Origin: Alphaproteobacteria bacterium
GTDB lineage: Bacteria; Pseudomonadota; Alphaproteobacteria; Bin65
Direction: 5' to 3'
Assembly: GCA_021776685.1 (NCBI GenBank)
Contig: JAJFFJ010000062.1
Coordinates: forward strand, 1 to 41,763
DNA: 41,763 nt
Position numbers and translations under genes: made by a program. Of the stretch, positions 1 to 41,763 are shown in pieces. The stretch's first letter is position 1, and each line of letters begins with the position of its first letter. The notes under the pieces were generated by a model. The model ran no database searches. It saw only the letters and a program-made list of their open reading frames with translations, and was not told the DNA's origin.

Positions 1-126
1 CGGGATGTGGGCAACGTGGTGGTGCAGCGGCGGGGCAAAGACGGCAAGATGATGGACGCCGTGCACGATGTCAGCTTCGCCTTCGCCTTCCATGCCTTCT
101 ACCCCAAGGGTGTGATTCACAAATAG
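1..126 (+). CDS. C-terminal fragment of an unidentified protein
   Basis: The window opens inside an open frame that runs 41 codons from base 1 to a TAG at 124-126. The tail is rich in aromatic and hydrophobic residues (FAFAFHAFYPKG) and ends in IHK. The frame is open to the left edge, so the gene continues upstream. The fragment is too short for me to name a family. It is on the same strand as the amidohydrolase that follows 86 bp later and could belong to the same transcription unit. The stop codon lies inside a short tandem duplication, so a second TAG in a related context follows 25 bp later. Confidence 0.55.
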   Translation, partial: RDVGNVVVQRRGKDGKMMDAVHDVSFAFAFHAFYPKGVIHK

Positions 127-161
127 CCGCGTTGCGCCGGGCCACAAATAGCCGCGTTGCG
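118..161. repeat. 25-bp-period direct repeat over a stop codon
   Basis: The 19-mer CACAAATAGCCGCGTTGCG occurs at 118-136 and again, perfectly, at 143-161. The first copy contains the last residues and the stop of the upstream gene. It looks like a simple local duplication in the short intergenic space before the amidohydrolase. Confidence 0.85.
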
Positions 162-212
162 GCAGGCAAGGGCGGGGGATAGGCTGCGGCCTCAACACCT
201 GCGGAGATCCCC

Positions 213-1376
213 ATGCCCTACGCTGAAGGCCGCATCATCCATGATGCGGATTCCCACATTATGGAGCCGGCGGACTGGCTGTTTCCCTATGCGGATGCGA
301 AGATTCGCGACCGGATGGAGCGGCTGTACCAGGCAACCCTGGCGCCCGGCGAGCATGAGCAGATGGCGGACCATCTGGCGCTGCAGGCTGACCCGGCATT
401 CCGGGCGGACGACGCAGACGAGATCATGCAGCGCAAGAACTGGCTGGCCACCGGCGCGACGATCAAGGAAGATCGGCCACAGGCGCTCGACCTGTTGGGG
501 TTCCAGACCCAGCTGGTCTTCAACACCTTCGCCAATCAATCTTTGCAAAAGGCCGAACATGGCGACGATGTGGACTTCGCCTATGGCATGGCCGAAGCCC
601 ACAACCGGGCGATCCTCGATTTCTGTTCGCCTGACCCGGCGCGGCTGCTGAATACCTGCTACCTGCCGCTCATGGATATGAACCGGTCCCGCGCCTTCGC
701 CGAGGCGGCCATCAAGGCCGGCGCAAAGTCGCTGTTGATCGCCTGTGCCTGCCCGAAGCACCACAGTCCCAGCCATATCGGCCTCGACCCGGTCTGGGCG
801 GTGCTGCAGGAGGCCGGCGTCCCGGTGCTGTTTCACGTGGGCTCGGGCGGCGATTTCTTCGACTACACCTATTTCGACAACGGCCTGCCGCTGGAGAAGG
901 ATTTCCATGGCGGTGCAGAGAATTTCCGCTCGGTCGACTATATGGCGATCCCCGGTCCGGTGCAGATGACCCTGGCGACAATGATCCTCGATGGCGTGCT
1001 GGAGCGTTTCCCGCGGCTCATGTTCGGGGTGATCGAGCTGGGCGCATCCTGGGTGCCCAGCTGGATGAAATATATGGACTCCGCCATCGAGGCATTTGGC
1101 CGGCATGAGGCGCGGCTGCAGAACCTGTCGCTCAAACCGGGCGAATATGTGCAGCGCCAGGTGCGGGTCACGCCTTACCCCACGGAAGATGCGGGATGGA
1201 TCATGCGCGAGGCGGGGGAAGCCGTGGCGCTGTTTTCCTCCGACTACCCCCATGTGGAAGGCGGCCGTAATCCGCTTGGCCGGTTCGAGGCCTCGCTCAC
1301 GGAGGTGGGCGCGGAAGGCCAGGACCGCTTCTATCGCCGCAACTTCGAAGAGTTGATGGGGCCGATGTTGCAATAG
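213..1376 (+). CDS. Amidohydrolase family protein (amidohydrolase-2 type)
   Basis: This 387-residue protein carries the hallmarks of the amidohydrolase-2 TIM-barrel family of metal-dependent hydrolases and decarboxylases. Visible motifs are the N-terminal metal motif DADSH (residues 11-15), a central FHVGSG strand-end histidine, an ELGASW segment, and a late FSSDYPHVEGG carrying the Asp and His of the metal site. The start is supported by GGAGA about 5 nt upstream of ATG 213. Length is normal for the family. No signal peptide is visible, so it is probably cytoplasmic. The polyphosphate kinase gene follows after 2 bp, implying co-transcription. The substrate cannot be read from the sequence; family members act on ring-cleavage products, carboxylated aromatics and similar acids. 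Confidence 0.85.
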   Translation: MPYAEGRIIHDADSHIMEPADWLFPYADAKIRDRMERLYQATLAPGEHEQMADHLALQADPAFRADDADEIMQRKNWLATGATIKEDRPQALDLLGFQTQLVFNTFANQSLQKAEHGDDVDFAYGMAEAHNRAILDFCSPDPARLLNTCYLPLMDMNRSRAFAEAAIKAGAKSLLIACACPKHHSPSHIGLDPVWAVLQEAGVPVLFHVGSGGDFFDYTYFDNGLPLEKDFHGGAENFRSVDYMAIPGPVQMTLATMILDGVLERFPRLMFGVIELGASWVPSWMKYMDSAIEAFGRHEARLQNLSLKPGEYVQRQVRVTPYPTEDAGWIMREAGEAVALFSSDYPHVEGGRNPLGRFEASLTEVGAEGQDRFYRRNFEELMGPMLQ

Positions 1377-1378
1377 CC

Positions 1379-2191
1379 ATGGCTGATGCGCGCACCCACA
1401 AGCTGACACCTTGCAAGCCGGTCGAACTGGCCGCTTTCCCGACGACGTCCGACCCCTATTGGTCCGACAGCCGCGACGCGGCAGAAGATGCCTTCCGTGC
1501 TTTGCGCAAGCGCTTCATTGAGCTGCAGCGGCGCTTTTATGCGGCCCACGAGCAAAAGCTGCTGGTGGTGCTGCAGGCCATGGACGCGGGCGGCAAGGAC
1601 GGCGCCATTCGCAATATCACCCGGGGCGCTAATCCGCAGGGCGTCCGTGTGGAAAGCTTCAAGGCGCCGTCATCCGCTGATCTGGCGCGCGACTATCTGT
1701 GGCGCGTGCACAAGGCGGTGCCGCCGACCGGTCATATCACCATCTTCAACCGCTCCCACTATGGCGACGTGCTGGTGGTGCGGGTGGAAAACCTGGTGCC
1801 GGAAGACCAGTGGCAGCAGCGCTACGACCAGATCAACGATTTCGAGCGGATGCTCTCGGAGACCGGCACCCACATCCTGAAATTTTATCTGCATATTTCC
1901 AACGACGAGCAACGCCGCCGCCTGCAGTCCCGGGCGGATGAACCGGACAAGAACTGGAAGCTGGTGCCTGCGGACCTGGAGAAGCGGGCCCAGTGGGACG
2001 ACTATCAGGTCGCCTATCAGGACGCGCTCGCCCGTTGCACCACCGACTGGGCACCCTGGTATGTGATCCCGGCGGACCAGAAATGGTATCGCAATCTGGC
2101 GATCATGCAGGTGATCGTGGACAGGTTGGAAACGATCGATCCGCAATATCCGCCGTCCAAATTCGACGTCTCCGGGCTGATAATCCCCTAG
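1379..2191 (+). CDS. PPK2-family polyphosphate kinase
   Basis: A 270-residue PPK2 protein, which moves phosphate between polyphosphate and nucleotides. The Walker A-like DAGGKDG motif is at residues 69-75. The second block NRSHYGDV (124-131) is the lid/Walker B region. The family-typical W-x-DY-x-x-AY-x-D-x-L segment and the APWYVIPADQKWYRN stretch follow. The single compact domain and the sequence style suggest the AMP/ADP-phosphorylating class III group rather than the long or two-domain types, but this subclass is inference. The gene starts 2 bp after the amidohydrolase stop. Its own stop lies in a CTAG palindrome shared with the stop of the convergent aldo/keto reductase gene. Confidence 0.9.
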   Translation: MADARTHKLTPCKPVELAAFPTTSDPYWSDSRDAAEDAFRALRKRFIELQRRFYAAHEQKLLVVLQAMDAGGKDGAIRNITRGANPQGVRVESFKAPSSADLARDYLWRVHKAVPPTGHITIFNRSHYGDVLVVRVENLVPEDQWQQRYDQINDFERMLSETGTHILKFYLHISNDEQRRRLQSRADEPDKNWKLVPADLEKRAQWDDYQVAYQDALARCTTDWAPWYVIPADQKWYRNLAIMQVIVDRLETIDPQYPPSKFDVSGLIIP

Positions 2192-2943
2192 GCGACCGCG
2201 CGTACCGCCTGCGCCAGGTGCTCGGGGTTTAGCGTGCCGATGACAATGCTGGTGACGCCAGGCTGACCTGCCGAAAAGCGTAGGGCGTCACCCACCGGAT
2301 CTGCACCCTCCGCGCCGGCCAGCGCGCCACTGTCCAGAGCCTTTTTGATCAGCACCAGTTTTCCCTGGGCGTGGGCCGCCTCGATGACCGGGATCTCCGC
2401 CGTATGGGCCGGGTTGAGCGTCACCATCACTGCATCTATGTCCGGCAGCAGGGCGATAGTGTCCGCGACAGTCTTGGTGGACATGCCGATGGCGCCGATA
2501 TCGCCCCGGTCACGCCAGCGGCTCAGCACATCCAGCACCGGCGTTTCGCGCGCCACATATGTGTCCTCGCCGGTGGAGTGGACGAGCACAAGGTCCAGAT
2601 GGTCGGTCTGCAGACGACGCAGGCTGTTGGCCAGGCTCTGTTCCGTGGTCTCGGCGGAAAAGTCGAAATGTGAGCGGCCATCCTCGAAATACTCGCCAAC
2701 TTTTGTGGCCAGCACCCAGCGGTCCCGCTGTCCGGCGATGGCCTCGCCGATCTTCGTCTCGCTGTTGCCATAGGCGGGGGCGGTGTCCAGAAGCGTCACG
2801 CCAAGGGCCGCGGCCTGGTCCAGCAGCGCACGGACCGCGGTGGCGTCCGGCAGCTCAAAGCCTTCGTCATATCTGAGCCCCTGGTTGCGCCCGATTTTGA
2901 CGGTCCCGAGGCCAATCTTGCTGATGCGCCGAGCGAGAGTCAT
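2188..2943 (-). CDS. Aldo/keto reductase family oxidoreductase
   Basis: A 251-residue NAD(P)H-dependent aldo/keto reductase. The catalytic tetrad is complete: Asp53, Tyr58 (LLDTAPAYGNSETKIG), Lys81 (WVLATKVG) and His122 (LDLVLVHSTG). The C-terminal SIVIGTLNPEHL block matches the cofactor-binding end of the family, where the usual form is a GxxxxxxL segment. It is somewhat shorter than the usual 280-330 residues. It lies 55 bp downstream of the FAD oxidoreductase on the same strand, so the two are probably one operon. Its stop codon overlaps that of the polyphosphate kinase on the other strand. The physiological substrate is unknown. Confidence 0.88.
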   Translation of the reverse strand: MTLARRISKIGLGTVKIGRNQGLRYDEGFELPDATAVRALLDQAAALGVTLLDTAPAYGNSETKIGEAIAGQRDRWVLATKVGEYFEDGRSHFDFSAETTEQSLANSLRRLQTDHLDLVLVHSTGEDTYVARETPVLDVLSRWRDRGDIGAIGMSTKTVADTIALLPDIDAVMVTLNPAHTAEIPVIEAAHAQGKLVLIKKALDSGALAGAEGADPVGDALRFSAGQPGVTSIVIGTLNPEHLAQAVRAVA

Positions 2944-2998
2944 GGCTTGGGGCTCATGATTTGGGGCTCAAGGGCGCAGGGCTCGCGAGTGGTGATCT

Positions 2999-4210
2999 TC
3001 ACGAGAGAGGCCGCCAATCTGCCATGTCCCACGGCGCGTCGGCGACGGGCGGCGGTGCGCCTGGCAGGGGAGGGGCGGCGGAACCGGATGGCCCGTCCAG
3101 ATGATCCAGCACCGCGTCGGCAAGCATGGGCGCGTAGGCAAGTTTGGTCGGCCACGCCACCAGGGTATTGGGCCGGCCGCCTTTGCGGATGACGGGCCCA
3201 TCGGGGATGCGCTGGTCTGGCGTCGCTGATTCGTGGCGGCTGATGCGCACTGTTGCGCCCATGACCCCGTCGAGCGGCAGGGCCGGGAAATATTTCGTCA
3301 GCTGCCGCCGGACCTCGGCGAGCAAATCCGCCGGCGTTTTGCCGACACCAGCTTCTGCGATTTCGCCGCCCAAATACCAAACGGGATCGCCCGTGGCGGT
3401 GGCATGGCTGGAAATGGTCAGTGCGGGCCGTCCGCTGCTCACATCTGTATGCATGAAGAGGGCGGGGAGGTTGCCTTTGAGCAGAACCATGTGAAGCGGG
3501 CGTTCCTGCGCTGGGGCCACGTTTGCGTCCGTGTCTGGTTCTTCGCCTGCTTCCGTCAGCCGGGCCAGATCCGGGTTGCCGCCGCCACTGGTGGCTACCA
3601 GCCAGCGGGCCGCCACCTGAATGCCGTCGAGCGTGATGAGATGCCGTTGTGCCGCCGGGTCGTAGGTGCACTTTCCGGTATCGATCGCGCCCTGGCGGAT
3701 GTGCGCCGCATGTTGGCCGCCCAATGCCGCGACGACGGACGGCACATCGAAAACCGGCTCCGCCAGCCGCACCAGCGTTCCCCGAAATCCCGTCTCGCGG
3801 ATCGCATCCGGCCAGCGGCCGCGATCCACAGGCGAAAAGGACTTGGCCAACACAGCGCGCGCTGCGATGGGAATGACGAGGGAGAGCAGACTTCGCGGGA
3901 AGGCCAGATATTGCTCTGTGCTGGCCAGCCGCGCCGACGAAAGGTCGGGCGGATTGTGACCGTCCCTGGCGCCCAGCCAATGTCCGGGCATACGTTCCAG
4001 CAGTTGCTGGTTTCTGGTCTTTTTTCCGCCGAGCGCGTATTTCGCCCCGGAATGGATGATGCCCTGGGAGTGGATGGTCTGCCCGCCGCCCAATGTGTCC
4101 GCCTCGAACAGCGCGGCTGTATAACCGGCCCGCACCAGCGCATCCAGCAGCCACAGCCCCGCTATGCCGCCGCCGGCAATCGCGACGTCCAGTTGCAGCG
4201 GGCCATTCAC
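2999..4210 (-). CDS. FAD-dependent oxidoreductase (DAO/GlpA-like fold)
   Basis: A 403-residue flavoprotein. The N-terminal dinucleotide-binding motif is GGGIAG (residues 13-18), followed by an acidic strand end (ALFEAD) that would bind the adenosine ribose. The segment TIHSQGIIHSGAKYAL resembles the FAD/substrate motif of the DAO superfamily (glycerol-3-phosphate dehydrogenase and L-2-hydroxyglutarate oxidase relatives). There is no signal peptide. Start ATG 4210 was chosen because the longer overlapping frame on this strand has an arginine-rich, shadow-like composition. The gene is divergent from the molybdopterin oxidoreductase (99 bp apart) and followed by the aldo/keto reductase. Substrate unknown. 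Confidence 0.82.
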   Translation of the reverse strand: MNGPLQLDVAIAGGGIAGLWLLDALVRAGYTAALFEADTLGGGQTIHSQGIIHSGAKYALGGKKTRNQQLLERMPGHWLGARDGHNPPDLSSARLASTEQYLAFPRSLLSLVIPIAARAVLAKSFSPVDRGRWPDAIRETGFRGTLVRLAEPVFDVPSVVAALGGQHAAHIRQGAIDTGKCTYDPAAQRHLITLDGIQVAARWLVATSGGGNPDLARLTEAGEEPDTDANVAPAQERPLHMVLLKGNLPALFMHTDVSSGRPALTISSHATATGDPVWYLGGEIAEAGVGKTPADLLAEVRRQLTKYFPALPLDGVMGATVRISRHESATPDQRIPDGPVIRKGGRPNTLVAWPTKLAYAPMLADAVLDHLDGPSGSAAPPLPGAPPPVADAPWDMADWRPLS

Positions 4211-4258
4211 GCGTTTTGCTCCGCTCGTGACGGAGATGAATTTTGAGTGTGAAACGCG

Positions 4259-4286
4259 TTGAGCATTGGGCGAATAAGGCTACATT
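4259..4286 (+). promoter_or_regulatory. Predicted sigma-70 promoter of the molybdopterin oxidoreductase
   Basis: TTGAGC (4259-4264) and TACATT (4281-4286) are separated by 16 bp, in the short divergent space ahead of ATG 4310. The implied transcript start near 4293 leaves a very short leader that still contains AGGA. Confidence 0.4.
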
Positions 4287-4309
4287 GACGGCAGGACGCA
4301 ACCAATTCT

Positions 4310-6424
4310 ATGCCGCAACGGCACATCTTTGAGGCCCAAATGCCGCTCGACGCGCAGCCCGAAATTCATCATTCCACTTGCCCCCATGACTGCCCCAGCT
4401 GCTGTGCCTTGGAGGTGGAGAAGATCGATTCCCACACCATTGGCCGGGTCAGGGGCGCCAAGGACAACAGTTATACCGACGGCGTGATTTGCGCCAAGGT
4501 CGCCCGCTATGCCGAGCGCGTACATCATCCGGACCGGTTGAAGACGCCGCTTCGACGGGTCGGCGAAAAAGGCTGCGGCCCTGAAGGGTTCGAGCCAATT
4601 TCCTGGGAAGACGCGCTGGACCTGACAGCGGACGCCTTCCTGCGCGCGGAGGAAAAATACGGCGCGGAGACCGTGTGGCCCTACCAGTATGCCGGGACCA
4701 TGGGGCTGGTGCAGCGCGACGGCATCCACCGCCTGCGCCACGCCAAGAAATACTCCCGCCAGCACGATACCATCTGTTCCAGCCTATCGAATGCCGGCTG
4801 GCGGGCAGGCGCGGGCGTCAACCGCGGCGTCGATTGCCGGGAGATGGAGCATTCCGACCAGATCATCATGTGGGGCGGCAATCCGGTGTCGACCCAGGTG
4901 AATGTGATGCACCACATCAGCCAGGCGAAGAAGAACCGAGGCGCCAAGCTGGTGGTGGTTGACCCCTATCGCACCGGCACGGCGGAACAGGCCGACTTGC
5001 ATGTGATGCTGCGCCCGGGCACGGACGGGGCGCTCGCTTGCGCGATGATGCATGTGATGCTGCGCGACGGGCTGGCCGACCGCGCCTATATGGTGAAATT
5101 TACGGACGTCCCGGAAGAGCTGGAGGCTCACCTTGCCGGCCGCACGCCCGAATGGGCAGCGGAGATCACCGGCCTCTCGGCCCAGGAGATCGTCGACTTC
5201 GCCCATCAGTACGGCAATGTCGACCGCACCTTCCTGCGCATCGGCTACGGGTTCACACGCTCCCGCAATGGCGCCGCAAACATGCATGCGGTGAGCTGCC
5301 TGCCGGCGGTCTCCGGACACTGGCAATATCGGGGCGGCGGCGCCCTGTTCACCCAGTACGGCATCTACAACATCGATTTCAGGTTGATCGTAGGCGCAGA
5401 CCTTTTGGATCGCGATACCCGGCTGATCGACATGTCGCGCATCGGCCCGGCATTAACCGGTGACACCTACGATCTGGGCGATGGGCCGCCGATTACCGCC
5501 ATGCTGGTGCAGAACACCAATCCCGTGGTGGTCGCGCCTGACTCCAACAAGGTGCGGGAAGGCTTCGCGCGAGACGACCTGTTTGTCTGCGTCCATGAGC
5601 AGTTCCTGACCGACACCGCGCGCATGGCGGATATTGTCCTCCCGGCCACGACCTTCCTGGAACATCACGATATCTATATGGCCGGCGGCCATACCCATCT
5701 GCAGGTGACCAAGCCGGTTATCGAGCCGCAGCATGAAGCGCGGCCCAACCACCATGTTCATTGTGAGCTGGCCAAGCGGCTGGGCGCCGAACACCGTGGT
5801 TTCGAGATGACCGAGTGGGAGATCATCGACGAAACATTGCGCGCGTCCGGCCATCCCGGCGCGGATGAGGTCCATGCCATGCATTGGCTGGACTGCGCGC
5901 CGGATTTCTCGACCCAGCATTTCCTGGGTGGATTTGGCACTGACGACGGCAAGTTCCACTTCCGCGGTGATTGGGCCAAGGTTGGTTTTCTGGAGCCGGA
6001 ACGCATGCCGCCGCTGCCGGACCATATGAACGTGATCGACAATGCGGATGACGACCATCCCTTCCGGCTGGTGGCCGCGCCCGCGCGCAGCTACCTCAAC
6101 AGCAGCTTCACCGAGACACCCACGTCGCAAAAGCGCGAAGGCCGACCGGAGGTGATGATGCACCCGGTGGATTGCGCCGAGCTGGAGATCGCGCGAGGAG
6201 ACCTGGTGACCCTGGGCAATGGGCAGGGTGAAGTGACGGTCCACGCCCGTCCCTTTGACGGCATCCAGCGCGGCGTGGTGGTGGTGGAGAGCATCTGGCC
6301 CAACACTGCCTTTGCGGGCGGGCGCGGCATCAACACCCTGATCAGCGCAGACCAGGGCCCGCCGTTGGGGGGCGCTGTTTTCCATGATACAAAAGTGTGG
6401 ATAAAATTGGCGCCGCAGGCCTGA
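4310..6424 (+). CDS. Molybdopterin-dependent oxidoreductase (DMSO reductase family)
   Basis: A 704-residue DMSO-reductase-family protein. Cys24, Cys28, Cys32 and Cys61 (in TCPHDCPSCC and GVICAK) form the N-terminal 4Fe-4S site; Cys31 is an extra cysteine next to the third ligand. The middle holds the MGD-binding Rossmann-like segments (IIMWGGNPVSTQVN, KLVVVDPYRTGTAEQAD, MLVQNTNPVVVAPD, DIVLPATTFLE). The C-terminal 110 residues are the molydop-binding beta-barrel (VMMHPVDCAELEI, GDLVTLGNGQGEVTV). No twin-arginine signal is visible, so it is likely cytoplasmic. The start could also be ATG 4340. No electron-transfer partner subunit lies next to it; the divergent flavoprotein is the nearest redox neighbour. 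Substrate unknown. Confidence 0.88.
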   Translation: MPQRHIFEAQMPLDAQPEIHHSTCPHDCPSCCALEVEKIDSHTIGRVRGAKDNSYTDGVICAKVARYAERVHHPDRLKTPLRRVGEKGCGPEGFEPISWEDALDLTADAFLRAEEKYGAETVWPYQYAGTMGLVQRDGIHRLRHAKKYSRQHDTICSSLSNAGWRAGAGVNRGVDCREMEHSDQIIMWGGNPVSTQVNVMHHISQAKKNRGAKLVVVDPYRTGTAEQADLHVMLRPGTDGALACAMMHVMLRDGLADRAYMVKFTDVPEELEAHLAGRTPEWAAEITGLSAQEIVDFAHQYGNVDRTFLRIGYGFTRSRNGAANMHAVSCLPAVSGHWQYRGGGALFTQYGIYNIDFRLIVGADLLDRDTRLIDMSRIGPALTGDTYDLGDGPPITAMLVQNTNPVVVAPDSNKVREGFARDDLFVCVHEQFLTDTARMADIVLPATTFLEHHDIYMAGGHTHLQVTKPVIEPQHEARPNHHVHCELAKRLGAEHRGFEMTEWEIIDETLRASGHPGADEVHAMHWLDCAPDFSTQHFLGGFGTDDGKFHFRGDWAKVGFLEPERMPPLPDHMNVIDNADDDHPFRLVAAPARSYLNSSFTETPTSQKREGRPEVMMHPVDCAELEIARGDLVTLGNGQGEVTVHARPFDGIQRGVVVVESIWPNTAFAGGRGINTLISADQGPPLGGAVFHDTKVWIKLAPQA

Positions 6425-6427
6425 TTT

Positions 6428-6474
6428 GGTCCATATATTGTATTAAGTGGCGATAAACCTATAATATGTAGTGT
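6428..6474. promoter_or_regulatory. Two NrdR-box-like sites, 31 bp centre to centre
   Basis: Site A at 6428-6443 contains CATATATTGTAT and matches the published NrdR box (ACACWATATATWGTGT) at about 11 of 16 positions. Site B at 6459-6474 is CTATAATATGTAGTGT and matches at about 12-13 of 16. The centres are 31 bp apart, the three-helical-turn spacing typical of paired NrdR boxes. They lie just after the molybdopterin oxidoreductase and upstream of the mipZ promoter. That NrdR binds here is inference. Confidence 0.4.
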
Positions 6475-6507
6475 ATTCACCGCGGGTAGGCGCGACCTGT
6501 CATCTGT

Positions 6508-6536
6508 TTGACATTTCGCCCAAATCTGCGCTGATT
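6508..6536 (+). promoter_or_regulatory. Predicted promoter of mipZ
   Basis: A consensus -35 box TTGACA is at 6508-6513. With a 17-18 bp spacer the -10 would be CTGATT or TGATTT at 6531-6537, which is weak. The site is 45-70 bp ahead of the GTG start. Confidence 0.4.
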
Positions 6537-6580
6537 TTCTGAACTTCCACTGTTGAGATTCCACAGAGAGGACCGCATTC

Positions 6581-7468
6581 GTGTCCAGCGCGCGTATCCT
6601 AGTATTCGCCAATGAAAAAGGCGGCACCGGAAAGTCCACCACGGCAATGCATGCGGCGGTGGCGCTGATCCGTGATGGTAAGCGGGTGGTGTGTGTGGAT
6701 ATCGATTCCCACCAATCATCGCTCGGCCATTATGTGCGCAACCGTCTCGCCTTCAGCGAATCGAAGGGCATCACGCTTCCTTCACCGGATGTGGAGCTTT
6801 TTGAATTCAGTGAAGAAGTGGATCGCAACGTGGCGGAGGCGGCCGACCGTGCAGTCTTCGACGACCTGCTGTCCCGGCTTCGTGACAGCTATGACTATGT
6901 GGTGGTGGACTGTCCCGGCAACGACACTCCGCTGACCCGCTATGTGATCGGGTTCGCTGATACCCTGGTCACCCCGGTCAACGACAGCTTTATCGACCTG
7001 GACCTGCTGGGCGAGATTGCCGGAAGCCCGCCGCAGGTGGTCGGCCCCAGCGTCTTCAGCCAAGCCGTATGGGAGCAGCGTCAGGCACGCGCGCAACGCG
7101 GCGATGGCCCGATCGATTGGATCGTCCTGCGCAATCGGCTCAGCCCGCTGGATTCACGCAACAAAAAGAATGTCGGCATCACTCTGGTGGAACTGGCGGA
7201 ACGGATCGGCTTCCGTCTCGTGGATGGCTTCTTTGAGCGGGTGATTTTCCGGCAGCTCTTCCTGCAGGGTCTGACGGTTCTCGACCTTAAGGACGATGGT
7301 TCTGACCCAACACTCAATCTCTCCCATGTTGCTGCGCGTCAGGAAATACGCCGGCTTGTGGAGGAGATCGACGGCAGGCCGCGGGCCCATAAGCCAGCCC
7401 CCCGGGCCGACGATCCGGTCGCGATGCCAATTCCCCATGCCGCGCAGGCTGGACCTGAACCGCACTAG
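6581..7468 (+). CDS. mipZ: Division-plane positioning ATPase MipZ
   Basis: A 295-residue deviant-Walker P-loop ATPase of the ParA/MinD superfamily. NEKGGTGKST at residues 11-20 has both the signature Lys13 and the P-loop Lys18. The sequence follows MipZ along its length: VVVDCPGNDTPLTRYVIGFADTLVTPVNDSFIDLDLLG, then VWEQRQARA, DWIVLRNRLS and RVIFRQLFLQGLTVLDL. MipZ forms a gradient from ParB at the poles and inhibits FtsZ assembly, placing the division site at midcell in alphaproteobacteria. The start is GTG with AGAGAGGA about 8 nt upstream. A short proline/alanine-rich tail (from residue 265) is probably disordered. It heads a run with a VWA protein and a J-domain protein. Confidence 0.92.
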   Translation: MSSARILVFANEKGGTGKSTTAMHAAVALIRDGKRVVCVDIDSHQSSLGHYVRNRLAFSESKGITLPSPDVELFEFSEEVDRNVAEAADRAVFDDLLSRLRDSYDYVVVDCPGNDTPLTRYVIGFADTLVTPVNDSFIDLDLLGEIAGSPPQVVGPSVFSQAVWEQRQARAQRGDGPIDWIVLRNRLSPLDSRNKKNVGITLVELAERIGFRLVDGFFERVIFRQLFLQGLTVLDLKDDGSDPTLNLSHVAARQEIRRLVEEIDGRPRAHKPAPRADDPVAMPIPHAAQAGPEPH

Positions 7469-7502
7469 TGCCCATCTATGTAACCGGAGGCTATAATCCG
7501 GT

Positions 7503-8240
7503 ATGGGTAAGGATATCAGCAAAACCGGCGGCACGTCTGACAAGGGCGCCGTAACACCATCTTCTTCTTCGCAGAAGGAGGTGGATGCGTTTGTGCGTAA
7601 TCTGGCCGCCGTACCGTCGGCCGGAAAGGGCGCCAGCCGCGGACGCCTGATCTTCGCCATGGATGCGACCGCAAGCAGGGAACCAAGTTGGGACCACGCC
7701 TGCCACTTGCAGGCCGAGATGTTCCAGGAAACCAGTGCGCTGGGTGGCCTTGATGTTCAGCTGGTGTATTTCCGCGGCTTCCGCGAATGCCGCGCGTCTC
7801 AATGGGTTTCCAGTTCCGACGAGCTGGTCGAAAAAATGGTCAAGGTTCGGTGCGCCGGCGGACTGACCCAGCTCAACCGCGTGCTGCGCCATGCCCACAA
7901 GGAGGCGGAGAAGCAGCAGGTCAATGCGCTGGTGTATGTGGGCGACGCTTTCGAGGAAGCGGTAGATCGGGTCAGTGACACCGCAGGCCGGCTTGGCCTG
8001 ATGGGGTTGCGCTGCTTCATGTTCCATGAAGGTACTGACCCCGTGGCCGGGCGGGCCTTTCGTCAGGTGGCCGCACTCTCCGGCGGCGCATATTGCAGCT
8101 TCGATGCCGGCAGCGCCCAGCAGTTGCGCGATCTGCTGTCGGCCGTGGCGGTCTATGCCGCAGGCGGGCGTCCGGCGCTCGAGGATTTCGGCAAACGCCG
8201 CGGCGGGGCGGTGCCGCAGCTCACACACCAGGTGAAATAG
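7503..8240 (+). CDS. VWA domain-containing protein
   Basis: A 245-residue protein with a single von Willebrand A-type domain. The metal-ion-dependent adhesion site can be traced: Asp54, Thr56 and Ser58 in FAMDATASRE, Thr122 in GGLTQLNRVL, and Asp148 in VYVGDAFEE. The first 30 residues are serine/threonine-rich and probably disordered. There is no signal peptide or membrane segment, so it is cytoplasmic. GGAGG lies at 7486-7490, about 12 nt from the ATG. It starts 34 bp after mipZ and ends 6 bp before the membrane J-domain gene, so the three are probably co-transcribed. Intracellular VWA proteins often scaffold complexes; its partner here is unknown, with the adjacent J protein the obvious candidate. 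Confidence 0.85.
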   Translation: MGKDISKTGGTSDKGAVTPSSSSQKEVDAFVRNLAAVPSAGKGASRGRLIFAMDATASREPSWDHACHLQAEMFQETSALGGLDVQLVYFRGFRECRASQWVSSSDELVEKMVKVRCAGGLTQLNRVLRHAHKEAEKQQVNALVYVGDAFEEAVDRVSDTAGRLGLMGLRCFMFHEGTDPVAGRAFRQVAALSGGAYCSFDAGSAQQLRDLLSAVAVYAAGGRPALEDFGKRRGGAVPQLTHQVK

Positions 8241-8246
8241 ACCGGC

Positions 8247-8948
8247 ATGTTTCCATATCTCATCTTTGGTATAGCGTTGGTCATCGCCATCGTTCTGCTG
8301 GCGCCGATGCTGACCCGGCACTCTGCGGCCCAGGTAGCACATGTGTTGGGCATCGTCCTTGCGGTCGTCGCGGGCGCTATCGGCCTGTTCGCCCTGTTTA
8401 CGGGCCGGCCCAATGTCACCATCGTCTCGTTGATTGTGCTCGCCCTCACCGTGATTGCGATGATGTTGAATGGCCCCAACAGGCGGGCCCGCTTTGCCGC
8501 CGGGCCGGGGGCGGGGACGGGACCAACTTCCGACGTGAAGACCGACTGGCTGGATATGTCCCTCAACCATCGCACCGGCGATGTGGACGGCGAAGTGGTG
8601 CAGGGCCGGTTTGCCGGTCGGCAGCTTAGCGGCCTCACCGTCGAGGAATTACTGGCTCTTCTTCGCGAGTGCGAATCCCACGATGCGCAGTCGGCACAGC
8701 TGCTGGAGGCATTTCTGGACCGTGTTGCGCCGGGATGGCGTTCCAGCGGTGGCGCTGACGCCCGCCCCGGCCCCATGACGGAACAAGAGGCGCTCGAAAT
8801 ACTCGGTTTGGCCGAGACCGCCAGCGACGAGGATATCCGTGAAGCTCACCGCCGCCTGATGCGGGAACATCACCCGGACCGGGGTGGGTCCAACTGGCTG
8901 GCGGCGCGAATCAACCAGGCCAAGGAAGTATTGCTGGGCGAGCGCTGA
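8247..8948 (+). CDS. Membrane-anchored DnaJ-domain protein
   Basis: A 233-residue protein with three predicted N-terminal transmembrane segments (about residues 4-21, 32-52 and 57-74). A cytoplasmic linker with a conserved-looking block follows (WLDMSLNHRTGDVDGEVVQG, about 101-120), then a C-terminal J domain (about 180-230) with the HPD tripeptide at 209-211. The J domain would stimulate DnaK ATPase. Having the J domain at the C-terminus behind membrane helices recalls the Pam18/TIM14 type of co-chaperone. The gene starts 6 bp after the VWA gene, and no other DnaK-system gene is nearby. The client is unknown; coupling to the VWA protein is inference from order. Confidence 0.88.
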   Translation: MFPYLIFGIALVIAIVLLAPMLTRHSAAQVAHVLGIVLAVVAGAIGLFALFTGRPNVTIVSLIVLALTVIAMMLNGPNRRARFAAGPGAGTGPTSDVKTDWLDMSLNHRTGDVDGEVVQGRFAGRQLSGLTVEELLALLRECESHDAQSAQLLEAFLDRVAPGWRSSGGADARPGPMTEQEALEILGLAETASDEDIREAHRRLMREHHPDRGGSNWLAARINQAKEVLLGER

Positions 8949-9070
8949 GGTTGCGGCAGCGGCGGCCCTATGGCAGATAAGACAGCCAGTCGCCGCCGCG
9001 GGAGAATCCATTGGGTCCTTCCGCCTACCCGCCGATTTCGGCAGCCTTTTGCTTCCATTGGCACAATTTG

Positions 9071-9991
9071 ATGAGCACAACCGTCCGCAAGGCAGTGTTT
9101 CCCGTGGCCGGCCTTGGCACCCGTTTCCTGCCGGCAACCAAGGTGTTGCCCAAGGAAATGCTGGTAGTGGTGGACAAGCCGCTGATCCAGTATGCCGTCG
9201 AAGAAGCGGCAGCGGCCGGTATCACGGAGTTCATCTTTGTCACCTCCCGGGGAAAGACCCTGGTCGAGGACCATTTCGATCATCACGAGGAACTGTTTGA
9301 GGCGCTTGCCGGGCGCGGCCGGCTGGATGAGCTGGAAATCGTCCGCAGCGTGGTGCCTGACGGCGCTGTCTTCGCCGCCACCCGCCAAGCCCAGCCACTG
9401 GGTCTGGGCCATGCGGTGTGGTGCGCCCGCGACCTGGTGGGCGACGAGCCTTTTGCGGTGATCCTGCCGGATGATCTGGTCAAGTCGGAGACGCCCTGCC
9501 TTCAGCAGATGATGGATGCTTATGCAGACAAGGGCGGCAACCTGGTCGCCGTCGTCGATGTGCCACGGGAACAGACCAACCGCTACGGCATTCTGGAGAC
9601 CGCCAGCGATGATGGTGGCGAAGGCAGCCTGGTGGAAATCACCGGACTGGTCGAGAAACCCACGCCGGAAGAGGCGCCGTCCACATTGTCCGTGATCGGC
9701 CGGTATATCCTGCAGCCAGACATATTCGCCCTTCTGGAGCGCGGCGAGCGGGGCGCGGGCGGCGAGATCCAGTTGACCGACGCCATGGCCAGGCTCATCG
9801 GCGCACAACCCTTGCATGGCCTGCGGTACCGTGGCCGGCGGTTTGATTGCGGCAGCAAGGTAGGCTATGTGGCTGCCAACGCCGCCTTTGCGCTGGATAC
9901 GCCGGACCTGTCGGTGCGGATCGAGGCCGAGCTCCGGGACTTGCTTGAAACGGCCCAACGCGGCGCACCAGACGGCGCTCAGGGGAACTGA
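9071..9991 (+). CDS. galU: UTP-glucose-1-phosphate uridylyltransferase
   Basis: A 306-residue GalU that makes UDP-glucose from UTP and glucose-1-phosphate. The N-terminal nucleotide-binding signature is AVFPVAGLGTRFLPATK, followed by LPKEMLVVVDKPLIQYAVEEA. AVILPDDLV, VEKP and the late RGRRFDCGSKVGYV block also match the family. ATG 9071 was chosen because it gives the family N-terminus. An in-frame TTG at 9011 has GGAG in front of it and would add 20 unconserved residues. The gene is 122 bp after the J-domain gene and 3 bp before ugd, starting a sugar-nucleotide cluster with ugd and the hexose-phosphate mutase. Confidence 0.95.
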   Translation: MSTTVRKAVFPVAGLGTRFLPATKVLPKEMLVVVDKPLIQYAVEEAAAAGITEFIFVTSRGKTLVEDHFDHHEELFEALAGRGRLDELEIVRSVVPDGAVFAATRQAQPLGLGHAVWCARDLVGDEPFAVILPDDLVKSETPCLQQMMDAYADKGGNLVAVVDVPREQTNRYGILETASDDGGEGSLVEITGLVEKPTPEEAPSTLSVIGRYILQPDIFALLERGERGAGGEIQLTDAMARLIGAQPLHGLRYRGRRFDCGSKVGYVAANAAFALDTPDLSVRIEAELRDLLETAQRGAPDGAQGN

Positions 9992-9994
9992 CTT

Positions 9995-11326
9995 ATGCAG
10001 ATTGCGATGATTGGCACGGGCTATGTTGGCCTGGTGTCAGGCGCGTGTTTTTCGGAATTCGGCACCCATGTGGTGTGCGTCGACAAGGACGCGTCCAAGA
10101 TCGACACCCTGAAGCAGGGCGACATTCCGATCTTTGAGCCGGGTCTGGAGGGACTGGTTGCCGCCAATGTGACGGCCGAACGCCTGTCCTTCACAACGGA
10201 TCTGCCGGCTGCTGTCTCTGCAGCGGATGCGGTTTTCATTGCCGTGGGCACGCCGTCCCGCCGCGGCGATGGACATGCGGACTTGAGCTATGTCTTTGAG
10301 GCAGCGGAGGAAATTGCGCGGTCTCTCACCGGCTATACGGTGGTGGTGACCAAGTCCACGGTTCCGGTTGGCACCGGGCGGGAAGTAGCGGCCCGGATCG
10401 CGGCGGCCAATCCCGATGCCGACTTCGACGTCGTCTCGAATCCGGAGTTCCTGCGGGAAGGCTCGGCCATTGGCGATTTCATGCGCCCGGACCGGGTCAT
10501 CATCGGCGCCGAATCGGACCGGGCGCAGGAGGTCATGCGCGAAGTCTACCGGCCGCTGTTTATCAACGAGACGCCGATCCTGTTCACCCGGCTGGAAACG
10601 TCCGAGATGATCAAATATGCGGCCAACTGTTTTCTCGCCACCAAGATAACCTTCATCAACGAGATGGCTGATCTGTGCGAGAAGGTGGGCGCAGATGTTC
10701 AGGATGTGGCGCGTGGCATTGGCCTGGACGGGCGCATCGGTAACAAGTTCCTTCATCCGGGACCTGGATACGGTGGCTCCTGCTTCCCCAAGGATACGCT
10801 GGCGCTCGTGCGGACAGCGCAGGATGCCGAGGCGCCCCTGCGCATCATCGAAACCGTTGTGGACGTCAATGACGCGCGGAAGCGGGCGATGGCGGACAAG
10901 GTCATCGCCGCCTGTGGCGGCTCTGTCACCGGCAAGACCATCGCCGTGCTTGGCCTCACCTTCAAACCGAACACCGATGACATGAGGGACAGCCCCAGCC
11001 TGGACATCGTGCCGGCCCTGCAGGCCGCGGGCGCTAGCCTGCGCGCCTATGATCCGGAGGGCATGGATGAGGCCAAGGCATTGCTGGATGGCCTGACCTG
11101 GTGCGAGGACGCCTATGCGACCATGGAAGATGCCGACGCGCTGGTGATCGTCACCGAATGGAACGAGTTCAGAAACCTGAACCTGGCGCGGGTCCGCGGG
11201 TTGCTGAAATCACCGGTGCTGGTGGATCTGCGCAACATCTACAATGTGCCGGACATGGCAGCCGCGGGCTTCGACTATATCTCGGTGGGCCGGCCGCTTG
11301 CCGCCTACGGCAGCACGGACGCCTGA
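9995..11326 (+). CDS. ugd: UDP-glucose 6-dehydrogenase
   Basis: A 443-residue NAD-dependent dehydrogenase that oxidises UDP-glucose twice to UDP-glucuronate. The Rossmann motif GTGYVG is at residues 7-12. The catalytic Cys263 sits in the family signature GPGYGGSCFPKDT. The central helix region ETSEMIKYAANCFLATKI and the C-terminal GLTFKPNTDDMRDSPS block are typical. GGGGAACTG precedes ATG 9995, 3 bp after galU, so UDP-glucose production and oxidation are translationally close. The product feeds exopolysaccharide or lipid A/LPS sugars. Confidence 0.95.
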   Translation: MQIAMIGTGYVGLVSGACFSEFGTHVVCVDKDASKIDTLKQGDIPIFEPGLEGLVAANVTAERLSFTTDLPAAVSAADAVFIAVGTPSRRGDGHADLSYVFEAAEEIARSLTGYTVVVTKSTVPVGTGREVAARIAAANPDADFDVVSNPEFLREGSAIGDFMRPDRVIIGAESDRAQEVMREVYRPLFINETPILFTRLETSEMIKYAANCFLATKITFINEMADLCEKVGADVQDVARGIGLDGRIGNKFLHPGPGYGGSCFPKDTLALVRTAQDAEAPLRIIETVVDVNDARKRAMADKVIAACGGSVTGKTIAVLGLTFKPNTDDMRDSPSLDIVPALQAAGASLRAYDPEGMDEAKALLDGLTWCEDAYATMEDADALVIVTEWNEFRNLNLARVRGLLKSPVLVDLRNIYNVPDMAAAGFDYISVGRPLAAYGSTDA

Positions 11327-11333
11327 CCGAAAT

Positions 11334-12722
11334 ATGGCTGGCTACGTCCTGACGCCTTCGATCCTTCGGGAATATGACATTCGCGGTGTTGCCGGCGACA
11401 CCCTGCGGGTCGAGGACGCGCGGGTCATCGGCCAGGCCTTCGGAACCGTGGTGCGCGACCGGGGTGGCAGCAGTGTCTGCGTCGGTTGGGATGGCCGTCT
11501 GAGCACGCCGGATCTACGCGACGCCCTGGCTGACGGTCTGCGCGCGGCGGGGGTGGACGTGTGGCGCGTGGGCCTGGGGCCGACGCCGATGCTGTATTTT
11601 TCGGTCCACCATTTTGGCGCTGATGCGGGCATCATGGTCACGGGTTCCCACAACCCGCCGCCCGACAATGGCTTCAAATTCGTGATGGGCAAGGCACTCG
11701 GCGGCGGCAGTTTCTTCGGCGACGATATCAAGGCCATGGCCGTGCGGGCGGCGGCGGGCGATCTGTTACAGGGGCAGGGGGCGTCCGAGGAACGGCCGGC
11801 TTTCGACGCTTATGTGGACCGCTTGCTGGAAGAATTTTCCGGCGACCGGGATTTGAGCGTGGTCTGGGATTGCGGCAACGGCGCCGCCGGAGAGGTGGTT
11901 GCGGCGCTGACCAGGCGGATGGCCGGCAATCAGGAGGGACTGTTTACCGAGATCGACGGAACCTTCCCAAATCACCATCCCGACCCCACTGTTGCCGCCA
12001 ACCTGCGCGATCTTCAGCAGGCGGTCTCCGCCGCCAGCGCGGATCTGGGAGTCGCGCTGGACGGGGACGGAGACCGGATCGGCGTTGTTGACGGTGACGG
12101 CAATATCCTGTGGGCAGACCAGCTGATGGTGCTGTTTGCACGCGACCTGCTCAGCCGCAGTCCCGGCGCACCGGTCATCGCCGACGTCAAGGCCAGCCAG
12201 GTGCTGTTCGACGAGATTGCCGCGGCAGGCGGCCAACCTGTCATGTACAAGACCGGTCACTCGCTCATCAAATCCCGCATGAAGGAGATGAACGCAGGTC
12301 TTGCCGGCGAGATGAGCGGGCACATTTTCTTTGCCGACCGCTATTACGGCTTCGACGATGGTCTCTACGCTGCGTTGCGCCTGATGCGGATTCTGACCGA
12401 GCAGCCGATGGCGCTGACCGCTTTTTATGCGGCGCTGCCCAAGCCCTGCAACACGCCGGAATTGCGCTTTCCCTGTGCGGATGATCGAAAAGCTCCGGTG
12501 ATCGCGGAAGTGCGAAGTCGGCTGCCGGCCGACGCGGTGATCAACGAGATCGATGGCTTGCGGGTGAGTACGGACGGCGGCTGGTGGCTGCTGCGCGCCT
12601 CCAACACCCAGTCGATGCTGGTAGCCCGGTGCGAGGCCCAGGACGAGGCTGCGCTGGCCAAGATCCGAGGTGAGCTTGGCGCGTCATTGGCGCTTTCAGG
12701 CATCCAGCTTCCGGATGGCTGA
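11334..12722 (+). CDS. Phosphomannomutase/phosphoglucomutase
   Basis: A 462-residue alpha-D-phosphohexomutase that interconverts hexose 1- and 6-phosphates through a phosphoserine. Ser105 in MVTGSHNPPPDNGFK is the phosphorylated residue. DGDGDR at 243-248 is the metal-binding loop, and GEMSGH at 325-330 is the sugar-binding loop. The C-terminal RASNTQSMLVARCEA matches the phosphate-binding domain. ATG 11334 was chosen over an upstream start because homologous N-termini begin at about ILREYDIRG. It starts 7 bp after ugd. As a glucose-1-phosphate supplier it would sit directly upstream of GalU; a mannose role (PMM/PGM type) is equally possible, so no symbol is given. Confidence 0.92.
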   Translation: MAGYVLTPSILREYDIRGVAGDTLRVEDARVIGQAFGTVVRDRGGSSVCVGWDGRLSTPDLRDALADGLRAAGVDVWRVGLGPTPMLYFSVHHFGADAGIMVTGSHNPPPDNGFKFVMGKALGGGSFFGDDIKAMAVRAAAGDLLQGQGASEERPAFDAYVDRLLEEFSGDRDLSVVWDCGNGAAGEVVAALTRRMAGNQEGLFTEIDGTFPNHHPDPTVAANLRDLQQAVSAASADLGVALDGDGDRIGVVDGDGNILWADQLMVLFARDLLSRSPGAPVIADVKASQVLFDEIAAAGGQPVMYKTGHSLIKSRMKEMNAGLAGEMSGHIFFADRYYGFDDGLYAALRLMRILTEQPMALTAFYAALPKPCNTPELRFPCADDRKAPVIAEVRSRLPADAVINEIDGLRVSTDGGWWLLRASNTQSMLVARCEAQDEAALAKIRGELGASLALSGIQLPDG

Positions 12723-12735
12723 TGCGGGCTGACCC

Positions 12736-13218
12736 ATGAGCGAAACCGTCGACTTTTTCTTTTATGGCACCCTTCGCGACAGCGATGTGCGCGAGGTCGT
12801 GATGGGTCCGGGCGCGGGGGGCGAAGTTCCCGCCGGCCTTTTGCCCGGATATCGATGCGCGCCGGTTGACGGGGGCCGCTTTCCCGCGGTGCAGGCGGAT
12901 GCAGGCCATGCGGCGCCCGGGGTGCTGGCCGCTGCTGTCAGCCTGACCGTGGCTGCACGTCTGAGTTTTTTCGAGGGTGAAGGCTACGACTATGGCGTTG
13001 AGCGCTGCGCTATCGAACTGGAGGATGGCGCTGCCGATGCATGGGTCTTTTTGCCCTCGAAAAGAATGCAGACCGAAGACGGAACCTGGGACATCGCCGA
13101 TTGGCGGGCCCGGCACAAGTCACAGTTTGTGGAGAAGGCGATTGCCACGATGGGGGGCTGTGACGATGACCATCTTGCGCGTCACGTGGCGCGCTGGCGG
13201 CAGCGTTTGGAAACCTAG
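12736..13218 (+). CDS. Gamma-glutamylcyclotransferase (AIG2-like) family protein
   Basis: A 160-residue protein of the gamma-glutamylcyclotransferase fold. The signature YGTLR is at residues 10-14, where the backbone binds the substrate. The candidate catalytic glutamate is Glu80 or Glu82 in LSFFEGEGYDYG. AIG2-like proteins of this kind act on gamma-glutamyl amines or peptides, but most bacterial members are uncharacterised. The C-terminal 50 residues are Trp- and His-containing (WDIADWRARHKSQF) and include no recognised domain. It begins 13 bp after the mutase gene and is the last gene of the + strand run. Confidence 0.8.
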   Translation: MSETVDFFFYGTLRDSDVREVVMGPGAGGEVPAGLLPGYRCAPVDGGRFPAVQADAGHAAPGVLAAAVSLTVAARLSFFEGEGYDYGVERCAIELEDGAADAWVFLPSKRMQTEDGTWDIADWRARHKSQFVEKAIATMGGCDDDHLARHVARWRQRLET

Positions 13219-13223
13219 GCCGA

Positions 13224-13260
13224 GACCTGAGCCGCCGACCTGAGCCGGCATTTGAGCCGG
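13224..13260. repeat. Short degenerate tandem repeat
   Basis: GACCTGAGCCG occurs at 13224-13234 and 13237-13247 (13-bp period), and a shortened TGAGCCGG follows at 13253-13260. It lies between two convergent genes. A small GC hairpin (CGCCT-GAC-AGGCG, 13271-13283) follows without a T-run. Confidence 0.7.
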
Positions 13261-13297
13261 CCGCGGCCATCGCCTGACAGGCGCTAGCTGCCCTCGT

Positions 13298-15037
13298 TTA
13301 CGCCCGGTCGGCCCTGCTGGCGCTGTGGCGGATGGCGATGCAGCGCAGCTTGCGGTTGGCAAGGATACGACAGGCCTTCCGGGCCTCCTGCTTGCTCAGG
13401 CCGACGATCCGCGCGCGAAACAGGCTGCCCTTGTAGCTCGACGGACGCAGCACCGAGTTGCGGGTGCCATTGACGATCGAACTGGGCAGGGCACGGCGCG
13501 CTTTGCGGACGGCTTTGCGGGCAAGACCCAGCTTATGGCTGGCGGCTACCTGGATGGCATAACCGCTGCCTGCCTGGCGGCGTTTCGGCTGGACAGTGGT
13601 TTTTGCCGATGCATGCCGGGCACGCCAGTCTGCCAGTGTAGCCGCAGCCAATGTGCGGGTCTTGTAGGTCAAGATCCGGCAGCTGGTGCCCCGACGCTTC
13701 AGATAGCGGCAGGCGGTGCCGGTCCGGCGCGGCTGGATCCGGGCAATCTGCGCCCGATAACGCCGGCCTTTGCGGGTGCGGACAACGGCAACCCTGATCT
13801 TGGCGCCGCGGCGATAGCGTGCTGGCAGCCGACGATAGGCGCGGACCGCCTTGCGGCTTGCCGTACGCATGTGGCGATAGCTGCCCAGATGCAAAACCTG
13901 AACCCGGCGGTAGGTCGCGACCGTTTTGCGCGGTGCCGTGGCTGCATGGGCTCTGCGGGTACCGAGCTGTATGCGATGGCGTCGTCGTTCTGCCGTACGT
14001 ACCGCCAGGGTCTTCTTTTGGATCACCAGGCTGGAATCGGTCTTCTTGGCGGCGTTCCGTTTGGCCGACGCGCGCGCCATGGCCATCATGCGGGTGCGGT
14101 TGGACCGGTGGCGGAAGTGATTGCGTGCTGCCCGGGCCACAACAAAGCCACCATAGGGGCGTGCCCGCCAGGCGTAGGCCAGCAGATTGCGGGTGACGCG
14201 GTACCGTTCCCGCGACGACGATGCGCCCAGCACCACGACCACCACACGTTTGCGCCCATTGGTGGCGCTGGTGGCGAGATTGTAGCGGGCGCGGCGGGTG
14301 TAGCCGGTCTTCAGCCCATCGACCACACCTGAGCGGTGCAATAGCCGGTTGGTGTTGCCGTAGAGGCGGCCGCGGTAACGGAAAAACCGGGCTGCGAAGA
14401 CCCTGTAATAATAAGGATGGTCGCGCCGCAGGGCGCGGGCCAGGACGGCCATGTCCCGGGCGGTTGTGATCTGACCGGCGGCGGGAAGGCCGGAGGCCGT
14501 GCGGAAGACCGTGCGGAACATGCCCAGTTCCCGCGCCTTCATGGTCATCATGCGCGCGAAGCGGCCTTCGCTGCCGGCCACAGCCTCGGCGGCTGCGGTA
14601 GCGGCGTCATTCGCCGACTTCACGGCCATGCCATAGATAAGGTGGCGGATGGAGATCCGCTGGCCGGCGCGCAGATACATCTTCGATGGCGGTCGGGATG
14701 CGGCGCGGTAAGAAATGCGTACCCGTTGATTGAGCCGCAGCCGCTTCGCCTTGAGCGCGTCGAACACAAGATACAGCGTCATCATCTTTGACAGCGATGC
14801 CGGCTTGTGAAGGATGTTTGCGTTGTGAGATTTGTAGACCCGGCCGGTGTTCTGATCGAGGACGATTGCCGCCCGAACCGAGGCGCCAGCCTGATTTTCT
14901 ACAGAAGGAACAGTTGCAACGCCCAACGTGGTCAGGATCGCTGCTGTCGCAAGCCCGCCGTGTCGAATGAGCCTCGAATCGCTCCTGGAACGAATTTCCA
15001 CCGCCCCAATACCCATGTTGTCTTCCCGTGCGCTCAT
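13298..15037 (-). CDS. D-alanyl-D-alanine carboxypeptidase with two SPOR-like repeats
   Basis: A 579-residue PBP5/DacA-type enzyme that trims the terminal D-Ala of peptidoglycan stem peptides in the periplasm. From ATG 15037 the serine peptidase motifs are SLSK (Ser81, Lys84), SAN (141-143) and KTG (243-245). A hydrophobic export segment is at about residues 25-45. After the catalytic domain comes an unusually arginine- and alanine-rich linker. Two SPOR-like units follow, at about 379-456 (VQVLHLGSYRH ... ACRYLKRRGTSCRIL) and 493-569 (YAIQVAAS ... ACRILANRKLRCIAI). SPOR domains bind denuded glycan at division septa. An ATG at 15169 would add 44 unlikely residues. Typical DacA proteins are near 400 residues, so the tail is the odd part. 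Confidence 0.88.
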   Translation of the reverse strand: MSAREDNMGIGAVEIRSRSDSRLIRHGGLATAAILTTLGVATVPSVENQAGASVRAAIVLDQNTGRVYKSHNANILHKPASLSKMMTLYLVFDALKAKRLRLNQRVRISYRAASRPPSKMYLRAGQRISIRHLIYGMAVKSANDAATAAAEAVAGSEGRFARMMTMKARELGMFRTVFRTASGLPAAGQITTARDMAVLARALRRDHPYYYRVFAARFFRYRGRLYGNTNRLLHRSGVVDGLKTGYTRRARYNLATSATNGRKRVVVVVLGASSSRERYRVTRNLLAYAWRARPYGGFVVARAARNHFRHRSNRTRMMAMARASAKRNAAKKTDSSLVIQKKTLAVRTAERRRHRIQLGTRRAHAATAPRKTVATYRRVQVLHLGSYRHMRTASRKAVRAYRRLPARYRRGAKIRVAVVRTRKGRRYRAQIARIQPRRTGTACRYLKRRGTSCRILTYKTRTLAAATLADWRARHASAKTTVQPKRRQAGSGYAIQVAASHKLGLARKAVRKARRALPSSIVNGTRNSVLRPSSYKGSLFRARIVGLSKQEARKACRILANRKLRCIAIRHSASRADRA

Positions 15038-15494
15038 TGTTTTAGGCTTCCGCTCTATTGGCGGGGTAGGGCCTACCGGCTTTTTGCCGGGTTGCAGCGC
15101 TAAAATCTTTACGCGCGCTGCTGGCTGACTATCCCCGAATTTGCCGCCGAAGCGCCAGATTTGAGTCATATGCTGACCCCATTAATGCCCTATCTGAGTT
15201 AAAAATGGCTCGGGAAACGCTGTAAACGAACGCTGGGCAGACGCCGTTAATACGACCTCGTTAACTTGGGTAAAAGAAATGTCTCAGGTCGTGGTTAACG
15301 AAACGTGAAGGATTCTGGATCAATACTTGGTGGCAATGGAGCGCCGACTCCACGGGCTGTTGTGGACGGTTTACCAATTAACCCGGCATGGTCTTCACGG
15401 AGGGCTTTCAATTCACCTACAATGTTCTATCTATCAAGAGGCGGCAGGGATGCTGCCATCGCAACGATTCTGAAGTGTATTGGCGCTATACGGT
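15038..15494. other. Divergent intergenic region between carboxypeptidase and clpS
   Basis: About 457 bp with no convincing gene. It is more AT-rich than its surroundings and has several TTAA motifs around 15180-15300. An inverted repeat ACGACCT (15252-15258) / AGGTCGT (15286-15292) has each arm followed by a TTAAC about 2 bp on. CtrA-like half-sites are present, but none has the canonical TTAA-N7-TTAA spacing. A clpS promoter is listed separately. A 65-codon GTG frame at 15305-15502 has no support. Confidence 0.6.
15394..15423 (+). promoter_or_regulatory. Predicted clpS promoter
   Basis: TACAAT at 15418-15423 is a near-consensus -10, with TTCACG at 15394-15399 as a weak -35 after an 18 bp spacer. 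A small hairpin, GGCAG-GGATG-CTGCC at 15443-15457, lies in the leader before ATG 15495. Confidence 0.4.
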
Positions 15495-15821
15495 ATGAGT
15501 GATCGGGATACCCGGTTCCCCGGGGATGAAGAAACCAACATATCTGTACGCTCGCGGTCCAAGACCAAGAAGCCCGCGATGTACAAGGTCCTGATGTTGA
15601 ATGACGACTACACGCCGATGGAGTTCGTCGTCCACGTGCTTGAACGTGTATTTGCCAAGAATCGGGAGGAAGCCAACCGCATCATGCTTCATGTTCACCA
15701 AAAAGGTGTGGGCATCTGCGGGGTCTATACCTACGAAGTCGCGGAGACCAAGGTCACTCAAACCATGGATTTCGCACGCAAGCATCAGCACCCGCTCCAG
15801 TGCACGCTGGAGAAGGACTGA
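15495..15821 (+). CDS. clpS: ATP-dependent Clp protease adaptor ClpS
   Basis: A 108-residue ClpS, the adaptor that delivers proteins with N-terminal Leu, Phe, Tyr or Trp to ClpAP. The first 30 residues are a flexible, charged N-terminal extension of the kind used to engage ClpA. The core [20 protein letters not shown] holds the Asn-Asp-Asp and Met residues of the N-degron pocket. [19 protein letters not shown] completes it. ATG 15495 was chosen; a TTG at 15480 would add only five residues. clpA follows 74 bp later, as in most proteobacteria. Aat, which creates such N-degrons, is encoded at 36574-37257. Confidence 0.96.
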
Positions 15822-15895
15822 AGCCGGCAGGTAGCGGGACAGAATCCTAAAAGCGTTTCGGCGCGGGAACTTAAGTGAAGAGATAGCGAGCACTC

Positions 15896-18220
15896 ATGCT
15901 TTCACAGAACCTCGAACAGACCCTCCACCGGGCACTTGGCCACGCCAGTGACCGGGACCACGAGTTTGCGACGCTTGAGCACCTGTTGCTCGCGCTGACC
16001 GACGACCAGGATGCGGTGTCGGTCTTGCGTGCCTGCAATGTGGATGTAGACAAGCTCTCGCAGGATCTGCGCGACTATATCGATACCGAACTGCAGGGAC
16101 TGGTCAGCGACCGGGATGAGGACGTGAAGCCCACAGCGGGCTTCCAGCGGGTGCTGCAGCGCGCCGCAATTCACGTGCAGTCGTCCGGCCGCGAAGAAGT
16201 CACCGGCGCCAATGTGCTGGTTGCGATGTTCGCCGAGCGGGAAAGCCACGCAGTGTATTTCCTGCAAGAGCAGGACATGACCCGCTTCGATGCGGTCAAC
16301 TATATTTCCCATGGCATTGCCAAGGTGCCGGGGCACGAAAGCAGCTTCACCCCCAATGGCGCCGACGAAGAGCACCAGGGCGAAACTGCCGTCAAGCAAG
16401 GCAAGGAGGCGCTGGCCGCCTATTGCGTTGATCTCAACAAGAAGGCGGATGACGGCAAGATTGACCCACTGATTGGTCGCGGCCCGGAAGTCGAGCGGAC
16501 CGTGCAGATCCTGTGCCGGCGAACGAAGAACAACCCGCTGTATGTGGGCGACCCTGGCGTGGGTAAGACGGCCATCGCCGAAGGCCTGGCGCTCCGCATC
16601 GTCAAGGGTGAGGTGCCGGAAGTACTCAAGGGCGCCACCATCTTTTCACTCGACATGGGCTCGCTCCTGGCAGGGACCCGCTATCGCGGTGATTTTGAAG
16701 AACGTCTGAAGGCTGTTCTCAAGGAACTGGAAAGCACGGAGGATTCGATCCTCTTCATCGACGAGATCCATACGGTGATCGGCGCGGGCGCCACCAGCGG
16801 CGGCTCGCTCGACGCGTCGAACCTGCTCAAGCCGGCGTTGGCCAGCGGCACGCTGCGCTGCATCGGCTCGACCACCTACAAGGAATTCCGCAATTATTTT
16901 GAGAAGGACCGCGCACTGGTTCGCCGGTTCCAGAAGATCGACATCAACGAGCCGTCGGTCGAAGACACGATCAAGATCCTGCGGGGTCTCAAGCCCTATT
17001 ACGAAGAGCACCACCGGGTGAAATACACCAACGAGGCATTGACCGCGGCGGTAGAGCTCTCGGATCGCTATATCCACGACCGTAAGCTGCCGGACAAGGC
17101 GATCGACGTGATCGACGAGGTCGGTGCGGCGCAAATGCTGGTCGCGGAAGAAGATCGCAAGGAAATTATCGAGGTGGAGGACGTGGAAGACGTGGTCGCC
17201 AAGATCGCGCGCATCCCGCCGAAGAACGTCTCCCGCGACGACAAGGAGACTCTCGGAAACCTCGAACGCGACCTCAGGCGCATGGTTTATGGCCAGGATG
17301 TGGCCATCGATGCGCTGTGTGGCGCGATCAAACTGGCCCGGGCCGGCCTGCGCGAGCCGGAGAAGCCAATCGGCAACTATCTGTTCGCGGGTCCCACCGG
17401 CGTCGGCAAGACCGAGGTGGCGCGCCAGCTGGCGATGACACTGGGCGTCGAACTGATCCGCTTCGATATGTCGGAATATATGGAGCGCCACAGCGTCTCG
17501 CGGCTGATCGGTGCGCCTCCGGGCTATGTGGGCTTCGATCAGGGTGGGCTGCTGACCGATGGCGTCGATCAGAATCCCTATGCTGTTTTGCTGCTGGACG
17601 AAATCGAGAAGGCGCATCCGGATCTGTTCAACGTGCTCCTCCAGGTAATGGATCACGGCAAGCTGACGGATCACAACGGCAAGAAAGTGGACTTCCGCAA
17701 TGTCATCCTGATCATGACCACCAATGCAGGCGCGGCGGACCTCGCCAAGCCGGCCATGGGCTTTGGCCGTGATGAGCGCACGGGCGACGATACCGAAGCG
17801 ATCGACCGCATGTTCTCTCCGGAATTCCGGAATCGCCTCGATTCAGTGATTTCCTTCTCCAGCCTCAAGCCGGAGGTGATGCAGAAGGTGGTCGACAAAT
17901 TCGTCATGCAGCTGGAAGAGCAGTTGGCGGACCGCAATGTCACCATTGAGCTGTCGGACGAAGCGCGCGTTTGGTTGGCCGAGAAGGGCTACGATCCCAA
18001 GTTCGGCGCCCGGCCACTGGCGCGGGTGATCCAGGACAGCATCAAGAAACCGCTCTCCGAGGAACTCCTGTTCGGACAGCTGACTAACGGCGGCACAGTC
18101 ATGGTTCAGCTCAAGGACAAGGCGCTCGACTTTGTCTGCCTGCCAGCCAAGGCGGAGGAGCCGAAGACGCCGGAGGAAGACGAGGACGACGAGGACAAGG
18201 CCCCCGAATACGTGGAATAG
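15896..18220 (+). CDS. clpA: ATP-dependent Clp protease ATP-binding subunit ClpA
   Basis: A 774-residue AAA+ unfoldase that pairs with ClpP. The N-domain with two Clp repeats covers about residues 1-145, including the helix region that docks ClpS. The D1 Walker A GDPGVGKT begins at residue 218 with Walker B FIDEIHT. The D2 Walker A GPTGVGKT begins at residue 499 with Walker [15 protein letters not shown] tetrad near residue 620 stands where the IGL/IGF ClpP-docking loop lies in other ClpA proteins. SPEFRNRLD and [11 protein letters not shown] are the sensor regions. The C-terminal tail is strongly acidic ([15 protein letters not shown]). There is no long middle domain, which excludes ClpB. 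Confidence 0.97.
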
Positions 18221-18283
18221 GGGTCGTCCCGCTCCTCTGGGGCCAGGGGCTCGGTTGGACAGCCAGCTTCCGGGTCCTGAGGC

Positions 18284-18979
18284 CTAGTCGGCGTTTCGTG
18301 CCTCGTGGGCCTTTTTGGCCCAATAGTCAGCTTTCACACGATCTTTTTTGGCGCCGAGCTTGCCGTTCAGGTAAGCGGTGGCTAGGCGGTCCATGGCCAG
18401 CACGTGGCCCTTTTTCGCCGCCTTGGTCAGCCAGATCAGGGTCTGGTTCAGGTCTTCCTTGACCCCGTTGCCGTCGGCATACAGGAAGGCCAGCTCAAAC
18501 ATCAGGATCTGGTCGCCCATTTCCGCGGCTTCCTTGACCACGGCGAAGCGCTTCTTCTGATGCCTGTTGGCGGCGAAGATGATGGCGGCCAGGCGCATAT
18601 ATTTCAGATGCTTCGGCTTGAGCGCCATGGCTTGCTCGATCGGCGCTTCTGCATGGCGATACAGACGCTTGAAGGCGAGAATCCAGGCTAGTTCGTAGTG
18701 CGCGCGATGGGCTTTCGGCGTCAGCCGCGCGACCTCTTCATACTGCCGCACCGCGCTGTCGTAGAGCCCGCCGAAAGACAAGCTGATGGCGTAGTTACGG
18801 CGTACGTCCGCGTCCTTCGGATGGGTACCGATCGCCCGGCGGCAGATTTTCCAGCCGCCGGTCTTGCGCCTGGCCTTAAGGCAGTCGTCCTTTATGTCTG
18901 CGGCGGCCGGAGCTACCGGTCCGAAAGCCAAGATGGCGGCAAGTATGGCAAATACTGGTGTCATCAGGCGGCATCTCAT
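18284..18979 (-). CDS. Exported TPR/Sel1-repeat protein
   Basis: A 231-residue protein with an N-terminal signal peptide (hydrophobic core VFAILAAILAFG, then APAAA before the likely cleavage). TPR-like helical pairs cover about residues 40-130 (SFGGLYDSAVRQYEEVARLTP, AHYELAWILAFKRLYRHAE). Two Sel1-type repeats follow at the C-terminus (FELAFLYADGNGVKEDLNQ, DRLATAYLNGKLGAKKDRV), each ending in a W-x-x-KAA-type helix. Such proteins are periplasmic interaction scaffolds. Start ATG 18979 has AGGAGA 7-8 nt upstream. It overlaps the stop of the acyltransferase gene as ATGA, so translation is coupled. The longer frame upstream of this ATG is a shadow of the acyltransferase. Confidence 0.8.
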   Translation of the reverse strand: MRCRLMTPVFAILAAILAFGPVAPAAADIKDDCLKARRKTGGWKICRRAIGTHPKDADVRRNYAISLSFGGLYDSAVRQYEEVARLTPKAHRAHYELAWILAFKRLYRHAEAPIEQAMALKPKHLKYMRLAAIIFAANRHQKKRFAVVKEAAEMGDQILMFELAFLYADGNGVKEDLNQTLIWLTKAAKKGHVLAMDRLATAYLNGKLGAKKDRVKADYWAKKAHEARNAD

Positions 18980-20178
18980 TGGTCTTCTCCTGGCGACGGC
19001 TGGTCGTGCTCTGTGGAGCGATAAGGCGAGTGGCGCATCCACATGGCCATTTCCCGCTCGATCGCGCGTTTCTCCTCGTCGAGAAAACTCTCGATGGCGT
19101 TCTTGAAGCCGGTGGAGGCGACCCAATGGGCGCTCCATGTCGGCGACGGGAGGTAGCCGCGCTGCACCTTGTGCGGCCCCTGGGTGCCGGCTTCCACGCG
19201 GCTGAGGCCATGCCGGATCGCAAAGTCGATGGCCTGGTAGTAGCAGCATTCAAAATGCAGGAAGCGGAAGTCGCCTGCGGCGCCCCAGTTTCGGCCGATC
19301 AGCGCCTCGTCACTGATCAGATTGAGCGCGCCGGCCACCGGCACCCCTTCGATATCCGCCATCACCAGCGCCACCCGGTCAGCCATCCGGTCGCTCAGCG
19401 CTTCGAAGAAGCCACGGGTCAGGTAGGGAAACCCCCACTTGCGGTCATAGGTATCCACATAGAACTGGTGGAAATGGTCCCAGTGCTCCGGCCGAATTTC
19501 GTCCGCCGTCAGCGTGCGGACGCGAATGCCGGCGTCGGTCACCGCGCGCCGTTCCTTGCGGATGGATTTGCGCTTGCGTGACGTGAGATTGCCGAGGAAG
19601 TCGTCGAAGCTTTCGTATCCCTGATTGTGCCAGTGATACTGCTGGCCATGACGCAGCATCATCCCGGCACCGGCCATCAGCTCTGCTTCCTGTTCGGTCG
19701 GAAAGGTAACGTGGAAGTTGCTGATGCCCAGTTTTTCGCAGACCCGCATCAGGCCATTGATCAGCATCAGGCGATCCCGCATCTGCTCCGGCCCTTCCGG
19801 CGCCAGCAGGCGTGGGCCGGTGACCGGCGAGAAGGGCACGGATATCTGCAGTTTCGGGTAATATTTCCCGCCCGCCCGCTCGTAGGCGTCCCCCCAGCCC
19901 CAGTCGAATACATATTCGCCGTAGGAATGGTTCTTCAGATAGGCCGGCACGACGCCGCGGACCGATCCATCCGGATCTTCGAGCACCAGGTGTCGCGGCA
20001 GCCAGCCGGATTCCGCATCGCAGCAACCGGTCTCCTCCAGGGCGTGCAGGAAATCGTAGCTGACGAAAGGATTGCCGCCGCCATCCACGGTGCCGGCGCA
20101 CCGGTCCCAGTCGGCCGCGCCGATGTCGGCAATGTCGTCGGCGGTGCGGATGACCAGGCGGTCGGTGCCGTCAGGCAT
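18976..20178 (-). CDS. GNAT/FemAB-like acyltransferase (PF04339 / DUF482 type)
   Basis: A 400-residue protein of the FemAB-like (DUF482) group, a double-GNAT fold found across proteobacteria. Recognisable parts are an N-terminal IADIGAADWDRCAG, NPFVSYDFLHALEETGC, LKNHSYGEYVFDWGWGDAYERAG and YYPKLQISVPFSPVTGPRLL. The second half has SRKRKSIRKERRAV and FECCYYQAIDFAIRHGLSRVEAGTQGPHKVQRGY. Family members are proposed to transfer aminoacyl or acyl groups, possibly to cell-wall or other acceptors, but the activity is not established. ATG 20178 fits homologous N-termini; a GTG at 20211 would add 11 residues. It is translationally coupled to the Sel1 protein downstream. Confidence 0.85.
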   Translation of the reverse strand: MPDGTDRLVIRTADDIADIGAADWDRCAGTVDGGGNPFVSYDFLHALEETGCCDAESGWLPRHLVLEDPDGSVRGVVPAYLKNHSYGEYVFDWGWGDAYERAGGKYYPKLQISVPFSPVTGPRLLAPEGPEQMRDRLMLINGLMRVCEKLGISNFHVTFPTEQEAELMAGAGMMLRHGQQYHWHNQGYESFDDFLGNLTSRKRKSIRKERRAVTDAGIRVRTLTADEIRPEHWDHFHQFYVDTYDRKWGFPYLTRGFFEALSDRMADRVALVMADIEGVPVAGALNLISDEALIGRNWGAAGDFRFLHFECCYYQAIDFAIRHGLSRVEAGTQGPHKVQRGYLPSPTWSAHWVASTGFKNAIESFLDEEKRAIEREMAMWMRHSPYRSTEHDQPSPGEDQ

Positions 20179-20495
20179 GGGCAAGGCTCGTTGCTGGAGG
20201 ATCTCACGCACAGTGTATGTCAGTAGCCACCGGAGGCAAGTGTGCGGGCAGGTTCAGGCCGATCACCTGTGAGTGAGGTGATACCCAATCCCGGCGCACT
20301 ATCCTGACCTGGCGGTGGCCCGCAGTATTCCTGCGCTGCACCGAACCTGCCATATGTTCGGCTGAAGGCCGTAATTTTAGCGCTGCCGTCGCTCCCCAAG
20401 AGCCAGATTCGCTGATAGCTTGGATCAGGAAATACGCTGCCCGGGCTCCATCGTTCCTGGCTTATCATCCCGGGCTATATTCCACGTGAGGTGAC
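20179..20495. other. Divergent intergenic region
   Basis: About 317 bp without a gene, between the acyltransferase (-) and the thiamine-diphosphate enzyme (+). It holds a perfect 7-bp dyad (listed separately) and a direct repeat CCCGGGCT at 20440-20447 and 20469-20476. TATATT at 20476-20481 could be a -10 for the + gene, though that would leave a leader of only about 8 nt. I see no terminator and no RNA-like fold. Confidence 0.6.
20262..20282. promoter_or_regulatory. Perfect inverted repeat, candidate operator
   Basis: ATCACCT (20262-20268) and AGGTGAT (20276-20282) form a 7-bp perfect dyad around a 7-bp centre, total 21 bp. The size and symmetry suit a dimeric helix-turn-helix regulator. 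It is 84 bp upstream of the acyltransferase ATG and 213 bp upstream of the thiamine-diphosphate gene. No regulator gene is adjacent. Confidence 0.45.
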
Positions 20496-22223
20496 ATGCC
20501 CCCATCAGGATTTCGAATTGAGAATGCCGCCGCGGCACTGCTCGGCCGGCTGCGCCAGCATGGGGTCGATTATTTGATTGGCAACGCAGGCACGGACTTT
20601 CCGCCGGTGATTGAAGCGCTGGCCGGGGCGGCGGATGGCGCCGCGCCGACGCCGCTGACCGCGCCCCATGAGAATGTGGGTGTGGCGATGGCCCATGGTT
20701 GCTATCTGGCCACGGGGCGGCCCCAGGCGGTGATGGTGCATGTGAATGTGGGTACGGCCAACGCGCTCTGCGGCATGCTGAATGCGCGGCGCGACCGGAT
20801 ACCCATGGTGGTGATGGCGGGGCGCACGCCGATCCACGAAACAGAGGTTTTCGGCGCGCGCACCATCAACATCCACTGGGGCCAGGAAATGTTTGACCAG
20901 GCCGGCATGGTGCGGGAGGCGGTCAAATGGGACTACGAGCTCCGCTCCGGCACCCAGGTGGCGGATGTGGTCGATCGTGCAGTGACGTTGGCACGTCAGG
21001 CGCCGGGCGGGCCAGTGTACCTGACCCTGCCGCGGGAGGTGATCGCCTCCGACGCGACGCCGGCGGACAAACCGTTGCCCGCGCCAATCCCGGGGGCTGG
21101 GCCCAACGCGGATGCCATCGAACAGGCCGCAGACCTGCTATCCCGGGCAAAGCGCCCGCTGGTCATCACCAGCGCCCTTGGTCAGCGTCCGGGCGATGTG
21201 GCGGGGCTTGCCGACTTTCTTGACCGGCACGGCGCCGGGGCGGTGGGTTTCCGTGCCCGGTACATGTTTCTGGCAAACAATCATCCCGCCCATCTGGGCT
21301 ACGAGCCAGGGCCGGTGATCAGCGAGGCCGACTGTATCGTTTCCCTCGACTGCGAGGTGCCCTGGATTCCCCAGCTTCACAAACCAGATCCGGATGCGTC
21401 GATCATCCATATCGAGACCGACCCTGGCTTTGGCGACTATCCCATGCGGTCGTTCCCTGCGGACTGCATGGTCACCGGCGACCCCGCAGCCGCACTCGCA
21501 GCGCTGGATGCGGCGTTGACGGCGCGTGGCGTTGACGAACAGACAATGGCGGCCCGAAAGGCGTGGCGGGCGGAGGCGCATGAACGCTTCCTGGGCCTGC
21601 GGGACAGGCCCACGGGCGCGGTCCTGACGGCGCAGGACGTGGCGAGGGCTCTCGATACGGCGCTGGATCCTGAAGATATCCTGCTGACCGAAGCGCCGTT
21701 TCCCGTGGGATTGGTGCGGCGGACCCTCCCAGGCACCTATTTCGGCACCAGTTCTGCCGGCGGTCTTGGCTGGGGGCTAGGCGCTGCACTCGGTCTCAAG
21801 CTCGGCCACCAGACGGACGGCCGGGACCCGAGGGTGGTCGCGGCGGTTGGCGATGGCAGCTATATGTTCGGCAATCCAACGCCGGCGCACTTCATGGCCC
21901 GCGCCTATGACCTGCCGACCCTGACGGTCATCCTCAATAACCGCCAGTGGGGCGCGGTCCGCCGTGCGACCCTCAGCCTGTACGGTGACGGTGCGGCGGC
22001 ACAATCGAACGATCCGCCCTTGACCCGGCTGGATCCGTCGCCCGACTACGAGAAAATCGTCGAAGCCAGCGGCGGCTGGGGCGCAAAGGTGGCGCGCCAG
22101 GAAGACCTTCTGCCAGCGATTGAAGAGGGGCTTGATGCAATAGCGCGCCAGCGCGTGCCGGCGGTGATCAATGTGCTGACGGAATATGACGACGCGTCAG
22201 CCGCGGCGGACGCCGTTCGGTAG
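20496..22223 (+). CDS. Thiamine-diphosphate-requiring enzyme (acetolactate synthase-like)
   Basis: A 575-residue member of the acetolactate synthase/benzoylformate decarboxylase superfamily with three domains: PYR (about 1-180), a central FAD/ADP-type domain (about 200-340) and PP (about 380-560). Glu59 in APHENVGVAMAHGCY is in the position of the glutamate that activates thiamine diphosphate. GDGS at 452-455 and NN at 481-482 are the metal-diphosphate motif. The central domain looks degenerate compared with FAD-binding synthases. The start has GAGGTG 2-3 nt upstream of ATG. It stands alone, without a small regulatory subunit gene, so it is unlikely to be the biosynthetic acetolactate synthase. 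Substrate unknown. Confidence 0.87.
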   Translation: MPPSGFRIENAAAALLGRLRQHGVDYLIGNAGTDFPPVIEALAGAADGAAPTPLTAPHENVGVAMAHGCYLATGRPQAVMVHVNVGTANALCGMLNARRDRIPMVVMAGRTPIHETEVFGARTINIHWGQEMFDQAGMVREAVKWDYELRSGTQVADVVDRAVTLARQAPGGPVYLTLPREVIASDATPADKPLPAPIPGAGPNADAIEQAADLLSRAKRPLVITSALGQRPGDVAGLADFLDRHGAGAVGFRARYMFLANNHPAHLGYEPGPVISEADCIVSLDCEVPWIPQLHKPDPDASIIHIETDPGFGDYPMRSFPADCMVTGDPAAALAALDAALTARGVDEQTMAARKAWRAEAHERFLGLRDRPTGAVLTAQDVARALDTALDPEDILLTEAPFPVGLVRRTLPGTYFGTSSAGGLGWGLGAALGLKLGHQTDGRDPRVVAAVGDGSYMFGNPTPAHFMARAYDLPTLTVILNNRQWGAVRRATLSLYGDGAAAQSNDPPLTRLDPSPDYEKIVEASGGWGAKVARQEDLLPAIEEGLDAIARQRVPAVINVLTEYDDASAAADAVR

Positions 22224-22228
22224 CAGCG

Positions 22229-22498
22229 CTAAAACGCGATCATGCCGGTAGTGCGGGTGTCGTACCAGGCGCGGATCGTCTGCAAGATAAGCATCCAGCG
22301 CTGGCATCCCTTTTGGTCGCCTTCGTTGACGCAGGTTTGGGCTTGATGGGCAGCCTCGACCGCGGCCTGGTCACAGCCATGGATGTCGATAAGTTCCTGG
22401 GCGGCGCGCTCTACCTGCCGGTCTGCAGCCTGGGCGGCCCGGTCAGCAGAAGCTTCAGCAGAAGCGAATTGCCGTCGGTCTTCGTGTTCGTCGTCCAT
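22229..22498 (-). CDS. Small hypothetical protein, cysteine-containing
   Basis: An open frame of 89 codons, ATG at 22498. The first half is acidic and alanine-rich with a helix-like charge pattern (EHEDRRQFASAEASADRAAQ). The second half holds three cysteines (IHGCDQ, TCVNEGDQKGCQRW) and ends in RAWYDTRTTGMIAF. The chemistry is protein-like and the frame fills the gap between flanking genes, but I see no clear ribosome-binding site and do not recognise a family. No signal peptide is visible. It faces the thiamine-diphosphate gene, with 5 bp between the stops. Confidence 0.45.
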   Translation of the reverse strand: MDDEHEDRRQFASAEASADRAAQAADRQVERAAQELIDIHGCDQAAVEAAHQAQTCVNEGDQKGCQRWMLILQTIRAWYDTRTTGMIAF

Positions 22499-22644
22499 CG
22501 GTCTGCCGTGGACGTTTCTGAGGACATGAAATTCTGCCGATCCTCATCGCGCCGACGGTCCCTCCTGAATTCCCCACCCTTACTATGATGTGAATTTGTT
22601 TACGGAGCCCTAACGCCGTTATCGCCCCAAATTGGGAGCACGAC

Positions 22645-22664
22645 GCTTCACTTCAGCGTGAAGC
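22645..22664. repeat. Hairpin behind the dioxygenase gene
   Basis: GCTTCAC (22645-22651) and GTGAAGC (22658-22664) form a 7-bp perfect stem with a 6-nt loop, ending 1 bp before the stop of the - strand operon. No T-run follows on either strand, so it is at most a 3'-end protecting hairpin. A nearby 11-bp palindrome CCCAAATTGGG lies at 22626-22636. Confidence 0.5.
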
Positions 22665-22665
22665 A

Positions 22666-23445
22666 TCAGGCGGCGAGCAGACAATTATCAGGCAAGGCCG
22701 CTACCGGTGTCAGGTCACGATGGTGCTGATGGTCGGGGCGTTGTTGTTTCGTCCCGGCGTTGGCGACAGGGTTGAGGATCAGCGAAAAGATATGCCGGTC
22801 CCAGGGCGACAGGTTTGGCGGCGAGCCGTGCACCAGTGCGTCACCGAAGATTAGTGCGGTGCCGGCAGGTCCTGTGGCGCTGGCGATGCCCCCTGCGTTG
22901 GCCAGCTTTGTGACAGCCGCCTTGTCCACGCACCAGAGAGGATAGCTGGTCGTGACGGTGTCGAGCGTCGCGCCGACAGGGCCGTCCTTGTGGGAGCCGC
23001 GCAGGAACCAGAGGGGTCCGTTGAACTCGGTCACGTCGTCGAGAAAGATATGCAGGTTGAGCGCCAGCGGTGCTTCGACGCCATCCTCCGCGTGGTGGGT
23101 GGCGAAGTCGTAGTGCCACTGCCAGACCTCGCCGTCGAAAGCGACTTTTGCATTCACCTTGACCTGCTGGACGTAGAGATCATTCGCGCCGGTGATCTGT
23201 CTCGCCGGTTCCACAAGACGCGGGTGGCGCACCACCTTGGCATAGGTGGAATCGCGCAAGTGCAAGCCCATGGCAGTGCGGACGATGCCGCTGTCCTTCT
23301 CGATGAAGTTCTCCGGTGCACCCACGGTGAACAGGTCAGACAACGGCGCCCGCAACGCATCAATTTCGTCAGGAGAGAACAACCCTGGCAGGATCAGGAA
23401 GCCATCCTTCGTGAATTGGGCGAGCTGGTCCGCCGTCAGCTTCAT
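22666..23445 (-). CDS. Phytanoyl-CoA dioxygenase family protein (Fe(II)/2-oxoglutarate)
   Basis: A 259-residue PhyH-type dioxygenase. The iron ligands are His111 and Asp113 in WQWHYDFATHH and His206 in DALVHGSPPNLSPWDRH. Arg217, eleven residues after the last histidine, is placed to bind 2-oxoglutarate. The N-terminal FTKDGFLILPGLFSPDEIDALR is typical of the family, as is the GPLWFLRGSHKDG turn. PhyH relatives hydroxylate diverse carboxylates and amino acid derivatives, so the substrate is open. It is the last gene of a - strand operon, 15 bp after the class II aldolase gene and behind two RidA genes, which suggests a shared catabolic role. Confidence 0.88.
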   Translation of the reverse strand: MKLTADQLAQFTKDGFLILPGLFSPDEIDALRAPLSDLFTVGAPENFIEKDSGIVRTAMGLHLRDSTYAKVVRHPRLVEPARQITGANDLYVQQVKVNAKVAFDGEVWQWHYDFATHHAEDGVEAPLALNLHIFLDDVTEFNGPLWFLRGSHKDGPVGATLDTVTTSYPLWCVDKAAVTKLANAGGIASATGPAGTALIFGDALVHGSPPNLSPWDRHIFSLILNPVANAGTKQQRPDHQHHRDLTPVAALPDNCLLAA

Positions 23446-23460
23446 TCGCCCAGGCTCCCG

Positions 23461-24192
23461 TCAGTCCCGCCAGTCGGGGCTTTCGCGGTCGAGGATGCGT
23501 TTGACGCCGGCCAGATGGTTGGCGGCCATATCGGGCTCGTCCTCGGCGATCTGCTGCTGGGTTTTCTCCGCCACGGCCTTGTCGATGAGGCGCAGCTTCT
23601 GGCCGGTGGACATGGCCATCACCTGGTGCATGCAGGCACGCTCCAGATAATAAAGGCGATTGAAAGCCTCCGCGACGGTGTCGCCGGTGACCACCACGCC
23701 GTGATTGGCCAGGAACAGGATGCTGCGGTTGCCCAGCTGGCTGGCCAGGCGGTCGCCTTCCGCCTGGTCGACCGCCAGGCCGTTATAGTGCAGGTCATAG
23801 GCGACCCGGCCGTAGAAGAAGAGGGCTGACTGGCTGACCGGCAGCAGCATCGGCTCGTGAAGCAGAGTCAGCGCGGTCGCGTAAGGCATGTGCGTGTGCA
23901 GAATGCAGCGCGCTTGGGGGGCCGCCTTATGCATGCGCCAGTGGATGTAGAAGGCCGTCGCTTCCGGCGGTTCTTCGCCCTCCAGCAGGTTGCCCTCGTC
24001 ATCCATGAGCACCAGGGAGGAGGCTGTTATCTCGCTCCAGTGCATGCGGTTCGGGTTGAGCAGGAAGCGATCGTCCGTTCCCGGCACCATCAGCGAAAAA
24101 TGATTGCAGACGCCTTCACTGAAGCCCAGCCGGTCGCTCATGCGCAAGACGGCAGCAAGGTCTTCCCGGGCCTGGGTCAGTGCTTCGGTCAT
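23461..24192 (-). CDS. Class II aldolase/adducin family protein
   Basis: A 243-residue metal-dependent aldolase/decarboxylase-fold protein. Glu77 in EEPPEATAFYIHWRMHK is the catalytic acid/base. The zinc ligands are His99 and His101 in LHTHMPYATAL and His164 in FLANHGVVV. Start ATG 24192 has AGGAG upstream and lies 4 bp after the stop of the first RidA gene. The longer upstream frame is a shadow of RidA. Family members cleave sugar phosphates or act on small hydroxyacids. Here the operon context (two RidA deaminase-type proteins and an Fe(II) dioxygenase) points to a small-molecule pathway rather than central sugar metabolism. Confidence 0.9.
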   Translation of the reverse strand: MTEALTQAREDLAAVLRMSDRLGFSEGVCNHFSLMVPGTDDRFLLNPNRMHWSEITASSLVLMDDEGNLLEGEEPPEATAFYIHWRMHKAAPQARCILHTHMPYATALTLLHEPMLLPVSQSALFFYGRVAYDLHYNGLAVDQAEGDRLASQLGNRSILFLANHGVVVTGDTVAEAFNRLYYLERACMHQVMAMSTGQKLRLIDKAVAEKTQQQIAEDEPDMAANHLAGVKRILDRESPDWRD

Positions 24193-24196
24193 TAGC

Positions 24197-24664
24197 CTAG
24201 CTCCTGATCTCGAACACGGCGTCCACTTCCACCGGCACGCCCAGGGGCAGGGCCGGGGCGCCCACCGCGAAGCGGGCATGACGACCGGCATCGCCGAAGA
24301 CCTCGACCATCAAATCTGACGCGCCGTTGACCACCTTTGGCTGGTCGGTGAAATCCGGCGTACAGGCAACGAACCCACCCAGCTTGACGCATTGGACCAC
24401 CCGGCCAAGGTCGCCGCCGCACGCTTTCGATAGTTGCGCCAGGATGTTGATGCCGCATTGCCGGGCGGCCGCCTGGGCGTCCTCCAGGCTGACATCCTTG
24501 CCCAGATGGCCCTTCCACGGCAGCTCGCCGTCAACGAAGGGCACCTGGCCGGCGATAAAGACCTGACTGCCGGAGACCACAAAGGGCACGTAATTGGCGG
24601 CGGGGGCCGGCGGGTCGGGCAGGGTGATGCCGAGTTCGGCAAGCCGTGTGGCGGGATCAGACAT
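24197..24664 (-). CDS. RidA family protein (paralogue 1)
   Basis: A 155-residue RidA/YjgF-fold protein; the family includes enamine/imine deaminases and related hydrolases. Arg131 in GRHARFAVGAPALP is at the position of the arginine that binds the substrate carboxylate in canonical RidA. The FIAGQVPF strand and NGASDLMVEVFGD loop are typical of the longer YjgF-like subgroup. It is closely related to the next upstream gene, with which it shares TPDFTD-x-PKV-x-NGASDLMVEVFG, so it arose by tandem duplication. Spacing is 26 bp from that paralogue and 4 bp to the aldolase. Confidence 0.9.
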   Translation of the reverse strand: MSDPATRLAELGITLPDPPAPAANYVPFVVSGSQVFIAGQVPFVDGELPWKGHLGKDVSLEDAQAAARQCGINILAQLSKACGGDLGRVVQCVKLGGFVACTPDFTDQPKVVNGASDLMVEVFGDAGRHARFAVGAPALPLGVPVEVDAVFEIRS

Positions 24665-24690
24665 TGGAACAATCCTATCTTTTCAGAAGG

Positions 24691-25170
24691 TTAGATGATT
24701 TCGAAGATCGCATCGATTTCTACAGACGTGTTCATGGGCAGCACAGGTGCGCCGACGGCAAAGCGGGCGTGGCGGCCTGCCTCGCCGAAAACCTCGACCA
24801 TCAGGTCGGACGCACCATTGATAACCTTCGGATGATCCGTGAAGTCGGGCGTGCAGCAGACGAAGCCGCCGAGTTTAATGCAGCGGACAACCCGGTCCAG
24901 ATCGCCGTCCAGGGCGTCTTTGGTCTGCGCCAGAATATTGAGCCCGACAATACGGGCGCACACGATGGCGTCGTCGAGGGAGACGGTGTCGCCGACGCAG
25001 CCATTGTAATGCAGCGCGCCATCCTGGAAGGGCCCCTGACCGGCGATCCACACCTGTTTGACGCCACCGGCGCGGGTTTTGGTCCAGGGCACATAGCTGG
25101 CCACAGGCGCCATGGGCGGCGGCAGGTCGATACCGAGGTCCGCAAGCCTGCCGTCAATCCTGCCCGCCAT
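24691..25170 (-). CDS. RidA family protein (paralogue 2)
   Basis: A 159-residue RidA/YjgF-fold protein and the first gene of a four-gene operon. It keeps the GRHARFAVGAPVLP motif with the substrate arginine and the NGASDLMVEVFGEAG loop. ATG 25170 was chosen because GGAGGGG lies 7 nt upstream; an alternative start at 25212 lacks support. Compared with its neighbour it has a short insertion near residue 34 (WTKTRAGGVKQ) and different residues around the pocket (HYNGCVGDTV against PWKGHLGKDV). The two may have distinct substrates or form a hetero-trimer; both ideas are inference. Confidence 0.9.
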   Translation of the reverse strand: MAGRIDGRLADLGIDLPPPMAPVASYVPWTKTRAGGVKQVWIAGQGPFQDGALHYNGCVGDTVSLDDAIVCARIVGLNILAQTKDALDGDLDRVVRCIKLGGFVCCTPDFTDHPKVINGASDLMVEVFGEAGRHARFAVGAPVLPMNTSVEIDAIFEII

Positions 25171-25268
25171 GGGTTTCCCCTCCGTGATATTTGTGCGCCA
25201 TGATTTCTGCACCCTTGTGCGCTAGACTTCCGCCATCCTGAAGGCCCTGTGGGCCGCAGGCAAGAAAG

Positions 25269-25976
25269 ATGGCGATGCAACAAGGTACGGCCAAGGGGCG
25301 ACCCAGAATTCTTTCGGTTCTTCGGCCGGTTCTTCTGGCAGCGGGGGCCTGCCTGTGGGCAGTCCCGGCTGCTGCGGGCGACTATCTTGAGGATGCCCCT
25401 GTGGCCTATCGCGCTGATGTTGAGGTACAGGCGGGCGGAAGCCGCTATCGCGGGCGCATCTATCACCGGCCCGGCATGCAGCGCCGTGCTTTTGCCGGCC
25501 AGGGTCGATATCAAATTCTGCGGTTTGACAAGGGCATGGCCCGATGGGTGGACCCTGAAAACCGCCAATGGTGGCCCGAGCCTCTGTCTGCTGTGGGGCT
25601 CCTCTCCCGGGCGCAATTGAGCCTTGTACAGGTGGGCGAGGAGATGCTGCTGGGGCGTCGCGCGCGCGTCTACAAGGCCTCCGGCATGATGTCGAGCGGC
25701 GCCCGCATTCGCGGCCAGATCTGGGTGGACAAGAGTGGCATCCTGCTGCGGGCGCGGCTGTCGGCACGGGCCGGCCGCCGGCGCTGGACCTATAAAATGA
25801 AGGTGATCTCCCTGCACGTCGGGCCGCAGGTAGGGTCGTTGTTCACAATACCGGCAGCTTATCGACGCCGCGGGGCTGAGCCCTTCTGGTCACCGGGCCG
25901 CACGGCTGTTCGTGGCGGCACGGACAAAAAGGGACACGACTCCCGCCAGTCACTGGAAGATCTGTTCCGGCGCTGA
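25269..25976 (+). CDS. Exported LolA-like hypothetical protein
   Basis: A 235-residue protein with a signal peptide (basic start, hydrophobic PVLLAAGACLWAVPAAAG, cleavage likely near residue 37). The mature part looks like an all-beta LolA/outer-membrane-lipoprotein-sorting type half-barrel: repeated strands such as YRGRIYHRPGMQRR, QILRFDKGMARWVDPE and IRGQIWVDKSGILLRARLS. Known homologues carry a similar cue, in which a lipid- or polymer-binding sheet is followed by VISLHVGPQV. The tail (from about 205) is charged and probably disordered. The fold call is by pattern, not by a named motif. It is divergent from the RidA operon (98 bp) and convergent with the racemase-like gene. Confidence 0.6.
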   Translation: MAMQQGTAKGRPRILSVLRPVLLAAGACLWAVPAAAGDYLEDAPVAYRADVEVQAGGSRYRGRIYHRPGMQRRAFAGQGRYQILRFDKGMARWVDPENRQWWPEPLSAVGLLSRAQLSLVQVGEEMLLGRRARVYKASGMMSSGARIRGQIWVDKSGILLRARLSARAGRRRWTYKMKVISLHVGPQVGSLFTIPAAYRRRGAEPFWSPGRTAVRGGTDKKGHDSRQSLEDLFRR

Positions 25977-25987
25977 AGCCTGCCCGC

Positions 25988-26659
25988 CTACGCCGCCTGG
26001 TGCCGCGCAATGGCGGCGATATGGATGTCGGCGCTGTCGATCACCGGATAGCCCGGATCGTGATCCTCGAATGCCAGGAACAGGTCTGTACCTGACAGCA
26101 GCACCACTTCCGCCCCTTGTTCGTCACAAAGCGCCCGGCCCGCCTCAAAAAGATGTGCCCGCTGGGCCTCGGTCACAACACCGGGCACGGCCATGGCGAC
26201 GTAGGTGGCGTGCACCGTCTCCAGCTCATCCCCCCGGGGCGCAACCCAGTCGACGGAGGTCAGGCCGCCATAGATGCCTGTGGCCATGACCCTGCGCGTG
26301 CCCAGCAGCCCAACACGCTTGATCCCCCGTCCGGAAATGTCCCGGTCGATTTCCGGGATCGCGTTGATCAGCGGCAGGGGAGAGATCGCTTTCAATTCCT
26401 CAATACAGAAATGCCCGCCGACAGAAGTGACCGCAGCCATCTCCGCGCCGGCATCCTTCATTCGGCTGATCAGTGCTGCGAAGATTGCCGCCTGCGCGTC
26501 TGTATTGCCTTCGGTGAAGTTACGGACCAGGTCGCGGGCTTCCGCATGGACAATGGTCAGGTCCATAGGGTCGCCCGAGTCCTGAAATGCCTCGACCAGT
26601 CCCCGATAGTAAAGCCAGGTGGCCGCCGGGCCGATGCCGCCGATCAATCCCACATGCAT
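25988..26659 (-). CDS. Aspartate/glutamate racemase family protein lacking both catalytic cysteines
   Basis: A 223-residue protein of the Asp/Glu racemase fold: VGLIGGIGPAATWLYYRGL at the N-terminus and VGLLGTRRVMATGIY at the start of the second half are clear family blocks. The first active-site motif (normally a Cys-Asn-Thr-x-His type) reads VTSVGGH at 77-83, with Thr or Val in place of Cys. The second (normally Gly-Cys-Thr-Glu) reads LSGTD at 188-192, with Gly in place of Cys. Two-base racemase chemistry therefore looks impossible in the usual form. It may be an isomerase/decarboxylase relative or a binding protein. GGAG lies 9 nt before ATG 26659. Confidence 0.82.
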   Translation of the reverse strand: MHVGLIGGIGPAATWLYYRGLVEAFQDSGDPMDLTIVHAEARDLVRNFTEGNTDAQAAIFAALISRMKDAGAEMAAVTSVGGHFCIEELKAISPLPLINAIPEIDRDISGRGIKRVGLLGTRRVMATGIYGGLTSVDWVAPRGDELETVHATYVAMAVPGVVTEAQRAHLFEAGRALCDEQGAEVVLLSGTDLFLAFEDHDPGYPVIDSADIHIAAIARHQAA

Positions 26660-26666
26660 GTTCCGT

Positions 26667-26698
26667 CACTCCAGTGTCCTGCCACTCCAGTGTCCTGC
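26667..26698. repeat. Perfect 16-bp tandem repeat
   Basis: CACTCCAGTGTCCTGC occurs twice back to back (26667-26682 and 26683-26698), just upstream of the racemase-like gene. The copy nearest the gene supplies the GGAG used as its ribosome-binding site; the other copy provides a second, more distant GGAG. Confidence 0.9.
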
Positions 26699-26729
26699 CG
26701 GTCAGGTGATGTGATGTCGGGGGCGCCGG

Positions 26730-26758
26730 AAAAAAAGAGGGGCGCCCGAGGGCGCCCC
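26730..26758 (-). terminator. Intrinsic terminator downstream of the nrdJ operon
   Basis: Read on the - strand, GGGGCGCC (26758-26751) pairs perfectly with GGCGCCCC (26746-26739) across a 4-nt loop. After two bases a run of seven T follows (26736-26730). It closes whatever is transcribed leftwards from nrdJ, the GrlR-like gene or the structured segment. It separates them from the racemase-like gene, which must have its own promoter. Confidence 0.85.
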
Positions 26759-26759
26759 A

Positions 26760-26930
26760 GTTTGTTGGGAGAAGTAACGGTCAGGCAAATGTTGCTGAAG
26801 TCATCAGCAGCAGCCACCAGACCGGTCAGGCGAACCTGCCCGTCCTGGCTTTGCCAGCCTGAACCCGGGGGAACCGGGCCCAGGAAATAATCGTGATCAC
26901 AGGCTACATATGACCACGATCTACAACCGC
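26760..26930 (-). ncRNA. Candidate structured RNA segment (unassigned)
   Basis: A gene-free stretch with several hairpins ahead of a - strand terminator. GTTGCTGA/TCAGCAGC with a 5-nt loop is at 26791-26811. CTGGC-TTT-GCCAG is at 26845-26857, CCCGG-GGGAA-CCGGG at 26864-26878 and ATCGTG/CACGAT at 26890-26920. A direct repeat CGGTCAGGCRA occurs at 26778 and 26823. It could be a small RNA, or the long 3' untranslated region of the nrdJ operon. It lacks the conserved tetraloop region of SRP RNA, and I could not match it to 6S RNA or a riboswitch. The strand is inferred from the terminator. Confidence 0.3.
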
Positions 26931-26961
26931 CGGGGGGCCGGAGGTTGAAGCTCGGAATTCC

Positions 26962-27315
26962 TCATACGGTCGGCAGTTCTCCTACTCTGTCGATCGTCAG
27001 TTGCAGGGGACCGTTGGGCAGGTTGACGTTGATCGTCCTGCCCAGATCGTCTGCGGAAATGTCGAGGCGGATCGGGATGTGCTCGCCGGCATCGTGGATC
27101 TTGCCGTCCGTGACCAGGGTGCTGGGCAGGCCGATGTGCAAATCGAGTTCGAAACGGTATCGGTCGGTATCGACTTCCCGGCAGGTGCCGAAATACTGGG
27201 CGCCCACAAGATCGTTGCCGATGATCGCGTCACCCCGCTTTTCAAATTGGGCGGCGCCGTCGCCGAAAAAGCCCCGATACTCAGCCCGGTATGCACCATC
27301 TTCCAGTTTTGCCAT
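26962..27315 (-). CDS. Small GrlR-like protein
   Basis: A 117-residue protein. The first 60 residues follow the GrlR-family pattern of a small beta sheet: LEDGAYRAEYRGFFGDGAAQF, then IIGNDLVGAQYFGTCREV with the Gly-x-Asp turn and the Y-x-G strand seen in that family. LPSTLVTDG is where GrlR proteins have their next conserved segment. Originally described as a negative regulator of type III secretion, GrlR-like proteins occur widely with unknown roles. It begins 32 bp after the nrdJ stop on the same strand, so it is in the nrdJ transcript. The family call rests on my pattern reading and needs a profile search. Confidence 0.55.
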   Translation of the reverse strand: MAKLEDGAYRAEYRGFFGDGAAQFEKRGDAIIGNDLVGAQYFGTCREVDTDRYRFELDLHIGLPSTLVTDGKIHDAGEHIPIRLDISADDLGRTINVNLPNGPLQLTIDRVGELPTV

Positions 27316-27347
27316 CAGCCGGTCTCCCGCCTCATGCTGTTACGCGT

Positions 27348-30300
27348 TTAGCTGCACCCGCTGGTTTCGCCGCAGGTGTCGCATTTCATGCAGGTGCCAT
27401 TGCGCACCAGGGTGAAGTTTCCGCACCCACCGCACGGATCGCCTTCGTAGCCCTTCATGCGAGCTTCGCGGATGCGAACCAGTTTCTTGTCCACGTTGCT
27501 GGCCACTTCCGCTGTGACGGCGATGACCTGGGTGTGCTCGGTCGTCTCGATTGTTGTGCCGTTGCCGCCAGAAGCCGCCGTAGGCGCGGCGGCGAGGGCT
27601 GTGACCTGATCCCCGCTGCTGTCGTTGCCATTGGTTGGGCTCGCAATTGGGCTCGCAGTTGGGCTGGCGGCCGGCGCTGTCGGCGCATCGCCGTTCTGGA
27701 AGTATGAGAAGCGGTTGCGCATGTACCCGATGCTGGCGACGCGCTTGACTTCATCAAGCATGGTCTCGGCGGCCTGCTCTGCGCCTGGATTATCTGGCAC
27801 CGCGCTTTCGTCAACGCCGCGTCCCATGCTGTCCGGGGCCATGTCGCCCGGTGTCGCGTGGGCAAGGTCGTCCCGGCCCAGGTAACTGATCGCCAACTCG
27901 CGGAAGACATAGTCCAGGATCGAGGTCGCCATCTTGATGGCGTCATTGCCCTCGACCATGCCGGCCGGCTCAAAGCGGGTGAAGGTGAACGCGTCGACGA
28001 ACTCTTCCAGCGGCACGCCGTACTGAAGGCCGATGGAGACGGCGATGGCGAAGTTGTTCATCAGGCTGCGGAAGGCGGCGCCTTCCTTGTGCATGTCGAT
28101 GAAGATCTCGCCGAGTGCGCCATCCGCATACTCGCCCGCATGGAGATAGACCTTGTGACCGCCGATGATCGCCTTTTGGGTGTAGCTTCGGCGGCGATTG
28201 GGCAGTTTGCGCCGTTCACTGCGTACGATGTGCTGAACAATCTGCTCCGCCATAATGACGGAGCGCTGTGCAGCCGGCGCTTCGATGACGCGTTCTATCG
28301 TCTCGGCGGCTTCGTCTTCGTCGCCGATTTCGTCGAATATGGTCGATGCGAGCGGCTGGCTCAGCTTGGAGCCGTCGCGGTAGAGCGCATTGGCCTTCAG
28401 GGCCAGCTTCCACGACATCTCGTAGGCGCTGCGACAGTCTTCTACGCTCGCATCCGCCGGCATGTTGACGGTCTTGGAGATAGCGCCGGAGATGAACGGC
28501 TGGGATGCGGCCATCATCTTGATATGGCTCTGCCAGCTGAGATAGCGCTTGCCGAGCTTACCGCAGGGATTGGCGCAGTCGAAGATTGCCAGGTGCTCGT
28601 CTTTGAGGTGAGGTGCGCCTTCCAGAGTCATTGCGCCGCAAACCCAGGTGTTGGCCTGGTCGATCTCGTCACGGCTAAAGCCAAGTGCGGCCAGCATGTC
28701 GAAGCTGGGGTCGTCCAGATCGGCGGCATCGAGATCCAGTTCCTCGACGCAGAACTGCTCGCCGAGCGTCCATTTGTTGAAGACGAACTTGATGTCGAAG
28801 GCGCTGCCGAGCGCATCCTCGATCGTGCCGATCACCTCTGTGGTGAAGCCCTTGTCGCGCAGTGCGTCATGGCCAATCGAAGGTGAACCCTTGAGGGTGC
28901 CACGGCCGACGGCATAGTTGATGATCTCTTCCACATGGCGCTTCGAATAGCCGAGCGTTTCAAGTGCCGGCGGCACCATGCGGTTGATGATCTTGAAATA
29001 GCCGCCGCCGGCGAGTTTCTTGAATTTGACCAGCGCGAAGTCCGGCTCGATGCCGGTGGTGTCGCAATCCATCACAAGACCAATGGTGCCGGTGGGCGCA
29101 ACAACAGTGGATTGCGCGTTGCGGTAGCCGTGGGCTTCGCCTTTGGCCAGCGCCCGGTCCCAGCTGTCTTTGGACGCCGCGGACAATGCATCGTCCGGGC
29201 AGTTTGCATGGTCGAGGGCCACCGGAGTCACAGACAGCTTTTCATAGCCATCAGTTTCCCCGTGCGCCGCGCGGCGATGGTTGCGAATCACCCGCAGCAT
29301 GTGCTGGCTGTTATCCGCGTAGCCTGGGAAGGCGCCGAGCTCTTCTGCCATCTCGGCTGAAGTCTCATAGGCGACGCCCGTCATGAGCGCCGATATTGCC
29401 GCACAGATCGCGCGGCCCTCGTCACTGTCATAGGGTTGGCTCGAGGCCATCAGATAGCCGCCGATATTGGCAAAGCCGAGTCCCAACGTGCGGTAACGGT
29501 AGGACAATTCAGCGATGCGCGCCGACGGGAACTGCGCCATCAGGACCGAAATTTCGAGGGTGATCGTCCACAGCCGGACGGCATGCTCAAAGGCCGCCAC
29601 ATCGAGCGTACCGTCGGCCTGACGGAAGGTCATCAGGTTGAGCGACGCCAGATTGCAGGCTGTGTCGTCCAGGAACATATATTCCGAACAGGGGTTGGAC
29701 GCGTTGATGCGCCCGCTGGCGGGGCAGGTGTGCCAGTCGTTGATTGTGGTGTCGTACTGGACCCCCGGGTCCGCTGACTGCCAGGCAGCCTCGGCGACTT
29801 TTTCCCACAGTTTGGCGGCGCTTCGGGTTTCGGTAACGCCGGTGGTGCGGCTCTTCAGCTGCCACTCGTCATCCGCTTCCACGGCATGCAGAAAATCGTC
29901 GGTCACCCGGACAGTGTTATTGGAATTCTGGCCAGAGACCGTGAGGTAGGCTTCGGAGTCCCAGTCGGTGTCGTACTGCTCAAATTCCACTTCGGTCTTG
30001 CCCTGACGCGCCAGTTGCAGCACGCGCTGGACATAATTTTCCGGGATCCTCGCTTGGCGCGCCTTGCGGATGGCGGCCTTCAGCGACGGATTGCTCTTTG
30101 GATCGAAGGGATCGGCGCCGTCGAAGTTGATGATCGCGTCGATGACGTCATTGAGGCATCTGAATGTGACGCGCGAGCCTGAGACGAGGGCCGCCACCTT
30201 GCGCTCCTCGATCACCTTCCAGTCGATGAATTTCTCGATGTCCGGATGGTCGATGTCGACGATGACCATCTTGGCCGCCCGGCGTGTGGTGCCGCCGGAC

Positions 30301-31082
30301 TTGATCGCGCCCGCAGCCCGGTCGCCGATCTTCAGGAAGCTCATCAGACCGGAGCTTTTTCCGCCACCTGACAGCGGCTCGTTCTCGCCACGGAGGGAGG
30401 AAAAGTTTGTGCCGGTGCCGGAGCCATATTTGAACAGCCGGGCTTCGCGGACCCACAGGTCCATGATGCCGCCTTCGTTGACCAGATCGTCATTGATCGC
30501 CTGAATAAAGCAGGCGTGAGGCTGGGGGTGTTCGTAGGAGGATTTTGACTTGGTCAGTTTGCCGGTTTGGTAGTCCACATAGCTGTGGCCCTGGCCCGGC
30601 CCGTCGATGCCATAGGCCCAGTGGAGACCTGTGTTGAACCATTGCGGCGAATTCGGCGCTGCCATCTGGCAGGCCAGCATGTAGCGCATCTCGTCGAAAT
30701 AGGCGCTGGCATCCTCGGCGCTGTCGAAATAGCCGCCCTTCCAGCCCCAATAGGCCCAGGTGCCGGCAAGTCGGTCGAACACCTGCTTGGCGCTGTGCTC
30801 ACCGCCCTTGCGGGCGCCTTTGGCGGCCTTCTTTCGCCACAGGAACTCGGGCATATCGTCTTCCTTGACAGCCTGAAGCTTCGAGGGCACGCCGGCCTTG
30901 CGGAAATATTTCTGCGCCAAGACGTCGGTGGCTACCTGCGTCCACGACTCCGGCACTTCCACCTTGTCATTCTGGAAGACGACCGATCCGTCCGGATTGC
31001 GAATCTCACTGACCGCTTTCCGGAACTTGATCCGGTCATAAGGGCTTTGAGACTCTTCGGTGAAATGGCGCTTGATTTGCAT
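27348..31082 (-). CDS. nrdJ: Vitamin B12-dependent (class II) ribonucleotide reductase
   Basis: A 1244-residue NrdJ that reduces ribonucleotides using adenosylcobalamin, oxygen-independent, in the cytoplasm. Key blocks are the phosphate-binding and active-site signature NPCSE with [11 protein letters not shown] after it, the [20 protein letters not shown] loop, [11 protein letters not shown], and the [21 protein letters not shown] barrel segment. The C-terminus has the [19 protein letters not shown] motif, two Cys pairs that serve as a zinc site and redox tail. Length is normal; no intein is inserted. ATG 31082 was chosen because GGAG lies 5 nt upstream and the N-terminus [11 protein letters not shown] fits the family. 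NrdR-like boxes lie at the likely promoter. Confidence 0.96.
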
Positions 31083-31269
31083 CGGCTCCCCGACCCCTTT
31101 TTCTTTTCTGGGGCCGACGCCTGGTGCATGGCGCGTCCCCGGATGATGTCGCATCCCCCTGCGACGCGCTTGTTGCCGTATCCTCTCTGATGCCTTTCGG
31201 CGTGGGCGGGTCCCCGTTCGTCTTCGTCCCGCCCCCAGATGTCGTGCACGCAGTGCGCAGTGGGCCTAG

Positions 31270-31298
31270 ATGTTGATTTAGGCGCGGCAGGTTGTCAA
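31270..31298 (-). promoter_or_regulatory. Predicted nrdJ promoter
   Basis: On the - strand a consensus -35 TTGACA (31298-31293) is followed after 17 bp by CAACAT (31275-31270), a weak -10. The implied leader is about 180 nt. The first NrdR-like box ends 7 bp upstream of the -35. Confidence 0.45.
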
Positions 31299-31305
31299 TA
31301 AATTT

Positions 31306-31371
31306 CCACAATATGTAGTGATTTGAGCGGTCCAAAACACAATAGAAAGCATTTGAAACAATATATGGTGG
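31306..31371. promoter_or_regulatory. Three NrdR-box-like sites upstream of nrdJ
   Basis: Box 1 at 31306-31321 (CCACAATATGTAGTGA) and box 3 at 31356-31371 (AAACAATATATGGTGG) each match the published NrdR consensus at about 13 of 16 positions. Box 2 at 31337-31352 (ACACAATAGAAAGCAT) has a perfect left half and matches at about 12. Boxes 1 and 2 are 31 bp apart centre to centre, the usual three-turn spacing. NrdR represses ribonucleotide reductase genes when dATP is high, so control of nrdJ is expected. Confidence 0.65.
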
Positions 31372-31439
31372 AGCGCACATATTTGAAAGATAAAGAAATT
31401 ATGCGGGGCAGGGAGCCGGAAAAATAATCGGGCGATTGA

Positions 31440-31588
31440 GAAAAAAACTCGACCCCGTGATGGCCGTCACAGCCGTTCATCGTGGGCTCATGTAGATTAC
31501 CGCTCACTGGGAACAGGCCACGCGACAGGCCGACGCCCAGTGGAGCGACAGGAACCTCGGCGGCGGTCTTCGGACCGCCGCTTTTTTT
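31440..31588 (+). ncRNA. Candidate small RNA ending in an intrinsic terminator
   Basis: An 11-bp stem with one bulge joins 31501-31511 to 31536-31547 (CGCTCACTGGG with CCCAGTGGAGCG). Its 24-nt loop carries two copies of ACAGGCC (31513-31519, 31525-31531); a third ACAGG follows the stem at 31548. Twelve bases after the stem comes a strong terminator. No protein gene on the + strand lies upstream within the gap, so an RNA gene is the simplest reading. The 5' end and promoter are not clear; the left boundary is a guess. I could not match it to SRP, 6S, RNase P or tmRNA. Confidence 0.45.
31560..31588 (+). terminator. Intrinsic terminator, + strand
   Basis: A 9-bp perfect GC stem (31560-31568 with 31573-31581) is closed by a TTCG tetraloop and followed by seven T (31582-31588). 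No T-run follows on the - strand, so it acts for + strand transcripts, although it lies 29 bp past the end of a - strand gene. Confidence 0.88.
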
Positions 31589-31617
31589 CTGACCGGTAAG
31601 GGCGTGCGGGTGGCTTT

Positions 31618-32520
31618 CTAGTTGGCCGTGGTGGCCGGGCGCTCCAGGCTGACCAGCAGCACCGCGGCAATTACCATGGCCGCACCCACATATTGCACCG
31701 GGTCCAGGACCTCGCCGAGCACGAGCATGGCGACGAAAATGGTGACCACCGGCTCGTTGTTCATGATCAGTGCGCCGCGCGGGCCGCCCAGGTACGAAAT
31801 GCCGATATAAAAAGTAAGAATGGCCGTGGCGAAGCCGATGGAGACTGCGGCCAGCGCCCACCACGCATTCGAATGGGCCGGTAACGCCCCGTCGCCGCTG
31901 ACCACAAATATGATCAGTGAGACAACCAACACCGCGACCATCATATGGAAGATCACACCCACGCGCGGCAGCCGCAGCATCATCCGTGAGCTGCCGACCA
32001 CGTTGATGGCAAAGCCCACCGCGGTCGCCAGGCCCAGCAGAATGCCGGCAAGCGCCACATCGCCGCCGCCCACATTCAACGCGATGGCCAGGCCGATAAA
32101 CGCGATGCCAGCTGCCATAATGCGAAGTGGCGTCAGTCGTTCATGGCCCAGTGCGGCGGAAAGCAGACCGACCAGGATCGGCCCCAAATAGAGCAGCAGC
32201 ACGGTCAGGCTGACGGGGATGAGCAAGATCGCATAGAGGAAGCATGCATTGATTGCGGCAAAGGCGACGCCTAGGCCCCACAACTTCGCGCAGTCGGTCA
32301 GGCCGTAGCGCAGATGGGTACGGCCAATCATGGCCCAAATCAAAACCACCACGACCATCGCCATCGTGCGCGTCATCAGCACCGTCGGTGGTGTCAGGCC
32401 CTGGTCATAGGCAATCTGCGCCAGCACATTTGAGAAGCTGAAGGCGACGGTGGAGAACAGAAGGATTGGGACGCCCAATGCCGGGTTCTGGGCGGTGCCC
32501 TGGTTTGTGCCCGCGCTCAT
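31618..32520 (-). CDS. EamA family transporter (second of a pair)
   Basis: A 300-residue inner-membrane protein with about ten predicted transmembrane helices in two EamA repeats (about residues 15-140 and 155-290). Typical family cues are the opening ILLFSTVAFSFSNVLAQIAYDQG, the end of repeat one (PVSLTVLLLYLGPILVGLLSAALGHERL), and the matching end of repeat two (NNEPVVTIFVAMLVLGEVL). EamA proteins export amino acids, metabolites or drugs; the substrate cannot be read. It begins 1 bp after the stop of its paralogue (TGA-T-ATG), so the two are translated from one message. Confidence 0.9.
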   Translation of the reverse strand: MSAGTNQGTAQNPALGVPILLFSTVAFSFSNVLAQIAYDQGLTPPTVLMTRTMAMVVVVLIWAMIGRTHLRYGLTDCAKLWGLGVAFAAINACFLYAILLIPVSLTVLLLYLGPILVGLLSAALGHERLTPLRIMAAGIAFIGLAIALNVGGGDVALAGILLGLATAVGFAINVVGSSRMMLRLPRVGVIFHMMVAVLVVSLIIFVVSGDGALPAHSNAWWALAAVSIGFATAILTFYIGISYLGGPRGALIMNNEPVVTIFVAMLVLGEVLDPVQYVGAAMVIAAVLLVSLERPATTAN

Positions 32521-32521
32521 A

Positions 32522-33442
32522 TCAACGACCTGCCCGTGCAGTTTGCCAACTCACTGCGACCACTGCCGCAATCACAAGCGCCGCCCCCAAATACTGCCAT
32601 CCACCCAGGGTTTCATCGAGGAGAAGCCCGGCGACAAAGATGGTCGCCACGGGCTCCACATTCATGATCAGACCGGCGCGGGGTGGAGTCAGCACATCTA
32701 CCGCCATGTAGAAACTGCTCATGGCGATCGTGTAGGTGACCATGATTCCCACCATGATCAACCAGGTGTTGCCGTCATGCGGCCAGGTCAGGCCGGTGTC
32801 GACGATTACGTAGACGGCTGAGAAGACCAGCATTCCTGTTACGAGGTAGAGCAGAACCGAGAGCCGTGGCAGTCGGCGCATGTATCGGGCGCTAAAGACG
32901 ATATTTAACGCAAGGGCTGCGGCGCCAATGATGCCGAGCACGACGCCGACCACGTTGATCTGGAGGTCCCAGATGTTGAGCGCCAGGGCCAACCCGCCGA
33001 AGGCAACGATGGCGCCGCCCATCTGGACTGTCGAAAGCTTCGAGTCGCCGAACGTGGCCGACACCAGTGGCGTCAGGACCGGGTAGAGATAGAGCAGCAA
33101 TATCGCCAGCCCCACCGGAATGAAGCCGATGGCAAACACAATCGTATAGGCATTGGTCACGTTGAGGAGCGCGAGCCCTGCCAGGGTCACTGCTACACCT
33201 AAAGAAAAGCGCATTTGCTGGCGGGTCGCCCGCAGCCAGATCAGCAGCACGAAAACGATCATTGCGCTTCGCATGAAAATCAGCACCGGAGGCGAGAGCC
33301 CCTCATTGGTGGCGACTTTGGTGAGCAGGTTGTGGCTGACGAAGGCCGTGGTCGCCATCGCCACAAGCAACAGACCCAGGGGCCACGGATTGACCGGCCG
33401 GACGGCAGGGTTGGTCGGCGCTGGTGATGACGCAGTCGTCAT
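32522..33442 (-). CDS. EamA family transporter (first of a pair)
   Basis: A 306-residue paralogue of the following gene with the same ten-helix, two-repeat layout. LLVAMATTAFVSHNLLTKVATNEG opens repeat one, PVGLAILLLYLYPVLTPLVSATFGDSKL closes it, and PRAGLIMNVEPVATIFVAGLLLDETL closes repeat two. The N-terminal 20 residues are proline-rich and cytoplasmic. It is the first gene of the pair and divergent from the NDUFA12 gene across 120 bp. Whether the two proteins work as a heterodimer or as separate exporters is open. Confidence 0.9.
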   Translation of the reverse strand: MTTASSPAPTNPAVRPVNPWPLGLLLVAMATTAFVSHNLLTKVATNEGLSPPVLIFMRSAMIVFVLLIWLRATRQQMRFSLGVAVTLAGLALLNVTNAYTIVFAIGFIPVGLAILLLYLYPVLTPLVSATFGDSKLSTVQMGGAIVAFGGLALALNIWDLQINVVGVVLGIIGAAALALNIVFSARYMRRLPRLSVLLYLVTGMLVFSAVYVIVDTGLTWPHDGNTWLIMVGIMVTYTIAMSSFYMAVDVLTPPRAGLIMNVEPVATIFVAGLLLDETLGGWQYLGAALVIAAVVAVSWQTARAGR

Positions 33443-33562
33443 TGATTTTCACGATCGGGAAGGAAGAGAAAAGCCGGATCAAGACCGCCTGCGGCGGGCC
33501 GGCTCTGGACGGGGTGGGGGCATAGTGCCATAGTCGCGGCCGTTTCGTACAAGCCGGATTTC

Positions 33563-33931
33563 ATGGCCACCATGTCACAATTGGGCACCTACATCTTCAC
33601 CGCCTGGGCGGGGAAGCCGGTCGGCAAAGACGACCAGGGCAACACCTATTACATTGAGCGCAAGGCCCGCAAAGGCCTTCGCCAGCGGCGGTGGGTGGTC
33701 TACAACGGCGCCAAGGAAGCTTCGCGCGTGCCGCCGGATTGGCACCGCTGGCTGCACTATACCACCGCTGAAACACCGGTGGAGTCGCCGCCTCAGCGTC
33801 AGCCCTGGGAGCAGGCCCACCGGGCAAACCCGAGCGGTACGCCTGACGCCTGGCGGCCTGCCGGGCACGAATATGAAGGTGGCAAGGCAGCACCCGGCAC
33901 CGGGGATTACGAGCCCTGGCGGCCGGTCTGA
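33563..33931 (+). CDS. NDUFA12-family complex I accessory protein
   Basis: A 122-residue homologue of the mitochondrial NDUFA12 (B17.2) subunit of NADH:ubiquinone oxidoreductase, one of the few accessory subunits shared with alphaproteobacteria. The typical blocks are VGKDDQGNTYYIERK, RRWVVYNGAKEASRVPPDWHRWLHYTTAETP, and a C-terminal EYEPW-like end (GDYEPWRPV). No membrane helix. It could start at ATG 33563 or ATG 33572. It heads a + strand run with MlaD genes, an order common in alphaproteobacteria even though no complex I core gene is present. Confidence 0.93.
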   Translation: MATMSQLGTYIFTAWAGKPVGKDDQGNTYYIERKARKGLRQRRWVVYNGAKEASRVPPDWHRWLHYTTAETPVESPPQRQPWEQAHRANPSGTPDAWRPAGHEYEGGKAAPGTGDYEPWRPV

Positions 33932-33944
33932 GCGGACAGGTCGT

Positions 33945-34451
33945 ATGACCGGCCGCGCGAAAGAGGCCTGGGTCGGCGCTGGCGTGATGCTGATCTTCGT
34001 GCTGCTGGTGGGGTGGGCCTCCGGTGGCGGCAAGAACGCCACCCGCGACGGCTATACCCTTACTGCAAGATTTGAACAGGTTGACGGCGTCGCTGTCGGC
34101 ACACCGGTCCGATTGGCCGGCCTGCAGATTGGCCGCGTGTCGAATGTCAGCCTCGACGCCAAGGCGCTCAAGCCAATTCTGACCTTTACCCTTCAGCACA
34201 AGATCCGTCTGCCTGTGGACAGTGCCGCGCTGATCATGAGTGATGGCGTGCTGGGGGATAAATTCATCAAGATCGAACCCGGGTCGGAGGACGAGACGCT
34301 GGCGCCGGGCGAAGCGTTTGAATTTGCGCAAAGCTCGATCATCCTGGAACATATCCTGCATCGGGTGGTGGTGACGGCGGAGGAACGGTTGCGTCCACTT
34401 AAGGAAGGCTCGCCGAAAAAAGACAAACCCGCCAACGGGGAGAAAAAGTGA
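33945..34451 (+). CDS. MlaD/MCE-domain lipid transport protein (paralogue 1)
   Basis: A 168-residue MCE-domain protein: one N-terminal transmembrane helix (about residues 9-23, GAGVMLIFVLLVGWASGG), then a periplasmic MCE domain (YTLTARFEQVDGVAVGTPVRLAGLQIGRVSNVSLD), and the late GDKFIKIEPGSEDETL block. MlaD hexamers carry phospholipids between membranes with an MlaFE ABC transporter. ATG 33945 gives the family N-terminus; the longer frame upstream is a shadow of NDUFA12. A lysine-rich tail ends the protein. Its stop overlaps the start of a second MlaD gene (TGATG), so the two are coupled. No mlaE or mlaF gene is in the window. Confidence 0.87.
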   Translation: MTGRAKEAWVGAGVMLIFVLLVGWASGGGKNATRDGYTLTARFEQVDGVAVGTPVRLAGLQIGRVSNVSLDAKALKPILTFTLQHKIRLPVDSAALIMSDGVLGDKFIKIEPGSEDETLAPGEAFEFAQSSIILEHILHRVVVTAEERLRPLKEGSPKKDKPANGEKK

Positions 34452-34915
34452 TGGGCCGGGCTGCGGTAGAAACCATCATGGGCGCAGTGGTGTTGCTGGT
34501 CGCGGCATTCTTTGTAGTCTTCGCCTATTCAGCCGCGGACCTCAGCGAGGTTCAGGGCACCCATTACCGGGCCCGGTTCGGCTCCCTCGGGGGGCTCACG
34601 CCCGGCAATGACGTGCGGTTGGGCGGCGTCAAGGTCGGGACCGTGTTGCGCCAGAAAATCGATCCGAAGGATTTCCGGGCGGAGGTGGAATTTTCCGTGC
34701 GCCCGGATCTGCGGCTCCCGGAAGATACCCTCGCAACAGTGACCAGCGAGGGCCTGATCGGCGGCAAATATCTTCGTCTGGTGGTCGGCACATCGAAGAA
34801 ACGGCTGGCCGCCGGCGGACTGATCCGCAAGACGCGCGATGCGCTGTCGGTTGAAGAACTGCTGTCGCGGGCTATCTTCCTTTTGACGGAAGATCCGAAA
34901 AAGCCGGGCAAATAG
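34451..34915 (+). CDS. mlaD: Outer-membrane lipid asymmetry protein MlaD (paralogue 2)
   Basis: A 154-residue MlaD: N-terminal helix (about residues 6-27), MCE domain with YRARFGSLGGLTPGNDVRLGGVKVGTVLRQKID, TVTSEGLIGGKYLRLVVG, and a short C-terminal helix SVEELLSRAIFLL that would line the hexamer pore. ATG 34451 overlaps the preceding stop by one base; a GTG at 34448 is possible. Compared with paralogue 1 it is closer to the standard MlaD form. The two adjacent MCE genes could make separate homohexamers or a mixed ring. Confidence 0.9.
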   Translation: MGRAAVETIMGAVVLLVAAFFVVFAYSAADLSEVQGTHYRARFGSLGGLTPGNDVRLGGVKVGTVLRQKIDPKDFRAEVEFSVRPDLRLPEDTLATVTSEGLIGGKYLRLVVGTSKKRLAAGGLIRKTRDALSVEELLSRAIFLLTEDPKKPGK

Positions 34916-35081
34916 GGCGATAATTCTCCCTGGATGCATTGTTGCCACCGGATCGCGGCAAGACAGGGTTGACGCGCCGTCCCCGGAACGAAAGAGTCCA
35001 GACCAACATACAGGACCGGCGGCAGGTCCCCTAACGGGGGTGCATTGCCGACCGCGCCTGAGCTGGAGAAGTTGCAAATTC

Positions 35082-35885
35082 ATGAGTGAACCGGACTACA
35101 CCCCTGTTCCCCAGCACTGGGACCCAGAACGCTATGCCCGCAACGCCCGCTTCGTCGCGCAGTTGGGGCAGCCGGTGGTGGAGCTGCTCGACCCGGTGGC
35201 TGGCGAAAGAATCTTGGATCTCGGCTGCGGTGATGGCGCGTTGACCCTGGCGCTTGCGGAGCGTGGCGTCACCGTGGTCGGCATCGACAGCAGCGCCGAA
35301 CAGATCGAGGCGGCCGTGGACTCTGGTCTGGATGCGCATGTGATCGACGCCACGGACATGCCCTACCAGGAAGAATTCGACGCGGTATTCAGTAACGCTG
35401 CGCTTCACTGGATCAAGAATGCAGATGCCGTGATTGCTGGCATGTGGCGTGCACTGAAGCCCGGCGGCCGCGTTGCTGCGGAAATGGGCGGCAGTGGCAA
35501 CGTGAAACAGATTCGCGAGGCGATCCTCGAGGCGTTGCGCCGGCGGGACATCGATGGCAGCCGACTGGATCCCTGGTATTTCCCGACTCCCGACGCCTAC
35601 AAGGCACGGCTGGAGAATGCCGGCTTCATCGTCACACATATCGAACTGATCGAGCGACCCACGCCCCTGCCAAACGAGCTGCAGAACTGGCTCGACACAT
35701 TCGCTGAGCCCTTTCTCTCTGTAGTGCCCGAGGCGGAGCGGCCTGCCTTCAAGGATGAGGTTGCCGAAACCCTGGCACCGGACCTGCTGCAGGATGACGG
35801 AACCTGGGTGGCGGACTATGTGCGCCTGCGGTTCCGGGCGGAAAAGCCGGCCGGCGATGCCGAGGCGGGCGCAGCCCGGGCCTGA
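35082..35885 (+). CDS. Class I SAM-dependent methyltransferase
   Basis: A 267-residue methyltransferase of the Methyltransf_11 kind. Motif I is ILDLGCGDGALTLAL (about residues 44-58), followed by the acidic ribose-binding strand VVGIDSSAEQIEAA. FDAVFSNAALHWIKNADAVI is motif IV, and LKPGGRVAAEMGG is the post-motif strand. The N-terminal YTPVPQHWDPERYARNARFVAQLG resembles trans-aconitate-methyltransferase-like proteins. ATG 35082 was chosen; an earlier ATG at 35040 adds unlike residues. It is 166 bp after mlaD. A TTGACG at 34973-34978 could be a -35 for its own promoter. The acceptor is unknown. Confidence 0.88.
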   Translation: MSEPDYTPVPQHWDPERYARNARFVAQLGQPVVELLDPVAGERILDLGCGDGALTLALAERGVTVVGIDSSAEQIEAAVDSGLDAHVIDATDMPYQEEFDAVFSNAALHWIKNADAVIAGMWRALKPGGRVAAEMGGSGNVKQIREAILEALRRRDIDGSRLDPWYFPTPDAYKARLENAGFIVTHIELIERPTPLPNELQNWLDTFAEPFLSVVPEAERPAFKDEVAETLAPDLLQDDGTWVADYVRLRFRAEKPAGDAEAGAARA

Positions 35886-35903
35886 CCGGCCGGGAGACCG
35901 CCG

Positions 35904-36143
35904 ATGACCGATCCCAATCCCTTCGAGCCGCCTGTTTGGGTAGATGGCAACGGCCAGGCCCTGTCGTGCCGCGAAAAGATCAAGGTGCTCAATGAAAACC
36001 TGGGGGAGATCGGCGACATGGCCCAGGATGCGCTGGAAGATGCCATCCTGATGGGCTGCGACGAAGCGCAGGTGAGGCAAGTGTTGAACGACCTGCTGGC
36101 TTCCCTCGTAAATCCCTATCAGAAGCCGAAACAGGACTCGTGA
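35904..36143 (+). CDS. Conserved small acidic protein
   Basis: A 79-residue protein with GGGAGA 7 nt before the ATG. The middle LSCREKIKVLNENLGEIGDMAQDALEDAILMGCDEAQVRQVL reads as two amphipathic helices, with two cysteines at fixed-looking positions. The ends are proline-rich (NPFEPPVW, NPYQKPKQ). I recognise the pattern as one that recurs in alphaproteobacteria but know no function. It lies 18 bp after the methyltransferase and its stop overlaps a possible GTG start of the DUF2155 gene, so it belongs to that unit. Confidence 0.8.
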   Translation: MTDPNPFEPPVWVDGNGQALSCREKIKVLNENLGEIGDMAQDALEDAILMGCDEAQVRQVLNDLLASLVNPYQKPKQDS

Positions 36144-36148
36144 CGACC

Positions 36149-36604
36149 ATGGCCAACCGCATCGCGGCGGTATTTCTGGGACTGATTGTGGCGCTCGCCA
36201 TTGGCGCCGGCGCGGCCGTGCCCGATGTGGCCGCCCAGGCGCGCAAGCCTGGCCCCAGGACCAAAGCAAAAAAGCCCACGGACAAGAAAGCTACGCCCTT
36301 CAATCAGGACATGAAAATCGTTGTCCTGCGGGGATTGGACAAGGTCACTGCGCGGATCTCGACGTTTGGCGGCCGGGTCGGCAAGACGGTCCGTTTTCGC
36401 TCGCTGGAGATCGTGATCCGCCGCTGCCAGCGCAACCGGCCCGAGAATCCGCCCGAACACGGCGCCTTTCTGCAGATATATGAAACTCATCCGGCCACAA
36501 AAATACGGAAGCAGATTTTCAGTGGCTGGATGTTCGCATCAAATCCGGCGCTGAATGCGATGGAGCACCCGGTCTATGATATCTGGCTCAAGGACTGCAG
36601 ATAG
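36149..36604 (+). CDS. DUF2155 domain-containing exported protein
   Basis: A 151-residue protein with a signal peptide (AAVFLGLIVALAIGAGAAVPDVAA), a lysine/proline-rich linker, and a DUF2155 domain. The domain begins VLRGLDKVTARISTFGGRVGKTVRFRSLEIVIRRC and continues with AFLQIYE, IFSGWMFASNPALNAMEHPVYDIWLKDC. The two cysteines at the domain ends could form a disulphide in the periplasm. DUF2155 proteins often lie next to NDUFA12, MlaD and aat genes, as here, but their role is unknown. The GTG at 36140 overlapping the upstream stop is an equally possible start. The 3' end overlaps aat by 31 bp tail to tail. Confidence 0.88.
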   Translation: MANRIAAVFLGLIVALAIGAGAAVPDVAAQARKPGPRTKAKKPTDKKATPFNQDMKIVVLRGLDKVTARISTFGGRVGKTVRFRSLEIVIRRCQRNRPENPPEHGAFLQIYETHPATKIRKQIFSGWMFASNPALNAMEHPVYDIWLKDCR

Positions 36605-37257
36605 CCGTCCATTTCCGCTGCGCTGAGCTCTTCGGGGAACCGTGCAGGGATCGCAATCGCTGCTTCCAGCCGGCGATGATAGTCGGCCCGGGGAATTTCA
36701 ATCGCGCCGAACTGTTCCAGATGGTCCGTGATGAACTGTGTGTCCAGCAGCGCGTAGCCGCCGCGCATGAGCCGGGCGCAAAGATGCACCAGCGCCACCT
36801 TGCTGGCGTCACGCACGCGGGTGAACATACTTTCACCGAAAAATGCGCCGCCGATGGAAACGCCATAGAGACCGCCGGCAAGTTCGCCTGCCCGCCAGCA
36901 TTCAACCGAGTGCGCAAACCCCATCGCCTGAAGTTCCGTATAGGCGCCGACAATCGGCTCGCTGATCCAGGTCTCAGGGCGATCCTGGTTGGGTTCGGCA
37001 CAGGCGCGGACCACCTGTTCGAAGGCGGTGTCTACGCGCACGTCGAATACGTTTCGGCGGACTGTGCGGCGCAGCCGACGCGGCACATGCACGTCATCAA
37101 TGGGCAGCACGCCCCGGCGCTGCGGGTCGACCCAGAAAATGTCGCCGGTGTCCCGGGATTCGGCCATGGGGAAAACCCCGGCCGAATAGGCCTTCAACAA
37201 GAGGTCGGACGTCAGCCGGATCTGGCTCAATGTCTTGCTCGTGTTCTGCCGCGCCAT
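36574..37257 (-). CDS. aat: Leucyl/phenylalanyl-tRNA--protein transferase
   Basis: A 227-residue Aat, which adds Leu or Phe from aminoacyl-tRNA to N-terminal Lys or Arg of proteins and so marks them for ClpS-ClpAP. Family blocks: LLLKAYSAGVFPMAES, IFWVDPQRRGVLPIDDVHVPRRLRR, WISEPIVGAYTELQAMGFAHSVECW, LAGGLYGVSIGGAFFGESMF and LLDTQFITDHLEQFGAIEIPRADY. ATG 37257 was chosen because upstream residues are a shadow of accC. It lies 28 bp after accC, at the end of the aroQ-accB-accC run, and overlaps the DUF2155 gene by 31 bp. Confidence 0.95.
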   Translation of the reverse strand: MARQNTSKTLSQIRLTSDLLLKAYSAGVFPMAESRDTGDIFWVDPQRRGVLPIDDVHVPRRLRRTVRRNVFDVRVDTAFEQVVRACAEPNQDRPETWISEPIVGAYTELQAMGFAHSVECWRAGELAGGLYGVSIGGAFFGESMFTRVRDASKVALVHLCARLMRGGYALLDTQFITDHLEQFGAIEIPRADYHRRLEAAIAIPARFPEELSAAEMDGYLQSLSQIS

Positions 37258-37285
37258 GCGGCGACAGCGGGCGCCGCAGAGGTCG

Positions 37286-38629
37286 TCATCGGTCCCCTGC
37301 GACAAACGCCTCCAGCCAGCGGATGTCATAGTCACCGTTGATGAAATCCTGCTGGGCCACAAGCTCTTGATGCAGGGGAATTGTGGTCTGAATACCGGTG
37401 ATGACGAATTCTTCCAACGCCCGGCGCAGACGCATCAGGCATTCGTTGCGGCTGCCGCCATGGACGATCAGCTTGGCGATCAGCGAATCGTAGTTGGGCG
37501 GTACGCTGTAGCCGCTGTAGATGCCCGAATCGACCCGGACACCCAGCCCGCCAGGCGGGTGATAGTCGACCAGCTTGCCCGGCGACGGCGCAAAAGTTAC
37601 CGGGTTCTCTGCGTTTATCCGGCATTCAATGGCGTGGCCCTGAAGCTCGACGTCTTCCTGGGTCAGCGACAGGGGCGCACCGCTGGCGACGCGGATCATT
37701 TCGCGCACGATGTCGATACCCGTGACCATCTCCGTTACCGGATGCTCCACCTGCAGGCGCGTATTCATTTCAATGAAATAGAACTCGCCATTCTCATACA
37801 GAAATTCGATGGTTCCCACGTTGCGGTAGCCGAGGTTGCGGATAGCCTCCGTGCCGACTCTTCCAAGGCGTGCGCGCTCCTCTGCGTTAAGGGCGGGGGA
37901 GGGCGCTTCCTCGAGAACCTTCTGGTGGTTCCGTTGCAGGGAGCAGTCGCGCTCGCCCAGATGCACCACGTTGCCGTGGCCGTCGGCAACGACCTGCAGC
38001 TCGATGTGCCGCGGATTGGCCAGATATTTCTCCATATACATTTCGTCGTTGCCGAAGGCGGCTTTTGATTCCCGCTTGGCCAGGGTGATCATTTCCTCCA
38101 GCGTGTCCGCGCTTTCAGCCACCTTCATGCCGCGTCCGCCGCCGCCGGCAGATGCTTTGATCAAGACCGGGTAGCCGATTTCTTCTGCGATCTTGAGGGC
38201 GTCTCCGATATCCTCCACAGCGCCTTCACTGCCGGGCACCACCGGCAGGCCCGCGGCCTTGACCGCTTTCTTGGCCGCCACCTTGTCGCCCATCATGCGG
38301 ATATGGTCCGGCGAAGGCCCAATGAAGGTGATGCCGTGTGCTTCGACGATTTCGGCAAACTGCGCGTTTTCCGACAGGAATCCATAACCCGGATGAATCG
38401 CATCTGCGCCGGTGATCATGGCGGCGGAGACAATGGCCGGGATATTGAGGTAGCTGTCGGCGGGAGAAGGCGGGCCGATGCACACGGACTCATCGGCCAG
38501 CCGCACATGCATGGCGTTTTCGTCGGCCGTTGAATGGACTGCGACCGTGGAAATGCCCATTTCCCGGCAGGCGCGGTGGATGCGCAGCGCAATCTCGCCC
38601 CGGTTCGCGATCAGCACTTTGTCGAACAT
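37286..38629 (-). CDS. accC: Acetyl-CoA carboxylase, biotin carboxylase subunit
   Basis: A 447-residue ATP-grasp enzyme that carboxylates the biotin on AccB in the first step of fatty-acid synthesis. The N-terminal LIANRGEIALRI is the family start. AIHPGYGFLSEN, the glycine-rich ATP loop AGGGGRGM (161-168), ERDCSLQRNHQKVLEEAP and EFYFIEMNTRLQVEHPVTE (the metal and bicarbonate region) are all intact. ATG 38629 was preferred over an upstream frame start that reads through the intergenic space. It begins 10 bp after accB. Confidence 0.97.
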   Translation of the reverse strand: MFDKVLIANRGEIALRIHRACREMGISTVAVHSTADENAMHVRLADESVCIGPPSPADSYLNIPAIVSAAMITGADAIHPGYGFLSENAQFAEIVEAHGITFIGPSPDHIRMMGDKVAAKKAVKAAGLPVVPGSEGAVEDIGDALKIAEEIGYPVLIKASAGGGGRGMKVAESADTLEEMITLAKRESKAAFGNDEMYMEKYLANPRHIELQVVADGHGNVVHLGERDCSLQRNHQKVLEEAPSPALNAEERARLGRVGTEAIRNLGYRNVGTIEFLYENGEFYFIEMNTRLQVEHPVTEMVTGIDIVREMIRVASGAPLSLTQEDVELQGHAIECRINAENPVTFAPSPGKLVDYHPPGGLGVRVDSGIYSGYSVPPNYDSLIAKLIVHGGSRNECLMRLRRALEEFVITGIQTTIPLHQELVAQQDFINGDYDIRWLEAFVAGDR

Positions 38630-38639
38630 CCCGGGCACC

Positions 38640-39119
38640 CTATTCGACGATGACGAGGACTTCGCCAAATTCCACAGGCGCGCCGCTTTCAACAACAATT
38701 TCCCGCACCACGCCGCCTTTCTGCGCCTTGATCTCGTTGAAGGTTTTCATTGCCTCCACCAACATCAGCGTCTGGCCGGGCGAAACCGAGTCGCCGATGG
38801 AGACGAAGTTGGGTGCCCCCGGTTCCGGCGCCAGGTAGACCGTCCCGACCATGGGCGAGGTTACGGCCCCCGGATGGGTCGGGTCGGGCGCGGGGGCTGG
38901 GGTAATCGTGTCAAGCGGCGGCGGCGCGCCTGGATCCGGCGCTTGTTGGACCGGCGGAGCGCTCACCTGCACCGCGGTGCCCTGGCGGGCGACGCGGATG
39001 CGGAGATCGCCTGTGTCATACTCGATCTCCGTCAATCCGGTGTCATCAAGCAGTTTCGCCAGTTTGCGAATCGCTCGGGCATCGATTGGGCTTTCCGCAC
39101 GTTTGGGAGTGTCATTCAT
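38640..39119 (-). CDS. accB: Acetyl-CoA carboxylase, biotin carboxyl carrier protein
   Basis: A 159-residue AccB. The N-terminal helix ([19 protein letters not shown]) is followed by a proline/alanine-rich flexible linker (about 52-85) and the biotinyl domain. The biotin lysine is Lys125 in [10 protein letters not shown]; the EAMKTFN variant is common in alphaproteobacteria. The ATG overlaps the aroQ stop as ATGA, so translation is coupled. Confidence 0.97.
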
Positions 39120-39574
39120 GTTGAAGTTCCAGCGCTCAGCCGTTCGGCGAGTGCCTGGAGCGCGAATCTATATCCCGCGCTGCCCAGGCCACAAATCGCG
39201 CCGAGGGCGGCTTTGGCGATATAGGAGGTGTGTCGGAAATCTTCGCGCTGGTGGATGTTGGAGAGATGCACCTCGATTGTCGGCAGGCCGACAGCCTTGA
39301 TTGCATCCAACAGCGAAACCGATGTGTGGGTCAGCCCCCCGGGATTTATAACAATGCCCTGGGCTTCGCCGCGGGCATTGTGGATCCAGTCGATCAATTG
39401 TCCCTCATGATTGCTTTGCCGGCAGTCGACGCCGAGGCCCAGTCGCCCGGCTTCGTCCGCGCACAGGGCGTCGATCTCGGCGAGCGTTTCGCTGCCGTAG
39501 ATCTCCGGCTCACGCGTCCCCAGCAAGTTCAGGTTGGGGCCGTTAAGCACGAGAATGAGCGGAGTTGAGGGCAC
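39116..39574 (-). CDS. aroQ: 3-dehydroquinate dehydratase, type II
   Basis: A 152-residue type II dehydroquinase of the shikimate pathway. [20 protein letters not shown] carries the catalytic Tyr26, the flexible lid arginine is Arg21, [13 protein letters not shown] the substrate loop, and [14 protein letters not shown] the catalytic His103. No ATG lies near the conserved start; GTG 39574 gives the usual length and is my choice, though its ribosome-binding site is weak. An ATG at 39682 would add 36 proline-rich residues. aroQ-accB-accC is a frequent proteobacterial gene order. Confidence 0.93.
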
Positions 39575-39693
39575 GGAGAGGGTTTCTGTTTCTGGTTCCG
39601 AGGGGGAGGCTGGCGGCGGGTTATAACACGCGCATGCAGGGGCGCAAACGACGCGCGATGACGCCGCCCTCTGTGGTGACATATCGCATCCCG

Positions 39694-39722
39694 CCGCCAG
39701 TCAATTTCCTTGCTACTGGCGG
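39694..39722 (+). promoter_or_regulatory. Hairpin in the leader of the decarboxylase gene
   Basis: CCGCCAGT (39694-39701) and ACTGGCGG (39715-39722) form a perfect 8-bp stem with a 13-nt pyrimidine-rich loop. It ends about 50 bp before ATG 39775. It could be a leader control element or, as DNA, an operator between aroQ and the decarboxylase. Confidence 0.4.
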
Positions 39723-39774
39723 GCCAATGCCAGTATCCCCAAGGCCGATTTCAAGGCTGGATATGCTGCCGCCA

Positions 39775-40917
39775 ATGACCCCGAAAATTTCCCGCTTCCT
39801 GACGGAATCTGCGCCGGACACGCCATGTCTGGTGGTGGACTGCGATGTGGTTGCGGCCAACTATGACCGGCTGGCGGCGGCATTGCCGCTGACCCGCATC
39901 TATTATGCGGTGAAGGCCAACCCGGCGGCGCCCGTGCTGAAGATCCTGCGGGACCGTGGCGCGCGTTTCGACAGCGCCAGCATCCACGAGATCAAGCAAT
40001 GCCAGGCGCTGGGCATCGAATCGGATCGCCTGTCCTTCGGAAGCACGATCAAGAAAGAGCGCGATATCGCGGCAGCCCATCAGATCGGTGTGCCGCTCTA
40101 TGCGTTCGACAGCCGTGGCGAGCTGGAAAAGATCGCCCGCGCCGCGCCCGGCCGTCAGGTTTTCTGCCGCTTCTTCATGGAGGGGGCAGGGGCCGACTGG
40201 CCACTGTCGCGCAAGTTTGGCTGCGACCTCGATATGGCCGCTGATCTTTTGGTGCAGGCGCGGGATCTTGGCCTCGATCCTTACGGCGTTTCATTTCATG
40301 TGGGCTCGCAGCAGACCGATCCCGGCCAGTGGGATCTGGCGCTCGGGCGCACGAAGATGCTGTTCACGGCGCTGGCCGGGCGGGGAATAGACCTGCGCAT
40401 GATCAACCTGGGCGGCGGCTTCCCGGCGCGCTACAGGGCGGATGTGCCGGATGTCGATGACTATGCCCAGTCGATCATGACCGCCGTCACCCGCCACTTC
40501 GGCAACCGCATCCCACAAATGATCATCGAGCCGGGCCGCGGCATTGCCGGCGACGCTGGTGTGATAGAGGCGGAAGTCGTGCTGGTCTCGCAGAAGGGCT
40601 ACGACGACCCCATCCGCTGGGTGTTTCTGGACGTGGGAAAATTCGGCGGCCTACCGGAGACCATGGACGAGGCGATCAAGTATCGGATTGAGCCAATACG
40701 GGCTGGTGCGGCGCTTGAGGGTGACACCGGCCCGTGCATACTGGCGGGGCCCACCTGTGACGAGGTCGATGTGCTCTACGAGCATCATCCCTACGATCTG
40801 CCGCTCGACCTTCAGCCCGGCGACCGGGTGCGTTTCCTGGCAGCGGGCGCCTATACCAGCACCTACGCCTCCATCGGCTTCAACGGATTTCCGCCGCTGA
40901 CGGAGCACTACATCTAG
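39775..40917 (+). CDS. PLP-dependent ornithine/lysine/diaminopimelate decarboxylase (fold type III)
   Basis: A 380-residue alanine-racemase-fold decarboxylase of the eukaryotic-type ornithine decarboxylase group. Lys47 in IYYAVKANP forms the Schiff base. HVGSQ (175-179), NLGGGFPARY (211-220) and EPGRGIAGDAG (252-262) bind the PLP phosphate. GPTCDEVDVLY places Cys328 and Asp332 at the substrate site, a signature of ornithine and lysine/ornithine decarboxylases and not of LysA. The product would be putrescine or cadaverine. ATG 39775 fits homologous N-termini; ATGs at 39763 and 39727 are in frame. It is divergent from aroQ across about 200 bp. Confidence 0.9.
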   Translation: MTPKISRFLTESAPDTPCLVVDCDVVAANYDRLAAALPLTRIYYAVKANPAAPVLKILRDRGARFDSASIHEIKQCQALGIESDRLSFGSTIKKERDIAAAHQIGVPLYAFDSRGELEKIARAAPGRQVFCRFFMEGAGADWPLSRKFGCDLDMAADLLVQARDLGLDPYGVSFHVGSQQTDPGQWDLALGRTKMLFTALAGRGIDLRMINLGGGFPARYRADVPDVDDYAQSIMTAVTRHFGNRIPQMIIEPGRGIAGDAGVIEAEVVLVSQKGYDDPIRWVFLDVGKFGGLPETMDEAIKYRIEPIRAGAALEGDTGPCILAGPTCDEVDVLYEHHPYDLPLDLQPGDRVRFLAAGAYTSTYASIGFNGFPPLTEHYI

Positions 40918-40935
40918 CGACATCTGATGTGGGCC

Positions 40936-40975
40936 GCTTGACGCCGCTTGACGCCACTGGCCGCTTGGCGGTCAA
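40936..40975. repeat. Tandem repeat and imperfect palindrome ahead of the SDR gene
   Basis: GCTTGACGCC is repeated back to back at 40936-40945 and 40946-40955. The second TTGACGCC pairs with GGCGGTCAA at 40967-40975, with one bulged base. TTGAC could also be a duplicated -35 element for the gene starting at 41005. Confidence 0.55.
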
Positions 40976-41004
40976 TGGCGCCTGCTCATGGGAGGGAATG
41001 GCGT

Positions 41005-41763
41005 ATGTCGAACGGCAACGGACGGGTGGCCGGGAAAGTTGCGCTGGTAACCGGCGCGGGCTCGGGTCTTGGCAAATGTTTCTCACAGATGCTCGTGGCC
41101 GAGGGCGCCCGTGTGGTGATGACCGATATCGATGGAGATGCGGTTTCAGCCGCGGCCGCTGAAATTGGTGATGCTGCCTACGCCCTCACCCATGATGTCA
41201 CCGGCGAAGCCCGCTGGGAGGAAGTGGTGGCCGAGGCGGTGAGTCATTTCGGCGGTCTCCACGTGCTGGTCAACAACGCCGGCATCGGCCCGTTCGGCTC
41301 GGTCGAGGAGACCGACTTCGCCACCTGGAAGAAAGTCCATGAAATCGACCTCGATGGGGTGTTCCTCGGTTGCAAATACGCGCTCACGGCGATGGCGGAA
41401 AGTTGCCGCGATCAGAAAATTGGTGGCTCGATCATCAATATCTCGTCCATCGCCGGCATCATCGCGTCCGGCAACATGATCGCCTACAACTCGGCCAAGG
41501 CGGCGGTGCGGCACCTGAGTAAATCAATGGCGCTGCACTGCGCCCGCAAGGGCTACCCGATCCGCTGCAACTCCGTGCATCCGGCCTTCGTGGATACGCC
41601 GATCCTCGATCAGGACTGGGGGCAGAACCTCAGCCGGGACGAGCGGCTGCAGAAGCTGGGCCGGCAACTGCCCCTCGGCAATGTGGGCAAGCCGGAAGAT
41701 ATCGGCTACGCCGTGGTCTATCTCGCCTCCGACGAGTCCGCCTTCATGACCGGTGCGGAGATG
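41005..41763 (+). CDS. Short-chain dehydrogenase/reductase (SDR), 3' truncated by window end
   Basis: An open frame of 253 codons runs from ATG 41005 to the window edge. It is a classical SDR: cofactor motif TGAGSGLG (16-23), NNAG at about 91-94, catalytic Ser in NISSIAG, and YNSAK as the Tyr-x-x-x-Lys pair. PAFVDTPIL and the final SDESAFMTGAEM show that only a few residues are missing. Asp after the second strand (MTDID) suggests NAD rather than NADP. GGGAGG lies about 8 nt upstream of the ATG. Substrate unknown; the sequence resembles 3-alpha-hydroxysteroid or cyclohexanol-type dehydrogenases in style only. Confidence 0.9.
   Translation, partial: MSNGNGRVAGKVALVTGAGSGLGKCFSQMLVAEGARVVMTDIDGDAVSAAAAEIGDAAYALTHDVTGEARWEEVVAEAVSHFGGLHVLVNNAGIGPFGSVEETDFATWKKVHEIDLDGVFLGCKYALTAMAESCRDQKIGGSIINISSIAGIIASGNMIAYNSAKAAVRHLSKSMALHCARKGYPIRCNSVHPAFVDTPILDQDWGQNLSRDERLQKLGRQLPLGNVGKPEDIGYAVVYLASDESAFMTGAEM

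Follow-up and report, generated by a model that had tools for sequence, protein, structure and literature searches.

The window, i.e. the whole stretch of 41,763 nt analysed here, is contig JAJFFJ010000062.1 of assembly GCA_021776685.1, from an Alphaproteobacteria bacterium (lineage Bin65). A terminator had been noticed on its plus strand and described as orphan, the basis for the original prediction of a candidate new small RNA. It is indeed orphan since both flanking genes, nrdJ and a gene for an EamA transporter, lie on the minus strand. Upstream of the stem preceding this terminator, our analysis uncovered a complete activator-type promoter (31441-31498) that had been missed. The features of the locus are listed below.

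27348-31154 at its longest, minus strand: nrdJ, an adenosylcobalamin-type ribonucleotide reductase gene (by sequence)
31441-31447, plus strand: A-tract, UP-element-like (an A-run is also found upstream of the contig 13 promoter copy)
31456-31471, plus strand: CRP-type dyad CGTGATGGCCGTCACA (CGTGA-N6-TCACA), centred at 31463.5
31472-31490, plus strand: spacer, the same as in one promoter on contig 13
31493-31498, plus strand: -10 hexamer TAGATT (TAGGGT, TAGGTT, TAGGCT or TAAGTT in sibling promoters, at the same 21-nt spacing)
31505-31588, plus strand: predicted small RNA (sRNA) of about 84 nt, its start placed by promoter geometry and its end by the terminator
31505-31542, plus strand: 5' stem-loop CACTGGG...CCCAGTG with an inner GGCC/GGCC helix
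31543-31558, plus strand: linker GAGCGACAGGAACCTC, mostly exposed according to unpaired probabilities, a candidate pairing region
31559-31588, plus strand: intrinsic terminator with TTCG tetraloop and T7 (terminator scan and sequence)
31618-32520, minus strand: EamA transporter gene

Two NrdR-box-like sequences, about 53 bp apart, were also observed before nrdJ (CCACAATATGTAGTGA at 31303-31318 and AAACAATATATGGTGG at 31356-31371); relatives displayed similar AT-rich boxes upstream of this gene.

The terminator was found as described, with a 9-bp stem and TTCG loop (GCGGCGGTC/TTCG/GACCGCCGC, 31560-31581) followed by seven T (31582-31588), which provide the Rho-independent terminator with the U-tail of at least seven residues that serves as an Hfq-type criterion. 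The terminator scan gave 10 pairs (31559-31582), on the plus strand only. It was by far the strongest of the five terminator-like sites of the region, where 1.7 were expected; the minus strand displayed only a weak one (31466-31450).

The predicted transcription start, 31505, lies 7 nt after the -10 hexamer. This places the dyad centre at -41.5, i.e. in class II geometry, a position of the activator established from E. coli CRP. Two features counted against an sRNA gene, the imperfect TAGATT hexamer and the poor -35 region; the latter implies that the promoter would need an activator. A 35-bp promoter block, from dyad to spacer, recurred once in the genome, on contig 13, before a gene for a secreted protein. 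There, a -10 sequence TAAGTT occupies the same place and identity ends right after it. Neither the block nor its spacer was found in 142 relatives when up to 3 mismatches were allowed.

Within 31505-31588, neither ATG nor TTG occurs and the single GTG is located within the stem, so that a terminator-ended transcript would be devoid of coding capacity. The complete RNA folded far better than its shuffled versions (z -4.7; 0/200 as good). The 11-bp bulged stem initially proposed is real as a sequence, as part of a DNA palindrome that includes untranscribed flanks (31501-31547; -28.2 kcal/mol for this stem-loop alone, z -4.8, 0/500 shuffles as good). Yet the CGCT at 31501-31504 that completes it sits 3-6 nt from the -10 hexamer and, since the promoter places the start at about 31505, is probably not transcribed, leaving 7 bp (CACTGGG/CCCAGTG) in the RNA. 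Likewise, the three ACAGG copies pointed out earlier are present (31513, 31525 and 31548), but their repetition is at chance level (p about 0.05-0.10): some 5-mer occurred three times in 4.7% of shuffles and a duplicated 7-mer was found in 10%. The two ACAGGCC copies are not fully single-stranded in the loop, as had been thought, since their GGCC parts are self-complementary and form pairs between the two copies. At the border of stem and linker, GGAGCGAC (31541-31548) recurs in the Shine-Dalgarno regions of genes under CRP control, two of them on contig 13 and others on contigs 10 and 106; it has one further occurrence in the window.

Dyad promoters of the same genome also precede other terminator-ended RNAs without ORF, one on contig 76 and several arranged in tandem on contig 110; as in 31456-31498, the dyad and the -10 hexamer are separated by exactly 21 nt. 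The array (11400-12070, minus strand; L083 2400-3070) comprises four short terminator-ended RNAs, each with its own CRP-type dyad and a TAGGGT or TAGGTT -10 hexamer; three dyads are exact and one is degenerate (TGTGC-N6-TCACT), all at the same 21-nt spacing. A stem at +1 would open the contig 110 RNAs and likewise the RNA encoded by 31505-31588, which has a promoter architecture in common with these siblings and a different body.

Three of the contig 110 RNAs form a family with the contig 76 copy (5484-5570), characterized by exposed CUCCC motifs and scoring 25-30 bits against Rfam suhB/MmgR (gathering 41). Membership of the present RNA in this family of three stem-loops was rejected: it displays no CUCCC and is not listed by R1, the covariance model of the contig 110/76 family. 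R1 matched strongly in this genome only; weaker matches elsewhere reached 41 bits, much of which came from terminators, and none of those inspected outside the genome had a CRP dyad at promoter position. A CUCCC-containing terminator-ended RNA on contig 148 (11931-12029, plus strand; L087 1432-1530) scored 30.8 bits to R1. It ends just before a CRP-type dyad and contains CCTGTTCC, the complement of GGAACAGG in the 31505-31588 RNA. One other genome, G050, had 29 R1 matches on both strands, many in overlapping pairs, which suggests a palindromic repeat that is dispersed and carries terminator-like hairpins.

A clear enrichment of this promoter type was observed at the genome level. YGTGAN6TCACR dyads numbered 25, versus 3 in the reversed control, and GTGAN6TCAC-N21..23-TANNNT combinations 19, versus 1. 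Proteins with signal peptides, as judged by eye, were encoded downstream of such sites on contigs 13, 48, 79, 82, 93, 104, 106 and 138, and probably also downstream of dyad promoters on contigs 10, 65 and 157. These signal-peptide proteins are small and their promoters consist of the dyad, 21-23 nt and TANNNT; contig 13 carries a tandem pair of such genes, the second member displaying a weak Peptidase_M78-like match.

Four proteins of the genome displayed a Crp-type HTH above the Pfam cut-off. The one encoded on contig 71 has a cNMP domain and, as its recognition helix, TRETVARAIGEL; this Crp-type RETVxR helix resembles the RE(T/M)VGR that marks the Crp main cluster. By inference, the contig 71 protein is the first choice as putative regulator of the dyad. 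A second candidate, a Crp-family protein on contig 141 (TREAVNKVL helix; 9195-12499), appears to differ from the protein that regulates the 31456-31471 dyad. Sites TGTGAACCACTTCACA and TGTGAACCAGTTCACG were seen at its locus; they are of the TGTGAACC type, and one is directly upstream of its own gene. By analogy, this protein may display a CgrA-like autoregulation, its sites resembling the R. centenum CgrA operator TGTGAAGCAGTTCACA.

The complete promoter, the enrichment of dyad/-10 combinations and the sibling RNAs without ORF indicate that the locus is very probably an sRNA gene of about 84 nt within a cNMP-CRP regulon. The candidate small RNA is supported by an activator-type promoter at canonical spacing, by the lack of any start codon behind a plausible ribosome-binding site, by an intrinsic terminator, and by sibling loci of the same layout within the genome. 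More precisely, 31441-31588 (plus strand) is likely to constitute a free-standing, CRP-activated sRNA gene, whose product would probably act in trans in the post-transcriptional arm of the regulon.

No Rfam family was recovered, in line neither with Xoo2 (RF02241, 28.8 bits for a gathering threshold of 45) nor with suhB/MmgR (RF00519, 15.9 bits for 41); the search advised with the original prediction gave none at gathering and, with permissive thresholds, none above cut-off. Both models resemble the RNA in having a small stem-loop and a GC-rich terminator, and the match is mostly due to the latter. BLAST searches with the locus against 60 relatives returned only terminator or chance matches, and those with the RNA body against 385 genomes of the class no homologue, the inspected matches lying inside long open frames. 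Likewise, no homologue was found among 10 family members and no paralogue of the body elsewhere in the genome. The nrdJ-EamA synteny is kept in several family members and also, outside the family, in one genome that belongs to another; no sRNA was present upstream of nrdJ in these genomes, nor at any of 80 nrdJ loci of named genomes. Searches of genome contigs yielded no congener with NrdJ (best identity about 80%) and no match with EamA. As far as can be seen from the sequences, the RNA body is lineage-specific. Since the promoter block is common to a protein gene and the body is unique, the locus appears to be an sRNA gene of recent origin.

The octamer GGAGCGAC and the promoter shared with contig 13 suggest that the sRNA gene may originate from the promoter and leader of a protein gene. 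The same observations, together with the absence of the locus from all relatives of the same synteny and the identity of the octamer to Shine-Dalgarno regions on contigs 10, 13 and 106, could be read as a decapitated gene, i.e. a CRP-controlled gene for a secreted protein that lost its ORF, so that its promoter now yields a functionless terminated leader. We consider this unlikely: identity to contig 13 ends right after the -10 hexamer, the 5' stem-loop is far more stable than shuffled sequences, the Shine-Dalgarno-like octamers are short, and the sibling sRNAs make RNAs without ORF normal in this regulon.

The RNA might alternatively act in cis, as an antisense to the 3' UTR of the EamA mRNA, modulating its 3' end or blocking read-through into nrdJ. 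It is encoded on the opposite strand, 30 nt past the EamA stop codon, and this mRNA meets no strong terminator before about 31450, where the weak site mentioned above is located. Yet nrdJ and EamA are adjacent in relatives without such an RNA, and the sibling sRNAs have no common arrangement of that kind, which makes a cis antisense role quite improbable.

Two further proposals link the RNA to its co-induced siblings. In the first, the cyclic-nucleotide CRP regulon of this little-studied lineage would pair small secreted proteins with sRNAs, and a lineage-specific RNA derived from a duplicated secreted-protein promoter and leader would mimic a Shine-Dalgarno sequence, as a decoy or sponge for co-induced anti-Shine-Dalgarno sRNAs; we regard this as very unlikely. 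The second, a sponge acting on CUCCC-type sRNAs under CRP control (contigs 110, 76 and 148), with AACAGG/AGGAAC facing CCUGUU(CC), appears slightly less probable still. Although the contig 148 RNA offers an 8-nt perfect complement (CCTGTTCC) and a contig 110 RNA the 6-nt TCCTGT, chance is expected to produce such matches at this scale, and duplex energies with the sibling sRNAs were not clearly above those of shuffles (z -1.8 at best).

The titration of a protein, as initially envisaged, has next to no likelihood in its CsrB/RsmZ form: one of the three ACAGG is an ACAGGA in the exposed linker, but it provides the only GGA in proper context, the repeats are at chance level with half of each base-paired, and CsrA, the only well-known protein that ACAGGA-like sites bind, was not found (no PF02599 match in the 98.9%-complete assembly), which largely refutes a CsrA sponge.

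The free-standing, CRP-activated sRNA gene is therefore the reading retained here. In the mechanism that we infer for its expression, regulator, Hfq contact and targets, a cyclic-nucleotide-responsive CRP-type protein would bind the dyad at -41.5 and activate the sigma-70 promoter with its TAGATT -10 hexamer. RNA polymerase would then start at about 31505 and stop at 31588, giving an RNA of about 84 nt made of the 5' stem-loop, the exposed linker and the terminator. The regulon would comprise several sRNAs, this one among them, and otherwise mostly small proteins of the envelope or secreted ones; such a composition implies that the RNA probably acts in trans. Base-pairing of the exposed linker or of the loop with mRNAs appears as its likeliest action, perhaps with Hfq at the U-tail; GCGACAGGAACC and ACGCGACA are the candidate pairing stretches. 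Among the 11 regulon leaders to which the pairing analysis was restricted, no z fell below -1.7 and none paired clearly better than shuffled sequences.

Free-standing sRNAs under direct CRP control are known from enterobacteria, e.g. CyaR and Spot 42, the latter being repressed rather than activated; the present RNA has no sequence relation to either. The locus thus joins the known kind of CRP-activated sRNAs and is unrelated in sequence to any described family. To our knowledge, few CRP-controlled sRNAs have been reported outside enterobacteria, and the one from Sinorhizobium has no known role. In S. meliloti, Clr directly induces the sRNA SMelC181 together with a set of genes whose products are in many cases signal-peptide proteins without an assigned role (PMC10127613). 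By analogy, the Clr regulon is a close precedent: both cases involve an alphaproteobacterial sRNA, induction by a cNMP-responsive Crp-family protein (putative here) and a regulon rich in signal-peptide proteins, a likeness of regulation and regulon composition. They differ in the operator, GTNNCNNNNGNNAC for Clr and TGTGA-N6-TCACA here, and in the presence of several such sRNAs in our genome (PMC10127613). TGTGA-N6-TCACA operators are also encountered in another alphaproteobacterium, Rhodospirillum centenum, where CgrA binds them and mainly activates; in contrast to the present regulon, the targets given in the part of that source considered here are cyst-development genes, and sRNAs are not named among them (PMC4681086).

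The present genome would thus provide a second alphaproteobacterial regulon of signal-peptide proteins and sRNAs, here with several sRNA genes, which suggests a recurring design and offers testable loci.
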